Below are positions 1 to 64,000 of a stretch of 64,000 nt of DNA, in pieces. The notes beneath the pieces are model-generated. The model saw only the letters and a list, made by a program, of their open reading frames with translations. It was not told the DNA's origin and searched no databases. The stretch is from contig JABLUY010000184.1 in NCBI GenBank assembly GCA_013306675.1, forward strand, positions 1 to 64,000. Direction: 5' to 3'. Both the position numbers and the translations under genes were made by a program. This DNA is from Thraustochytrium sp. TN22. Taxonomy: Eukaryota > Sar > Bigyra > Thraustochytrida > Thraustochytriidae. Position 1 is the first letter of the stretch, and each line of letters starts with the position of its first letter.

Positions 1-373
1 TCGGCAAGGCGCTCGGCGCCCTGCGCAAGGAGGGCTTCATGATCATGGGCTCCGGAATGACCACCCACAACATGTACACCGCGCGCGCCGCCGGCGACGA
101 GAACACCTGCGGCACCACCTGGGCCGCCAGCTTCCAAGACTGGCTCGACGACTACTTCGTCAACCCGGACCGCTTTCCCCCAGGAGCCCAAACACGCCAT
201 TCTGCGTTGGGCAACCAAGGCGCCCAGCGCGCGCGAGGCACACCGTCTCCGCCGCCGTTGGCGACTTCAAGGCCTCCGAGAGAATCAAGCAGACCTGGAT
301 GGCCTCCTCCTTCTCCCTCAACATTCTCATCCGGCACGGCACCGCCGAGGATGACGAGGCCCAGGCTGCCTGA
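1..373 (+). pseudogene. Broken 3' part of a LigB/DODA-family extradiol dioxygenase
   Basis: The first reading frame (from base 3) gives GKALGALRKEGFMIMGSGM followed by THN, then W..SFQDWLDDYF, the pattern of the C-terminal half of class III extradiol ring-cleavage dioxygenases (LigB / DOPA 4,5-dioxygenase). The similarity then moves to another frame near base 184 (EPKHAILRWATKAPSAREAH) and to a third near base 260 (GDFKASERIKQTWMASSFSL), ending at TGA 371-373. The usual HPREEHLLPL-type segment is missing between the last two pieces. No GT-AG pair explains the frame changes, so this looks like a decayed host gene with two frame breaks and a deletion. Sequencing error cannot be excluded. The 5' part lies outside the window. 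Confidence 0.6.
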
Positions 374-1309
374 TGGCAAGGCGAAAGCTAAGCGATGTGG
401 CCTTCACCGACTGACAACACACAAGCATGCGAGTTCAAAGCATGCGCTAGCTAGCCATCGCACAATTGTTCCGTTTGGTTTGACTCTTCGATTACAAACG
501 CTTCGATCAAGGCCAGCAAACATGAAGTGCCCACATCAGTTCTACATCAAGAGTCCATGACCACGTCACGCCACGATGTCCCTCCCCACGTCGCGTTCGT
601 TCGAGTACCAGCATGCACCGCACAGCACGCTCGGTTTTCACCGGCTCGGCCTTGAGCAACTTGAGCTTGGTCTTCTCGTCCCCGCAGCAGCACCGTTCAC
701 ATCAAGTTCGCCTCCAGTTCGCCTCCGCCTTCTCGGGCCGAGTCCTCCGTCCCATAGCTTGCCCTGCATCATTCGTTCATTCGCTCGCCTCCCTCACTCG
801 CTCAGGCTCGCCTCGGAGGCTCGCGGGCCTCCTCCGTCGCTCGTCATCGCTCGCCTCTGACCCGCCACCGCCGTCGCGCTCCGGGTCCGGGTGCGGGAAA
901 TCCATTCTCTGCCAGTGCCAGTCGTCGGCTCGGCTGCCTGCCAGTGCCCGCCGCAGCTCGTGCCCGGTCGCTCGGCGCGGCGACGGCGGGCAGAGCCCCA
1001 GCGCGCGGGCCCGCGGCGCGGCCGGCGGCGAGCGAGGAGCGCGCGCGCCCGCGCGGACTCGCGCCGCGGCGCCGCGGCGCCAGCGGAGGCGGCGGCGAGG
1101 CCGCGCGCTCGCAGCCCGCGCGCGCGCGCGCGAGGCGGCAGCAGCCGCAGGCAGGCAGCAGCAGGCCAGACCTCCTCCGCTCGCTCGCTCGCTCGCGCGC
1201 GCGCGCGCGCGGCGGACGCGCGCGGCGGACGCGCGCGGCGGACGCGAGCGCCAGGCGCGAGCGCGAGAGCGGCGCGAGGCGAGGCGAGGCGAAAGGAGGC
1301 GAGGCGAAG
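374..1309. other. Gene-free GC-rich stretch upstream of the acidic repeat protein
   Basis: No supported gene. The stretch becomes extremely GC-rich after about 950, with alternating CG runs (about 1120-1215). It ends in GGCGA pentamers (about 1276-1307) directly before the ATG at 1310. Open frames here use non-ATG starts and have R/A/G composition, so I treat the second half as promoter and leader. Confidence 0.5.
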
Positions 1310-2166
1310 ATGATGGCCGTGCAGAGCCACGCCGTGGCCGTCGTGGACGCGCTGGGCCGCAGGTTTCAGGTGGTGGCGTACGCAGGCATGCCCGTGGACG
1401 AGCTGCGCGCGGTGCTGGAGAGCGCGGCGGGACGCGCTGGCGTCGTCGGGCTCGTGGACCCGCGCGACGAGGCGGTCTTCGCGCTCAGCACGGTCTGCGC
1501 GGCGCCAGACCTGCTTGACTTTAACTACTACAAGATCCTCTTCAAGAGCCCGCCACCGCAGCCGCGGCCATTGCAGCAGCAGCAGCAGCAGCAGCAGGCC
1601 GGGCGGCGCAGGCCGGCCTTCGGAACGGCCGCTGGCGCCTCGGCGCGCGTCGCGCCGCGCAAGCTTGACAGCGGCAGCTTCGACTTGGAGGACAATGACG
1701 AGGGGGACGGCGACACCGAGGACCTGGACACCGACCTCGACGCTGGCACGGAGGGATCCGAGTTTGGCGAGCTAGCCAACGGCATTCATCCGACCCGCAG
1801 CGACGACGACGACGACGGTGAAGAGGATGAGAACGAGGACGAGGACGAGGACGAGGGCGACTTTTGGCTTCGCCAATCCCACCTTTTCATGACCGTCACC
1901 TACATGGAGGACCAGCACATGCTCTCAGAGCGTGACGCCGACATCATCCGCCATCTCGTTGCCGAGGGCGACGATCGTGTCATGGCCGCCATCGAGGTCT
2001 ACTGGCAGGATAAAGATTGGGAGGACTTTACCGATACCCTCGAGCGGATCGCCCGCATCGAGGCGAGCTCTCGCGCCGAGGGCAAAAGGACTGCCGCCTA
2101 TCATGACGATGAAGAGTCCACCTACGACGATGACGACGATGACGACAATGACGACGATGACGATGA

Positions 2167-2209
<43 letters not shown>

Positions 2210-3664
2210 CTTGGGGGCAACGGTGTTCTCGAGGACGAGGAGATGGACGAGGAGGATCAGCAGCTGCTGTACCAAGTCCTGGTCGCCCTGCACAAACGCG
2301 GCCTGCTGTCGCCGGCCGAGACGTTGACCGCGAAGCGCCTGGTCGACATGCGCAACGCGCTCGTGCAGGCCGCCGCTCAGGTGTACGAAGAGCGCGGCGA
2401 CGAGGAGGACTTTGCCGACACCTTGCGACGCATCACGCGCTTTTACGGGCTGGAGCGCGTCCTCCTCCTCATGCTTCAGCAGGGCTACCTGGAGCAGCGC
2501 GAGGCCAAGGTCCTCCTTCGCATGTTCCGCGAAACGCACTCGAGCGTGTCCCTGGCCTGGAAAGCCTACTGCGAGCACCAGAACGAGCGCGTCTTGGCGG
2601 ACCAGCTGCTGACCATCCTCATCGACTTCGACAAGGGGTCCTTCCTCGCCAAGATGCTGCACCAGGGTGTCTTCGACTCGGTCGAGGTGCGCATCCTCGT
2701 CGACCTCATCCAGCGGCGGGACCCGAGCGTGCTTGCCATCTTTGAGGTTCTGCTTGCCGAGGGCGACCTCGAGGATGCCATCGACTCCTTTCACAGGCTA
2801 TGCATCGTGCGTAGCGCCGCCCCCGCGCACCCGCAGCAGATGGACTCGACGCTCTGTAGGGAGGCCTCCGAGACACTCGACTTCGTGCGTGTGCTGCGCG
2901 CCGACGGCGTGCTCTCCGAGCTACAGTTCCAGGTTCTCGGCGCACTCATCAGCAAGCAGGACGAGCGCATTCTGGCCGCGCACGAGGCGCACGCCGCTAC
3001 GCTCGACCTCGACGACTTTGTTGACACCCTCACGCAGCTTTCTATCGTCGCCGGCCCTGAGGCCGTGCGCTCGTGGACCAGCCCATCCGAGCCGCCGGCG
3101 CCGCTCTCCGCCATCGACACCGACAAGCTCATCCTCGACACCATGTTCTACCTCGTCGCGCAGGGCGAACTCGAGCATGACGAGGCCGCCCTCCTTGGTC
3201 CGCTCGTCATGCGCCATGACCCGCGTCTGCTTGCAGCCTTTGACGTCTTTCACGTTGAGAACGACCTCGACGATCTCGTCGACTCGCTCAGTCGCCTCGC
3301 TATTCGCGAACTCCGCAATGCCACCGATGCCGACCTCACAGCCGCCTCGCTCGACGAGCTAGAGGAGGAGGAGGAGGACGACGATGATGATGACGACGAC
3401 GACGATGATGTTGATGATGATGATGACGACGACGACGACGACGATGAAGACGATGAAGACGTCGCAACACGCCAAGTATCCAAGGACCGCGGCCCGAGCT
3501 CGCGCAAGCGCGCTTCGCCAGCGCGCGCCAACGGCCACGGCGCTGGAGACGATGAGACCATCACAGATGACGAGTACGACTGGCTGTCTGAAGACGATGC
3601 GAACGCCGAGTCCGTGAAGGAGACCAGCGATCAGATGTTCGCCATTCAAGAGAAGAAGGCCTGA
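1310..3664 (+). CDS. Acidic protein with six ~60-residue helical repeats, function unknown
   Basis: 784 residues. The open frame extends upstream, but only from a GTG through GC-repeat sequence, so the ATG at 1310 (MMAVQSHAVAVVDALGRRF) is chosen. Residues ~1-75 form a compact hydrophobic domain I do not recognise. A poly-Q stretch and acidic linkers follow. Six diverged copies of one module lie at about residues 191-248, 319-380, 384-440, 444-502, 524-585 and 611-670. Each has a hydrophobic helix ending in G, then E/D..hLh.L....D.RhLAAhEVh, then a DLDDFVDTL.RL-like end. Near-pure Asp runs (DNA 2122-2210 and 3361-3456) separate modules 1-2 and follow module 6. There is no signal peptide or TM helix. 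Acidic tracts suggest a nuclear or chaperone-like role, but that is a guess. Confidence 0.8.
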
Positions 3665-3872
3665 GTTTATGAGTCGAGCAACACCCGGTTTTTCCTCGCA
3701 CATTGCATGTAACAGACCATGAAGATGATGATGATGATGATGATGAACAACTTGACAGACTTTGCTGATTGACAAGGCTGCTTGACGTGAAATGGCGCCG
3801 GCTTCGAGTGAGAACGAGAAAATGACAAAGCCCTCCACGAGCAGACTCAAAGACAAACAGGCGATTGATTCC

Positions 3873-6800
3873 TCACTTGACATTCTCCAAGACCCACTTG
3901 ACCGCCTCGGTCTCAGGCAGCGGCTCCTTGGAGGCTGGCGTGCCGCGCAGGTCGGGTGTCTCGGAGGCGGAATAAAAGGGATGCACGCTGGAGACCGGGT
4001 AGGACATCTGCGGGCAGAGCAGCCTGTTGATTTGGTTGTCATAGTCGTCGTCGTCGATGCGTAGTCGGGCCCAGTACTGCTCGCCCAGCAGCGGCGGCCC
4101 GCCCGGAATGCTGAGCTGCAAAAGGACGTACTCGGAGTGCGGCTCGTTGCAGTCGTCGTTGATGGTACGCACGGTGAACTCGACCTCGGTGTCGTCAGGG
4201 TCAAAGGTCAGCACGCCCGTCTGGTGCACGTAGTCGCCGCACAACTCCTGCCCGCGCGACGTGTACAGCAGCGTCTGGCAGTAGGCCGCTCTGGCTTCTG
4301 ACACGCCGTTCGCCGTAATGTCCGTCGTGCTATACGCCACATGCACGGTCTGCGTGAGGTCACCAAAGCGCTCCACTTTGATGGTGGCCACATTCTGGAA
4401 GGATGGCAAGGTCTCGTGGTTCTCCAGGACCGCGTACTCCTTGTACTTGAAACGCACGTTCACCGCGCCCACGTCCATAGTATACATTGCGCCGCCCTCT
4501 GGAAAGGCGCGCACCGACGCCTCGTTGTGCGTAGTCACGTCCGTACCCATCGGCTCGAGCGCTGACTTGGTCGGGGCGCCCACGATGGCGCTGTACCCGC
4601 TCAGCGCCACGCTGTAACCGAACTGGGCCGGTCCGGACTCTGCCTTGTCTGGGGCCTGCGCCTTGAGCGTCTCGATCGGCATCCAGTAAGGCTTCGCCAC
4701 AAAGGTGCCGATCTGGGACCGCTCCTCCGGCACGCGTCGAAAGACGTAGACTGCGCCAAATTGCGCGCGACCGCCCATGTCGTCTCGGTTGAAGGCGTCC
4801 ACGACGCGCCCGTTTACAGCGCCCACCATGGCGAGGCCCGTGGCATCGTCCACGGCGACAGACCACCCAAAGGCCTCGTACGGGCGGCGATCGCTGGGCT
4901 GCAGCTTCTGCTGTTGCTCCCACACGCAGGTGGAACGGTTGGGCGGCGTGGCCAGATAAAAGCATCCAAACTCGTCGCAGTCGATCTCGCACGGCTCTTC
5001 CACCAGACTCCCAGAGCGCCGCCGAAACGCGTACACCGCGCCTGCTTGCGGCTCGCCAGAGTACTGCATGGCGCCGCCGGCTGGCTGGCGCCGATTGCTG
5101 CCGTCCGAGGAGGGCGTTGTCGACTTGGCCTCGTATGAGGGGTGCCAGTTGAAGCGCACATCGTCAAAGTTCAGGTGGCCCCACGGCTCAGAGCTCGCGT
5201 CCACGAGGCGCAGCACGCCCGTCTGCCACCGGTACATGGAGACATCCCAAACCACGCGACGCATCTCCTCGCGGCACTTGCCCGTCTCGCGGCGGACAGG
5301 CACGCCGTCCACAATGAGCTCCACGTAGACTCGATCCTCATCGCAGCCTCCGCCAACGAGAAAGCTTAGCTTCGTGCCGTAGATTTGAAAGGCGTCCGAC
5401 GTCAGCGTGCCCTGTGGCTCGTCCCCCTGCACGCGGCCTTCCTCGTAGGATGTGGAGAAGCCGCCGTTCGAGTACGTGGCCGGCCGCGCCTCGAAGGTGC
5501 CAATGTAAAATCTGCCGCGCGGCTTGGACGCCTCGCCGCGCCGCGGCGAGAGGCCAAACATGGCCTCGCGCAGCTCGTGCGCGGGAAGCGTGCGCGGCAA
5601 CGGGTGGTCGACGTGTGTGCTGCCCGGGCCGTACGGCACCGTGCGGTCCTCGCCAGTAATGTACTCGGCGATGTCGATCTTGGTGCCCTCGCGATTGGAG
5701 CTGCCAATGTAGGTCTTGCGCTCGTAGTCGCGAAAGTTTGACACGAGCCAGTCGCCATACACGTTGCGCTGTGCGCTGTTGTCGCCATACGTCGGCTGCG
5801 CGTCGAAGGCGTCGCCCGTCTTGGTCCAACCGCGCAGGTCGCCCGTTTCAAAGTCCCACGTGCTGCGCGCCTTGGCCGTGTCGCGAAAGGCGCTCACCAG
5901 CACCTGGTCCGTGTCGATGGCCAGCGCGTGGCCAAAGCGATCGCCATGCTCGCTGTCCTCCGCCTCGAGCCGCGTCTGCTCCACCCAGACATCCGTCGCC
6001 GCTGCATTTCCGTTGAAGGGGTTCGGCTTGGGCGCCACGTCCAGCCCGCTTACCGACGTCGGAGCCGCCACCTCCGTCAGGCTGCGCAGCAGAAACACGT
6101 ACGCCGCGCCGCGCCCGTAAAAGGTCAGGTCGCGCGCGCCATTGGCGCCCGGGCTGAATTCGGGGAACGGATTCGCCACGAAGGGCACGTCCGTGCTCAA
6201 CTTGCCGCGAAAGCAACCCAGCACGTAGGGGGCGCGATGTGGCGTCAGGTGGTACACGTAGTGCCCCAGGGCGCTGTCCATGCGGCCGTTGCACGCATCG
6301 AGGTCCGTCGGGATGTTACCAAACTCGTCGAACGGGCCGTAGATTGGGAAGCCATCCAGCGCGTAGCCGAGCTTGGGCGACCTCGCCCCGGGCGTCGGAT
6401 TCGTCACGGCGTCCGCGTCAAACTCCAGCGGCGTGTACTTGCCGGTCTGCAACTTCGGCACACTGGCCGCCAGCTCAGGAGGCTGCGCGTAAAAGCAGAT
6501 CGGATTGCTCCGGTACCCGTACATGTCCGACTTCTCGCCGCTTATGCTCACGGGCGCGCCACTGCACAGGTCCGCCAGGTTGCCGCTGTACCCGACCGAG
6601 TCGGGCCGCGTCGCGTCGTCGCCGTCTGCTGTGAATGGGTTGAGAAAGGGCACACCGTTCAGAGCGAAGCCCACAACGCCGGCCGGCAGCCGCGTTGCGT
6701 CTCTCAGCACGGACACTGGGTTCACGACCGTAACGTTCGGAAATCGGGGCAGCCGCAACACGTGGCCCTGCGGCAGCACCCTGCGCGCGTTGTCTGCGGC

Positions 6801-9800
6801 GTTCGCAAACATGGTGTCCGGCGTCAGCGGGAAGATGCCGAGAGCGTGGTCCGGAATGCCGTTGCTGCGGATCGTCAGCGTGTTTGCATCTGTCTCCTCG
6901 CAGGTGACCACCGAGTACAGTGGCATGCCGGCATTGGCCTCCTCCAGGTACGAGGTCTGCTCCGCCGCGCTTGCGGCAGCCCACGAGTATGTGTTGGCGT
7001 ACTCGTTGAGCGACCACGCGTACAGCGTCGGCTGCTGATCACCTGCAGTGAAAAAGCCGGCGTCCGCGCACGTCAGCCCAACGTCTCCGGCCGCCTCGGA
7101 CGGCTTGTTCGCCTCCACATAACGCTCATTCGCGCCAAGAGGCGCCCCCACCACGAGCGTGTCATCGTAGAGAGCGACGCTCGACCCAAACAGGGGCCGC
7201 TCCATGTAGATCTTGCGGTGCTCGCCGCTCAGAGGGTACGCTGCATCCGCGTAATCCGAGGACTTGACCATCTGAAAGAGGTGCCATTGGTAGTTGTACC
7301 GCTTCCGATACAAAAAGACCGCCTCAAGCCCCTTGGCACCGACCGCCGCGAATCTGCCATGCAGAGCGACGGCGTTCGGCCCCGCGTAGTGTGCGTCCTT
7401 GCCCGTGTGGTGGTGATCGTTCTTGCAGCGCGCCTGGGAGCCAGAGTTGGCCGGGTCGCAGCGCGCGTCGAAGAAGACCGTCGGGTCCAGCTCGAATTGC
7501 GCCTCCAGCGCCCACGTGCCCGGCACGAGCGTCCGGTCAGCGCTGGGCGTTGCGATTTCCCGAATGAAAATGTACACCGCGGGCGGCGACTCGCCCGGGG
7601 CGCCGACGATGATGCGGTGCGGGTCCATGTCATCTGTTGCCACCGAGAGCCCGAAGCGACCAGACGACACCGCGTTGGGCGACTCCAACGTCGCCTCGAG
7701 CTCCCAGATCCCGGTGGTGGCGGACTGCAGGTAGACGTAGGCGGCGCCCGCGTCTTGGAGGCCACCGCGGCGTTCGAGCGGCGCCGTGACCACGGCAATG
7801 CGGCCCTTCATGGCGGTTGCGGACCCGAAGCGCGCCTGTGACGCAGGCGTGGACGCAAAGTGCTTGTCGAAGGTGTCCTGCGTGCCGACGCCGCCATCGC
7901 CGTCGTCCTGGATGGTGAGCACGGACCATAGGTCGCCGCCCGGCACGGGCCGCATGCCGGCCGAGAAAAGGAGCAGGTTGACGGTCTCGTCCGGCGTTTC
8001 GAGGACCGCGTCGTTGGTGATGACCACGTCAAAGGTCTGGGAGCGCTCGTTGGCGCCGAAGGCAAGCTGACCCCCGGCCGGCGCGTAGTCAGACTGCGCG
8101 CGAAAGTCGAAGCGCTCGTACTGCGAGTCCGCCCGCACGCTCTCGGCGTACGTGGTGGACGCGGAAAGGTTCATCACAGGCATCTGGCGACCCGGCGCCA
8201 CCTCGAGCGGGTCCACGTAGGGAATGTCCACGTAGACGTCGGGCGTAATCTTGGCGGCATCCCAGGAGTGGTCGTCCGCGTTGAGCCAGAGGCACTCCGC
8301 CGTGGCGCTGGAGTCCAGCAGGCAGTCCGCGCGCGCGCGCGCCGTACCATCCTGCAGCAGGTACTGCACGGTGACGGTCTCTTCTAGCGCAAAGGTTACC
8401 GGCAGCGTGCCAACGGGCGGCTCGCGGCCCACGACGCACTGCGGCACGCAGCGCGAGACGCCGATGCTGGTTGTACCGGCAGCCTCGGACGCCTCGGACG
8501 CGGTATTGGTGAACTTCACGTTCACGAAGCCGAGGTCGAAGACGTAGGCGGCGCCGCTGTTGATGCTCGAGGTGTCCATCATGTCGCGGTTCGGCGCGCC
8601 CACGATGGCGTACCGGCCACGCATTGAAATGGCCTCCCCGAAGAGGTCGCCGTCCTGCTGCACCTCGGGCCGCAAGATGGCGTGCTGCTTCCAGTCGCCC
8701 GTAGCTGACGGGGACCGCTTGAAGACGTGCGTCTCGCCGTGAATGTACGGCAGCGGCTCCTGGCTGACCTCCACCTCAATCTCGCCGCCACCTTCGAGCC
8801 GGCTCGTGGCGCCCAGCAGCGGCTGCGCGCCCACGGCGCCGCCCGCGGAACGCATGTCCAGAAAGGTCACGAGCCACGTGTGACCGCCGTACGCGTCAGC
8901 GTCGGTGCGTGTGACGAGAATGTCGCCGGCGCCCAGCTCGCGGTCCACCTTGGTCTGCACATCTGCGGCGGATGCGTCGAACGGGAGCCAGGACGTCTGG
9001 AGGTCCGTGAACGCGCTCGTGTACACGGTCTCCTTCTTGCCTTCGCCTGCGTAGGCGTCCGCGCTTAGGCGCGCCGCCCGAATTGTGGACTCGTCCAGGC
9101 CCGACTCCTCGCGACGCCACGTAAGTGCGAAGACGTTGCGAATGTAGGGCGACGGGTCGCCGGCCGCCGCCGCCGCCGCGATGGTTTCGTTGGCGACAAA
9201 GGTGCGCACCTTGAAGATGTAGCGGCGCGCATTGAAGGCGCCGCGGTACTCCTCCTGCTCGGTGGCGAGGAGCAGGTCGCGTTCCAGTGCGACGGCGTGG
9301 CCGAAGCGGCCCTTGGGCCGCGGCGCGCGCGGAGCGATTCGCTCGTGCAGCGTGAAGATGTTGCGCGTCGAAAGCCGCGTGTACGAGTACACGGCACCGC
9401 AGTCGACGAGCGCGCTGGTGGTCTGTGCCTTTCGCGAACGGCGCTGCAGCTCTTCGGCGCCGGCCACGTGAATCTGCTCGTCCAGATCGCTCTCGAGGCC
9501 GTCCGCGTATTCGGCACCAATGACGAGCGTGTTCAGGTCGGTGGCGATGGAGCTGCCAAAGGCGTCGCCCGGCTGGCCGTCGCCCGGCGAGATGGCCTGG
9601 TCCAGCGAGAACGGCCGATTCGTCGCTTGCCGCTTGAACACGTAGACGCGACCTGTCGCGCTGTCCTTGCCGGGTGCCGAGGCCACGATGAGGTCACCCT
9701 TGACGAGCACCACCTTGCCGAAGTGGTCGTTCACCTCGCGGCTCGTGACCACGAGCTTTTGCGTCTGCAGCCAGTCGCCTCCTGTTTGTCGCTTGAAAAC

Positions 9801-12800
9801 GTAGACAGCGCCGGCGCTCGCGACCTTGTTTGCGCCCGATGCGTCGTACGCGTGATGCGGCGCGCCAACGACCGCGGTGTCCTGGTAGATGCTGACAGCA
9901 TAGCCGAAGTCGTCGCCAGCGATGCAGTCGCTGCCCATAAGTTTGGCATCCTCGTACCAGGTCAGCGTGGGCGCTTCAAAGGTCGATCCGCTCGTGTCCG
10001 GCAAGAAGACGTACGCCGCGCCGGTCGCGTAGCCCGTGTCGCCAGTGGACTTCCCCAAAATGGACCCCTTTACCTCCTCATTCACCTCCACGACGCCGTA
10101 GCGGTGTCCGTTGCGGCCGACCGACGCCGTGGAATCAAAGAGGATGGGCTGCGTCTCAATTTTCACGTCCGCGGTGACGGGCTCCAATAGAGGCAGGTCG
10201 CCGTTGTTTGGGTACACAAAAGTGACCAGCGCGATGATGCGGGAGGCTTGCGCCGAGGTGCTGGCCTGGCAAAGCACGTGACCGCTGCTGGCGTCCAGCT
10301 CGTTGACCTTCTCGGTAGACCCCAGGTAGTAGACCACGGTGACATCCGTGATGCTTGAAGCGGCCTCCAGCGCGGCCTCCAGCTCGGGCGCCGTGGCTGT
10401 GTAAGAGACATAGGCGGAGAGGTGCGTGCGGAAGCGAAACGCGAGTTGGCCGCTGTCGGCCGAGCAGGTGATGGACTGCACTTCGGCGTCCCCGCGGTAC
10501 GATGCGTGCGGCGCGCCGACGAGCGCGACCGCCGACTTGGTGCCGTCCGTTTGCGTCGAGTTGTCGTAGGAGACGGCCCAGCCGAAGTTGTCGTAAGGGG
10601 TGGAGTCCGACCCACGCAGCTTGGCGGCCTCGCTCCACATCTTGTTGACCTGGTCGCGGAAGATGACGTAGGCCGACCCGGTCTCATGGCCCATCTTGCC
10701 CATGACGGGCATATCGGCGGGCAGGAGGAACTGGTCAATGTCCTGAAGCACGCAGGTGTCCGGCTCGACGCTGGCGTCGTAGGCGTGCAGCGCATTGTTT
10801 GTCGGCTGGCAGCTCAGCGTGTCCATGTTGTCCACCGCGTAGGCGTACTCGATGAGAACGCGGGCGCCCGTCCCGCGCAGCTGGTACGTGTCCGCCTTGA
10901 GCGGTGGCAAATTACTCGGGTCGTCCGCCACGAAGCCGTACTCCGTTGCGGTAGAGGTGGCGAGAAAGGTGACGGTCCACACATAACCCGTGGATGTGGG
11001 CGACCGCGTCACGCTCACGTCCTGCACGGTGGGCAGGCCCTCGAGCTTGGCCTCGAAGGACCCCGGGCTCTCGTCGAAGTCCAGCAGGGCGCTCGGTCCG
11101 TACCCCTTGAACCAGAGGCTGAACTTGCCCGCGAGCGGCGCCGTGCCGTCTCGCACCACTGTCACAAGCGCGTTGACGCCGAGGCCAGTGAGCCCCGAGG
11201 TGTCCACCTCGACGGGGCGCCAGTCGTAGACACCAACCGTGGTGGCGGGAAAGGTGAGGTCCCAGGTGTAGCCACCTTGGCTGTCGGGCCCCGTGCGCGA
11301 GACGTCGACGAGGTTGAAACTGGAGTACAACGACTGGTAGTGCGTAGCGACGAGGCTGCGCACCGCGGTCTCGACCGCCGTCTTGACCTGCAGCCCGCTG
11401 GACGCGATGTCGAGGTCGATGGTCGCGACCGAGGCCACCTCGTCCCCAAGCGGCGTGTTGTCGCCGCCTACGAGCAGCGAAAAGGTGCCCCCGATGACAG
11501 GGCTGTCGGTGAGCGTGGCCACGGTGACGCTCACATCGGCTGATGCGGAGCTGGCCGACTGCAAGCCCTGGAACTCGGTCGCCGAGTACCGGAAGGTGTC
11601 CGGGTCCGGGCTCGTGGACGTGCTGAGCCCGACGAAGTTGGGCACGAGCTGCGGGATCTCGCCTTCCAGGTCGCTGAAGTAGATGGTCCAGTTGTAGCTG
11701 TAGGACGCCGTGCAGGCGTCCGTGACGGGCACCTTTTCGACCGTGAGCGAGCCGACCCCAAGGTCCGCCTCCAGGTAGGACTTGAGCACATTCTGGTGCA
11801 CATCGTAGCGCAGCGGCCGACTCGTGCGCGTGCCGTAGGCGAGCGTGAAGTAGCCGCCGAGCGCGCCGCCCGTGCCGCAGGAGGAGACCACCTGGACCTC
11901 GGTGCGGTGCTGCGCACGGATCTGCACGCGCTGAACCTGGTTGACGAGCGAGGCGCCCTCGTCGGCCGCTGTGGTGACGCGCTGCACCTCAAGGATGTTG
12001 AGGTCCTCACGCGGCGCCCCGACCACCGCGGTGTCGTCGTACATGGAGACGGCGTGACCGTACTCGTCTTGCTTTTGCGCATCGCCCGGGAGGACCTCGA
12101 ATTCGGTGGACGGAAGCACGTCGAAGCTATGCCGCACGGACAGGTCACGGCCGTCGACGGAGCTTGTGAACTCGAGCTCGTAGCCTGTGCCTTCCTGCAC
12201 AATCTTCAGGGAGCGGAAGCGCGCCACGCCACGGAAGAAGGTGGCTACCGGAGTCCCAAGCAGCGGGAAGTTACCCGGGCTGACCACGAGGGCCGCGGTG
12301 ACCGTGGCGGAGCTCTCGGCGTCGAAGACGTTGCCGCCGCCGTCGACGAGCTGCACGATGGGCTGCTCGTAAAAGGGCAAGCCGCTCGAGTACGCGCCGC
12401 CGACACCGCGCTTGATCTCCAGCGCCGTCGGGTCGCCCAGCACCACATCAAAGGGCGGCGAGTCAGCGATCACGGTGTACAGCACTCCGGTGGCCGTGCG
12501 CATGTGGGCGGTGAAGCGAATCTGATAGCCCTGGCCGACATTGTTGATTTTGAAGTCGGTCGCAGTCGCGATGCCGGCCGTGAAGGTCAGCGTGCGCGAC
12601 GGGTAGAGGTCCGACGAGAGAAGCGCCACGGTCGGGTTGTTGCTCAGATAGAGCTCCACCTTGGACTTGGGCGGCGCCACGTTATCCTCCGTGACGATGT
12701 TGCCGCCGGCGTCGCGCATCGAGATGACAGGCTGGTCCTCGAACGGCAGGCCGCCCTTGGCGCCCGAGACGTTCTGCTCCATGCGAATCTCCACGGCGCG

Positions 12801-13802
12801 GCCCACGCCGACGGTGAAGGGGTCCGAGGTGACCAGCGTCTGGGCCAGCCCAGAGTACGTGGACTCGAACTTGAGCTGGTACGGCGTGCCGGCCTTGTCG
12901 ATGCTCAGTCCCGAATACACGGCGCGACCGCCTACGATGTCGACCACGAAGGTGCTGGTGATGCCCAGGTTGGCAAGCGCTCCGCCCGGGCTGGCCGCGC
13001 ACCCGAGGCCGTCCGCCGGTTCACACAGGCTGACGGTCATGGTGCCCTCGGTGATGGTATCGACGGTGTTGCCGCCGCGATCCACGATGGACACAATGGG
13101 CTGCGGCAAGAAAGCGCTGCCGCCCGTGGCGGTACCGACCTGCTGGATGACCTGCAGTTCGTACGGGGAGCCCAGGACATTGTCGAAGTAGTCCGAGTCG
13201 ACCTGCAGGCTCTCTGTGTAGAAGTTGATGACGAAGTCGGTGCCGAGGTCGTCGAACTTTAGCCCTGTGAAGTTCGCCCAGCCCTGCACAATGTCTGCTT
13301 CGGGGATCTCTCCCTCGCGGCCCTCCTGCTCCAGCACGGCATAGCGCGCGTTGGCCGGGAGCGTGTTGATTTCGAACCTGGCAAAGCACTTCTTGCCAAA
13401 GTAGTACGCGTTGTTGTCCGTGTTCACGAGGCGGCCCTGGTTGTCCAGGAACGCGACGTGCGGCTGCACGGGCAGCGGCTCGCCCGCGCTGCCGTCGCCC
13501 GGCTGCACGTACACCTCGAGCCTGTTGACACCCACGACGGGGCTCGGCACGTACGCGCTGCAGCACCTCGCGCTCAGCGCCACCAGCGCCACCGCGACGC
13601 CGCCGAGCCTCCGCGCCAGCCCCTGCCAGCCTGCCTCCTCCCCGCGCGGTCGCCGCCTGCGCGCGCGCGCGCGCGCAGGGCCGCGCGTTGCCGCCGCCGC
13701 CGCTGGGACGCGCGCCGTCGCTGGGACGCCGCGCTCCCGCGCCTGCGCGCGCGCCGCGGCCGCGCTCCGGCGCCGCATCCGGCCCGCGCTCCGGCGCCGC
13801 AT
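3873..13802 (-). CDS. Giant secreted FG-GAP / Ig-like / Calx-beta / YHYH mosaic protein
   Basis: About 3,309 residues. The open frame runs back to 14969 but that part is antisense to the LRR gene, so I place the start at ATG 13802 (or 13778). A hydrophobic segment ending SARCCSA (DNA ~13560-13610) looks like a signal peptide; the ~50 basic residues before it make the exact start doubtful. Order: four Ig-like repeats with a QP.V...D.GGN core (~12100-13560); FG-GAP beta-propeller repeats (FG.AV...D.hhhGAP) interleaved with GGYTW.VTF-type beta repeats (~8600-12100); a Calx-beta-like domain (~7880-8540); more FG-GAP blades; a YHYH domain (LGYALDGFPIYGP; YVYHLTPH; DNA ~6190-6620); a GH32-C/MAM-like beta sandwich (LSFLVGGG, WGHLNFDDV; ~5120-5860); FG-GAP; a final Calx-beta-like domain (~4060-4480). 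No C-terminal TM helix is seen, so it is probably secreted. The role may be Ca2+-dependent adhesion or matrix; this is inferred from the domains. Confidence 0.85.
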   Translation of the reverse strand: MRRRSAGRMRRRSAAAARAQARERGVPATARVPAAAAATRGPARARARRRRPRGEEAGWQGLARRLGGVAVALVALSARCCSAYVPSPVVGVNRLEVYVQPGDGSAGEPLPVQPHVAFLDNQGRLVNTDNNAYYFGKKCFARFEINTLPANARYAVLEQEGREGEIPEADIVQGWANFTGLKFDDLGTDFVINFYTESLQVDSDYFDNVLGSPYELQVIQQVGTATGGSAFLPQPIVSIVDRGGNTVDTITEGTMTVSLCEPADGLGCAASPGGALANLGITSTFVVDIVGGRAVYSGLSIDKAGTPYQLKFESTYSGLAQTLVTSDPFTVGVGRAVEIRMEQNVSGAKGGLPFEDQPVISMRDAGGNIVTEDNVAPPKSKVELYLSNNPTVALLSSDLYPSRTLTFTAGIATATDFKINNVGQGYQIRFTAHMRTATGVLYTVIADSPPFDVVLGDPTALEIKRGVGGAYSSGLPFYEQPIVQLVDGGGNVFDAESSATVTAALVVSPGNFPLLGTPVATFFRGVARFRSLKIVQEGTGYELEFTSSVDGRDLSVRHSFDVLPSTEFEVLPGDAQKQDEYGHAVSMYDDTAVVGAPREDLNILEVQRVTTAADEGASLVNQVQRVQIRAQHRTEVQVVSSCGTGGALGGYFTLAYGTRTSRPLRYDVHQNVLKSYLEADLGVGSLTVEKVPVTDACTASYSYNWTIYFSDLEGEIPQLVPNFVGLSTSTSPDPDTFRYSATEFQGLQSASSASADVSVTVATLTDSPVIGGTFSLLVGGDNTPLGDEVASVATIDLDIASSGLQVKTAVETAVRSLVATHYQSLYSSFNLVDVSRTGPDSQGGYTWDLTFPATTVGVYDWRPVEVDTSGLTGLGVNALVTVVRDGTAPLAGKFSLWFKGYGPSALLDFDESPGSFEAKLEGLPTVQDVSVTRSPTSTGYVWTVTFLATSTATEYGFVADDPSNLPPLKADTYQLRGTGARVLIEYAYAVDNMDTLSCQPTNNALHAYDASVEPDTCVLQDIDQFLLPADMPVMGKMGHETGSAYVIFRDQVNKMWSEAAKLRGSDSTPYDNFGWAVSYDNSTQTDGTKSAVALVGAPHASYRGDAEVQSITCSADSGQLAFRFRTHLSAYVSYTATAPELEAALEAASSITDVTVVYYLGSTEKVNELDASSGHVLCQASTSAQASRIIALVTFVYPNNGDLPLLEPVTADVKIETQPILFDSTASVGRNGHRYGVVEVNEEVKGSILGKSTGDTGYATGAAYVFLPDTSGSTFEAPTLTWYEDAKLMGSDCIAGDDFGYAVSIYQDTAVVGAPHHAYDASGANKVASAGAVYVFKRQTGGDWLQTQKLVVTSREVNDHFGKVVLVKGDLIVASAPGKDSATGRVYVFKRQATNRPFSLDQAISPGDGQPGDAFGSSIATDLNTLVIGAEYADGLESDLDEQIHVAGAEELQRRSRKAQTTSALVDCGAVYSYTRLSTRNIFTLHERIAPRAPRPKGRFGHAVALERDLLLATEQEEYRGAFNARRYIFKVRTFVANETIAAAAAAGDPSPYIRNVFALTWRREESGLDESTIRAARLSADAYAGEGKKETVYTSAFTDLQTSWLPFDASAADVQTKVDRELGAGDILVTRTDADAYGGHTWLVTFLDMRSAGGAVGAQPLLGATSRLEGGGEIEVEVSQEPLPYIHGETHVFKRSPSATGDWKQHAILRPEVQQDGDLFGEAISMRGRYAIVGAPNRDMMDTSSINSGAAYVFDLGFVNVKFTNTASEASEAAGTTSIGVSRCVPQCVVGREPPVGTLPVTFALEETVTVQYLLQDGTARARADCLLDSSATAECLWLNADDHSWDAAKITPDVYVDIPYVDPLEVAPGRQMPVMNLSASTTYAESVRADSQYERFDFRAQSDYAPAGGQLAFGANERSQTFDVVITNDAVLETPDETVNLLLFSAGMRPVPGGDLWSVLTIQDDGDGGVGTQDTFDKHFASTPASQARFGSATAMKGRIAVVTAPLERRGGLQDAGAAYVYLQSATTGIWELEATLESPNAVSSGRFGLSVATDDMDPHRIIVGAPGESPPAVYIFIREIATPSADRTLVPGTWALEAQFELDPTVFFDARCDPANSGSQARCKNDHHHTGKDAHYAGPNAVALHGRFAAVGAKGLEAVFLYRKRYNYQWHLFQMVKSSDYADAAYPLSGEHRKIYMERPLFGSSVALYDDTLVVGAPLGANERYVEANKPSEAAGDVGLTCADAGFFTAGDQQPTLYAWSLNEYANTYSWAAASAAEQTSYLEEANAGMPLYSVVTCEETDANTLTIRSNGIPDHALGIFPLTPDTMFANAADNARRVLPQGHVLRLPRFPNVTVVNPVSVLRDATRLPAGVVGFALNGVPFLNPFTADGDDATRPDSVGYSGNLADLCSGAPVSISGEKSDMYGYRSNPICFYAQPPELAASVPKLQTGKYTPLEFDADAVTNPTPGARSPKLGYALDGFPIYGPFDEFGNIPTDLDACNGRMDSALGHYVYHLTPHRAPYVLGCFRGKLSTDVPFVANPFPEFSPGANGARDLTFYGRGAAYVFLLRSLTEVAAPTSVSGLDVAPKPNPFNGNAAATDVWVEQTRLEAEDSEHGDRFGHALAIDTDQVLVSAFRDTAKARSTWDFETGDLRGWTKTGDAFDAQPTYGDNSAQRNVYGDWLVSNFRDYERKTYIGSSNREGTKIDIAEYITGEDRTVPYGPGSTHVDHPLPRTLPAHELREAMFGLSPRRGEASKPRGRFYIGTFEARPATYSNGGFSTSYEEGRVQGDEPQGTLTSDAFQIYGTKLSFLVGGGCDEDRVYVELIVDGVPVRRETGKCREEMRRVVWDVSMYRWQTGVLRLVDASSEPWGHLNFDDVRFNWHPSYEAKSTTPSSDGSNRRQPAGGAMQYSGEPQAGAVYAFRRRSGSLVEEPCEIDCDEFGCFYLATPPNRSTCVWEQQQKLQPSDRRPYEAFGWSVAVDDATGLAMVGAVNGRVVDAFNRDDMGGRAQFGAVYVFRRVPEERSQIGTFVAKPYWMPIETLKAQAPDKAESGPAQFGYSVALSGYSAIVGAPTKSALEPMGTDVTTHNEASVRAFPEGGAMYTMDVGAVNVRFKYKEYAVLENHETLPSFQNVATIKVERFGDLTQTVHVAYSTTDITANGVSEARAAYCQTLLYTSRGQELCGDYVHQTGVLTFDPDDTEVEFTVRTINDDCNEPHSEYVLLQLSIPGGPPLLGEQYWARLRIDDDDYDNQINRLLCPQMSYPVSSVHPFYSASETPDLRGTPASKEPLPETEAVKWVLENVK

Positions 13803-14220
13803 CCGGCCCGGGGCGGCCGACCGACCGACCGCGCGGTCTCGCGCCGCGCCGCGCCGTCTCGCGCCTGCCGCGCGCCGCGCCCGCGCGCGCGCCTGGCGCC
13901 CTGGCCAGCCCGCGCGCCTGCTGCGCTGCGCTGCTTGGCGCGGGATAACGTTGGCGCCGGCGGAACCGGCGCGCCCCGGATGCGCCGGCGGGACGCGCGG
14001 CGGCCGTCTTTCGCCGGCGGCAGGAGGCTTGGCGCCAGTGGTCGAGCCCGAGCCCGAGGGCGAGACCGAGACCCAGACCGAGCGCGGCGCGGCCGCCGGC
14101 GGAGCGGGCGCGGGGGCGGCCGTCGCGGGCGCCGACGGAGCCGGCAACGCCGCGGAGCACCGGCAAGCCGAGGCGGAGGACCCGGCGAGCCGCAGGGCGC
14201 GGACGAGAGCGGAGCCCGGC
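13803..14220. promoter_or_regulatory. Divergent intergenic region (bidirectional promoter candidate)
   Basis: About 420 bases lie between the divergent starts of the FG-GAP mosaic (minus) and the LRR protein (plus). It is very GC-rich with CGCGCG runs. No TATA-like element stands out. Both strands stay open here only because of base composition. Confidence 0.4.
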
Positions 14221-15684
14221 ATGGCCGGCGCCCAGGGCGAGCGCGTGCTGACGCGCGCGCGCGTGGAGCAGCTGGCGCAGGAGGCCGGCGTGGGCGAGGC
14301 GGCGCGCGCCAAGGCGCTGCGCCTGGAGGAGCTGGGCGTAGACCGCGTGGCGCCCAAGGCGCTCGAGGGCTTCGAGGCGCTGGCGAAGCTCTTCCTGCAG
14401 GGCAACCGGCTGGCGGCGCTGCCCAAGCGCGTGCTGGCGCCCAGCGCGCGGGCCACGCTGACGTTTCTGGACCTGAGCAAGAACCAGCTCGAGGATGATT
14501 GCCTGGAGCGCATCGGGCGCTGGAAGCTCGACAAGCTCGTCACGCTCAAGCTGGCGGGCAACCGCCTGCGACGCTTCTCCAGCGAGCCCCTCGCCGGCAT
14601 GGCGCAGCTCTCGGCGCTCGTGCTCAACGACAACGAACTTGAGGAGGTCCGCTTTGACAGCCCGCTGCCGCAGGTGAATACCGTCATCCTCTCGGGCAAC
14701 CGCCTGCAGTCGCTTGGCGAGGACGCGCGCCTGGACAATCTTGCTGGCCTCAAGAAGCTGAGCGCCTCCAACAACCGGCTCGAGGCCGTCCCTGCGGTGG
14801 ACAAGTGCACGCTCCTCGCGGAGCTGCGCCTCGCAAACAACGCCATCGCCAGCATTGACGCGGGCATTTTGGGGGCTTGCGCCAAGCTCGCGGTACTGGA
14901 CATTAGCTCCAACGCGCTCGCCTCCTTTGACGACGTCAAGCCCGTCTCGCTCGTGGCCAAATCGCTCATTCACATTTCTGTGGCCCGCAACCCGGTCGCA
15001 GATACGCATGCGGCTGCGTCAGGAGGCGACAAGAAGAAAACGAAGAAGGGGAAGAAGACCAAGGGGGAGGGCGAGGAGGAGGAGGACGACAAGGAGGACA
15101 AGGGCGAGCGAAGGCGAGCCTTTGCCAAGGCCGTCGTGACCACCTTCCTTGCGGACGCACCGCGCCTCAAGTCGTGCGATGGCATGGCCCTACCCAAGCT
15201 CGGTCTCACTGAGCGCAAGCCGCCACCTCGCCAGCGCAAGACGCCCGCTGACGCGGCCGACAAGACCAAGAAGAAGACCAAGGCCGTTGGCGGCAAGGCC
15301 GGGGCCCAGGGCGTCGACCAGAAGGCCTCTGAGCCGTCAAAGACAAAGAATGACAGCAGCGAGTCTGGCGAGAAGGCTGCGCAAAAGAAGGGGGGCAAAG
15401 ACAAGGAGGCTGCGGCCAAGGCCGAGGCTGTAGTGCCCGAAGCCGTGGTGCCCGAGGCCCCTGCACCCGCACCCGCTGAACCACTGGCTCCAGTGACATC
15501 TAGATCAGGCGTGGCGCAGGTCATTGAAGAGCGGCCCAAGAGACGAGCCGAGCGCTTAGCAACGACCAAGGGCGCAGAGAAGCGCCAGAAGCGCGCCAAG
15601 AAGAAGGACGACGACGATGGAGTGGACCTGCGCAAGCCCACGACAAAGTCGTGGGCGGTGAGCCGCAAGGTGGACGCCTGGTAA
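14221..15684 (+). CDS. Leucine-rich repeat protein with basic/acidic tail
   Basis: 487 residues. The frame is open upstream, but the first ATG fitting a folded start is at 14221 (MAGAQGERVLTRARVEQLAQ). Residues ~35-260 contain SDS22-like leucine-rich repeats (KLFLQGNRLAALP, FLDLSKNQLEDD, TLKLAGNRLRRF, VLNDNELEEV, ILSGNRLQSL, LSASNNRLEAVP, LRLANNAIASI, VLDISSNALASF). The second half is charged and low in complexity (Lys/Glu runs, Ala-Pro stretch) and ends TTKSWAVSRKVDAW. No signal peptide or TM helix, so probably intracellular and nuclear or nucleolar by composition. The LRR class suggests protein-protein binding; no specific orthologue is claimed. It converges on the DnaJ gene with 208 bases between stops. 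Confidence 0.85.
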   Translation: MAGAQGERVLTRARVEQLAQEAGVGEAARAKALRLEELGVDRVAPKALEGFEALAKLFLQGNRLAALPKRVLAPSARATLTFLDLSKNQLEDDCLERIGRWKLDKLVTLKLAGNRLRRFSSEPLAGMAQLSALVLNDNELEEVRFDSPLPQVNTVILSGNRLQSLGEDARLDNLAGLKKLSASNNRLEAVPAVDKCTLLAELRLANNAIASIDAGILGACAKLAVLDISSNALASFDDVKPVSLVAKSLIHISVARNPVADTHAAASGGDKKKTKKGKKTKGEGEEEEDDKEDKGERRRAFAKAVVTTFLADAPRLKSCDGMALPKLGLTERKPPPRQRKTPADAADKTKKKTKAVGGKAGAQGVDQKASEPSKTKNDSSESGEKAAQKKGGKDKEAAAKAEAVVPEAVVPEAPAPAPAEPLAPVTSRSGVAQVIEERPKRRAERLATTKGAEKRQKRAKKKDDDDGVDLRKPTTKSWAVSRKVDAW

Positions 15685-15892
15685 GAAAGCTTGTTTGTGC
15701 CTGCCGCAAGGCCCGTCAGGGGACGGAGGCTGTCTGTAGTCATCTCTCATTATCATCTTTCTTTCGTTCCGTCTCTCTCTTTCTGCCGGTCTCTCCGTCA
15801 GCTGTGTGGTATGTTGCTTGTGCATTGTGCAAGTCATCTCGCCCGCACAGAAACACGACTTGCAAGGCCACGACCAAGCTTGCACAACCCGC

Positions 15893-18235
15893 TCACCAGT
15901 AGGAGGGTCTCCGCTTGGTGTCGTACGCCCGGCGCGTCTGTGGGGATTTGAGGACGCGGTACGCCTCGGCGACGCGCTTGAAGCGGGCCTCCGCCTTGGG
16001 CGACTTGCACTTGTCCGGGTGGTAGCGCAGCGCCTTTTGCTTGTAGGCCTTCTTGACGGCCGCGGTCGTCGCGGTCTGTGGCAGGCCGAGCACCTCGTAG
16101 TGGTCAACAGTGTCTGGCTCAAAGGAACGGCGGCGATCCGCGCGGCTCGGCTTTTTGCTGCTGCGAGTGTTGTACGAGTGCTGTGGGGGTGCCTCGGTCT
16201 GGCGGCGACGTGTGGAGGCACTCGGGCCTGCAGCTCCCGGGGCCGCCCCACTGCTGCTACTGCTGCTGCTGCTGCTGCTGCTGCTACTCGAGGTGCTGCT
16301 GCTAGCGCGCGTGGAGGCGCCGCTCGTGCTTTTAAAAGACGAGGAGAAGGTATGACGAGTGCGCGGTCCGGGTGCGGCGCCCGCAGCAAAGGTGCTGCGG
16401 CGCTCGCTAAAGTAGCTGGCGGCTTCGCGCTCGCGCTTCATGCGCTCAAACTCGGCCTGCGCGCGGCGCTCCTGCTCCTTGCGAACCGCCGAGGCCTGCA
16501 TCTCGCGCGCCATCTTGAGCTCGCGCAGCACTGCGGCCGAGGGCTCCTTGCGGTAGGTGCGCTCGAGGTCTTCGATCGCAGTCTTGAAGTCGCCAAGCCT
16601 GATAAAGGCGTGCGCGCGACGCACGCGGGCCTTGTTATAGCGCGGCATCTTCTGCAGCGTGCGGTTGCAATCCTCAATGGCCTCGCGGTAGCGGTGCAGC
16701 GCCACGTAGACGGCAGCGCGCCGAAAGTACGTCCGCCCGTTGAATGCGTCGTTCTCCGGGTCGACTTGGAGCGCCTCGTCGTAGGCGCGCAGAGACTCCG
16801 CGTTGCGGCCCTCTTCGAAGGCGACCTGGCCAGCGTCCAGCAGACGCTCCATCTCAGAGACTTGGTCGACGCGGCGCTCGGTGCGTGGGTCCTGCGGCTT
16901 CAGCTTGAGGCAGCCGCCATAGAGGATCTTGGATTCCGTGGTGAGCGCGCAGTACTGCAGCATCTTGCCATACTCGTAAAAGTCAGTGAGCAGAGAGGCA
17001 CGGTCCGCGTCGCTCTTGGTGCTGCCGATGACGGACTCCAGCTCGGCTTGTACGCCGCGCAGCTCCGAGCTGCTCATGCCGGGCGCGATGCCAGACTGCG
17101 TCGCGAGGCGCAGCAGCTTAAGCGCCTGCCGGCATACCCAGACGCGACGCGATCCGGGTGCGATCTGTAGCGCGCGGCACGAGAGCTGCTCGCACTCCTC
17201 GCAATTCTCCTCGCTGAGCGCAACGTCGCAGTCTTCCAGAAGCTGCTCGTACTCGGCAAAGAGTACAAGCATCTCCTTCACCTCGTCCGTGTGGCCCGTG
17301 CCCTGGCGCACAAGCGTGCTCAGGTGGCTCTTGCACAGCGCCATGTCGCCCATGGCCAGCGAGGCGCGCGCAGCCCGGACGCGGGCGCGAACGTACGTCG
17401 GGTCCAGTTCCATTGCCCGCGAGCAGTCTTCAATGGCTTCCACGTACCGCGCCTGCATCAGTCGGGCTGCCGCGCGGTTACCGTAGTACACCGCATTGCG
17501 GGGGTCCAGCACGATCGCGCGAGAGTACATGGCCACCGCCAGATCGTAGTCCTTCTCCGCGTAGTGCGAGTTGCCGCGGTCCTTGAACTCGCGGGCCTGC
17601 GCCTGTGCCTGCGCCTGTGCCTGCGCCTGTGCCTGTGCTTGAGCCTCCGCGGCAGCTTGCTTCGCTGCGGTGGAGGCGCGTCGACCGCTGCCGCGTTGCG
17701 GCGTCGCGTTCACCGCTTCGAACATGGACTCGTCCAGGCCGCCCACGGGCGAGGCAGCGCCTGCCGCCACGCGCCGCTTCTTGCTGCGCCGCTGCGAGGA
17801 GGCGCGCGCAGACCCAGCCGCGGCGCGCTTCACGCGCTCCAGCACCGGGTTGCCGCGCACCGGCGTGGCCGGGTCCTTGTTGCCGCGCGCGCCGGCATTC
17901 TCCGCATCGTCCTCGCCCTTGTCGCCCCTGCGCCCGGGCGAACTGAAGATCTCCGCGCCATCCGCGGGATCCACGTCCAAGTCAGCGCCAAAGATCGCGC
18001 TGGCGTCTGCGTCCACGTCCACGTCCTCCTCGTCCAGCGACATGAAGCTGGCCTCGAACAGGGAGGGCGCGCCGCCCGCAAAGGCCTCCTCCTCCCGGAG
18101 CTTCTGCGAGTTCGTCCTGCCGGTGGCCGACTTGCGCGAGCTGCGCCGGGACGACCGCCGCGCGGTGCCCGCCGTCGACGTCCGCCGCCCGCCCGCGCGC
18201 TTCGCAGCCGACGGTGCGCGCCGAGGCGTCGCCAT
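15893..18235 (-). CDS. TPR-DnaJ co-chaperone (DNAJC7-like)
   Basis: About 780 residues from ATG 18235 (MATPRRAPSAAKRAGGRR, G at +4). An ATG at 18268 is also in frame. The open frame further upstream enters repeated DNA. The N-terminal ~200 residues are basic then acidic and disordered. TPR repeats begin with AREFKDRGNSHYAEKDYDLA and continue over two blocks (DNA ~16440-17600), with a short (AQ)n stretch just before them. A Ser/Ala-rich linker follows. A C-terminal J domain (about residues 711-776, DHYEVLGLPQTA) holds the HPD motif at about 740. This is the architecture of DNAJC7/TPR2, which passes clients between Hsp70 and Hsp90 in the cytosol. The long basic N terminus is unlike the animal protein and may add nuclear localisation. 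Confidence 0.88.
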   Translation of the reverse strand: MATPRRAPSAAKRAGGRRTSTAGTARRSSRRSSRKSATGRTNSQKLREEEAFAGGAPSLFEASFMSLDEEDVDVDADASAIFGADLDVDPADGAEIFSSPGRRGDKGEDDAENAGARGNKDPATPVRGNPVLERVKRAAAGSARASSQRRSKKRRVAAGAASPVGGLDESMFEAVNATPQRGSGRRASTAAKQAAAEAQAQAQAQAQAQAQAQAREFKDRGNSHYAEKDYDLAVAMYSRAIVLDPRNAVYYGNRAAARLMQARYVEAIEDCSRAMELDPTYVRARVRAARASLAMGDMALCKSHLSTLVRQGTGHTDEVKEMLVLFAEYEQLLEDCDVALSEENCEECEQLSCRALQIAPGSRRVWVCRQALKLLRLATQSGIAPGMSSSELRGVQAELESVIGSTKSDADRASLLTDFYEYGKMLQYCALTTESKILYGGCLKLKPQDPRTERRVDQVSEMERLLDAGQVAFEEGRNAESLRAYDEALQVDPENDAFNGRTYFRRAAVYVALHRYREAIEDCNRTLQKMPRYNKARVRRAHAFIRLGDFKTAIEDLERTYRKEPSAAVLRELKMAREMQASAVRKEQERRAQAEFERMKREREAASYFSERRSTFAAGAAPGPRTRHTFSSSFKSTSGASTRASSSTSSSSSSSSSSSSSSGAAPGAAGPSASTRRRQTEAPPQHSYNTRSSKKPSRADRRRSFEPDTVDHYEVLGLPQTATTAAVKKAYKQKALRYHPDKCKSPKAEARFKRVAEAYRVLKSPQTRRAYDTKRRPSYW

Positions 18236-19800
18236 GGCCGGCGCCGCAGCGCTCGTCGCCGCGAACATCGCGACCTGCACGTCGACGCCGCTCGACCGCG
18301 CGGCTGCCTCGGCGGCTTCGCTCCTGCTCCTACTCCTACGCCTGCGCCTCCGCCTGCTGCTCCTCCCCGTCGCCGGCGTCCGCCAGGCCAGCTCTGGTGG
18401 GCAGGTAACCTTTCTGTCTCTGTCTCGGCCGCGCGCGAGCGCGGGTGGCGGTTGCACGGCGTTGGGACTGCTCCAACAGGTCCCTCTTCTCCTCTCGACG
18501 CCACACTGGCTGGGACTGGGACGCGCGGCGCCGGGAGCCAAACCTCTTCTCGATGCCGCACTCGCTGGGACTGGGACACGCGGCGCTGGGAGCCAACGCC
18601 GGATAATTGGTGTCCTCTTCACAGGTGGAACTCAGAGTGTGCGCCTTCTTTCCTTTCCAGTTCTGGGTTTGAAGTGGCGCGGCAAAGAACCAACTGTGCA
18701 GGCGTGCAGCCAGCCAGCCAGCCAGCCCGGCGATCCCGGCTGCAAGCAGGGCTTGCACGATGCTTGTCGTTTCACGCCTGCTCGTGCAAGCTGGCTCCTT
18801 GTCCGGGGTCCAGAGCCATGCGGCTGGCCGGACCGCCAGAATAGGTACTGCGTCATTTCGAAGTTCGCAAAGGTTGCCACAACGGGCTCTCGAATTCTTC
18901 AGTTGACCCAGACTCGAACTTGGCAACTTGACTCGGACGTGGACTTGGCAACTTGACTCGGACTCGGACTTGGCAATGGACAGATGCTTTCGTCGAGGCG
19001 CGAGCACTTCAGATGTTGTTTGACTGCCATTGTTGCCGTGTGGAGTAACGAGCGGACGCCAAAGTGGGCTTTCTTTCCTCTCGCGTTTTGCGAGCGCGCT
19101 CTCTGAAATGGGCGTGAAGAAAATCGAGACATGTCCCATGGCAGCCCCGGCAAGAGCTCGCTCCATTCAGCAAGATCTGGCCCTCTTCATGTTCCTCTTC
19201 ACCCGCAAGTCGCGCATGTTTTCTAACAGGCTGAGTACTCAGGGGGCTCCGGCAGGCTGTCGAGCTAGGAAGCCCCATACATAGGCCGAGCAACGTCGCT
19301 TGATGACTCAGGCTTAGTCGGCGGGCATTTTGAGTGTAGGCCGGGACCTCTTGACAAGCACGCAAGGAAGGAGAGCACATCTATTGTAGGAGGAAGTAAT
19401 TCGCTGCAGGGCGATGGAGCGAGAGAACCTTTCACTTGCAATTACTCTTGAAGAGACAGAACATGCTGGGGCCTGTCCTGGCCTACTACCTGCTGTGCTC
19501 AGCAGCTCACGTCCTGGCGTCGATAAGGAACCGGACTCGGGGTGGCAGCCGCAAACGCCGCCTACGAACCCTTGAGCAATCAGCAGTGCAGCTTGCGGTC
19601 AGACGGTGCTGGAGCCACACATTTTCATTCGTTGAATACCCAAACCAGGCTGCGGAGCTCTTTGGAAGGTGGCGAGGACCTTGGCGGCGGCGTCGTGGTC
19701 AGTGCCGTGTGTGTTACACACATAAGTCCTGAGACCTGCCGCTGTTCAGGGCGCTCGGGCTCGCACACGGGGATTCTCTCCCATGCAGAAGGCCGTCTTT
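18236..19800. other. Gene-free stretch with short tandem repeats
   Basis: No supported gene. A unit around GCTGGGACTGGGACGCG recurs at about 18508-18600. A period of about 20-26 bases around CTTGGCAACTTGACTCGGAC recurs at about 18900-18980. Both lie upstream of the DnaJ gene start. Open frames here are short and without family resemblance. Confidence 0.5.
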
Positions 19801-19817
19801 CCACGTGTAAGACTGTA

Positions 19818-21372
19818 TGCTCGGCGGGCTCGGGCTCGCCCACGGCGGCCCTACCCCGCGCCACCTGCTCGGCAAGTACTAGCACGAGAGAGAGAAGATG
19901 GTTGAGCTATTCTTGGTCTGCCAGCTGGCCTAGCCTGCGGCGCTTGTCAAGGGGCTGGAGCCGGCAGCCAGTGACGAGATCGCCTGCCCGGCCGTGGTCG
20001 GCCAGGTGTACGATCGGGCGGTCATATGGCCAGTCCAGGCTGCCCCTTGGCCTGCGGCCTCGGCCAGGTCACGGTGCTGTAGTAGCTGGTGAGCACCTCG
20101 CCGGACATGTCGTGCACGTTGCCGTCCTTGCCGCCGTACTTGACCTTGAGTGCCGGGACTTGCTGGCTGACACCACGCAATTGACGGCGTCCGGGGCCGC
20201 CGATCATACTGTCTGAGTTGAATACTCGGCTTTTAAATGAAAAGGTTTCCTAGTATTCTTGAAATTTTAGACTGGATGCTCGGCGGGCTCGGGCTCGCCC
20301 ACGGCGGCCCTACCCCGCGCCACCTGCTCGGCAAGTACTAGCACGAGAGAGAGAAGATGGTTGAGCTAATCTTGGTCTGCCAGCTGGCCTAGCCTGCGGC
20401 GCTGGTCAAGGAGTCGGACTCGGCAGCCAGTGACGACGTCGCCAGGATCAGGCGGTCATAGGGCCGGTCCCGTCTGTCCCTTGCCCTGCGGCCTCGGCCA
20501 GATCACGGTGCTGTAATAGCTGGTGAGCACCTAGCCGGTCATGTCGTGCACGTTGCCGTCCTTGCCGCCGTACTTGACCTTGAGTGCCGGGACTTGCTGG
20601 CTGACATGAAAGGTTTGATTTTGCACATTTAAAAAAGGCTAAAAACATGCTATATATTGAAACTTCTTCAAAATACTTAAAAATTTAAGTCAATTTTGAA
20701 GATTAGAATTTAAAAAGATATTATATTCGTAAAATGGAAACAAATTTTCAAAATGTGTGTTTTATTAAAATATTTGAATCAATAGTGAAGCACTTTACAT
20801 TTACAGCTAGAAACTACAAGCACTCAAGGTCAACTACGGCGGCAAGGATGGCATTGTGCACGGCAGCACCGACGAGGTACTCACCAGCTACTATAGGAGC
20901 CCAACCTGGCTCAGGTTGAAGGACCTTAAGTACAGACGGGACCGGCCTTGTGACCGCCTGACCGTACGTACGGTACAGCTGGCTGACCACGGCAGGGCAG
21001 GCGACGTCGTCACCGGCTGCCGAGACCGAGTCCTTGCTTGACCAGCGCCGCAGGCTACGCCAGCTAGCAGACCACGAACAATAGCTCAACTTTCTTCCCT
21101 CGCTTGTGCTAGTACTTGCCGAGCAGCTTGAGCGGGGTAGGGCGCCCTGGGCGAGCCGGAGCCCGCCGAGCGTCTAGTCTGACACAAGGTCAAGTACGGC
21201 GGCAAGGACAGCATGCATCGTGCACGACACCACCGGCGAGGTGCTCGCCAGCTACTACAGCACCATGACCTGGACCAGGCTTCAAGGCCTATGGCCCGCC
21301 AAGGCGACGACGTCAGCGGCTACCGAGTCCGACTCCTTGGCAGGGCCGCCACCAGAGACCAAGGTTAGCTCA
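19818..21372. repeat. Four-copy fold-back repeat around an AT-rich core
   Basis: Four copies of a ~340-360-base unit: two in minus orientation (about 19818-20172 and 20277-20610) and two in plus orientation (about 20820-21185 and, shorter, 21187-21372). Landmarks are GTACTTGCCGAGCAG, GACCAGCGCCGCAGGCTA and AAGGTCAAGTACGGCGGCAAG. The two inner copies are inverted around a ~205-base AT-rich spacer. In one orientation each unit can read KVKYGGKDG then VHD and GEVLTSYYS, so a coding fragment was probably amplified. The family of that fragment is not recognised. Confidence 0.75.
20611..20819. other. AT-rich spacer in GC-rich DNA
   Basis: About 205 bases, mostly A and T (runs such as TTTAAAAAAGG and AAAAATTTAAG), between the inverted inner copies of the fold-back repeat. 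Composition differs sharply from everything else in the window. No coding frame of note. A smaller AT-rich patch occurs at 20217-20275 between the two left copies. Confidence 0.8.
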
Positions 21373-22200
21373 ACGCCGCGCCAGCGCCTGCGCAGCCTCC
21401 TGGCGCGCCTTGCGCTGCTGGCGCCGTATCGACAGCATGCGCTCGCACACAATAGTTAGCCCGGTCAGTGGAAAGAAAGTCAAAGATGGCCCTGGCGTGG
21501 CTCCAGCGCGGCCTCCTCAATAATGCGGGCGGTGGCCTGCTTGAGCGTGGCCAGATGTGGATGCAGTGCAGACTCCATGACGGTGCAAATGCGCTTGCAG
21601 TTGCCTCGCAAACTCGGCTGCAGTCGCAAGCGCATTCTGCCCTGAGTGGTGGTCGCGCCGGTGCCTTCTTGGTCGGCAGGCAGGAGCCGGTATCGCAGCA
21701 AAGGCGCCGCCTTGTCTGCATTGGCTCCGCGCATGGATGTAAACAGCGCCATGACACGGAGGTGTGGGTTTCGAGACGTTGAAGCTTGGGCTTGGAGGCA
21801 CAAGCTCGGCAGCCGCTTTACCGCTCGCTCTTGGTTGGGCTCGAGGTCTTGAGCAAAATGTGCGAAGAGCGCTCCACATCCCCGCCGGTTTTGCTGTCCT
21901 GCGGGCGAGGTTCGATGGGTAGAGCGCATCGACGCTCGTGTGGCCAATCAAGAAGAGCCGCCTCTTTGAATAGCTCGCCAGCGTCCTCCGTGAGGCAGGG
22001 CGCGGAGGCTTTGGCGATATCCTGCCACGCGTTCCAGCACGCGTTCGAGCTCTTGCAGGCGCGAGACCTCCCTGGCGCGCTGACCTCGAGGGCGAGATTG
22101 ACCAGGGCGCGAGCGAATGCACCCACGCTGGATCTCGAGGGCGAGGCGGACGTCGCCGCAACTCTGGACTTCGAGGGCGAGTAGACGCCCATGCAACTGG
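21373..22200 (-). pseudogene. Possible decayed TPR (kinesin-light-chain-like) gene remnant
   Basis: On the minus strand, protein-like pieces occur in different frames: ELFKEAALLDWPHE and IGHTSVDALYPSNLA (DNA ~21880-21990), DVERSSHILLK, and LFTSMRGANADKAAPLLRYR (~21690-21750). They resemble the LFKEAL.I....HP....L.NLA..LQ and A.PLL.RAL patterns of kinesin-light-chain/nephrocystin-type TPRs. No single frame is open throughout and several breaks are needed. It could be a relative of the intact TPR gene at 24630-26768. Identification is weak. Confidence 0.3.
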
Positions 22201-23330
22201 TCGCGTCGTTCGTCTGCGTGTAGTTGCGGTTGTATGGTCCAAAGTAACAAAGAGGTAGCCCGAAGCGAATTGGCACCCGGCTCTGGAGAACTCCCAGCTC
22301 GGGGCGAGGCGAGGCGAGGCGAGGTGAGCGCGGCCTCGGTGGTGGCCTTGCTCGCGCGGCCTCGGTGGTGGCCTTGCTCGCGCGGCCTCGGTCGCGGTCT
22401 CGGACGCGCGGCCTCGTCCGTGACAACGTTCGCTCTCGCGTGTTATTTGCGCTACAAAGGACGCGAGCGCCGCGCCACTCACAGATTTGAAAAGTGCGAG
22501 CGCTCTTGTCCTGGATGTGAAGGGAGCGAGGACGGTCCAAAGGGGCGGCCGGCCACGAACAAGCGGCCAGCAGCGGCAGTCTGTGAGGCAGCTGCATACC
22601 ATTTGACAGCGAGACTTGCGAGAAGTTGATTCGCGTCCGGACGCAGATGATATGGCGCGGAAGGGCAGATGGAGAACGTCTCTTTCCTTTTTGCCGCAGG
22701 GGTTGTTTTCAAAGTACGCGCAGTTACGCGCTGCACCCTGAATCCTGTTCGACGTGGCTGGTCTCCCTGATGCTCCTGCGAGCGAGCGACGCAGTCCTCT
22801 TCCCATTGCGGGATGCAGGAGACCCCCAAAATAACGAGTTGGACGAGATTGCTCACCGTCGCCCAGGCGCTTAACTTACAGTGTTTACGGTCGAGCCTCT
22901 CACCTGTCATCAAGCGTTACCAAGGCGTCCCACACGTTCTCGTAGTCCCACGCCCCGGGCGAGGTCGCTCGCAGCGGGCCGGATCAGGCAAGGACCGTGC
23001 CCAGAGCGCTACGGCTCGGAACAGAGAAAAAAAAAGGAGAGGAGATGAGTGTCGAAGTTATGCCAGGGCAAGAGAGGCCGAAGCCCCAACTCCTCAGTTT
23101 TGCCATGAGACGGAAAGCTGCCCGGCACGTGGCTCATCTTGCTGGTGAACAGGCGTTGATGCTTTTTCTACCCGATATTCGAGAACTATCCCGGAACGTT
23201 CCTGAATATTGGCTCCGGAACGTACATTCCCTTGGTTCCATTTGAACCTGGCCAAAAGCCGCACGCGATCTCCACGGGTTTGCCACGTGAACCCCGGCAA
23301 GTGAAGGGAGGAAGAGAAAAAAAAGAGGAT
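22201..23330. other. Gene-free stretch
   Basis: No supported gene. It includes GGCGA pentamers near 22305-22325 and a duplicated GGCCTCGGTGGTGGCCTTGC unit near 22331-22380. From about 23035 it resembles a diverged copy of the tandem unit that follows, sharing the GAACCCCGGCAAG and A-run junction. Confidence 0.4.
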
Positions 23331-24310
23331 GAGACGAGTGTCGAGTCAGGCTGGGATCTTGCACGAGCAGGCCAGGCCTCGTCCTGTACGCCGGCCGCCC
23401 TGACTTGCAGTGCCCTGATTTGGACTCAGGGCATGAGTATCTTGATTTGCTCACACTGACTGTGAGCGCACAATCCTGACTTGCCCACTCAGGGCGCATC
23501 TATCTTTGCCCAGTCTTTGGCTCGTCTCGGTCAGGCATCGATCGTGGCCGTTTATCTAGGCTTCCTCGTCCTCTGCGACTCGCAACAAAAGAAAGCGGTA
23601 GGGAGCCTCGCAGGATCAAGATGCGAACCCCAGGAAGCTGAACTCCGCTTGGCAAGGGAATGAAAAAAAAAAAGAAGGTGAGACGAGTGTCGAGTCAGGC
23701 TGGGATCTTGCACGAGCAGGCCAGGCCTCGTCTAGGCCGGCCGCCCTAACTTGCAGTGCCCTGATTTGGACTCAGGGCATGAGTATCTTGATTTGCTCAC
23801 ACTGACTGTGAGCGCACAATCCTGACTTGCCCACTCAGGGCGCATCTATCTTTGCCCAGTCTTTGGCTCGTCTCGGTCAGGCATCGGTCGTGGCCGTTTA
23901 TCTAGGCTTCCTCGTCCTCGCGACTCGCAACAACAAAAAGCGGTAGGGAGCCTCGCAGGATCAACGTGCGAACCCCGGCAAGCTGAACTCCGCTTGGCAA
24001 GGGAATGAAAAAAAAAAGAAGGTGAGACGAGTGTCGAGTCAGGCTGGGATCTTGCACGAGCAGGCCGGGCCTCGTCCTGTAGGCCGGCCGCTGTGACTTG
24101 CAGTGCCCTGATTTGGACTCAGGGCATGAGTATCTTGTCTTGCTCACACTGACTGTGAGCGCACAATCCTGACTTGCCCACTCAGGGCGCATCTATCTTT
24201 GCCCAGTCTTTGGCTCGTCTCGATCAGGTATCGGTCGTGGCCGTTTATGTAGGCTCGCTCTCGTTGCGACTTGCAACAAGAGAAAGCGGAAGCCTGCAAC
24301 AGGAGTGTTC
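23331..24310 (+). repeat. Tandem array of three ~345-bp units
   Basis: Units start at GAGACGAGTGTCGAGTCAGG at 23331, 23680 and 24024 (periods 349 and 344). The third unit decays near 24300. Units are nearly identical. Each ends in an A-run preceded by GAACCCCGGCAAGCTGAA or a close variant. Each contains two perfect inverted repeats: GCCCTGA-loop-TCAGGGC and GCTCACA-loop-TGTGAGC. No conserved open frame was seen. It may be a satellite or a tandemly copied non-coding unit. Confidence 0.8.
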
Positions 24311-24629
24311 CAAGTCTACCGCACGAAGTCCGGTGAGTCGACGCGATGGGTAGGAGAGACGAGCGTGTGTTGTTCTATGGTCTGGGCAGGCCCGGCCTTG
24401 TCCAGCAGGCTGGCCGACGTGTATTGGCCAACCTGTCAAGACGAACGGGGCGCCGACCGTCTTCATGATCGTCTCCATCCCTATTGGCAGGACGAGTCAA
24501 TCGGCAAAGCACGGGGTGACTCTCGCGGCTCTTGAAGGAGCTGACAACCTCCTTTCAATGGCTTCCGATCGCGCGTCACCTTTGAGATTGCTCATTGCCC
24601 GAAAAGAACCGAGAGTGAAAATGATGTTG
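24311..24629. other. Short spacer downstream of the TPR gene
   Basis: About 320 bases between the end of the tandem array and the stop codon of the minus-strand TPR gene. It is probably 3' UTR plus spacer. Nothing else recognised. Confidence 0.4.
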
Positions 24630-26768
24630 TCAAAAACGACGACGCCTTTCGTCCAATCCAGGCCTAGAAAACGCTTGGGCCTGCGACTCCGACAGCAGCG
24701 TCAGCGGGTGCTCAGCCCCGAGCCTTGCCCGGCGCGTCTCGAGAGCAGCAAGAGCGATGTCCTTGTCTTGCATCGCCTCTGCGAGGTAGTATTGCGATGT
24801 GGCAGTGATGGGGTTGTCCGTGCCGAAGCTTGCCTCCCGAACCTCGAACGACCGCGTCAACGCAATGACCGCATCTGCGCGGCGTCCGAGGCCCAGAAGT
24901 GCCCGCCCTCGCGCGAGATAAGCAAAGCCGAAACGTATGTGCATCGCATCCAGCTGCTCATTCAAGATGGTCAGCGCCTCCTCTGCAAGCTCCAGTGCCT
25001 CTTGGTAGCGGTCCAGGTCGGCAAGGACCAGAGCCGTGCTGTACATCGCCACTGAGGAGAATTCGTGGCGCCTGCCGAGCTCGGCCTCCATCAGCTCAAG
25101 GACTGCGTGGAACTGTCGCAACGCCGCTTCGTACTTGCCCATGCTCTGCATGGTCCGGGCGATCTCATGCAAGGTCATCAGCGCGTTTGGAGATGTTGGT
25201 CCGTGCGACCCATTCTGGAGCTCCAGAACCGTGTGAAATTGCTGGATTGCCGCGTCGTAACGCCCTTTGGACTCCAGCACCTGTGCGATGCAAAACTTCG
25301 TCGTAACGGCACGGTTGCTCGGAGTGCCTTGCCACATCTCATGCTCCTCGTATAGTCTCTCTACTTCTCGGAACAAACTGAGTGCATCATCGTAATTGCC
25401 TTGCCACTGCAGCACCACCGCCATGCAGTGTTTGGTCTCCGCGATGTCTCCTTGACCTGCGCTAGAGTTGCCCATTCTGATCTCCAGTGACTGCTTGTAC
25501 ATTTCCATTGCATCCTCGTAGAGTGCTTGGTCCATGAGTAGCCATCCAACTTTGTGCAAGAGGCTGGCGACCTCGAGCGTGGGGCCTTCTGCACTTTGTC
25601 GAGCATCGACGACACGGCACGCGGTTTCGAGGAGCCAGCGCCGGAGCTGGGCAAGGACGGCACGGTTGAGCTCATGAAAGCCATGGGGAAGTTGGCTGAC
25701 CGCCTGACGAATCATTTGCTTCTCTTCTTCTGTGTTGCACTCGGCCTCGGCGAGGTCGATGTGAGCGAACAGGTCGATAATGGCCTCCGGGCTCTTCCTC
25801 AGCAAAAGGCCGATGAAACGCTCGTCCTGGCCAGGGGCAAAGATGAGGTCGAGGTCCTTCCCGCACTTGACGGCGCCATAGACCTCCCACACGCACCACA
25901 TGCGCTCCAGCGGGGCCGGCCGATCCCATTTGTCAAAGAAGATCAGGCGCTCCGAGAAGCGCTCAATGGCCTCGTGCAAGCCGTGCGTGAGGAGGTCATC
26001 GCGTGCCTTTCTGACCTTTTCCTCGAGCTCAGCGTCTTTGCAGGCGAGCTTGGGCTGATTGGCACAGAAGACGTCCAGCCACACGTATGTGTGGTCCAGA
26101 TCACGTCCGAGCTCGGTGTAATGTGCGACAATGGCGGCGACCAAGTCACCAAAGCAGCACTGGCGCGCCTGGCTCACGAAGGCTCCATCAAATGGCTCGC
26201 CGACCAGCTGCTCGTTCTGCTGAAGAAGGACGTCCAGATAGAGGTTGCCTTGGCGGAAGGTCTCGACGAGAACCAGGTGTTCGCACACATCCTCAGTGGT
26301 CCAGGCTTCGCGCGCCTTAGCTTCGGCTTGCTTCCGGTCGAAAAGCACATTGCCTTGCACATACGCGGCAGTGCCACTCAGCAGGCCATCGGCGCGGACC
26401 CTGTCGGAGCGCACGGCGACGGTGGTGCCAGCTTTCACAACCGCCGTCACCTCGGCGTGGTGCGTGGCCTCCACATCCTTCTTGAGCACGTACAGCTCGA
26501 CACCGGGGGCGCGTCTCCCCTCGAGGATGTCGATACTAATCATTTGCAGCGCCGCGACGCTCAGTCCACGGAACCAAACGATGTCGTTGCTCAGGTCATC
26601 CTCTTGAGGCTGTTTCTGCGCCGTGACGGCTTTCTCCACCACCAGCGCGGCCGCAGTGCCCCTGGCAGCGCTCGACACGCGCCGGACCGCCGCGCCCGCC
26701 ACGCCGGCCGCTTGGCTCGCACGCCGTGCCAGCCGGCCAAGGCTCTTACGCCTCCGCGCCGCTCCCAT
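24630..26768 (-). CDS. TPR protein with a protist-type 'WLDVFCANQ' domain
   Basis: 712 residues from ATG 26768 (MGAARRRKSLGRLARRASQA, ATC-ATG-G context). The open frame upstream begins only at a TTG. A basic Ala/Arg-rich N terminus is followed by a ~250-residue alpha/beta domain with TYVWLDVFCANQPKL, ERFSERLIFFDKWDRP and LERMWCVWEVYGAV. This block, usually with WDNPIPLTRAWC-like wording, precedes TPRs in many algal and protist proteins annotated as kinesin light chain or nephrocystin-3. C-terminal TPRs (DNA ~24700-25560) include LHKVGWLLMDQALYEDAMEM and ALRQFHAVLELMEAELG. It is not a true kinesin light chain, since no heptad N terminus is present. A signalling or scaffold role is inferred. 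TIR-like or NTPase-like behaviour of the middle domain is untested. Confidence 0.8.
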   Translation of the reverse strand: MGAARRRKSLGRLARRASQAAGVAGAAVRRVSSAARGTAAALVVEKAVTAQKQPQEDDLSNDIVWFRGLSVAALQMISIDILEGRRAPGVELYVLKKDVEATHHAEVTAVVKAGTTVAVRSDRVRADGLLSGTAAYVQGNVLFDRKQAEAKAREAWTTEDVCEHLVLVETFRQGNLYLDVLLQQNEQLVGEPFDGAFVSQARQCCFGDLVAAIVAHYTELGRDLDHTYVWLDVFCANQPKLACKDAELEEKVRKARDDLLTHGLHEAIERFSERLIFFDKWDRPAPLERMWCVWEVYGAVKCGKDLDLIFAPGQDERFIGLLLRKSPEAIIDLFAHIDLAEAECNTEEEKQMIRQAVSQLPHGFHELNRAVLAQLRRWLLETACRVVDARQSAEGPTLEVASLLHKVGWLLMDQALYEDAMEMYKQSLEIRMGNSSAGQGDIAETKHCMAVVLQWQGNYDDALSLFREVERLYEEHEMWQGTPSNRAVTTKFCIAQVLESKGRYDAAIQQFHTVLELQNGSHGPTSPNALMTLHEIARTMQSMGKYEAALRQFHAVLELMEAELGRRHEFSSVAMYSTALVLADLDRYQEALELAEEALTILNEQLDAMHIRFGFAYLARGRALLGLGRRADAVIALTRSFEVREASFGTDNPITATSQYYLAEAMQDKDIALAALETRRARLGAEHPLTLLSESQAQAFSRPGLDERRRRF

Positions 26769-27521
26769 GATGTCCGTCAACTCGACCGAACTTGGTCCGT
26801 AAAAGTCCAAGGCCAACTTGAAGTACGTTCCCGGGCCGAGTCCCCTGCCAATGTCAGTGCGTGCTCGCCTCCTCAAGCTATTGACTGTCAGATGTGACAG
26901 ACCAGTCGAGTTCGCCGCGATTTGGTTGATGCTCTCACTCAGGCCGCGACGCCGCGCTCATGAGGCGCCCTTTGGCACCGCACGAGGGCACGCTCACCGA
27001 GAGAGGGCTACGCAACTCGCCGCAACCGCCAGCGCACGGCGCTGACCCGGGCCGAGTCAAGTCGGAGAGCGGCCCGGGATCGCAACGCGCTGGCCGGGAT
27101 TTGTTTGGAGAGCGTGTGGTTCGCGCGGCGCTGGACCCGGCGGTGCTGGCTCGAGTCCAAAGGGCCTCCAAAGCTCGCGTTTACGATTCGTCCTCACTCT
27201 CATCACGTCAAGCAAGGTCCAGCCAGTGTCAGTGCCATCAGTGGTGGTGATGATGTGCATGCGGAGCTCAGGCTGCACGAGCTCGCGCCGCGGCAGGGCG
27301 GCTATTATGCTCAATAAAAACAGAGTCAGATCACGTACAAGCGAGCGCAAGCAGGCAGTCAGGCTAGCTAGCTAGAGGGACGGACGATGGGAGCCAAGGA
27401 GCCTCGCCGCTTGGCAAAAAAAGGTCCGAGTCGGGCTGACTGACGCCAGGGGCATGGCTCAAAGGGGTATGGAAGCAAAAGATTTGGAGGCGGGAGGCGG
27501 CGTGCCTCGCGGTCTGCTCAG
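26769..27521. other. Gene-free stretch between TPR gene start and ARMC6 stop
   Basis: About 750 bases forming the 5' region of the TPR gene and 3' region of ARMC6. A GCTAGCTAGCTAG run occurs at about 27362-27375. No supported gene. Confidence 0.5.
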
Positions 27522-29081
27522 TTAGGCGTGGTAGTTGCAGCCGAGATCGCGGAGAGCAGCGTAGGCGACGTCCTCGCAGAGGGGGAAGTTGGCACGGGCC
27601 TTGCGAATGAGGTCCTCGCCGCCCTGGTCAAGGATCTGGGCACAGAGGTCCTTGTTCTGCCAGCTGGAGACCATGTTGCGGAGCGTGGCGATGGCATGGC
27701 GCTGCACGGCGGCCTGGGTGGCGTGCTGCATCATGGCGCCGCAGATGAGCTGAAGGCAGCCGAGCGAGGCGATCTTCTCGCAGTTGTCGGGTTGGCGCAG
27801 GCAGAGCACGCTGAGGCAGGCGAGAGCCTGCTCCTGGACGCGGTCCGAGGCAGCGTGGGTCTCCATGGCGCGCAAAAGCAGGGAGAGGCCCTTGCCCTTG
27901 CCGACGGTGTGCTTGATGTCGTCGTTGCGGGCGACGACCTTGAGCAGCATGGCGGCCTGGGCGGCGACAGGCTCGTCCGGAAGGTGGGCCTCGAAGCAGA
28001 CGAGGGCGCTGTCGAGGCCGCCCTGGGCGGCGAAGTTCTTGCAGATGAGGTCGTTGACGGCGACGGCACGCAGCGTGGACATGAGGGTGTTGGCGCGCGC
28101 GGTCTCGGCGAGGGCGTCCTCGCGGGCGAGAAGATCGACGAGCGGCGCGAGCGCGCCTGCGGCGTAGTCCTCGCCAATCTCGCGCGCACGCACAAAGGTG
28201 CCAGGCTGCACGCCGGGGCGGCGGTCGTCGTCGCTGAGGTAGATGCGCAAAAAGCGGCAGACGGCGGTGATGGCGCCGTCGTGGTCCTGATGGGCGCGCA
28301 GGCAGTGCAGCACGCGCGGGTTGACCTGGGCGTCCTTGAGGTTGCGCTTGTTGGCCTCGTGCTTGGCGATGCCGAGCGCGAGCGCCTCGAAGCCGGCCTG
28401 CTGCATCTCCGCGTTGGCCTCGTGCCGCTCGAGGCAGGCCACAACAGCCTCGGCGCCCTGGAGCGGGAGCACCTCGCGGTTCTCGAAGGCCTGCAGCATG
28501 ACGGCGAGCCAGCGCAGCGCGCCCAGCGCGGCCTTCTCGTCGTCGATGAGCTTCTTGCAGACGAAGGCGGCGGCGCCGACGCCGCCGTGGCGGCCGGCCG
28601 CGCGGCGCTGCGCGGAGCCCAGCCGGCAGGTCTCCGCCAGGTGCTCGAGCAGCGGCAGCACGACCTCCGCGGAGCACGCCGGGTCGGCGAAGGCTGCCTC
28701 GAGGGCCGCCACGTCTTGGCGCATCTTTGCGTCCACCTCGCGCTCGGCCGGCGTGGTCACGAGCGGCGACAGGTCCACGCCCTGCTGCGTGAACTGTTCC
28801 ACGGCGTCGCGCATGGCCTCCTCCAGCTCCATCTCGAACTCGTCCACGTTCTCCTGCACGGCGTCGTCGAAGGTCTCCTGCGAGATGGTCTTCTTCTTCC
28901 CGGCCAGCTTGCTCTCGCGCTCCGCCGCCAGCGCCGCCTTGGTGGCCGCCTCGAACGCCTCCGCCGTACCAGGCGTCTGCTCCGCGCACTCGCGCCTGAT
29001 TTGCGCCGCCACGTCCTCCAGCGACGCCGTCGGCAGCGCGCAGCTCTCGCCCCCGTCGCCGCACCCGCACAGCGACGCCAT
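27522..29081 (-). CDS. ARMC6: Armadillo repeat-containing protein 6 homologue
   Basis: 519 residues from ATG 29081 (MASLCGCGDGGESCALPTAS). The codon two positions upstream, at 29087, is TTG. The segment KKTISQETFDDAVQENVDEF followed by ELEEAMRDAVEQF and QGVDLS matches the conserved N-terminal signature of ARMC6. The rest is armadillo-type helical repeats (CLERHEANAEMQQAGFEALA, NLKDAQVNPRVLHCLRAH, AIATLRNMVSSWQNKDL). The family is widespread in eukaryotes and poorly characterised, and cytosolic protein binding is assumed. The 5' leader (29088-29178) is a run of TCGCTG/CCGCTG hexamers. Confidence 0.9.
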   Translation of the reverse strand: MASLCGCGDGGESCALPTASLEDVAAQIRRECAEQTPGTAEAFEAATKAALAAERESKLAGKKKTISQETFDDAVQENVDEFEMELEEAMRDAVEQFTQQGVDLSPLVTTPAEREVDAKMRQDVAALEAAFADPACSAEVVLPLLEHLAETCRLGSAQRRAAGRHGGVGAAAFVCKKLIDDEKAALGALRWLAVMLQAFENREVLPLQGAEAVVACLERHEANAEMQQAGFEALALGIAKHEANKRNLKDAQVNPRVLHCLRAHQDHDGAITAVCRFLRIYLSDDDRRPGVQPGTFVRAREIGEDYAAGALAPLVDLLAREDALAETARANTLMSTLRAVAVNDLICKNFAAQGGLDSALVCFEAHLPDEPVAAQAAMLLKVVARNDDIKHTVGKGKGLSLLLRAMETHAASDRVQEQALACLSVLCLRQPDNCEKIASLGCLQLICGAMMQHATQAAVQRHAIATLRNMVSSWQNKDLCAQILDQGGEDLIRKARANFPLCEDVAYAALRDLGCNYHA

Positions 29082-29631
29082 CGTCAAGTGTCGCTGTCGC
29101 TGTCGCTGCCGCTGCCGCTGTCGCTGCCGCTGTCGCTGCCGCTACCGCTGCCGCTGTCGCTGCCGCCGCCGCCGCTGCTCCCGCCCGCAGCTTTGTTGCG
29201 GTCTGGCCGCGGCCCGAGTCGGTCCTTGGGCGCCGTCTTCGCGAACTCTTCCGCCCCGCCTTGGACGAGCACTGCGCGGTGACGGCTAACGGCCGGGGTG
29301 CGCGAGGACCGGTGTGCGCGCGCGCACCGGGGCTTCGGGCCCAATGACAACTTGCGATCAATCACAAGCGCGCCGCGGAGTCCTGCAAGATGCTCCGCAG
29401 CGCCTCCCTGTCCCGGTGCTTTGACAATGAGCTCAACTCACCAATGCGATCGGCTCGTGATCGTCGCTGCGTGAGTGAGTCGCGCGCTCAAGCTCGGGCT
29501 GTGTCGTCACGGTGTTGTGTGGCGGACGTCGTCAGCGAGATGAACTTGAACTCATGCTCGTGAAGCTTGGAGATTGATGAACGAGCTGGCCGAGGAGCAG
29601 AGGCAGGACGTCAAGCAATCACCGGGGAAAC
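29082..29631. promoter_or_regulatory. Divergent region between ARMC6 and the thioesterase
   Basis: 550 bases between divergent starts. The ARMC6 side is a CTG/CCG-rich hexamer repeat (29088-29178). The remainder is lower in GC. No TATA-like element is convincing. Confidence 0.4.
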
Positions 29632-30453
29632 ATGGCGGGCGAGGCGGCGCGCGCGCGCGTGGAGCTGCTGGCGTCGCCGGTGGAGGCGGACCTGGAGGCG
29701 GAGCGCGTGGTGGTCGTCTTCCCGTGGGCAGGAGGCAACCTGGCGCACCCAGCGGTGCGGGCGCTGGCGCGCGAGGTGGCGGCGGAGGTCGGCGGCGCAG
29801 AGTGCGCGGCAACGTACGGGATCTCGCTGCCCGGACGGCTGGGCAGGGCCGCGGAGACGCCGTACGTGTCGTTTGCGGAGCTCCTGCCAGACGTGCGGGC
29901 CGCACTGCAAGCGCACCTGGGCCGGAGGTCGCGGGCGCCGGCCTCGCTGGTCTTCTTCGGCTACTCGCTGGGCTGCCAGGTGGCCTGGCAGACGCTGGCC
30001 GGCCTCAAGGACGCGCTGCCGTGCCCGGTGAGCCTCGTCCTGGCGGCCGGTCGCGCGCCGCAGCGCCTGGCGGCGGACCCCCCTGGCGTGCAGGGCCTCA
30101 GCGACGACGAGTTCCTCGACTACATCGCTAGCAAGGGCGGCACGCCCAAGGAGGTGCTCGCGCACCCTTCGATGCGGGCCTTCATCCTGCCGCCGCTGCG
30201 CGCCGACTACGCGCTGCTGGACACCTTTTCAATGGACGAGATCGACTTGCCTGTCTTTGATACCGCGACGGTGTCCTCGATGCGTCTCTTGTACGGCGAC
30301 GATCTCACGACGGAGGAGTTGGAGCCTTGGCGCCAACTGCTCGCCTCGGCGGACGACCAGTGGCGAGGCATGGAGTCCTTTGCCGAGGGCGGCCACTTCT
30401 TTTTCTTTAGCAATGTCGACCGCGTCGCCGAGGAGGTGCGTCGAGCACTGTGA
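29632..30453 (+). CDS. Stand-alone (type II) thioesterase, alpha/beta hydrolase
   Basis: 273 residues from ATG 29632 (MAGEAARARVELLASPVEAD). The N-terminal strand VVVVFPWAGGN is the oxyanion-hole region typical of GrsT/TesA-type thioesterases, which usually read FP.AGG. The nucleophile elbow is GYSLG, with Ser112. The acid is probably Asp223 or Asp224 (YGDDLTTEE) and the catalytic His is His255 (EGGHFFFF). Such enzymes hydrolyse acyl or mis-primed groups from carrier proteins of polyketide, non-ribosomal peptide or fatty-acid synthases. No synthase is next to it, so its partner is unknown; a PUFA synthase elsewhere in the genome is one possibility. No targeting sequence, so probably cytosolic. 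Confidence 0.85.
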   Translation: MAGEAARARVELLASPVEADLEAERVVVVFPWAGGNLAHPAVRALAREVAAEVGGAECAATYGISLPGRLGRAAETPYVSFAELLPDVRAALQAHLGRRSRAPASLVFFGYSLGCQVAWQTLAGLKDALPCPVSLVLAAGRAPQRLAADPPGVQGLSDDEFLDYIASKGGTPKEVLAHPSMRAFILPPLRADYALLDTFSMDEIDLPVFDTATVSSMRLLYGDDLTTEELEPWRQLLASADDQWRGMESFAEGGHFFFFSNVDRVAEEVRRAL

Positions 30454-30933
30454 CAAGCAGCTCAAGCGTTGCTGTCCATGCGTCTGTGTAAGTGTGCAAA
30501 CGAAGATGGTTTGCTTACGACTGGTCAGAGCCGTGGGTCGCTCTAATAGCTCGGCGGCCTCTTCCTCACTCGCGAGATGAGGACCACCCTGATGAGATGA
30601 GGATACGAATAGCGTACATGTGTGATTGAACGAAGGAAAGTGCAGCCGCGGCCGCAGCCTCAGCCGCAGCCACAGTCACAGTTGTCGAGGGGACGGGACG
30701 AGCCGGGCAAACCCCGCCCAGCTCTGCCTTTCGAGGAGGCGCGGCGCGGCGTCCACCCCGCCGCTGCCGCTTAACTTTAGGTAAAGTCGCGTGGAACGAA
30801 GCCCCTCCCGCCACTAGTTACCGGGTGGGTTTCTTCTTGCCGCCCGCCCGCCGGCCGGCTGGGTCCGCGCGGCGCGCCCTCAATTTGAAATACACGTAAA
30901 GAGAGGGAGAGAGAGACCATGCAGGACGAGACA
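30454..30933. other. Intergenic region between convergent genes
   Basis: 480 bases between the thioesterase stop and the apple-protein stop, on opposite strands. It includes a GCCGCGGCCGCAGCCTCAGC repeat (~30641-30690) and short poly-purine runs. No gene seen. Confidence 0.5.
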
Positions 30934-31864
30934 TCACGAGCGCTCGCGCAGCTCGTCCTCGCGCACAACCTGCTGGCGGCGCGCGCTGCTGCCTGGCTGC
31001 TGGATCTCAACGAGGTAGCGCGGCGCGTGCGACGCACTGCTGTTTTGCGCGCGGACCTCACGAATGACGGCCGGCAGCGCGCGCGAGCCGACGCGCTGCA
31101 CGGTGACGGTGTCGCCCTCCGCGAAGAGCGGGCGGCGCACCGGGACGGCATAGGACGCGGCATTCTTGAGCGCGCTACGCGCGGGCCGGGGCTCGTCTGC
31201 GACGACGACGGGCGCCGCCTCGGGCAAGTCGTCGTCGAGCGAGGCGCGGGACGAGGACCGCGAGGGCGTGGGAGAGGGCGCCGGCGTGGGTGCCGACACC
31301 GCGACCGGCACCGGGTCAGGACCGCGGCGCGCGCGGCGCACAGCGCTAGCGCCAGTGGCACCTGCGCTCGCGCTGGTCTGGCGCCGTGGCGGCTGCGCTT
31401 GCTGGCCCGCGATGGGCTCGCCCGCGGCAAGCCGGCGGCGTAGCGTGCGCGTGATGTGGCGCAGGCGGAGCGCCTCGCCGATGGAGAGCCCTAGGTCTCG
31501 CAGTTGGCCCTCGTTGGCGTAGACCACGGCCTCGAGGTCCATGTTCTCGGCTTGGAAGGTCTCCAGGTGGTGCTCGAGGCCTGCCTCGCGCATCAGATCC
31601 TCGGTGTCGTGGATGGGGCGCGTCACGACGGCGTTCACCGCGAGCGCCTCGCGCTTCGCCTGCACCAGCGTCGGGTTGCCGCTCAGCGCGAGGTAAACCT
31701 CGTCGTCGTCCGCATCGGTGGCGCGTGCGCCCATGCCAGCATCGGCCAGAAACACCTCTTGCGTGCCGGAGTCGTACCGCCTGCGCCCGTAGGCGCCGCC
31801 GACCATGGCGCGCGCGCCCGCTGCGCCCGCCGCGCCCGCCGCCCCGCGGCTGCGGCTGCGGTGC

Positions 31865-31905
<41 letters not shown>

Positions 31906-34900
31906 GAAGCCGAAGCCTCCAGGGTATGCCGCGCCCGCAAAGGCGGTGCTCATGGTGGTGTCGCCCTTGTGTGCACGGGACGGCGAGCCTGAGGAGCCCG
32001 AGCCGAAGATGCGGTCCAGGCGGTCGCGCACCGAGTCCGGCAGGCAGCTCGGGCAGGTCTTGCGCATGCACCAAAGCAGGCAGCAGCAGAGCCACGGCAG
32101 CACGCACAACAGCACGGCGAAGATGATGACGAGAAGTTTCCAATCCCAGCCGTCCCCCACGTCGTCGTTGTCGGCGTCCTTGGGGGAGTCCGTGGGCGAG
32201 ACCGTGCCACTGACCTCGACCGCGACGCGCTGCCCGTTGACGCAATTCTCGTGCGAGGGGTCCGGCAGCGAGCTTGCCAGGTACACCGTCGTGCCGGCAT
32301 CCTCCGACTCGGCCACGAAGCGGTACGAGCCCTGGCTCGAAGACGCCAGCAGCACGGCACCCGTGAAGTTGCACGCCTCGAAGAGGGTCTGCGAGGCCAT
32401 GCGCATCACGTTGCTGTCCTCCGAGAACGAGAAACTCACCGACTCGCCCACTTCAATCTCAATGAGCGGGTAGCCGCCCGAAGCCGCCGACACTGGTGCC
32501 CAGTCTGGCGTGCCATCCGGGTTTACCGGGATCTCGCGCCCGCACAAATTCGGCACGTCGCACACCAGGCCGTCCTCATAGCACATTTGCAGATCGATGC
32601 AATTGTCCGGCCCGGTTCCGGTCAGGTCGTTGCCGCTCAGGTTGAGCAGCTCCAGGTTCGTGAAGGGCTCCATCATGTCCTGCGTCAGCACGCCCTCGAG
32701 CCCATTATTTGGCAGGACAATCTCCGTGATGCTCGCGACGGACTCCTGCAGCGTCCGCAGCGCGCTGCGCAGCGCGCGCCGCGCCCCAATCTGCACGACG
32801 CACAGCACGTACGCGCTCTCGCTCGTGTCGGTGCACCCAGGGTCATTGCACGGGTTGTCCGGCGCCGTGCAGCTCGCCCATGACGACCCGCCCAGCGACT
32901 CGTAGACCTCCTCCCACGCGTCCAGCTCTGTCTGTGGCAGTGCTACGGGAGCTTGCGTTGGCAGCGCCGTTGGCAGCGCCGTTGTCGGCGCTCGCGATGG
33001 GGCTCGCGTCGGCGGCCGTGAGGTGGGCGCACTCGTCGGGCCTGCCGTCGTGGGCCGCAGCGTCGGCGTCCGCGTGGGCTCGCTCGTCGGCCTCTGCGTC
33101 GTTGGGCCCTGCGTCGGCGAAGTCGTCGTCGGCATTGCCGTCGGCACTCGCGAAGGCCTCGGCGTCGGCAGCGCGTCCGGCGGCATCGTAGGCTCCATCG
33201 TGATGCCACACTCCTCGGGCCCGGCCACCCAGTCCAGCGCGCGCTCCAAGCCGGCCGAGACACTGGCCAACAACTCGCACGTCCCATCCACCGCATTGAA
33301 CGAGAACCACCGGCACGCGTCCGACTCCGCGCACTCGTCCATGCATGCCATGGCCGAGTCAACGCCGTCCAAGGTCTGAAATGGCTCGTCCACCCAGCGC
33401 GCACCGTCCGTGAAGCAGCTCGTTGGCTCGCTCGTCGGAACGGCGCTCGGCACCGGGCTTGGCACCGGCGTTGGGCCTTCCGGGTTCACGCTGCACGAAA
33501 TTGCACCAAGTACCCAGTTCTCCGCCTCCGTCGTGCCTGCTTCCACGTCTGAGAACAGCTCGCACTGGCCCGCGTTGTTCGCCGATACCTTCACCGCGTA
33601 GTACATGCAGCCTTCCGTGGTGGCGCACTCCGCCTCGCACGAAGCCGCGTCCGGGTCCGTCGTCACTGTCTCGAACGGCTGCGAGTCCGTGCGTACATAT
33701 CGCTCGCCCTCCGTCGTGCAGCCCCCGCTCGAGGCTGTCGGCGCCGTGGTGGGCGTCAATGTCGCGCCGCCGCACTCGCGCGGGCCCGTCAGCCAGTTCG
33801 ACCGGCTCTCCGTTCCCTCGGACACGTCGCTGTAGTACTCGCATCGGCCCTCGTAGGTGCCGGCGTACTTGAACGCAAAGTACTCGCAGCCGTCCGTCAG
33901 CACACAATTGGCCTGGCACGCGTCCGCGGATACCGCAGACGCAGTGGCGCCGAACGGGTCGCTCACGAAGGTCTGTCCCGTTGTAAAGCACTCGCTTGGC
34001 GGCAATGTCGGCGCCGACGTCGTTGGCGCCGCGGTCGGCGCGCCCGTTGGCGCGGCGCTCACGGGTGCCACAAATGGCGCCCCCGTTGGCGTCAAAGTGG
34101 GCGTCACGCCGCACACCGCCGGCCCGAGCACCCAGTTGTCTGCGTCGCGGGAGCCAGCGCTCACGTCCGAGTACAACTCGCACTGGCCCGCATTGTTGGC
34201 GTCGGTCTTGACCGCAAAGTTTTGACAGCCCTCCGTCGCGGCGCACTCCGCCTGACAGGCCTCGGCGGTCGGGTCCGTCTCGATCGTCTCGAACGGCTGC
34301 GTGTCCGTGCGCTCGAAGCGGACGCCCTCCGAGTAGCAGCTCGCGCTGGGCGCTTGAGTTGGGCCCGTGCTTGGTGTCGGGGTGGTCGGGCCGATGCTAG
34401 GCGCTTCGGTCGGCTGAGCGGTCGGCGAAAGCGTCGTAGGGCCCGTGGAGGGTGCCGACGTGGTGGGCGCGGTGGTCGGCGTCGTCGGCGGCGTCGTCGG
34501 GGCGAAGGTCACGCCGCAGGCTACTGGGCCGATAATCCAGTTGTCGGCGTCGTCGCGCGTCCCAGCGCTCACATCCGAGTATAGCTCGCACTGACCGGCA
34601 TTGTTGGCGTCAACCTTGACCGCGAAGAACAGGCAGGCTTCGGTCGAGGCACATTCTTCCTGACATGCCTCGGCGGTCGGGTCCGTCTCGATCGTCTCGA
34701 ACGGCTGTGTGTCCGTGCGCTCGAAGCGGACGCCCTCTGTGTAGCAGCTCGCGCTTGGTGCTCCTGTGCTTTGCATCTCGGTCGGCGCAGCAGTAGGCGA
34801 GGCGGTCGTGGGTCCTGTGGATGGTGCCCGCGTGGTGGGCGAAGAGGTCGGCGGCGTAGGTGGCATGGTCGGTGAGAACGTCACCCCGCAGGCTACTGGG

Positions 34901-37900
34901 CCGATAATCCAGTTGTCCGCGTCGCGCGTCCCAGCGCTCACATCCGAGTACAGCTCGCACTGGCCGGCATTGTTGGCGTCCACCTTGACCGCAAAGTACA
35001 GGCAGTCTTCGGTCGAGGCACATTCTTCCTGGCACGCCTCGGCGGTCGGGTCCGTCTCGATCGTCTCGAACGGCTGTGTGTCCGTGCGCTCAAAGCGGAC
35101 GCCCTCCGTGAAGCAGCTCGCGCTTGGTGCTTGAGTTGGACCTGAGCTTGGTGCCAGGGTCGTCGGGCCAATGCTAGGCGATTCGGTTGGCTGAGCAGTC
35201 GGTGACAGCGTCGTAGGACCTGTGGAGGGCGCCATCGTAGTAGGCGCGGAGGTCGGCGTCGTCGGCGGCGTCGTCGGGGCGAAGGTCACGCCGCAGGCTA
35301 CTGGGCCGATAATCCAGTTGTCCGCGTCGCGCGTCCCAGCGCTCACATCGGAATACAGCTCGCACTGGCCGGCATTGTTGGCGTCCACCTTGACCGCAAA
35401 GTACAGGCAGTCTTCGGTCGAGGCACATTCTTCCTGGCACGCCTCGGCGGTCGGGTCCGTCTCGATCGTCTCGAACGGCTGCGTGTCCGTGCGCTCGAAG
35501 CGGACGCCCTCTGTGAAGCAGCTCGCGCTTGGTGCTCCTGTGCTTTGCATCTCGGTCGGCGCAGCAGTAGGCGAGGCGGTCGTGGGTCCTGTGGATGGTG
35601 CCCGCGTGGTGGGCGAAGAGGTCGGCGGCGTAGGTGGCATGGTCGGTGAGAACGTCACCCCGCAGGCTACTGGGCCGATAATCCAGTTGTCCGCGTCGCG
35701 CATCCCAGCGCTCACATCGGAATACAGCTCGCACTGGCCGGCATTGTTGGCGTCCACCTTGACCGCGAAGAACAGGCAGTCTTCGGTCGAGGCACATTCT
35801 TCCTGACACGCCTCGGCGGTCGGGTCCGTCTCGATCGTCTCGAACGGCTGCGTGTCCGTGCGCTCGAAGCGGACGCCCTCTGTGAAGCAGCTCGCGCTTG
35901 GTGCTCCTGTGCTTTGCATCTCGGTCGGCGCAGCAGTAGGCGAGGCGGTCGTGGGTCCTGTGGATGGTGCCCGCGTGGTGGGCGAAGAGGTCGGCGGCGT
36001 AGGTGGCATGGTCGGTGAGAACGTCACGCCGCAGGCTACTGGGCCGATAATCCAGTTGTCCGCGTCGCGCGTCCCAGCGCTCACATCCGAGTACAGCTCG
36101 CACTGGCCGGCATTGTTGGCGTCCACCTTGACCGCAAAGTACTGACAGCCCTCCGTCGCGGCGCACTCCGCCTGACACGCCTCGGCGGTCGGGTCCGTCT
36201 CGATCGTCTCGAACGGCTGCGCGTCCGTGCGCTCGAAGCGGACGCCCTCCGTGTAGCAGCTCGCGCTTGGTACTTGAGTTGGGCCTGGGCTTGGTGCCAG
36301 GGTGGTTGGGCCGATGCTAGGCGCTTCGGTCGGCTGAGCGGTCGGTGAAAGCGTCGTAGGGCCCGTGGAGGGCGCCGACGTGGTGGGCGCGGTGGTCGGC
36401 GGCGTCGGCGGCGTCGTGGGGGCGAAGGTCACGCCGCAGGCCACTGGGCCGATAATCCAGTTGTCGGCGTCGTCGCGCGTCCCAGCGCTCACATCGGAAT
36501 ACAGCTCGCATTGACCGGCATTGTTGGCGTCCACCTTGACCGCGAAAAACAGGCAGTCTTCGGTCGAGGCACATACTTCCTGACACGCCTCGGCGGTCGG
36601 GTCCGTCTCGATCGTCTCGAACGGCTGCGTGTCCGTGCGCTCGAAACGGACGCCTTCCGTGTAGCAGCTTGCGCTTGGTGCTTGCGTTGCGCCTGTGCTT
36701 GGTGCCAGGGTGGTTGGGCCGATGCTTGGCGATTCGGTCGGCTGAGCAGTCGGGGACAGCGTCGTCGGACCTGTGGAGGGCGCCATCGTTGTAGGCGCGG
36801 AGGTCGGCGGCGTCGGCGGCGTCGTTGGCGAGAACGTCAAACCGCAGGCTACCGGGCCAAGGACCCAGTTATCCGCGTCACGTGTCCCGGCGCTTACGTC
36901 CGAGTATAGCTCGCACTGGCCGGCATTATTGGCGTCAATCTTGACCGCAAAGTACAAGCAGTCCTCGGTCGCGGCGCACTCCTCCTGGCAGGCCTCGGCA
37001 GTCGGGTCCGTCTCGATTGTCGCGAACGGCTGCGCGTCGGTGCGCTCAAAGCGCACACCCTCCGTGTAGCAGGTCGTCGTCGGAGCTATTGTTGGGCCGG
37101 GGTTGGTCGCCTCGGTAGGCGCTGCGCTGGGAGCGACGCTTGGCATCGATGTTGGCGAGGCGGTCGTGGGGCCCGTGGAGGGCGCCGACGTGGTGGGCGA
37201 CGAAGTTGGCGGCGTCGGCGGCGTTGTGGGCGAGAAGGTCAGGCCGCATACGACCGGCCCGATGACCCAGTTGTCTGCATCGCGCCTGCCTGCACTCACG
37301 TCCGAGTACAGCTCGCACTGGCCCGCGTTGTTGGCATCGACCTTGACTGCAAAAAAGAGACAGGCGTCTGCAGCTGCGCATTGCGCCTGGCAGGAAGCCG
37401 CGTCAGGATCCGTCTGCAGCTCTGCAAAGGGCTGCGCATCTGTTCGCTCGAAGCGCACTCCCTCCGTGTAACAGCTCACGGTAGGCGCTACGCTGGGCTC
37501 GGTCAGGTCGTCCGTAGGCGGCATGGTAGGCGAGACTGACGGACCCGCTGTTGTTGAGGGCACGGTTGTTGGAGGGGTTGAGGTTGGTGCGGCCGACGGT
37601 GCTTGCGTTGTGGTCGAAATCGTCGGCGGAACGGGCGGCGAGGTCGGCGACAGCGTTGCCCCGCAAACCACGGGCCCGATGACCCAGTTGTCTGCATCAC
37701 GCGTGCCCGCGCTCACGTCCGAGTACAGCTCGCACTGGCCAGCGTTGTTGGCGTCAACCTTGACAGCAAAGTAGAGGCACGCGTCGACCGCGGCGCACGC
37801 CGCAAGACAGGCGTCCGGGTCCGGGTCGGTCTCGAGCGTCTGAAAGGGCTGCGCGTCTGTACGCTCGAAGCGAACACCCTCGGTAAAGCAGCTAGTGGGC

Positions 37901-40900
37901 GCTGCGGTCGGGATCGCTGTAGGCGTTCCCTGTGTCGGCGGGGCCGTCGTGGGCTCTGCGGTGGTGGGCGCATTGGTTGTTGTCGGCCCAGCAGTTGTCG
38001 GCTCTGGCGTCGCAGGCGCACTTGTTGTGGGTGCAGCTGAGGGCGCTCGTGTGGTGGGCGAGGACGTTGGCGAGACGGGCGGCGAGGTCGGCGACAGCGT
38101 TGCCCCGCAAACCACCGGCCCGATGACCCAGTTGTCTGCGTCGCGCGTGCCGGCGCTCACGTCCGAGTACAGCTCGCACTGGCCAGCGTTATTGGCGTCA
38201 ACCTTGACCGCAAAGTAGAGGCACGCGTCGACCGCGGCGCACTCCGCAAGACAGGCGTCCGGGTCCGGGTCGGTCTCGAGCGTCTGAAAGGGCTGCGCGT
38301 CTGTACGCTCGAAGCGAACACCCTCGGTAAAGCAGCTAGTGGGCGCTGCGGTCGGGATCGCTGTAGGCGTTCCCTGTGTCGGCGGGGCCGTCGTGGGCTC
38401 TGCGGTGGTGGGCGCATCAGTTGTTGTCGGCCCGGCTGTCGTCGGCGGGGCCGTGGTCGGCTCTGTCGTCACAGGCGCACTTGTGGTGGGTGCAGCCGAG
38501 GGCGCTCGTGTGGTGGGCGAGGCCGTTGGCGGAACGGGCGGCGAGGTCGGCGACAGCGTTGCCCCGCAAACCACCGGCCCGATGACCCAATTATCTGCGT
38601 CGCGTGTGCCGGCGCTCACGTCCGAGTACAGCTCACACTGTCCAGCGTTGTTGGCGTCAACCTTGACCGCAAAGTAGAGGCACGCATCGACCGCGGCGCA
38701 CTCCGCAAGACAGGCATCCGGGTCTGGGTCTGTCTCGAGCGTCTGAAAGGGCTGCGCGTCCGTCCGCTCGAAGCGAACGCCTTCCGTATAGCAGTTTGTG
38801 GGCGCTGCGCTGGGAGCGGGCGTGGGCGCCGGCGCTGCGGTCGGGACAGGCGTGGGCACCGGTGCTGCGGTTGGAACAGACGTGGGCACAGGCGCTGCGG
38901 TTGGACTCGATGTAGCCACCGGCGCTGCGGTCGGGACAGGCGTGGGCACCGGTGCTGCGGTTGGAGCAGATGTAGGTGCTGGCGCTGCGGTCGGAGCAGG
39001 CGTGGGCGCGTCCACGGCGGTGGGCTGCGAAGTTGCGACCGTCGACGGTGCTGGAGTCGCGCCGCAGACGGCGGGGCCGAGGACCCAATTGTCCGCGCTT
39101 CGCGTGCCCGCGCTCACGTCAGAGTAGAGTTCGCAGCGGCCAGCGTTGGTGCCGGCGAGCTTGGCGGCGAAGAACGTGCAGGCGCCGGAGGCCGCGCATC
39201 GTGCCTGGCACGTCTCGGCGTCCGCATCAATGTCTAGCGTCTGAATGGGCTGCGAGACCGTGCGCTCGAAGCGAAACCCATCTGTGAAGCAGCTCGTCGG
39301 CGCGCTGGTCGGCTGCCTCGTGGGGCTTACTGGGACGGGCGCCGGCGTCGTAGGCGGACGGCCGGTTGGGTATGGCGTCGGAGCTGGCGTGTTTGGAGGC
39401 TGCGTTGTAGGCGCCGGCGTGGTGGGCGCCGGCGTGGCTGGCGCCGGCGTCGCCGGAGCTGGCGTCGTCGGAGGCCGTGCAGTCGGGTAGGGGGTTGGTG
39501 CTGGCTCGGTGGGCTGCTGCGTCGGGTTTCGGGCCGTCGGCGAAGGCGTCGGTACCGGCGCTGGCGCGGTGGGCGACTGCGTCGGGGCGTCCTCGGTTGG
39601 CGACGGCGTGGTTGGGGCCCTAGCGGTCGGGTAGGGCGTGGGCGCATTGTCCGTGGTGGGCTGCGACGAAGGCGCCGCAGAAGGCGCGAGCGTGGCCGCC
39701 GGCGCCGCGGTCGCCGTGGGCGCCCGCGCGGTCGGGTAGGGCGTGGGCGAGAAGTCGGCGGTGGGGCTCGCGGTGGTGGGCGCCGCAGTGGGAAGGAGGG
39801 CGACGCAATCGGGCGAGCCAGAGACCCAGTCCGAGTCGGACTCGGTGCCGTCGAGGCTCGTGAAAAGCTCGCAGGAGGCGGCGCCGTCGCCGGAGACCTG
39901 GTAGGAGTAGAACTCGCAGGCGACGAGGCCGGCGCATACATCCCTGCAGTCCTCGATGGAGCCCACGCCGTCGAGGGAGAAGAGCAGGTTGTCGGTGGTG
40001 ATGAGGCGCAGGTTCTCATACGTGCAGGGCAGCGCGATGGGGCTGGCGACGGGCGCCAGGGTCGGCGCTGCGGTGGCGCAGATTTCGACGAGGCTGCGCG
40101 AGAAGTCGCAGGTCCAGGAGCCGTCGGTGCACTCAGGCAGCGCGATGCAGTTGGCGCCGGTGGTGCTGGAGGAAGTGCTCAGCACGTTGCGGTTGTTGGA
40201 GGTGCTTGAAGTCGAGGAGAGGTTGAGCGTGTTGAGCTGCGTGAAGGCGATGAGCGCGCTGCGGGTGAGGTCGCCAAAGAGGCGATTCTCCGGCAGCACA
40301 ATGCCCTGAATACGGCCTTGGTCGGAGCAGAGGATCTCGCGGCCTTGCTCGCTGCAGGAGCAGGGGTCTGCGAGCGCCGCCTCGTCGGCACAGTGCATAT
40401 AGTACAGGTTGGTGAGCCCCTCGGCGCTGAGGACCTCGACCAAGTTGGCGTACGCGTAGCGATCGCCCTCGTTGGTGACCGCGCGCACGACTTCGATCAT
40501 CGCCGGGCCGAGCGCGAGCGCGGCGGCGAGTGCGGCGACCAGGAGCCTGGCCAGCGCGAAGCTTTGCTGCACGCGCTGCACCGGCCGGCGCGGCCGGCGC
40601 TGACCGTGGCCCGCGTGCCTCGCCGCGGGTTCTGCGCGCCTTGCTCGCGGTGGCAGCTCCGCCTCTCTTGGCGGGCCGCGCGCCCATGGCGGCCTTGGCC
40701 TCGTTCGTGGCGAGGTGGTCGTGCTCGTGCCCGCAGGCGGCCGTGCCCTCCACGAGCCGCGCTCGCCCTCGCGCTCGCCCTCGCCCGCCTGCAGCAGCCG
40801 CTCGTCTCGCCCTGCTTCGCGTCCTCTGCTCGCCGCCTCGCCTGTGTCGCTGCGCCGCGCTGCTCCCTCCCTCGCGGGCGCGCCTCTCCGCGCGCGCGCG

Positions 40901-41139
40901 TCCATGTCTCGCCTTGCGCCATGCCACGCGGAGCCTGAGCATGATGATGGTGGCACCTGCGCGCGCTGCGCATGCGCCATGGCCTCTCGCGCCTCGCCGG
41001 CGCCCGCCGGCCGCGGCCTGCGCATGGCGGCCCGCGCCCGCGCCCGCGCCCGCGCTTGCGCCGGAGCGAGCGCCAGCGGACTGCCCCGCCGCGCGCGCGC
41101 CGGCGGCCTCGGGCGCGGGCGCCTCCATCGAGCCGCCAT
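30934..41139 (-). CDS. Giant membrane protein with 17 PAN/apple-like modules and a SAM domain
   Basis: Open frame of 3,401 codons, stop TGA at 30934-30936. The start is uncertain: in-frame ATGs lie at 41139, 41025, 40980 and 40905. The first ~190 residues are Arg/Ala/Gly-rich, and a signal-like helix (FALARLLVAALAAALALGPA) comes only at about residues 195-215. Then an LRR cap (IVLPENRLFGDLTRS), 17 Cys-rich apple-like modules (CYTEGVRFERTDAQPF, ECAATEDCLYFAVK, GQCELYSDVSAGTRD) separated by Thr/Pro-rich mucin-like linkers (DNA ~33190-40040), a second LRR block, a cupredoxin-like beta domain (DNA ~32215-32470), one TM helix near residue 3006 (LLVIIFAVLLCVLPWLCCCL), a poly-Asp stretch, a SAM domain (about 3173-3233, MREAGLEHHLETFQ) and a Tudor/SH3-like end. 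A cell-surface adhesin or receptor with carbohydrate- or protein-binding modules is inferred. Confidence 0.85.
33400..39300 (-). repeat. Coding tandem repeat, ~365-440-bp period (apple module plus linker)
   Basis: Nucleotide-level repeats inside the giant gene. A block beginning at CTTGGTGCTCCTGTGCTTTG occurs at about 34757, 35531 and 35897; the last two are 366 bases apart and almost identical. Other units share the module but have different linkers. Outer modules (about 33200-34000 and 39080-40030) are much more diverged, showing that the centre expanded recently. Confidence 0.85.
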
Positions 41140-42015
41140 CGTCGCGGCCGTCGTGAGTCACGGTCACACGAGCGAGCGTAGGCCAGGCCGTAACAAGCCT
41201 CGAGCTCAGGCCGACTGCCACCGCGGCGCCGCGCAAGGGCGCCCGCGCCCGATTCTCCACTTGCGCGCCCGCGCCGCGCCCTTGCGCGCCCGATTCCCCA
41301 CTTGCGCGCCCGCCGGGACGGCGCGCGCTGGTCCCTCCGCGCTGCGCGAAGGGGTTGCGCGCGCCGCGGCGAGGCCGCCGAGCGCTCGCCGAGCACGCGA
41401 CGGCCGCGCCGAGCAAACTTGCGGCGCGGCGCGGCGCGGGCGGGCCTGAGGGTGTGAGCGGCTGGCTGGCTGGCTGGCTGGCGCCAGAGAGCGCGACGCG
41501 CCGCTGCCGCGCAGCTGGCTGCAGCGCAGAGTGGTGGTTCGTTCCTATAGGCGGCGTCCTATAGGCTCACTCAGCTCGCGGTCTTCCCCTTTCCCCACAG
41601 GAAAGAGGGTGAGACTTGCTAAGCTGCAGAACAAGAAGGTAACTCGGAGGCTTCGGGCTCAGCGCAACGCAGCGCAACGAGGATGTTCTTGTTCTCGAAT
41701 CTCGAGTCTCGAGATGAGACAGTTCGCCGTCAGAACTGTTTTCGCCTGTACGTCTCGAACGGCGGCATGACGGCGGCACCAGCACTGGTCTGGGTTCCCG
41801 TTCGAGGTTAAGCTCCGCTTGGCTCGGCAAGGAATTTCGATGACTGCATGATCGAAAAAAAGGAAAAAGGACGTTGAATGGGTCTTTTGCATTTTACTGG
41901 GAAAAGAAAAAGGGGCAAAAGAAAGCGATGGCAGGCAGAAGACCGCTGGGGTGGAAGGGCAAGACGCAGGTCGCGCGCCGTGTTCAACGGCGCGGCGGGG
42001 AGCATCCGAGGCCCT
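41140..42015. other. Gene-free stretch upstream of the giant gene
   Basis: About 880 bases. It contains a GGCT tetramer run (about 41459-41482), near-palindromes of the type TCGAATCTCGAGTCTCGAGA at about 41695-41713, and a short segment (41795-41835) resembling the end of the 345-bp tandem unit (AAGCTCCGCTTGGC). Nothing coding supported. Confidence 0.45.
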
Positions 42016-42104
42016 ACCTTCTCCCTCCGCAGGTATTACCAACTGATCAGGTTCAAAGGGTATGATCTCAGCACCCAAAAGGACGCACCCCCGACCCCAA
42101 AAGT
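42016..42104 (-). promoter_or_regulatory. TPP (thiamine pyrophosphate) riboswitch aptamer
   Basis: On the minus strand the conserved THI-element blocks occur in order: GGGGGTGC; GGGTGCTGAGA (42066-42076); ACCCTTTGAACCTGATC (42045-42061); GGTAATACCTGCGGAGGGA (42022-42040). Flanks ACTTTT (42099-42104) and GAAGGT (42016-42021) can pair as a P1 stem. These match the pyrimidine-sensor CUGAGA, the ACCUGAU block, and the UAAUACC-GCG-AGGGA pyrophosphate-sensor region of TPP riboswitches. The aptamer lies about 75 nt past the stop codon of the folate-receptor-like gene, on the same strand, so it is most simply in its 3' UTR as in plant THIC. The next gene start on this strand, the giant apple protein, is over 870 nt away. 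Confidence 0.9.
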
Positions 42105-42179
42105 CTCCTGTGTTCCGCCTCGCTGCAGCATGCACGAGGGCAGGGCTGACGATGGCGCTTCGAGCGGCAAGGGGCGCGC

Positions 42180-43112
42180 TTAGGTCATGACGACGTTGTG
42201 GGTGCGGGCGTTGTCGGCCTCCTTGTCTTCGCCAATGGTGTCGAAGTTGTCCGGCGCGAAGTAGGGCTTGCCCATGCGCTCGCGGCGGATCAGAAGGACG
42301 GACCAGCAGCAGACAAGGCCGGCGACGACGGAGAGCACGATGATGGCAATCTTGGCGCCCTGCGAGAGCTTGCTGCCCTCATCCTCGGTCTCGGGGGTGA
42401 TCGAGGGGCAGTTGAACCAGTTGCCGTCGGCCTCGCCGGTCTCCTCGTCAGGGCACGAGATGAAGGAGTCCATGCGGCAGGCCTCGAACCAGGCGTCGCA
42501 GTAGTCGCCGCGAATGGGCATGCCCTCGATCTCCCAGGAGTTGGCCTCCGGGGTGTTGGTGTGATCCACGTTGGGCGCGTACTTGCGGAAGAGGCCGGCG
42601 TTGACGTCGCACTCGTACAGGCAGTACTCCTGCACGAAGAAGCGCTCGCACTGCTGGCTCAGCGTGCCGCAGCGGTTCCAGTTGAACTCCTCGCCGTACG
42701 CCTGGCGCATCTGCTCGGGGCTCTGCACCACGTCAGCCTGGCAGCACGAGTTGTGGTTCCAGGGCGAGCACTCCGGGAGCGTCTGGTTCTGGGGCGCCGG
42801 GTGGCTGAAGTCGTCGTACTGCAGGTGGCAGGTGCCCGTGTCGTTGTACGACTGCAGGCCGTTGGCGATGCGCTGCGCCGAGACGGCGTCGTTCGGGTTC
42901 GTCGGGTACGTGAAGAACCACATGGTGTAGGCCATATCGAACTCCGGGTCATCCTTGGCCACGTACTTGAACGCCGGCCCGAACAGGTTCTCGCACAGGC
43001 CCTTGCCGTTCTTGTACAGCGTCTCGAACGTCACGCACGTCGGCTCCGCCGCCTCCGCGCCGCCGGCGGCGGCCGCGGCCACCGCCAGCACCATGGCCAG
43101 GCGCTGAATCAT
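42180..43112 (-). CDS. Folate-receptor-family type I membrane protein, probably B1-regulated
   Basis: 310 residues from ATG 43112 (MIQRLAMVLAVAAAAAGGAE gives a signal peptide). The ectodomain is Cys-rich with the folate receptor pattern: CENLFGPAFKYVAKDD; CSPWNHNSCCQ; CGTLSQQCERFFVQEYCLYE (the family's C..FF.Q..C..ECSP-like core); then GDYCDAWFEAC. A C-terminal TM helix (about residues 253-275, AIIVLSVVAGLVCCWSVLLI) and a 35-residue cytoplasmic tail replace the GPI anchor common in animals. The family binds folates or riboflavin. The downstream TPP aptamer suggests a link to thiamine instead, which is an inference. The 5' leader contains GGCA tetramers (plus-strand TGCC, about 43138-43186). 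Confidence 0.88.
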   Translation of the reverse strand: MIQRLAMVLAVAAAAAGGAEAAEPTCVTFETLYKNGKGLCENLFGPAFKYVAKDDPEFDMAYTMWFFTYPTNPNDAVSAQRIANGLQSYNDTGTCHLQYDDFSHPAPQNQTLPECSPWNHNSCCQADVVQSPEQMRQAYGEEFNWNRCGTLSQQCERFFVQEYCLYECDVNAGLFRKYAPNVDHTNTPEANSWEIEGMPIRGDYCDAWFEACRMDSFISCPDEETGEADGNWFNCPSITPETEDEGSKLSQGAKIAIIVLSVVAGLVCCWSVLLIRRERMGKPYFAPDNFDTIGEDKEADNARTHNVVMT

Positions 43113-45215
43113 CCTCCCTCCCGCGCACGTGCTCGTCTGCGCCTGCCCGCTGCCTGCCCGCCTGCCTGCCTGCCTGCCTGCCTGCGTGCGTGCCGCCGCG
43201 CGCTCCTTTCCTGCTCTGCCGCGCCGCTGCAGTTGCGCGTTTGCTGGCGCCGGGGCGGCGCGCGCTGGGCGGTGGATCTTCCGATCCAGACCGCCGCGGC
43301 CGCGGGGAGCGGCTGCGACGCCCGGGCCGGCCTGCACTTTGCTGCTTATGAGCATGATTGATTGGTTGCCCGGGTCTTGGCCGGGCGGCACGAGTCCGAG
43401 CGTGCACCGTAGGCAGTGGCAGGTGCGGCTGAGGTACCGACTTGGGGCCCTTCCGGCTGCCCTTTCTACCGCCGCGCAAGCTCGCACGCGCCAGGGCAAC
43501 TTGAAGGCAAACAACGCGCAGACGCGCGGGCGGCGCGGCCAGCCGAAGCACTGCACGGAAGGGACACGGAAGGCAAGGCAACGGCGGCTGGGCTGACCGA
43601 CCGCGATCCCGGCGACGCCACTGGACTGCACCGCGCTCGCCTCCGAGGCGCCTCACCTCGCGCGCGCGTTGGTGCACGCCTGCACGCATCATCGCGGGAT
43701 CGGCGGCCAGTCGCTGATCAGACCGACGCGCGAAGATCTTTCGGAAACGTCACTGTGCAGTGGATAGAGAGCACTGCCCGCTGGCCGGCAGTGCTGCATC
43801 GGCCACGGCGCTCCAAGCGCCCGACAGCCAGCTGCTAACGGCTGGCTGCGCCTGCCAGTGCCAGTGCCGCGGCGACTCGGAGCCGGGCGAGCCTCGGCGA
43901 GTCATGGCCACGTTCTGGCAACGCAGCCCAGGATGAGAAAAAGGTTGGCCGGAGGATCTTCTTATGAGACAGTGACGCAGGCAGCATCGCGGCGCGTTCC
44001 TTCCTGCCGATGGACGCCGACAGGGATTGTTACTGAGACTGCCGTGGTGGCGTTGCGTTGCACTGCTGGCCGGCGCTCGTCGGCGCTCGCCGCTTGCAAC
44101 TACTAGGCTAACTTAGCTTACTTTGCTGGCCACTGCTTCAAGCCGGCGAGGCACTGCATCGGCCCGACGGGCGAGTCGCCGTCGTCGGCGACGCTGGCCG
44201 CCATCCGCGCAGACGCAATGCACTGCAGTGCACTGCCCAGTGCCCGTCACGGTTCTGACCATGTGTGAGGTGAGTCAGCGATCAGCCTGTGCCCTCGCCG
44301 CCGCCCCACCTGCACCGTGCATAGGTGACCAACATGACCGGCCGCGTCGTGCTCTGCTGAGCGCCCATCATGTCCCAAGTCGCTCCGGGTGAGCAGCTGG
44401 AGCTCGCCAATGAGCACGCCGCACTGCGGCCACAGCACGGCGCCCGCCAGGGACGCCCTTGAGCTGCCTTTGCAGGCCTTTGCAGGCCTTCGCAGCCTCT
44501 CCCTTGAGCTGCCTGCTAGCTAGCTAGCCTTGAGCTGTGAGAGCCACTCAACCCGGCCCACAACCCGGGTGGCGGCGCCGGCAGCCTCGCGCGCCTCGCG
44601 GCCTTGTTCTCGTTCTTGCTGGGCGGCGGCCAGCCTGAGCCTGACTCATGACTGGAGAGCCTGAGGTGTTTTGATCGTTGCCGCCGCTGCTGCCTCTTCA
44701 CCACGGTCTCCCAAGCAACTGTGACCCCAGAGCTGGGCTCCGGCTGGGCTCCCTGTTGTCGTCGCTCTTCGAAAGCACAGCGGGCATCGCGCATCGCCTG
44801 GGCCAGGCCGGCGCTCCGGCGGCCGGGTTCCTCGCAGCGCGCGCGCGCGCGCGGGCCCTGGGCGAGCACGCGAGGAGCGGGCAGCGGAACGAGGCGCCCC
44901 CCCCCGCCCTCTCGCGCGCGCGCGCTCCTCGTCGCAGCCGCGGCGGTGCCGCTGGAGGCACCCGCCGCGGCACCGCGTACGGGCTCGAAGCGCGGCCGCA
45001 GAACCTGAATCGGATCGGGACGGTCTCAGGCTGCGCCTGCGCTCGCCCTGCCCTGCGCCGACGCCCGCCCAGGGGCGCGACGCGCGGCGCGGCGCGGCGC
45101 GGTCCCTCCCTCCCGCGCTCTCCGCCCCCTGAGGCCCTCCGGAAGGCGCACGTGGCGGCAAACCCAGATCCGCGGCGCCGCTTCCAGGCCCGCCGTGCCA
45201 CGTAGTGCCATCATC
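43113..45215. other. 2.1-kb gene-free stretch
   Basis: No supported gene. It contains TGCC/GGCA tetramers close to the folate-receptor-like start, a TTTGCAGGCC duplication (about 44468-44487), GCTAGCTAGCTAG (about 44515-44527) and a very GC-rich part (44820-45180) leading into MOG1. The lower-GC middle (43730-44400) has only short, non-conserved open frames. Confidence 0.5.
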
Positions 45216-46049
45216 ATGGCCTCGGACACCGTCAGCGACGCGGCGCCGGCCGCGAGCGCGAGCGCGGGCGGCGCGGCGCCGGCCGGCGCCGGCGTCGCCG
45301 CCGATGCCGCTGCCGCCGCCGCCGCGCCGGCAGAGACCGCCGCTAGTGCGAGTGCCAAGCCCGCGGCGGCGCAGCCGGCGGCCGCGGCCACCACCACCAC
45401 GACCGCCACCAACGACCAGCAGCAGGAGGAAGAGACCCAGGTCGCGGCTCTAAACCTGGCGAAGCGCGAGCTGTTTGGCGGCGCCATCACCGCCCTGGCG
45501 CCCGTCGCCTTCGTGGACGTCAGTACAGTGCGCGCAGTTCCAGACCACCAGGAGGTGCTCTCGGACCAGAACACGGACCGCTCCATCATCGTGGAGCTGC
45601 TGGAGCTGACGACGACCGAGAGCAACGATACCGCCGGCAAGTACTTCTTCGAGGACCTCGCGGGCGCCAACGGCTCCGAGCAGACGGTCGTGGAACACAT
45701 CGAGACCGGCCTGCCCGTGAGCACCATGCCCTGCCTCGCGGGCGTGGACGACCCGGACGCCACGGCCAGCGTCGTCATCGGCACGCAGATGGTCGCCAAG
45801 TTCCGCGAGGCCGCCAAGAACAAGATCCGCGTCTTCCTCTGCAACCTGCGCCTGCCCAAATACTCCACCGACGTGCTCATCACGCTGAACGCGCCCGTCA
45901 GCGTCGACGCCGCCAGCAGCAGCGCCAAGTCGCTGCAGGCCGCCGGCTTTGCGCTCGACGCGCCCGAGGAGCAGCAGAGCGAGGATCTCCGCATCTTCCG
46001 CAGCTTCCTCGAGTCCTTTGCCGTCGCCAACCTCGCCCTTTTCGGCTGA
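45216..46049 (+). CDS. MOG1: MOG1 / RAN guanine nucleotide release factor homologue
   Basis: 277 residues from ATG 45216 (MASDTVSDAAPAAS). The frame upstream opens only with a GTG. The first ~70 residues are Ala/Thr-rich and disordered. The Mog1 core follows: KRELFGGAITALAPVAFVDV, RAVPDHQEVLSDQNTDRSII, VELLEL, and later RVFLCNLRLPKYSTDVLITL and FRSFLESFAVANLALFG. MOG1 binds Ran and promotes release of its nucleotide in nuclear transport. The core is of normal length; the Ala-rich extension is not typical of yeast or animal proteins. Confidence 0.9.
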   Translation: MASDTVSDAAPAASASAGGAAPAGAGVAADAAAAAAAPAETAASASAKPAAAQPAAAATTTTTATNDQQQEEETQVAALNLAKRELFGGAITALAPVAFVDVSTVRAVPDHQEVLSDQNTDRSIIVELLELTTTESNDTAGKYFFEDLAGANGSEQTVVEHIETGLPVSTMPCLAGVDDPDATASVVIGTQMVAKFREAAKNKIRVFLCNLRLPKYSTDVLITLNAPVSVDAASSSAKSLQAAGFALDAPEEQQSEDLRIFRSFLESFAVANLALFG

Positions 46050-46913
46050 GCAGGCGCGGCGCACCATGCGCTGTGCAGAGCAAGCAAGTTCACTCTGCTT
46101 GCCACGTCTCTGATCACCACACAAACTATACGCACGCACGCACGCACGCGCGCATGCACGCTCTGCACCGTACCGCACAGCACCGCACTGCGCTGCACTT
46201 CGCGCTGGCAGACAGCCGCCCCGACCGGATGCCCTGCTCTGCCCTGCCTTCGCCTCTGCTTCGCTTCTGTTGAACTGTTTTCCGCTCCAGTAGCTTGACC
46301 ACGAAGAAGACAATGAACAAGAAGTCGAAGGAGACTATATATCGAGCTGCTGCCCGGCCCAAACAGCACGCAGCGCCGATCGTGCCCTCTTGCTTGACAG
46401 TGAAGAAGAAGGAGTCCACTGCAGAGCGCTGCACCTCCTCGACCCTCCTCAGCATCAGCATCAGCCTTTCTTTCTCCAGGACACTAGGGTCAACGCAAGG
46501 CCCCTTGCGGATGCTCTGGACCGCCCTTGCGCTCCGGGAAACCGACCGTGGTCGCGGCGTGCATTTGCTCCAGCGCGCGCGCCGGTGCTGCTTGCTTGGC
46601 CGGGGGTGGGGGTTGGGTAGCGCGTGGCGTACGTATGCCCGAACGTAAACTACGAAACACGCTGTTTCTCGAGGCACTCTCACGCCACGCTAGCTAGAGA
46701 GCGCCTTGCGCCTTGCGCTAGCCGCTAGCTAGCCCAGCCCTTCGCTCGCCCCGGGCCCGCGCTCCCTCGGCGCGCGCGACAGGCGCTGGCCGTCCCGGCG
46801 AGCGGGAGATCCCGGCCGCCGCGACTCGGATGATCTTCGTCGAGCGACGCCGGCAGCGGCTCAGAGCCGAGACGGCAGCGCGGCGCGGCGCGGCGCGGGG
46901 CGGCGGCGGCGGC
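46050..46913. other. Intergenic region
   Basis: About 860 bases between MOG1 and the OTU gene. It has an ACGC(A) run near 46130-46150, a possible TATA-like TATATATC at about 46335, and GCTAGC palindromes near 46690-46735. No gene recognised. Confidence 0.45.
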
Positions 46914-48095
46914 ATGGCGGCCATGGCGGCGCGGCTGTCGCACGATGAGCTCATGGCGGACCCGTCGTTCGCGCGCACGGTGAATGAGGAGTGGGAGGAG
47001 CAGAAGCGCGAGATCATCGCGCGCGCGCGCGCGGCCAAGTTCAAGAGAGATGCCGCGGCAAACTTCGTGGAGGCCATGACGATCTACAACGCGTTCCTGG
47101 ACGCCGCGGCGGCGAATCAATGGGACAACGCGTTCTACTGTCTGCACCTCTACGTGGAGATTGTGCTCAGAGCCAAGCTCAACAAGAACACGCGCTTCGT
47201 CAAGCAGGCGGCGGAAGTGCAGGACACGCTGGACCACCTGCAGAGCCAGATGAACCGGTGCATGGACGGCATCCGCGTGCAGATCATCGAAAAGCACAGG
47301 CCCGCCGAGGAGGCGCGCAGACAACGCGCGATGGAAGCCGCGTCGGGCCAGACGGGCGGAAGGAGCGCCGCGCCGGCGCGCGGCGCCTCGGGGGCCGGGT
47401 CCAGACGGTCCGAGCTGACGGCCAAGCAGGCCATGATGGCGCTGGACGCGCTCCGGCTGGACGGCAAGAAGACCGAGGTGCGCTTCTATGGCGACTTCCA
47501 CGAGGAGGACGAGGACACGCCCTCTGCGCCGCCGTCCGGCGCGCCGCCCTCGTACGAGGCCGCCATGGCGGACCGCCGCAACGAGGGCGCGCGCATGTAC
47601 AACATCGTGCGCAACGAGGGCTGCCTGGAGGGCCAACTTTACCGCGTCAAGTCCATTCCCGGCGACGGCAACTGCGCCTTCCGCGCCATTGTGCAGGGCC
47701 AGCACGACGGAGGCCTGTCGGCGGACCGCGAGACCGCCCTGGCGCTCGCGCTGCGACGCGACGCGGCGCGAGAGCTGCTGCGCTGCGCGGAGGAGGAGAT
47801 GACCGGCACGGGCCTCACCGTGGAGCAGATCGTCCTCATGAAGGACACCAAGTACCCGACTTTTGACGAGTACGTGGCGGCCATGTCGCGCAACGAGTAC
47901 GCTGGCGAGACGGAGTTTTGGCTCCTGTCGCGCAAGCACGACATCAACATCGCCGTCTTTCAGCCCAAGGGCTCCGGCTACGAGCACCTTCTCACCTACG
48001 GCAACGCACAATCGAATCCGATCAAGCTCCTCTGGCGCCGCGGCCAGTTCTCCGAGGCCGGCAACCACTATGACCTCCTTCTCGACAGCGACTGA
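46914..48095 (+). CDS. OTU-domain deubiquitinase with helical N-terminal domain
   Basis: 393 residues from ATG 46914 (MAAMAARLSHDELMADPSF), preferred over ATG 46830 for its context (GGC-ATG-G). Residues ~20-130 are helical, with NEEWEEQKREIIARARAAKF then NFVEAMTIYNAFLDAAAANQ and a conserved-looking AFYCLHLYVEIVLRAKLNKN; this may be a MIT-like or dimerisation domain. A disordered linker with PPSGAPPSYEAAM (a PPxY-like site) follows. The C-terminal OTU domain has SIPGDGNCAFRAI with catalytic Cys254 and the terminal AGNHYDLLL with His385. OTU enzymes cleave ubiquitin chains. The linkage preference cannot be read from the sequence. Confidence 0.88.
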   Translation: MAAMAARLSHDELMADPSFARTVNEEWEEQKREIIARARAAKFKRDAAANFVEAMTIYNAFLDAAAANQWDNAFYCLHLYVEIVLRAKLNKNTRFVKQAAEVQDTLDHLQSQMNRCMDGIRVQIIEKHRPAEEARRQRAMEAASGQTGGRSAAPARGASGAGSRRSELTAKQAMMALDALRLDGKKTEVRFYGDFHEEDEDTPSAPPSGAPPSYEAAMADRRNEGARMYNIVRNEGCLEGQLYRVKSIPGDGNCAFRAIVQGQHDGGLSADRETALALALRRDAARELLRCAEEEMTGTGLTVEQIVLMKDTKYPTFDEYVAAMSRNEYAGETEFWLLSRKHDINIAVFQPKGSGYEHLLTYGNAQSNPIKLLWRRGQFSEAGNHYDLLLDSD

Positions 48096-48437
48096 CACGC
48101 GGCTGACACAGTGTGAGTGAGGGAGAGTTTGCGTGGGGCCAGGCACACCGGCCACGGGCGCTTGCGAGCCTCCTACCCTTCGAACGACGGCAGGCGGGAG
48201 ATATCTGATCATCAATGTGTTCTTGTCCCTGCTTCACGTTGCTGCTCGCCGATCCAGCCATCGGCACTTGTCACTTGCCACCCACCAATGATCATCCCAT
48301 CGTTCATGGGAGGTGTAGGGGACAGGATCTCGCTGTCCTGGTCCGAGTCCCTCGGTGGCAACGGCTGCAGCGCAATCGAGACCTCAAAACGCCGCCTGAG
48401 CCTGCTCAGAGCCGAGGCCACACGGACGGGGAAGAGC

Positions 48438-49505
48438 ATGGCGCAGCGCGACGTGGCGCAAGCGCTCGGCCCGCGCCCGCGCAGCGAGGCGCTGCGCAAG
48501 GCGCTCGAGGTGGAGGGCTTCTTCGAGCCGCTGCGAGACCAGGGCGCCGCGCATGAGTCCGTGCCGGTGTACGCCGCGCGCCTCGAAGACCTCGGCGTCT
48601 CTTTCGCGGACCGGGTCGTCGTGGTGCCACTGGGCGGCAGCGGCAAGGACAATGCGGAGCTGCAGAGGCTGACTGCCGTGGCCGCGGCCTTTCTGACACC
48701 GCTCGCGCAGGCGCAGGTGGAGCGCCTGCCGGCCTTCGCGGACGCGCAGCGCCTGCGGCTCTTCCGGGACCCGCGTAGCGGGCGGCTCAGCGCCAAGCAG
48801 CTGCTCCTGGGCCTCGAGCGTGCCGTGCCCGCGCATGCCTCGAGACTGCTGGCCGTGGCCCTGGATGGCGCCACGGATGCTGGCGCGGCCTTGGTCCAGG
48901 GTGCAGACCGCCGCGTCGCGCTGCTCGACTTGGGCGGGCTGGCGGACACTTCTCCTCGCGCGCATGTGCAGGCAATTTGCCGGGCTACGATGCAACTCTG
49001 GGCGTCGCCAGCGCCGTGCAGCTACTTTCGCTGCGCGATGAACGCGCCCGGGCCGGCGCCCTCGCCATACCCGTTCGAGCTGTGCCCGATCTGCCTGCGC
49101 AAGCTCAGTCTGGTGCAGGGTCCGCCGGCCTTTGACCCGATCGCGCGGTACGTGCGGCTCTTTCACGCATACCGCGAAGCCGGCGCCTTTTTCGGTGTCG
49201 AGGTTCAATGGCTGGCGGAGCGACTTGCGCATTTGGGCCGCTACGAGTTCATCGACGAGCTGGAGCGCGAGCCTACGACGGCGGCTAGTGCGGTGTGCGA
49301 AAATATCACATGCGAGAGCACGACGAGCGCCGTGTGCAAGCCTGCGATACGCAAGTCGATGCATGCCGATGCGATGCGCGAGTTGCGCGAGACGCCAACA
49401 AAGGGCGAGATGCAAATCAGCGCCAAGCGCGAGAGTGACCTTGCCACTCTCAAGTCTCGCATGCAGCAGCGAGCACACAAGCCAGCCACTGTATACTTTG
49501 GCTAA
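48438..49505 (+). CDS. Archaemetzincin-like protein lacking the zinc-binding HExxH
   Basis: 355 residues from ATG 48438 (AGC-ATG-G; MAQRDVAQALGPRPRSEALR). In-frame ATGs also exist upstream. The C-terminal part has the archaemetzincin Cys signature: CSYFRCAMN (Cys194, Cys199) followed by ELCPICLRKL (Cys216, Cys219) and a closing segment like IARYVRLFHAYREAGAFFGV. In active family members HExxHxxGxxxC immediately precedes the first Cys. Here the aligned stretch reads CRATMQLWASPAPC with neither His nor Glu, so peptidase activity is not expected. The last ~20 residues (LATLKSRMQQRAHKPATVYF) are encoded by the first unit of a downstream minisatellite. Confidence 0.75.
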   Translation: MAQRDVAQALGPRPRSEALRKALEVEGFFEPLRDQGAAHESVPVYAARLEDLGVSFADRVVVVPLGGSGKDNAELQRLTAVAAAFLTPLAQAQVERLPAFADAQRLRLFRDPRSGRLSAKQLLLGLERAVPAHASRLLAVALDGATDAGAALVQGADRRVALLDLGGLADTSPRAHVQAICRATMQLWASPAPCSYFRCAMNAPGPAPSPYPFELCPICLRKLSLVQGPPAFDPIARYVRLFHAYREAGAFFGVEVQWLAERLAHLGRYEFIDELEREPTTAASAVCENITCESTTSAVCKPAIRKSMHADAMRELRETPTKGEMQISAKRESDLATLKSRMQQRAHKPATVYFG

Positions 49506-49812
49506 AAGAGAAGATGCGGTTGTGCTCGCGCTCTCTTGCCACTCTCACGTCTCGCATGCAGCAGCGAGCACACAAGCCAGCCACTGTATACTTTGGCTAA
49601 AAGAGAAGATGCGGTTGTGCTCGCGCTCTCTTGCCACGCTCACGTCTCGCATGCAGCAGCGAGCACACAGATATACTTTGGCTGAAAGAGAAGATGCGGT
49701 CGTGCTCGCGCTCTCCTGCCACTCTCAAGGCTCGCATGCAGCACCGAGCACACAAGCCAGCCACGGTATACTTTGGCTGAAAGAGAAGATGCGGTTGTGC
49801 TCGCGCTCTCGT
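49441..49812 (+). repeat. 95-bp minisatellite, four units, overlapping a stop codon
   Basis: Units begin TTGCCACTCTCAAGTCTCGC at 49441, 49536 and 49631, and with one base changed at 49716. The third unit is 10 bases shorter. Each holds GCATGCAGCAGCGAGCACAC and TATACTTTGGCTAAAAGAGA or close variants. The first unit is the coding end of the archaemetzincin-like gene and supplies its TAA. A GTGAGAGCTC duplication closes the array. Confidence 0.9.
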
Positions 49813-49907
49813 GAGAGCTCGTGAGAGCTCGCGAGTTCGCGTTCCCTGCGAAACGAAACGCCACGCATGTGTACCATCATCACTATCATCGTAATCGTCG
49901 TCCATGT

Positions 49908-50866
49908 TCAGTTTGAAGAGGCAAAGGCGTCTGCGATAAAGTCGAGGACAGGTGCGAGCTTGTCGCCGCCCTCTTGCACAGAAATAGGGGCGAAGTCAAC
50001 GTCGCAGCCAGCGTCGCTGTCGAAGCTAAAGGGGACGCCCTCGGTGCCGAGCGCGATCTCCATCTCGTCGTCGCCCTCGGTGTCGAGAGAGTGGCGCGAG
50101 GCCTTGAGCGCGTCAAGCTCCTTCTCGAGGGTCTTGCGCAGCTTCTCCGGCGCAAGCGCGCCGGCCACCTCGCTCTTGTTGCAGGCGACGAGCATGCGCG
50201 GCTCGCAATCGGCGCGGATGCACTCCACGAAGACGTCGTACAAAAAGCTGGCCACCTCGCGAAGCTCCTTGGCTGAGGGCGAATCAGTGTCCACCACAAA
50301 GACAATGCAGCTAGCCTGCGGCACAACCTCGGGCAGCTGTGTGCGCAGGCGGCCGTGGCCCGGGAAGTCGATCACGCGCCGCGGCGTCTCGTCGTCGGCG
50401 CCCTGCAGCGCGAAGGTCTTGTCCTGCATCTCCATGGACGTGACGCACTCCGGACAGGTGTCCGCCAGTCTGCGTGTGAGCATGCGTGCACGCGCGCGTG
50501 CGGGTTAGTCAGCTCGCCCTCGCTGTCCTCGTCCTCGTCTCCGTCCTCCACGGTGGAGGTTCCCAGGGCCGCGCGCGCCACGTACAGCCTGTAAAAGAGC
50601 GTGGTCTTGCCGGAGCCCGTGTGTCCGAGCAGCAGCACGGCGTCGCCCTTCTTGCGGCGGCCGCCGGCGCCGCCGGCGCCCGCGGCGCCGCCCTGCGCGA
50701 GCGCGCCGGCCGCCCACGTGGCGAGCAGCAGCGCCGCCAGCGTCAAGGCCAGCACGAGCGCGAGCGCCACATCGCCCGAGACGCCGAGCGCCTGCGCCAC
50801 GGCGGCCTCCGCGCCGGCCAGCGCGCCGCGCGCCGCCTGCGGCAGAGCGCCGCGCACCGCCTCCAT
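49908..50866 (-). CDS. SRPRB: Signal recognition particle receptor beta subunit (one intron)
   Basis: Two exons: 50866-50586 and 50469-49908, giving 280 residues. The intron (50585-50470, 116 nt) has donor GTACGTGG, a CTGACTAAC branch-site-like element and acceptor CGCAG. Splicing restores FYRL-LADTCPECVTSM, the family's (Y/F)xLL...TVTSM wording. An N-terminal TM helix (about 33-56, VALALVLALTLAALLLATWA) anchors it in the ER membrane. The GTPase motifs are G1 GHTGSGKTT (81-89), G3 DFPGHGRLR (from 128) and G4 NKSE (191-194). SRPRB recruits SRP receptor alpha to the translocon. An acidic insert between G4 and the C terminus is unusual but mild. Confidence 0.93.
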
Positions 50867-51155
50867 CCTGCCTCCGCCGCGCGCGCGCGAGCTCGCGGCC
50901 GCTCCGCTGCAGCGCCGGCGCCGCCAACGCAAACGCCAACGCAAAGCTGGACTGCTGCTTTCCGGAGTCCAACGTGAACTCACAGACAGTCAAGCCCAGC
51001 GCCGCGGACTCGGAGGCCGAGGAGCAGGAGGACGCGGCCGCAGCAAGGACGCGGGCAAGGAGGACGCCGTGGAAAAGAATACAAAGAGCTTGCTCGCTTC
51101 GTTTTGGGGTTCTCCTCTCTTTCTCTGTTTCTCTGTGACGGACGCCACGCAAAGG

Positions 51156-51843
51156 TCATGGGGCGGCGGTGTCGCGCAGGGACTGCTTGCAGGCCACGCA
51201 GGTGTCGTGGTCGGCGAGCCACGGGTCGATGCAGTCCTTGTGGAAGGCGTGCTTGCACGGCATGATCTTGAGCTCGTCGCCGTCGTCGTATGCGTACTGG
51301 CACACGAGGCACTTGGAGGTGTCGACGCCCTGGAGCGCGGCGGGCTGCACGCCCGAGGCACTGAAGCACGCGACCGGGAGCGCCTCGACCAGGGCGCGCC
51401 CGTCGACGCGCCAGCGCTCCTGTTTGACGTTGCCGATGCGCTCGCCGAGCTCGACGAGCTGGTCATAGGACATCTCGTCCGGATCGAAGTCTTCGTCCTC
51501 GTCGGCCTCGGCGCCGCCCTCGGCCGCGCGCCGCGCCTGCTCGGCCTCTTCCTGCATGAGTCGCAGCGCAAGCGCCACGTCTGGGTCAGTCTCCTCGTCG
51601 GCCTCAGCGCCGGCCTCGGCACCGTCGTTCGCGCCGACACTGGCGTGGCCGGCCTCACTGGCGACCGTGCCAACGTCGCTGTTGCGTCTGCTGCGGGATG
51701 TCATGCGCATGCCTTGCATCGCCTCGAGCTGTGCCTGCTGGAGGCGCTCAAGGAATTGGCTCTCTTCCTCGGCCATGAGCTGGCGCGCCAAGCGCTCGGA
51801 CTCCTCCAGCAGCTCTTGCTCTGTCTTGGTCTCCTCCTCCTTG

Positions 51844-51902
<59 letters not shown>

Positions 51903-52616
51903 GGGACTGGGCTCCTCGCGCAGAAAGGTGACCTCATCGGCGTCGGTGCCGACCTCCTCGATCTCATCGTCCTCGTCCTCGTCCTCATCCTCATCCTCAT
52001 CGACCAGGACGACGTCCGTGTCCGCGTCAGCGTCAGCGTCAGCGTCAGCGTGCTCGCGCAGGCCAAGGGGTACGGCCGGAGACATGACGCCCGAAAAGGA
52101 GAGGCGCATAGACGCGGAGTGCGCACCGGCGCCTGTGGCACGCGGCGCGCGCGGTCGGTCCTGCGTCGTCCACAATAGGTCCGCCGGACTGGCGGTAAGG
52201 TCCACGGCGCCAACGCCGGAGGCGCCGGTAGCACCAGCGCCGGCGGCGGGCGTCTGCAGTTGCGGCGTAGAGAGGCAAAAGAGAGGAACAGCGGGCGGAC
52301 GCGCCGCGGACGCCGGGGCGGCGCCTGCCGCCAAGCCAGGAGCACCGCCGGCATGGCGGTTCTCGAGCACGGCCTCCTCAAGATCATCAAAAAGCTCGCG
52401 CGAGTCCGGCGAGAGCTCCTGCATGCTGTCCTGCCAGAATTGGTCGCGCCGCACCGAGAGCAACGACTTGCCGACGTTGCCGCGGCCGTGCGTCAGGCAC
52501 TCACCCTCCTCTCGCTTGACCTCCTCATCGCGCCTGTCGTGCTGCGTCGCGGCCGGCGTCTTGAAGCGCACCTGCGGCGTGCGCTCGCGGTCCTCGGTGG
52601 CCGTCGCGCGCCTCAT
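51156..52616 (-). CDS. RING-H2 finger protein, probable E3 ubiquitin ligase
   Basis: 486 residues from ATG 52616 (MRRATATEDRERTPQVRFKT; A at -3). A C-terminal RING-H2 (about 436-476) has CLVCQ, then MPCKHAFHKDCIDPWL and CVAC: C2-H2-C2 order with the typical Trp after the third metal pair. Ahead of it lies a low-complexity region with a poly-Gln run encoded by CAG (DNA ~51843-51899), a Glu/Asp run and an RQLMAEEESQFLERLQQAQL coiled-coil-like helix. No TM helix. The substrate is unknown. The RLIM/RNF-like layout (disordered body, C-terminal RING-H2) suggests a soluble nuclear or cytosolic ligase. Confidence 0.88.
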
Positions 52617-53058
52617 TCTCTCTTCTCCTCCTCCGAGCGCGCTTGCGCAGTCGCTGCTCTTGTTCTTGCTCTAGCTCTTGCTGCACGCGCTGCAAGCTGG
52701 CCCTGCTCGCGAGCTCACCGAGCTCGAGCGCGAGCTCGAGAGGCTGCCTGCTGTCGGGTTTGCGGCCGGTGCCAAGCCTTGATTGGCAGCCTGCTTGCCT
52801 GCTTGCCTGCCTGCCTGCCTGCCTGCTGCCTGCCTGCCACCAAGAGCCGCGCGCGCGCGCCGCCGCCGCCGCTGGCCGCCGCCCCGCGACCCGGCCCTCG
52901 AAACCGCCAGCCAAAAATGCAAAGCCTGAAAACGGGTTGCACACGCCGCGGCGTCTCGCCTTGGCCTCGTCGAGACGAGACGAGACGAGACGAGACGAGA
53001 CGAGACAAGACAAATCTTCGCTCGTGGCGGCGCTCGCCCGGGCGCCGCAGAGGCCGCC
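52617..53058. promoter_or_regulatory. Divergent region between RING-H2 gene and enoyl reductase
   Basis: 440 bases between divergent starts. It contains a TGCC/GCCTGCT tetramer run (about 52793-52836) and a GACGA pentamer run (about 52972-53006) 50-90 bases upstream of the reductase ATG. No TATA-like element seen. Confidence 0.5.
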
Positions 53059-53856
53059 ATGGCGCTGCTGCTGCAGGGCCGCCGCGGCCTCGTGGTGGGC
53101 GCGTCCAACGCCAAGTCGCTGGGCTGGGCCGTCGCGCGCGCCTGGGCGCACCATGGCGCCGAGGTGACCGTGGCCGTGGAGAGCGAGCGCTTCGCGGCCA
53201 AGCTGCAGCAGCTGGCCGCCGCCGAGCAGCGCATCGACATCGTCGAGTGCAACGTCGACAGCGACGACAGCCTTGCGGCCTGCAGCACCTGGCTGCACGA
53301 GCGCCACGACGGCCGCCTCGACATGGCCTGCCACGCCGTCGCCTTCGCGCCGCGCGAGGCGCTCCACGGCCGCGTTGTCGACGTGGCGCGCGCCGACTTT
53401 TTACGCACGATGGAGACCAGCGCCTTTAGCCTCGTCGCGCTCGCCCGTGCGCTGGAACCCCTCATGGCGCGTCCTGAGCACGAGTCTGCGTCAAGTCTCA
53501 TGTCGCTCACCTTTGACGGCGCGAACCGGGCCGTGCCAGGCTACGGCCTCATGGGGCCGGCCAAGGGCGCGCTCGAGAGCATCTCACGCTACCTGGCGGC
53601 CGACCTCGGCCGCGAATCCAACATTCGTGTCAATTGCATCAGCGCAGGCCCAGTCAACACGCTCGCAGCGCGAGGCCTGCCTCATTTTCACGACCTTGCC
53701 AGCACCGCTCGTGAGCGCGCCGTCCTGCCCAATCTATATGCGGCCGAGGATGTTGGCTCGGTCGCCACCTTTCTCGCCAGCGACCTAGCTGCTCACGTCA
53801 CGGGCCAGACACTCTTCGTCGATAGCGGCATCTCTAGTCAGTACAGCGCGCCATGA
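53059..53856 (+). CDS. fabI: FabI-type enoyl-[acyl-carrier-protein] reductase
   Basis: 265 residues from ATG 53059 (GCCGCC-ATG-G). It starts directly with the Rossmann fold (GRRGLVVGASNAKSLGWAVA; FabI-type G-x5-SLGWA). SLMSLTFDGA, then PGYGLMGPAK with catalytic Tyr162 and Lys169 (Y-x6-K, the FabI spacing rather than the Y-x3-K of ordinary SDRs), and RVNCISAGPVNTLAARGL are all family marks. FabI reduces the enoyl-ACP double bond with NADH or NADPH in type II fatty-acid synthesis. No N-terminal plastid or mitochondrial targeting extension is present from this ATG, which is odd for a eukaryotic FabI. A spliced upstream exon or a cytosolic role are alternatives. Confidence 0.9.
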   Translation: MALLLQGRRGLVVGASNAKSLGWAVARAWAHHGAEVTVAVESERFAAKLQQLAAAEQRIDIVECNVDSDDSLAACSTWLHERHDGRLDMACHAVAFAPREALHGRVVDVARADFLRTMETSAFSLVALARALEPLMARPEHESASSLMSLTFDGANRAVPGYGLMGPAKGALESISRYLAADLGRESNIRVNCISAGPVNTLAARGLPHFHDLASTARERAVLPNLYAAEDVGSVATFLASDLAAHVTGQTLFVDSGISSQYSAP

Positions 53857-54180
53857 GTATTTGCTTTGCGCTCGTATGCGGTTGCGTATGCAATGCCGGG
53901 TCACCTGTCGAGTGACACGAGTCGAAAGCCCTTACGTGCCACACGAGTCGAAAAGGTCTGCCCTGTCCTTGGACGAGTAAGACAAAAAAAAAACGAACGT
54001 ACGATGACTTCTCCTGTAACTTAACATTGAAAGCTCAAACTTGAAGAATTTTTTAACACCTGCGCCGAGAATGGACTCTCACAGCCCGCCGCAACTTGCC
54101 CAAATCAAGTGATGATCAATCAGAAAAAAAAGAGACGCAAAAAGTGGACAAAGAGGATGTGGTGGACAAAAAAAAAAGAA
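53857..54180. other. Spacer between enoyl reductase and tRNA-Gly
   Basis: About 320 bases, AT-richer than average. It has a duplicated CACGAGTCGAAA (about 53917 and 53941) and several A-runs. The A-run at 54168-54178 would serve as the minus-strand T-run Pol III terminator of the tRNA. Confidence 0.55.
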
Positions 54181-54250
54181 GCGCGAACCGGGACTCGAAC
54201 CCGGACCAGCCGCATGGCAAACAGCTATTGTACCCTTCAACCATTCGCGC
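54181..54250 (-). tRNA. tRNA-Gly (anticodon GCC)
   Basis: 70 nt, full cloverleaf read on the minus strand: acceptor GCGCGAA/TTCGCGC, D stem GTTG/CAAT, anticodon stem GCTGT/GCGGC with loop TTGCCAT (anticodon GCC), short variable loop, T arm CCGGG-TTCGAGT-CCCGG. No intron. The T arm contains a B box (GGTTCGAGTCC). A T-run follows within about 3 nt of the 3' end on the minus strand. Confidence 0.96.
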
Positions 54251-55150
54251 AGGTTTCAGGTGATCAGCCAAGGCTCTTTCCTTGGTGATATCCTTGAGTG
54301 TCGGCGAGGACATATAAATGCAAGTAACGTGAAGATGACGCTGACTGTGAGTTGATGAGCGCCTCCATCGCCTGGCAGCCCTGGCGCCTCGCAACGGCAG
54401 CCAGCCACCTGGCTGGCCGACTCCGCACGGAGCGCAGCTGAAAGGCACTGCGCGAGCTTCCTCTTGCGCCCGTGCGAAGCGTGGGGACATCGGCAGGGGC
54501 GCGCAGGGGCGCGAAGGGGTCCTGGTGTTGGCCTGGCCAGCATCCCGCATGACCCCCGCCTGGACGAGGGGGTCAAACTGGCCCCTTTGTCTGTGCTTCC
54601 ACGACGCTTTACCTCCTTGCGTGCCTTTTGCCTGGTTGCTCGCCCGCTCCTCGCTCGCTTCGGCTTCCGCCCGCGCGGCTCGCCTCGGCTCGCTGCAGAC
54701 TGCGAGCTCGCGAGCGGGGCGGCGCGGCGCGACGCCGGCGCAGGGCAGGGCAGGGAGGGCGAGGGTCTTGGAGCGAGCGGGAGCGGGCGAGAGCCGAGCG
54801 TTGTTGAGCGGCGCCGTGCGAGAAGCCAGGCGGCCAGCCGGTCGTCGCTCACGGTTCAGCCGGGCGAGCCGGAGTCGAGTCCAAGCGCCTAGCCGGCCTG
54901 CTGAGCGTGCTTGCAGTGGCGGCGTGGGTGCCAAGCCCGTGAGCGTGAGCGCGGCGGTCAGCAGCGGCGTGACGGGCGGTGGCGTGAGGCGCCACGCTCT
55001 GCCGCCTGCGAGCGCAGAACGTGAAAAGGGCGAGGGGCGCCAGGGCGCCCGAGGCGGGTGGGCGAGCGAGGCCAGGCGAGGCGAGGCGAGGCGAGGCGAG
55101 GCGAGGCGAGGCGAGGCGAGGCGAGGCGAGGCAAGGCGAGAAGCGAGGCG
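54251..55150. other. Gene-free stretch upstream of the sulfatase
   Basis: 900 bases with no supported gene. It ends in a run of about a dozen GGCGA pentamers (about 55073-55140) finishing just before the sulfatase ATG at 55151. The long open frames on both strands here are products of this repeat. Confidence 0.5.
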
Positions 55151-57292
55151 ATGGGGGAGACTGCTCGTGTGCAGCAGCGGCGGCGGCGGTGCGGACCGAC
55201 GATGCGGCGGCAGCGAGGCGGCGCAACGGCGCTGGTAGGCGCGGTGGCCGTGTGCGTGCTCGCGCTCCTGGCCGGCAGCGGGCCGCGCATGTGCGAGGCC
55301 GTGTCGCCCCTGACGCAGGACATCCAAAAGGCCATCCTGCTGCGGCAGGCCGCGTTGGCGGACGAGCTGGACGAGACGTCGTCGACGGAGACGTCAACGC
55401 TGACGCGGTCCATCGGCATTAGCACGCGGGCGTCAAGCTCGGATGACTACGAATGGCGGCGCACGCATGCGCCTGTGACAGCACCGGACGCCCTGGAAGG
55501 GGAGGAGGCCTCGGTGAGCGACGGGGAGGCGCAGGCCGCGGTGGGTAGCAAGCCGCACATCCTGGTCTTCCTCATGGACGACCTGGGCATGGGCGACGTT
55601 GGCTTCGGCCCGCAAGCGCGCGAGGAGACGCAGGAGTCGACGCCCTTCGTGACGCAGCTCGCCCAGGAGGAGGGCATCATCCTCACAAGGCACTATGCGT
55701 CATGGCACTGCTCGCCGTCGCGGCGGTCCTTCCTGACGGGCCGCTGGACCGTGCACGCCGGCGGCGACGAGCTGACGGACTTCGAGGACGACGACATGGA
55801 CATGCGCATGACGTGGATCTCGGAGAAGCTCTCGGACGCCGGCTACTACAGCATGTTCTACGGCAAGGGCCACATCGGCTCGCGGTCGATTCGCATGCTG
55901 CCGCGGCACAGGGGCTTCGACGTGCACGAGGGCTTCTTGGGCGGCAGCCAGACGTACTACGGGTCGGGCGGGCGCTGGAAGGACCTGGAGCTGGACTCCT
56001 CGACCACGTACAGCGCCACGTACTGGGGTAACGACATGGTGGGCAAGATCCAGACGGAGCTCGGCAAGAGCTCCCCGCGGCCCATCTTTCTGTTCTCTTC
56101 CATGCAGGCGCCTCACACGCCGCTCAAGGCCATCCCGTCAAACTCGCGGTATGCGAACTCGTACGGGAGCACCAAGTATTACAACTCGTACCAGGCCGCC
56201 AACGTTGAGAACTTTGACGTGATGCAGTGGAACATGTACGCCGCGGACGTGGAGATCCAGCGCGTGGTGGAGCTCTTTCAGGACGACGAGGACACGTGGA
56301 GCAACACGTTGGTGGTTTTCATCAGTGACAACGGCGCCACCAGCAGCAAGTCGCCTGGCAACAACTACCCGCTGCGTGGCGAAAAGGGCACCTCGTTTGA
56401 GGGCGGCATGCGCACGCCGGGATTCGTGGCGGGCGGCATCATCCCGGAGGCTCTGCGCGGCACCTCCAACAACAAGGTGGTGCACATCTCGGATTGGTAC
56501 CGCACGTTCTGCAACCTGGCGGGCGTCTCGGGCGACGACGACCCGCCGCGGTCCCCCAAGTACAACATTACCGCTGCCGACGTGCCGGACCCGCAGTTCC
56601 CCAACGTGACGGACCCCAAGGACGCGAGCAAGCAGGTGAACGCCTACGGCCCGCTCAGTTACCCGGGCGTCGACAGCAAGGACCTCTGGCCCGCGCTCAT
56701 GCAGCCCACCAAGTTTGCCTCGGACGGCGTGCACCCGTACCTTGTGCTCAGCCGCGAGGTCATCCTCAAGGGCGATATGAAGCTCATCATCGCGCAGCCC
56801 TGCTCCATGGGTATCCTCAGCGATATCCCCTGCAAGGACGAGGACCACTTTGGCTGGATCGACCGCGACAACGACTTCGCCGACCCGGACGACGCCGACC
56901 TCGGATGCCTGCAAAAGTTCGACCCGCGCGACTCTGAGAGCGTCTTGGACGGCAGCTTCCAGTTCAAGCCGTGCGTTTTCAACGTCTCGGCGGACTACCG
57001 CGAGACCACGCCGCTGGATGACAGCGACCTGCAGACCGAGCTCTGGGCTCTGCTCAACAAGACCTTGCTCTACCAGTACACGGTGCGCCTCCCGCAAAAG
57101 GCCACCTACGGCGTCACGCCCTTTTTTTGCAGCGGCCCGTGCTACGACTACACCGTCGCCCTCGACTACTACGGCGAGAAGTCGTCCAGCGACATGATGG
57201 TGCCGCAGTGCGGCGTCTTCCAGACCGACTCCGTCGGGCACTCCTTTTGCCCTCGCAAGGGTCTCCCCATTCTCGGTGCTTCGCAGTGGTGA
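55151..57292 (+). CDS. Secreted/lysosomal sulfatase (arylsulfatase B-like)
   Basis: 713 residues from ATG 55151; ATG 55202 would give a cleaner signal peptide (MRRQRGGATALVGAVAVCVL). The sulfatase fold begins with ILVFLMDDLGMGDVGF (metal-binding Asp pair). CSPSRRSFLTGR holds the Cys (residue 187 from 55151) that the formylglycine-generating enzyme converts. FYGKGHIG, QAPHTPLKA, FISDNGA and LRGEKGTSFEGGMRTP supply the remaining active-site Lys, His, Asp and Asn. The Cys-rich C-terminal ~150 residues resemble arylsulfatase B/J proteins. It probably hydrolyses sulfate esters of polysaccharides in the secretory or digestive pathway. All catalytic residues I can check are present. Confidence 0.92.
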   Translation: MGETARVQQRRRRCGPTMRRQRGGATALVGAVAVCVLALLAGSGPRMCEAVSPLTQDIQKAILLRQAALADELDETSSTETSTLTRSIGISTRASSSDDYEWRRTHAPVTAPDALEGEEASVSDGEAQAAVGSKPHILVFLMDDLGMGDVGFGPQAREETQESTPFVTQLAQEEGIILTRHYASWHCSPSRRSFLTGRWTVHAGGDELTDFEDDDMDMRMTWISEKLSDAGYYSMFYGKGHIGSRSIRMLPRHRGFDVHEGFLGGSQTYYGSGGRWKDLELDSSTTYSATYWGNDMVGKIQTELGKSSPRPIFLFSSMQAPHTPLKAIPSNSRYANSYGSTKYYNSYQAANVENFDVMQWNMYAADVEIQRVVELFQDDEDTWSNTLVVFISDNGATSSKSPGNNYPLRGEKGTSFEGGMRTPGFVAGGIIPEALRGTSNNKVVHISDWYRTFCNLAGVSGDDDPPRSPKYNITAADVPDPQFPNVTDPKDASKQVNAYGPLSYPGVDSKDLWPALMQPTKFASDGVHPYLVLSREVILKGDMKLIIAQPCSMGILSDIPCKDEDHFGWIDRDNDFADPDDADLGCLQKFDPRDSESVLDGSFQFKPCVFNVSADYRETTPLDDSDLQTELWALLNKTLLYQYTVRLPQKATYGVTPFFCSGPCYDYTVALDYYGEKSSSDMMVPQCGVFQTDSVGHSFCPRKGLPILGASQW

Positions 57293-58084
57293 TCTGGAGT
57301 CACAGGATAGCTAGCACTGGCAGGCTGCACGCGGCTGCATCCTCTTTGGCATCCTCTCGTAGGGAGGACGTTCCAAGACAGACAGACAGACAGACAGACA
57401 GTCAGACGGTCAGTCAGACGAACAAACAAGACGCCACGAGACAACCCCGGTACTTTCCACCCGTCTGGCTGTCGGCCTGCGCGTCATGCGTGCGCACGCA
57501 GCCAGACTGATGATGTAGTGTAGTTGTTGCATTTTGATTGTAAGCTCATGGCCATCGGCGCGATGGTCGCGGAACCCAGCTCGCAAACGCGAACTTGAAC
57601 CATGCCCTGGCACTGACCGCGGCCGCGAAGAACCCCGGCACCGCCAGGCGGCACGTGTCGCGTTTGCACAGCTGGCGTCTGACACTGCCAGCGCTCCGGT
57701 GACGGCTCGTGCCGAGCCAGCGCTCATCATCACTGTCAGTGTCAGTGCTGGCCGGCGGCGACTCGCGCGTCCGAGTCGTCCCGCGCGCGCCGGCCGGCGC
57801 CGGAGCGAGCGCCGAGTCCCCGGCCTCGGCTCTCCAAGTCCGAGCCGGCACCGGCGCCGCGGCCGCGCTGCCAATGGGTGCCAGTGGCCGGCGCAAGTGG
57901 GGCCCGGCGCGGCGCAAGTCGGGCTCGGCGCGGCGCAAGTCGAGTCCGGCAGCGGCCAGTCGGGGCGGCGGCCGGCCCGAGACCGAGGCGAGGCGAGCCG
58001 GCAGGACAGGCGGCCGGCGCGCGCGGAACCCTCCGCGCGGCGCGGCGCGGCAGAGCAGCAACGCGTCGGCGCGCGGCGGGCAGG
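57293..58084. other. Intergenic region
   Basis: About 790 bases. A GACA/GTCA tetranucleotide repeat occurs at about 57377-57420 in the sulfatase 3' region. A CGGCGCAAGTCGGGCTCGG-like repeat lies at about 57900-57950 ahead of the next gene. No gene recognised. Confidence 0.5.
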
Positions 58085-59146
58085 ATGGGCGGCGGGCCGG
58101 AGGCAGAGCCGCAAGCGCAGGCGCAGCAGGCGCAGCAGACGCAGCAGACGCAGCAGGGGCCGCCGCCGGCGTACGCGCAGGCCGTGACGAACAGGGTGGT
58201 GCAAGACCTGCCGCGCGAGCTCATGTTCTCGAGCGTGGGCGGGCGGCAGCAGCAGCCGCTGCGCGGCGAGCAGGCGGTGGAGGCGCAGTTCAGGGAGATG
58301 GAGCGCGGCAACCTGCCGCTGTCGGCAGCCGAGGCGTCCGAGGTGGCCGAGCAGGCGCAGAACGCGGAGCGCTGCGGGCTCAAGGAGGTGGCGCGCGACC
58401 GCTACGAGGAGGCCGCCGAGGCGCTGCGCAACCTGGCTGGCGTCACGCGCGACGGCAACGAGCGCGCTGCGCTCATGATGCAGGCCGACGAGTACGCCGC
58501 GCGCGGCGGCGCGCTCCAGCACATGCACCAACAGGCGCAGGAGCAGATGCAGAAGCAGGCGCAGCAGCAACAGCAGCCACAGCAGGCGCCGCGGCCGCCG
58601 CCGCGCCGCGACGACAGCGAGGCCGACAACTTCAGCGATGGCGACATCAAGAGCGGTGCTCAGCTCCTGGGCACCGGCATTGGCGTGGGTCTCGGCGCCT
58701 TTCTCGGCGTGCCGCTGCTGGGCGGCGCCGCCGGCTTCTTCACCGCCAACCACCACGTGACGCGGGACACGGAGAACGGCGCGCGCGCCCGCGAGCTGGG
58801 CCTCCTGGGCGCCCGCTTCATCCGGTCGGCGCGCTCCTGGGAAACCAAGCACAACGTCTCGGAGCGCGCCAAGGACTCCGCCTCGCAGCTCTGGACCCAG
58901 ACCAAGGAGCTCAACGAGACGCACGACCTCACCGGCAAGGCCGAGCGCGCCGTCGTATCCGCTGGCGCTGCCGTCATGGACTTTGATCGCCGCCACCAGG
59001 TTTCGGAGCGCGTCTCGCAGTATGCCACGGACGGCTTCAACCGCGTTCTTGAGGAGGCCCGCTCTCGCTCTCAGCCGCCGCAGGTCGGCGACAAGTCTGA
59101 TGCGCATGTCGCGCCGCAGCCGGCCGAGGAGGACCTGCGCAAGTGA
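58085..59146 (+). CDS. Unrecognised protein with Gly-rich hydrophobic segment and KHxVSER repeats
   Basis: 353 residues from ATG 58085 (MGGGPEAEPQAQAQQAQQTQ); the frame upstream is Arg/Ala-rich leader. The N terminus is Gln-rich with PPPAYAQAV. Residues ~80-145 are helical and alanine-rich (AERCGLKEVARDRYEEAAEA), possibly MIT-like. After a Q/P linker comes GAQLLGTGIGVGLGAFLGVP, a GxxxG hydrophobic stretch that could insert in a membrane. The C-terminal ~120 residues hold three helical units keyed by WETKHNVSERAKD, LNETHDLTGKAE and FDRRHQVSERVSQ. Similar H.V..R/K repeats occur in uncharacterised fungal and algal proteins. A spartin-like MIT/senescence layout was considered but not supported firmly. 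Function unknown. Confidence 0.75.
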   Translation: MGGGPEAEPQAQAQQAQQTQQTQQGPPPAYAQAVTNRVVQDLPRELMFSSVGGRQQQPLRGEQAVEAQFREMERGNLPLSAAEASEVAEQAQNAERCGLKEVARDRYEEAAEALRNLAGVTRDGNERAALMMQADEYAARGGALQHMHQQAQEQMQKQAQQQQQPQQAPRPPPRRDDSEADNFSDGDIKSGAQLLGTGIGVGLGAFLGVPLLGGAAGFFTANHHVTRDTENGARARELGLLGARFIRSARSWETKHNVSERAKDSASQLWTQTKELNETHDLTGKAERAVVSAGAAVMDFDRRHQVSERVSQYATDGFNRVLEEARSRSQPPQVGDKSDAHVAPQPAEEDLRK

Positions 59147-59487
59147 GAATGCGAGTCGACACGAATGCGACCAGCTGTAAGCAAAGTTTTTCCCTGATGT
59201 GAAATTCACGCGCGTAATGCGGCGCACGTATCGGTCTTGGGGGTATGTACATCATGTCAGAGTGAGCGAGCGCAACGAGAATCGAACAATCGTCAACCAT
59301 TTCTTCTTCTTGCGTCGCTCGCGTCCGCGATCTCTTTCCCGCCATCATCGGCGGTCTGCGCCCGCGGCAGCCTAGGGCGTTCGCGGCATGCATGTCAGGA
59401 TGTGTGTCAAGCGCCGTACTGCCCAGTCATGTGTGTCAGACCTGCTCCTGCAAGCGCCATACTGCACACTGTGCACAGTCATGTGTG
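59147..59487. other. Spacer between convergent genes
   Basis: 340 bases between two 3' ends. GTCATGTGTGTCAG followed by CTCCTGC occurs twice (about 59427 and 59479), a small direct repeat with CATACTGCACA-like flanks. No gene seen. Confidence 0.5.
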
Positions 59488-60255
59488 TCAGTCCTGCTCC
59501 TGCGCAGTGGAACCAGCGCCAGCAGCAGCCGCGTCCACCTGGTTGGCCGGGTTCTCCGGGGACTTTTGCCAGAGCTTCCAGACGCGATCCTTGAGCTGAC
59601 TGCGCTTGAGGCCCGGGTTCTCAGACTTGAGGCGCTCAAGCTCGCGCTCTTCAAAGGCAGCGTAGAGTGCCTTGCGGTTGGGGCCCTTGCCGCCAGCCGC
59701 CCCGGCGCCCGTGTCGAGGCTGGCGGCCTCAAAGGCGGCGAGCGCGGCGTCGATGCCGGAGGCGTTGATGTGGCCCTCGCGCGCCTCCTCGGCACGCATG
59801 CGGTTCATGTTGGGGAGGAGCGGCATCTGCGGCTCAACGTTGGCGGGCGCGGGCTTGGCCGAGCCGGCGGCCTGCGCCGCCTTGCGCGCCGCCTTGGCCT
59901 TGGCGTCCTTGCTCTCGTCGGCCAGAAAGGCGTCCAGCAGGCTGGTGTCGTTCTTGTTCTTGCCCTTTTTCGCGTTGGCGGCCTTGCGCGCCTTGCCGGC
60001 CGGCGCGCGCATCTGCGCGAGGCCGACGGCATCCTCCGCCTCGGCCGCCAACTTGGCGGCCTTGGCGGCCGCCTTGGCGCGCTCCTTCTCCTCCTGCGCG
60101 CGTTGCCGCTCCTCGGCCTTGGAGTTGGCGCCGCGGGACCAGTCGGCCTCCACGCGCTTCTCCTTCTTCTCCGCGGCCGCCTCCTCCTTGGCGCGCTGCG
60201 CCTCCGCCTTTTGCGCCTTGGCCTTGGCGCCGGGGCCGCCCTCCTTCTTGGCCAT
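59488..60255 (-). CDS. CCDC124: CCDC124 / Lso2-family ribosome-binding protein
   Basis: 255 residues from ATG 60255 (MAKKEGGPGAKAKAQKAEAQ). The N-terminal half is a Lys/Ala/Glu-rich coiled coil containing EADWSRGANSKAEERQRAQE. The C-terminal globular part has LPNMNRMRAEEAREGHINAS, and RKALYAAFEERELERLKSEN followed by PGLKRSQLKDRVWKLWQKSP and ENPANQ, which is the CCDC124 domain (family consensus AF..FEE..L..LK.E.P..R.SQ.K......SP.NP.NQ). Family members bind ribosomes and help them restart after dormancy. Length is close to the family norm. The 5' leader has GGCT/GGCA tetramers (about 60285-60320). Confidence 0.93.
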   Translation of the reverse strand: MAKKEGGPGAKAKAQKAEAQRAKEEAAAEKKEKRVEADWSRGANSKAEERQRAQEEKERAKAAAKAAKLAAEAEDAVGLAQMRAPAGKARKAANAKKGKNKNDTSLLDAFLADESKDAKAKAARKAAQAAGSAKPAPANVEPQMPLLPNMNRMRAEEAREGHINASGIDAALAAFEAASLDTGAGAAGGKGPNRKALYAAFEERELERLKSENPGLKRSQLKDRVWKLWQKSPENPANQVDAAAAGAGSTAQEQD

Positions 60256-60685
60256 TCTGCTGCCGCGCCGCCCGCCCTGGCTGCCTGGTTGCTTGGCTGG
60301 CTGGCTAGCTGGCTGGCTGACTGCGCTAGTCTGCCGGCCTCCCGCTGCCGCCCGCCGCCGCGCGACTCCGCCGCGCCGCACGCCGCTCACCGCTCGCGAA
60401 GCTTGTCTGCCTCCGAGTCGCGCCGCGCGCCTGCCTGCTTGTCCTGCCTCTGTCGTCAACTCCAAGTTTGCCACTCACATCACATCACCAACTTACATAC
60501 AAGGTTACCAGCGGCGCGAGGGCCGCCCGCTCCTCGCACGTGCTGCTGGAGTTACTTGCCTCTAGCTGGCTAGCTAGCAAGCAGCCTGCGCCGCGAGGAC
60601 CTACCGACGAAGAACTGGCATGGAAACGCGCGACGCGCGCCGCCAAAACGAAGCGGGTGGTCACGACTCGGACTCAGATTCATTG
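60256..60685. other. Spacer between CCDC124 and the diphosphatase
   Basis: 430 bases: the CCDC124 5' leader and promoter with GCTGGCTAGCTGGC-type repeats (60297-60325), an ACATCACATCACC repeat (~60477) and CTAGCTGGCTAGCTAGC (~60562-60578). No gene seen. Confidence 0.5.
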
Positions 60686-61733
60686 TCAGGGCTGGGCGTC
60701 CGAGGGATCGAGCACGAGCCCATGCGCGTTCTCCAGACGAAGGCCGTCGTCGGTGAGCAGTAGGGTGGCGTGGCAGGTCGGCTCGGAGGCCTCGACGGCG
60801 CCGCGCATAATGTAATGCGGGACAAGGCGGTCACGACCGTCGCGCGAGCTACGCTGATACGCAAAGCCGCCGGCGTGGTCGTGGCCGCCAAAGACGCCTT
60901 GGACGTCGGCGTCACTGGACTCCAGGACCGCAAGCACGGCCTCGTAGTTCCATGGCACACACGTGAAGCGGCCGGCAAGCTGTTGCGCCTGCGGCAAGAG
61001 CGGCGTGTGCGCGAAAACCAGCACGCGCTCGGCCGCCTCGGTGGCGGCGTCGAGCTCGGCGACCAGCCAGTCCAGCTGCGCCTGCGCCAGGCCGCCATTG
61101 TACGGAACCCAGCGCAGCATGTGCCCCTCCAGGCCCGTGGTGAAGTCGCGCCCGCGCACCCACCACTCGTTCGGGTTGTTGGCGCTCAGGAGCGCCCTGG
61201 CCTCCTCCGTGGCGTCCGGCCCGATCGCCGTCTGCTCGTACGAGTCCAGCACCACACAGCGCCAGCCCTCGCACGGCGCGAAGCTGTAGTACGTCGCAGG
61301 AGTGTCCAAGAGCGCCGCCAAGTCCGCCTTGCAAAAGTTGTACAAATCATGGTTGCCCACGATGTGGTGCACGCGCTTGAAGCCCGCCAGGTCGCCCATT
61401 AGAAGCCGCACGGCCTCCTCACGGTTTTCCGCTTGCGTGTTCTTGGCGTCCACGAGGTCGCCCAGCTGGACCACCGTGTGCACGCCCTGCTCGTGCCAGG
61501 CTCTGGCGGCCTCTTTTAGCACGCCGCGCGCATTGCGGTACCGCCGCTGCACTGTCCCAGAAAAGTCCGTGCCGTCGTCCGCGTCCGCGTACTGCGCGAG
61601 CACGAGCGCGTGCGCAGACAGGCGTGGCGTGAGTTGGAGTTCTCGCTCTGTGGCCTTGTCGCTCACCTACCTGCACGTCCGCGATGACGCCCAGCCGCGC
61701 GCGGACGCCGCCGCCGCCGCCGCTGGCTGCCAT
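60686..61733 (-). CDS. ADPRM: Mn-dependent ADP-ribose/CDP-alcohol diphosphatase (one intron)
   Basis: Two exons: 61733-61671 and 61591-60686, giving 322 residues (MAASGGGGGVRARLGVIADV). The 79-nt intron has donor GTAGGTGAG and acceptor CGCAG and interrupts the first metal motif: GVIADVQ | YADADDGTDFSG. Further calcineurin-like motifs are QLGDLVD (Asp at 66), GNHDLYN (100-106), FAHTPLLP (His 216) and GGHDHAGG (256-263). The GVIADIQYAD wording is specific to ADPRM enzymes, which hydrolyse ADP-ribose and CDP-choline or CDP-glycerol. Without splicing, the exon 2 frame begins in intron sequence and loses the first motif, so the splice is well supported. Confidence 0.92.
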
Positions 61734-63009
61734 GCCCGCCGGCCGCGCCCCGCGCGTCGTGCCTCGCTCAGCGAGCGCCCCGACGAAGCGCTTTGGCGAT
61801 CGAGAGCGATCGAGAGCGATCGAGGGCGATCGAGAGCGATCGAGAGCGATCGAGGCTTTCGGGCTCGATCGTGCTATCGTGCACGCTGTTGCAGGCTCCA
61901 GTAAAGGTGTGCGACCGCGTATGGGATCCCCGTTAAACTTCCACTTGCCACGTGCGCTGTCAGCGGCAGTGGCAAGGGCTGGCAAGGCAAGGCCAGTGCA
62001 GGCGGCGGCGCGCGCGACGGCGCTTGCGCGCGCGAGAGGCGGGCTTCGCCAACTTGTGCTGACCTGCACTGGCAAAGCTGAGAGGGTGGCCACGGCAGGA
62101 GCTGATTCGCACAGGCTCCGACTCAGGCTGGCTCGTCACGGCGCTTTGCAGGGCGTCGTCGAGGCGCCTCGCGGCCCCTCGCTGGTCGGCTCGCTGCCTG
62201 GCCGCCGCGCGCGTGCGCCGTGGCGCTGATGAGCAGGCACAGTCACAGGGGCCTCCTGCCACTGTCCTCCCCACTGGCAGTCAGGCGCTTGCAGTGCAGG
62301 CCGACCTGGGAGCGATCCGCCTGCGAGTGCGGCGTGGCCTCTCCAGGGCGTGGCGAGCCAGCCCGAGGGAGGCCAGGGTCACGTCAATGATTGCTGGCCG
62401 CCTGGCTGCTCGCGCTCGTCGCGCGCGCGTGCATGCGCTCGTACCAGGCCTCGTGCTACTAGAGCTAGAGTAACTAGGCTAGGTCCGGTGCCGAGGGGGG
62501 GCTCTGCGCAGCCATCGAGTCGAGCCACGCCTAGCCACGCGCACACAAGCCAGCCATCACCAGCGAGCGAGCGAGCACGAGCGAGCGAGTGAGCACGTGC
62601 TCGACGTGCCGCTCCTGCCTTGCCTCGCCTCGCCTTGGCTTGCCTTGGCCGCGCGCATCATCGCTCGCGCCTCTCTCGGACCCTCTCCGCGCCTCGCGCG
62701 CCGCCCCTGCTCTGCTAAGTCGGCACCGGGACGGGCGGCGCGCGTCCCACGCGGCAGGCAGCGGCACCCGCGGTCCCGCTCGGCGCGCCGCCCGCCGCGC
62801 CGCGCCGAGACCTGGCCCGGATCCGCGCCGCGCGCGCGCAGACCGGGGCGCCAGGGTCACGCGCGCGCAGCCGCGCCACGCCCGCGCCGAGCGCGCAGCG
62901 CCAGAGCGGCTCGGGCGTCCAGGCAGCCTCGCGGCGGCGGCGGCGGCGGCGATCCGCGCCCAGACCGGGGTCAGGCAGAGGCCGGCGAGCGAGCTAGAGG
63001 CACCTGGAG
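61734..63009. other. Gene-free stretch between divergent genes
   Basis: 1.28 kb with no supported gene. Near the diphosphatase start lies an array of GCGATCGAGA decamers (about 61796-61855). Near 62555-62595 there is a GCGA tetramer run, and 62800-62960 is extremely GC-rich. It probably holds two promoters. Confidence 0.5.
61796..61862 (+). repeat. GCGATCGAGA decamer array upstream of the diphosphatase
   Basis: About six copies of a 10-base unit with a palindromic CGATCG core, 60-130 bases upstream of the diphosphatase ATG. It ends in TCGATCGTGCTATCGTGCAC. It may be a multi-copy binding site or a simple microsatellite. Confidence 0.7.
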
Positions 63010-63980
63010 ATGGCCAGGAGGGACGAGCACGAGGAGGACGGGATGCAGAGCGACGGGGAGCACGAGCAACTCGCGCACGGCGAGGACGCGGCGCTGCCCG
63101 AGGTCGTGCAGGCGGCCATCAAGGAGATGCGCGACGGCGTCGAGGCGGTCTTGTACGTACGGGAAAGGGACCCGGCGCGGCCGGGACGCAGGGGCTGACG
63201 AGAGGGCCTCGCGCGAGCGAAAACAGCCTGCATGATACCGAGATTGGCGCACACGGCGGCGAGATCCTCGCGCGCGCCGTCGAGCGCAACACCACCCTCA
63301 AGACGCTGCAGTACGTGAGATCGCCCCCGGTGCGAGGCGGCGCGGCTGGCCGACTGACGAGCGGACGAACGAACGAACGAACGCGCCTGGCGCAGCCTAC
63401 GCGGCACCAAGCTGCACGACGACGCCGTCGACCTGCTCGCGCGCGCACTGGAGTCCAACACGACCCTCATCGTGCTCGAGTACGTATGGCCAATCCTCGC
63501 AGCAGAGGCCACCCGACAAGCAAAACTTACCGTGGTTCCCGCGCCAGCTTGAGCCGCAACAGCCTCGGTAATGAGGGCGGCCGCGCCCTGGCGCGCACCC
63601 TGGAGGCCAACTCGACGCTCAAGACGCTCGTGTAAGTCGAGCCTGCAGGCTCTCGCCCTGTGCCCCGCCACGCCATCCATGCCGCGCCAACTGACGCCCG
63701 TCCCCCCACTTTTTCGCGCCCAGGCTCACTCACAACAATATCGGAGATGACGGCGCCTATGCGCTCGCCTCCGCGCTTGAGGGCAACAAGACCCTCGCCA
63801 CGCTCAAGTGAGTGCCGAGAGCGCAAGCCAGAGAGAGAGAGAGAGAGGCAGTTTGGCTAACGAATGACCTCTTGCCTGGCGCCATAGCCTCGAGGACAAC
63901 TGGATCAATGACGATGGCGCCGAGGCGCTGGCCCGCGTGCTGGAGAGCTCCTCGTCGCGAACCCCGATCGCCTCGCTTCA
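63010..63980 (+). CDS. LRR (ribonuclease-inhibitor-type) protein, one exon per repeat; 3' end outside window
   Basis: Exons: 63010-63152, 63227-63310, 63396-63479, 63548-63631, 63724-63807, 63888-63980, continuing past the window. Exon 1 starts MARRDEHEEDGMQSDGEHEQ. Exons 2-5 are exactly 84 nt (28 codons); exon 6 is 93. Each LRR exon encodes one RI-type repeat: LHDTEIGAHGGEILARAVER, LRGTKLHDDAVDLLARALES, LSRNSLGNEGGRALARTLEA, LTHNNIGDDGAYALASALEG, LEDNWINDDGAEALARVLES. All donors (GTACGTAC, GTACGTGA, GTACGTAT, GTAAGTCG, GTGAGTGC, GTACGTGC) split the codon after base 2. Introns are 68-92 nt. NLRC3/RI-like scaffolds bind proteins; the partner is unknown. Confidence 0.88.
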
Positions 63981-64000
63981 GTACGTGCAGGGCGCCCGCC

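Follow-up and report, generated by a model that had tools for sequence, protein, structure and literature searches.

Why should a thiamine pyrophosphate (TPP) aptamer lie behind a gene of the folate-receptor family? The question arises from a window of 64,000 nucleotides of Thraustochytrium sp. TN22 (contig JABLUY010000184.1 of assembly GCA_013306675.1), the whole stretch of DNA analyzed here, for which an earlier note, made from the letters alone, had proposed a TPP riboswitch in the 3' region of a folate-receptor-like gene. The answer that we favor is that the element is probably a TPP riboswitch in the 3' untranslated region (3' UTR) of an ATS1/FOLR-type gene, that this gene forms a two-gene set with an SLC19 carrier gene elsewhere in the genome, and that the set is subject to a TPP-driven negative feedback on thiamine uptake.

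A TPP aptamer downstream of a folate-receptor-family gene

The locus consists of two features of the window:

42180..43112, minus strand: folate-receptor-family gene (ATS1/FOLR-like), 310 aa, a single, intact open frame
42005..42102, minus strand: TPP riboswitch aptamer (RF00059), a covariance match with P2, P3, CUGAGA, P4, P5, and the GCG motif present

The predicted receptor matches PF03024 with an E-value of 4.5e-31 (108.5 bits, cut-off 29.8) and comprises an N-terminal hydrophobic stretch, the PF03024 ectodomain, a transmembrane helix at residues 257-275 according to hydropathy, and a short tail. It has 105 relatives at E <= 0.001, the nearest being an MMETSP protein (64%) and one from Hondaea fermentalgiana (62%), a thraustochytrid (Labyrinthulomycetes) that provides the nearest named protein; by protein similarity, the window is likely to come from the same group. 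No relatives were found in viral contigs among the 69 stretches bearing the peptide pattern, and the aptamer pattern was matched neither in viral contigs nor in phage records. The genome also contains a second, distant PF03024 gene (C134:42172-42534; 40.5 bits, over the cut-off), which has no aptamer match.

The stop codon of the receptor gene occupies 42182-42180 and the aptamer follows on the same strand. The RF00059 and PF03024 matches together bear out the arrangement proposed earlier, as do the conserved TPP blocks, found at the claimed position on the minus strand, and the spacing, claimed to be about 75 nt (75 nt separate the stop of 42180-43112 from 42104). In a covariance search of 1.7 kb with RF00059, the aptamer scored 48.8 bits (E 4.4e-8) with model positions 1-105 all aligned, and its genome-wide E-value is 2.3e-7 (37.9 Mb). 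The RF00059 alignment and a motif check agree that CUGAGA, UUGAACC, the P5 loop, and the GCG motif are intact. In the same alignment the P3a hairpin is nearly missing, one of the four P4 pairs is non-standard and so are three of the five Rfam P1 pairs, the latter in both genomic copies of the aptamer (see below). Because of these departures the score falls short of the RF00059 gathering score of 54.3, below which the second copy (49.4 bits) also remains, and for that reason a scan of the window at default Rfam thresholds omits the aptamer and returns a tRNA at 54180-54250 as its sole entry. Among the outcomes that would refute its proposal, the earlier note had listed a sub-threshold covariance score, and formally this is what the search returned; the E-value of 4.4e-8 and the second copy nevertheless leave little doubt that the element at 42005-42102 is a TPP aptamer.

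The possible 6-bp closing stem (ACUUUU/GAAGGU, 42104-42099 with 42021-42016) that had also been proposed is not supported: Rfam puts P1 elsewhere, and in the second copy a T to A change at 42100 costs the stem one of its six pairs. As an extended P1, we considered a long-range helix that encloses the aptamer (28 bp in the window, 27 bp in the second copy), with an MFE z of -2.13 that 3 of 200 shuffles equaled. Flank shuffles with dinucleotides kept were as good as the real sequence in 60 of 1000 cases for the window and 521 of 1000 for the second copy, so that we dropped this candidate and claim no extended P1 stem.

A second aptamer and a shared 3' block behind the SLC19 gene

Across the 37.9 Mb and 453 contigs of the genome, RF00059 has two matches at E <= 0.001, with 49 of the 959 first-look candidates scored, and the aptamer motif pattern likewise occurs at two places, compared with none for the same pattern read backwards; a third aptamer appeared neither among the scored candidates at that threshold nor by motif pattern. 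The second match lies on another contig (C30):

C30:28402-28500, minus strand: second TPP aptamer, RF00059 49.4 bits

Its E-value is 3.1e-8 in a 1.7-kb search and 1.7e-7 genome-wide, it aligns over model positions 1-105, and the ligand-contact blocks are undamaged in both copies. The gene that precedes it on the same strand encodes an SLC19 carrier (PF01770 E 4.3e-29, 101.9 bits, cut-off 27) and is the only PF01770 gene of the genome over the cut-off. The solved relatives of this protein are THTR2, THTR1, and the reduced folate carrier RFC, and at least five relatives were found at E <= 1e-10 among 8000 candidates scored, the nearest of these being a Hondaea protein named 'Folate transporter 1' (58%). 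SLC19A2 and SLC19A3 transport thiamine, and the contacts reported for human SLC19A3 are Glu32, Glu110, and two of Phe56/Trp59/Tyr113 (PMC11447181). The thraustochytrid protein keeps Glu32 (E150) and Tyr113 (Y230) and has Trp for Phe56 (W173), Asn for Trp59 (N176), and Gln for Glu110 (Q227); Asn297 and Glu320 of SLC19A3 fall outside the aligned part. These residues appear compatible with thiamine, without proving its transport, and the Gln at the Glu110 position speaks against tight thiamine binding of the human type.

The resemblance between the two loci extends beyond the aptamers:

41866..42141, minus strand: 276-nt 3' block including the aptamer, also present at C30:28262-28538, minus strand, behind the SLC19 gene
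41893..41898, minus strand: AGTAAA hexamer, candidate poly(A) signal, kept in both copies

The block occurs at two places in the genome with 89% identity (BLAST); its alignment contains 14 substitutions in 269 columns, plus indels, and the distance from the stop codon to the start of the block is 38 nt in the window and 48 nt on C30. The coding sequences of the receptor and the SLC19 carrier belong to different families, unlike their near-identical 3' regions. Put simply, one gene may have received the entire 3' UTR of the other as a copy, or conversion may have kept the two alike, and the block is presumably transcribed as a real 3' UTR. The homology of the two copies stops 27 nt past AGTAAA. 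Among 49 putative ORFs, two have this hexamer within 350 nt of the stop, at offsets of 294 and 281 (the latter being the receptor gene of the window), a survey that includes both riboswitch genes and is uninformative since the set contains spurious ORFs. The two copies are too alike for the parts under selection to be readable from the block: among 90 MFE pairs, 78 are unchanged, two have one side changed, none has both changed, five are broken, and five are gapped, and 3 of 87 columns changed inside the aptamer compared with 11 of 182 outside it (p 0.56), which gives no signal of aptamer-specific conservation between the copies.

How the aptamers may control the two genes

We propose that, at high cytosolic levels, TPP would bind the aptamers, move P4 from an alternative pairing to its ligand-bound form, and thereby lower the expression of both the receptor and the SLC19 mRNAs, the receptor acting as a surface binder and the SLC19 protein as the importer, both for thiamine, in an organism apparently unable to synthesize this vitamin and still making folate. 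In the MFE fold of both copies, the ACCU of P4 pairs with an AGGU just 3' of the aptamer. Enforcing canonical P4/P5 costs 3.4 kcal/mol (window) or 3.7 kcal/mol (C30) over the MFE, and ligand binding could cover this cost of 3.4-3.7 kcal/mol. The enforced fold was rejected as a model of the whole ligand-bound aptamer, as P2 is lost in the computed fold. For the step after TPP binding, we tentatively favor, at somewhat under even confidence, altered 3'-end formation or altered stability of an unspliced mRNA; we prefer this to splicing because the genome looks intron-poor.

The pairing of a TPP aptamer with a PF03024 gene is itself known. The earlier note had called a receptor gene an unusual target, a judgment contradicted by published PF03024 genes with predicted TPP riboswitches, namely ATS1 in Micromonas (PMC4260697) and FOLR in two diatoms (PMC9544697), and its mention of TPP riboswitches at non-canonical B1 genes of marine eukaryotes was correct (PMC4260697, PMC9544697). 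McRose et al. 2014 described TPP riboswitches on PF03024 genes and named these ATS1; at the last time point, Micromonas RCC299 without thiamine expressed ATS1 at an 80-fold higher level. In that study, riboswitches in 3' UTRs occur in Micromonas clades A/B, C, and E, and at least 14 riboswitch genes are apparently unspliced (PMC4260697). Micromonas ATS1 resembles the window gene in its PF03024 domain, its TPP aptamer, and the incomplete thiamine biosynthesis of its bearer; RCC299 has UNK1 in addition to ATS1, whereas the thraustochytrid partner is an SLC19 gene with a common 3' UTR, and the two lineages differ, the thiamine response having been measured in Micromonas while control in the thraustochytrid is predicted (PMC4260697). 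Among labyrinthulomycetes, Aplanochytrium kerguelensis is reported in the same study to have a TPP riboswitch on SSSQ, also a transporter gene but one for a sodium:solute symporter (PMC4260697). Here, the single SSF symporter gene found (contig C94) has no TPP aptamer match, which sets the genome apart from some other marine protists, where SSSP, SSSF, and SSSQ genes carry a TPP aptamer.

The diatoms provide the main reason to consider an aptamer that regulates nothing, either a relic or an RNA that binds TPP and lacks an expression platform, a reading that we regard as unlikely, though it carries real weight. Llavero-Pasquina et al. 2022 describe FOLR genes with aptamers in two diatom species, still call the function of FOLR unknown, and conclude that the 3'-UTR TPP aptamers predicted on diatom genes with a proven role in thiamine supply fail to act as riboswitches (PMC9544697); no riboswitch action of these aptamers was found, and the 3'-UTR isoforms of PtTHIC did not change in 3' RACE (PMC9544697). 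By analogy, such non-functional 3'-UTR aptamers are a serious caution for the riboswitch reading in the thraustochytrid. The diatom FOLR genes, judging from the same text, share with the window gene the PF03024 domain and a 3'-UTR aptamer and are suspected to encode a thiamine receptor; the diatom aptamers do have the P3a stem that is nearly missing in the thraustochytrid (PMC9544697). The weak P1 of both copies, the long-range stem that barely beats its shuffled flanks, and aptamer columns whose conservation does not clearly exceed that of the remaining block all agree with a lack of regulation. Against it, the ligand-contact blocks are whole in both copies and both aptamers found in the genome adjoin genes of vitamin-uptake families.

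In plants, the THIC gene has a TPP riboswitch in its 3' UTR that acts through splicing. Control of a 3'-UTR intron by TPP in the same style would be one form of functional control, and its likelihood therefore overlaps that of our preferred explanation; we consider it rather improbable for the thraustochytrid. A possible donor exists:

42016..42017, minus strand: candidate 5' splice site GT (GAAG|GTAGGG, speculative), just behind the aptamer and identical in both copies

As long as TPP is absent, pairing with P4 bases would mask this donor (42017-42016), TPP would release it, and the acceptor would lie at 41898-41897. The 3' position of the element and the pairing of the donor with aptamer bases resemble plant THIC, where, however, the target is synthesis instead of uptake; in the thraustochytrid, the intron is only a candidate in an apparently intron-poor genome. 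In its favor, the donor is the same in both copies, both bases of its GT have high predicted pairing probabilities when no ligand is present (0.98 and 0.73 in the window, 0.97 and 0.70 in C30), and a pyrimidine-rich tract precedes the AG in both copies despite their differing sequence there. On the other side, the acceptor of the C30 copy is GAG, and just one of 66 myosin-head matches (on contig C72) was seen to be frame-split, a count in which stop-free introns could hide. That intron (C72:9864-9975, ~110 nt) has a GTACGTAAG donor, a GACTAAC branch point, and a CACAG acceptor, whereas no CTAAC occurs between the candidate donor and acceptor or elsewhere in the block. An intron motif scan of 266 kb (44 sequences) found 185 CTRAC-type candidates compared with 278 in reversed controls and revealed no consensus; CTAAC-type candidates numbered 24 compared with 88 in the controls, and those with a pyrimidine tract two compared with two.

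Our preferred reading can be extended to a B1 import system made up of the receptor and the SLC19 carrier, with a 3' UTR copied between contigs and unspliced mRNAs controlled by a route that is neither that of plants nor that of fungi, although we hold this fuller proposal to be possible rather than probable. If true, a circularly permuted receptor (see below) and an SLC19 carrier would be placed under one control through a copied riboswitch 3' UTR. The 89%-identical 3' region behind the SLC19 gene is genetic evidence that ATS1/FOLR proteins and a carrier jointly serve thiamine uptake, and since neither gene shows a visible intron, their 3' regions offer a natural pair for studying splicing-free riboswitch action in eukaryotes. 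The known pairing of TPP aptamer and PF03024 gene extends here to a labyrinthulomycete-like protist. A literature search conducted mostly on titles and the starts of abstracts, with most subscription papers and the supplements outside its scope, found neither a protist SLC19 or folate carrier gene with a TPP riboswitch nor a 3' region shared in this manner by two genes; SLC19 and carrier mentions in the accessible portions of PMC9544697, PMC11683625, and PMC10568373 are unrelated to a protist riboswitch.

Thiamine or folate as the cargo

The family name of the receptor suggests another function, in which it binds folate and TPP control represents cross-talk between two vitamins. We find this improbable. 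The solved members of PF03024 do include folate receptors, but the fold is not restricted to folate, as riboflavin-binding protein and Juno demonstrate. In addition, all 85 aligned sequences (the window protein and 84 of its 105 relatives) have Glu at the position of the human Asp of F-I-Q-D, which we take to be a folate contact in the human folate receptor. Thiamine appears to be the likelier cargo because its synthesis genes were not found while TPK and an HPPK-DHPS fusion are present: ThiC had no match in the genome (13 of 14 controls detected), NMT1/THI5 likewise gave no match (12 of 14 controls detected), and no true TMP synthase was found, the two sub-threshold TMP-TENI hits being a nitronate monooxygenase and Dus (dihydrouridine synthase). 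These absences refer to the 453-contig assembly and to a search set of ThiC, NMT1/THI5, and TMP synthase. The HPPK-DHPS gene argues that folate is probably made by the organism itself, which counts against a folate receptor, and the gene content as a whole suggests an organism that probably imports thiamine and makes folate. Folate receptor and SLC19 families are also both present in mammals; to our knowledge, no riboswitch is known in animals.

A chance or antisense match related to neither gene, to which only the score under the gathering cut-off could point, is highly improbable given the two genome-wide E-values (2.3e-7 and 1.7e-7), the absence of hits for the backwards pattern, and the like place and strand of the aptamers behind two genes of distinct vitamin-uptake families.

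A frame on contig C28 (~49.4-57 kb) encodes the N-terminal half of what, judging from the translation, is a MetH-like methionine synthase. Its pterin-binding domain occurs three times, 2259 nt apart, with a stop in the last match, and the repeats may be either a real array or an assembly artefact.

Circular permutation of the receptor

The domain order of human folate receptor alpha (FR alpha) was not found in the thraustochytrid receptor: its halves are swapped, and profile comparisons indicate that the protein is circularly permuted relative to FR alpha. In a search of solved structures with an 18-sequence profile, positions 87-219 matched FR alpha chain 31-155 and positions 19-81 matched FR alpha chain 168-231 (i-Evalue 5.9e-4); an 85-sequence profile gave the swapped order again, with an i-Evalue of 0.0029 for the second stretch. 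When the halves were compared separately, the profile of residues 20-88 reached 30.2 bits with the C-terminal half of FR alpha, compared with 10.3 for the best of 2000 shuffles, and that of residues 92-236 reached 78.4 bits with the N-terminal half; half-profiles from the larger alignment gave 30.3 and 82.7 bits. Residues 21-90, searched as a single sequence, gave folate receptor beta 146-199 as their best hit, a weak one (E 0.032). The swapped order is common to the 18 aligned sequences (17 relatives, including two from amphioxus, plus the window protein), whereas mammalian folate receptors, of the same family PF03024, have the halves in the other order. A permuted receptor of this kind was not found in the literature, as judged mostly by titles and abstract starts with most subscription papers and supplements outside the search, and the available part of the ECOD paper names folate receptors and circular permutation without connecting them.

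Neighboring genes

The gene convergent with the SLC19 gene (L003:487-4167) has a 1226-aa frame that combines ApbE, FAD-binding (fumarate-reductase-like), and NAD-binding reductase domains. In the window, downstream of the riboswitch and on the same strand, positions 30934-41139 contain a 3401-aa frame with PAN domains.
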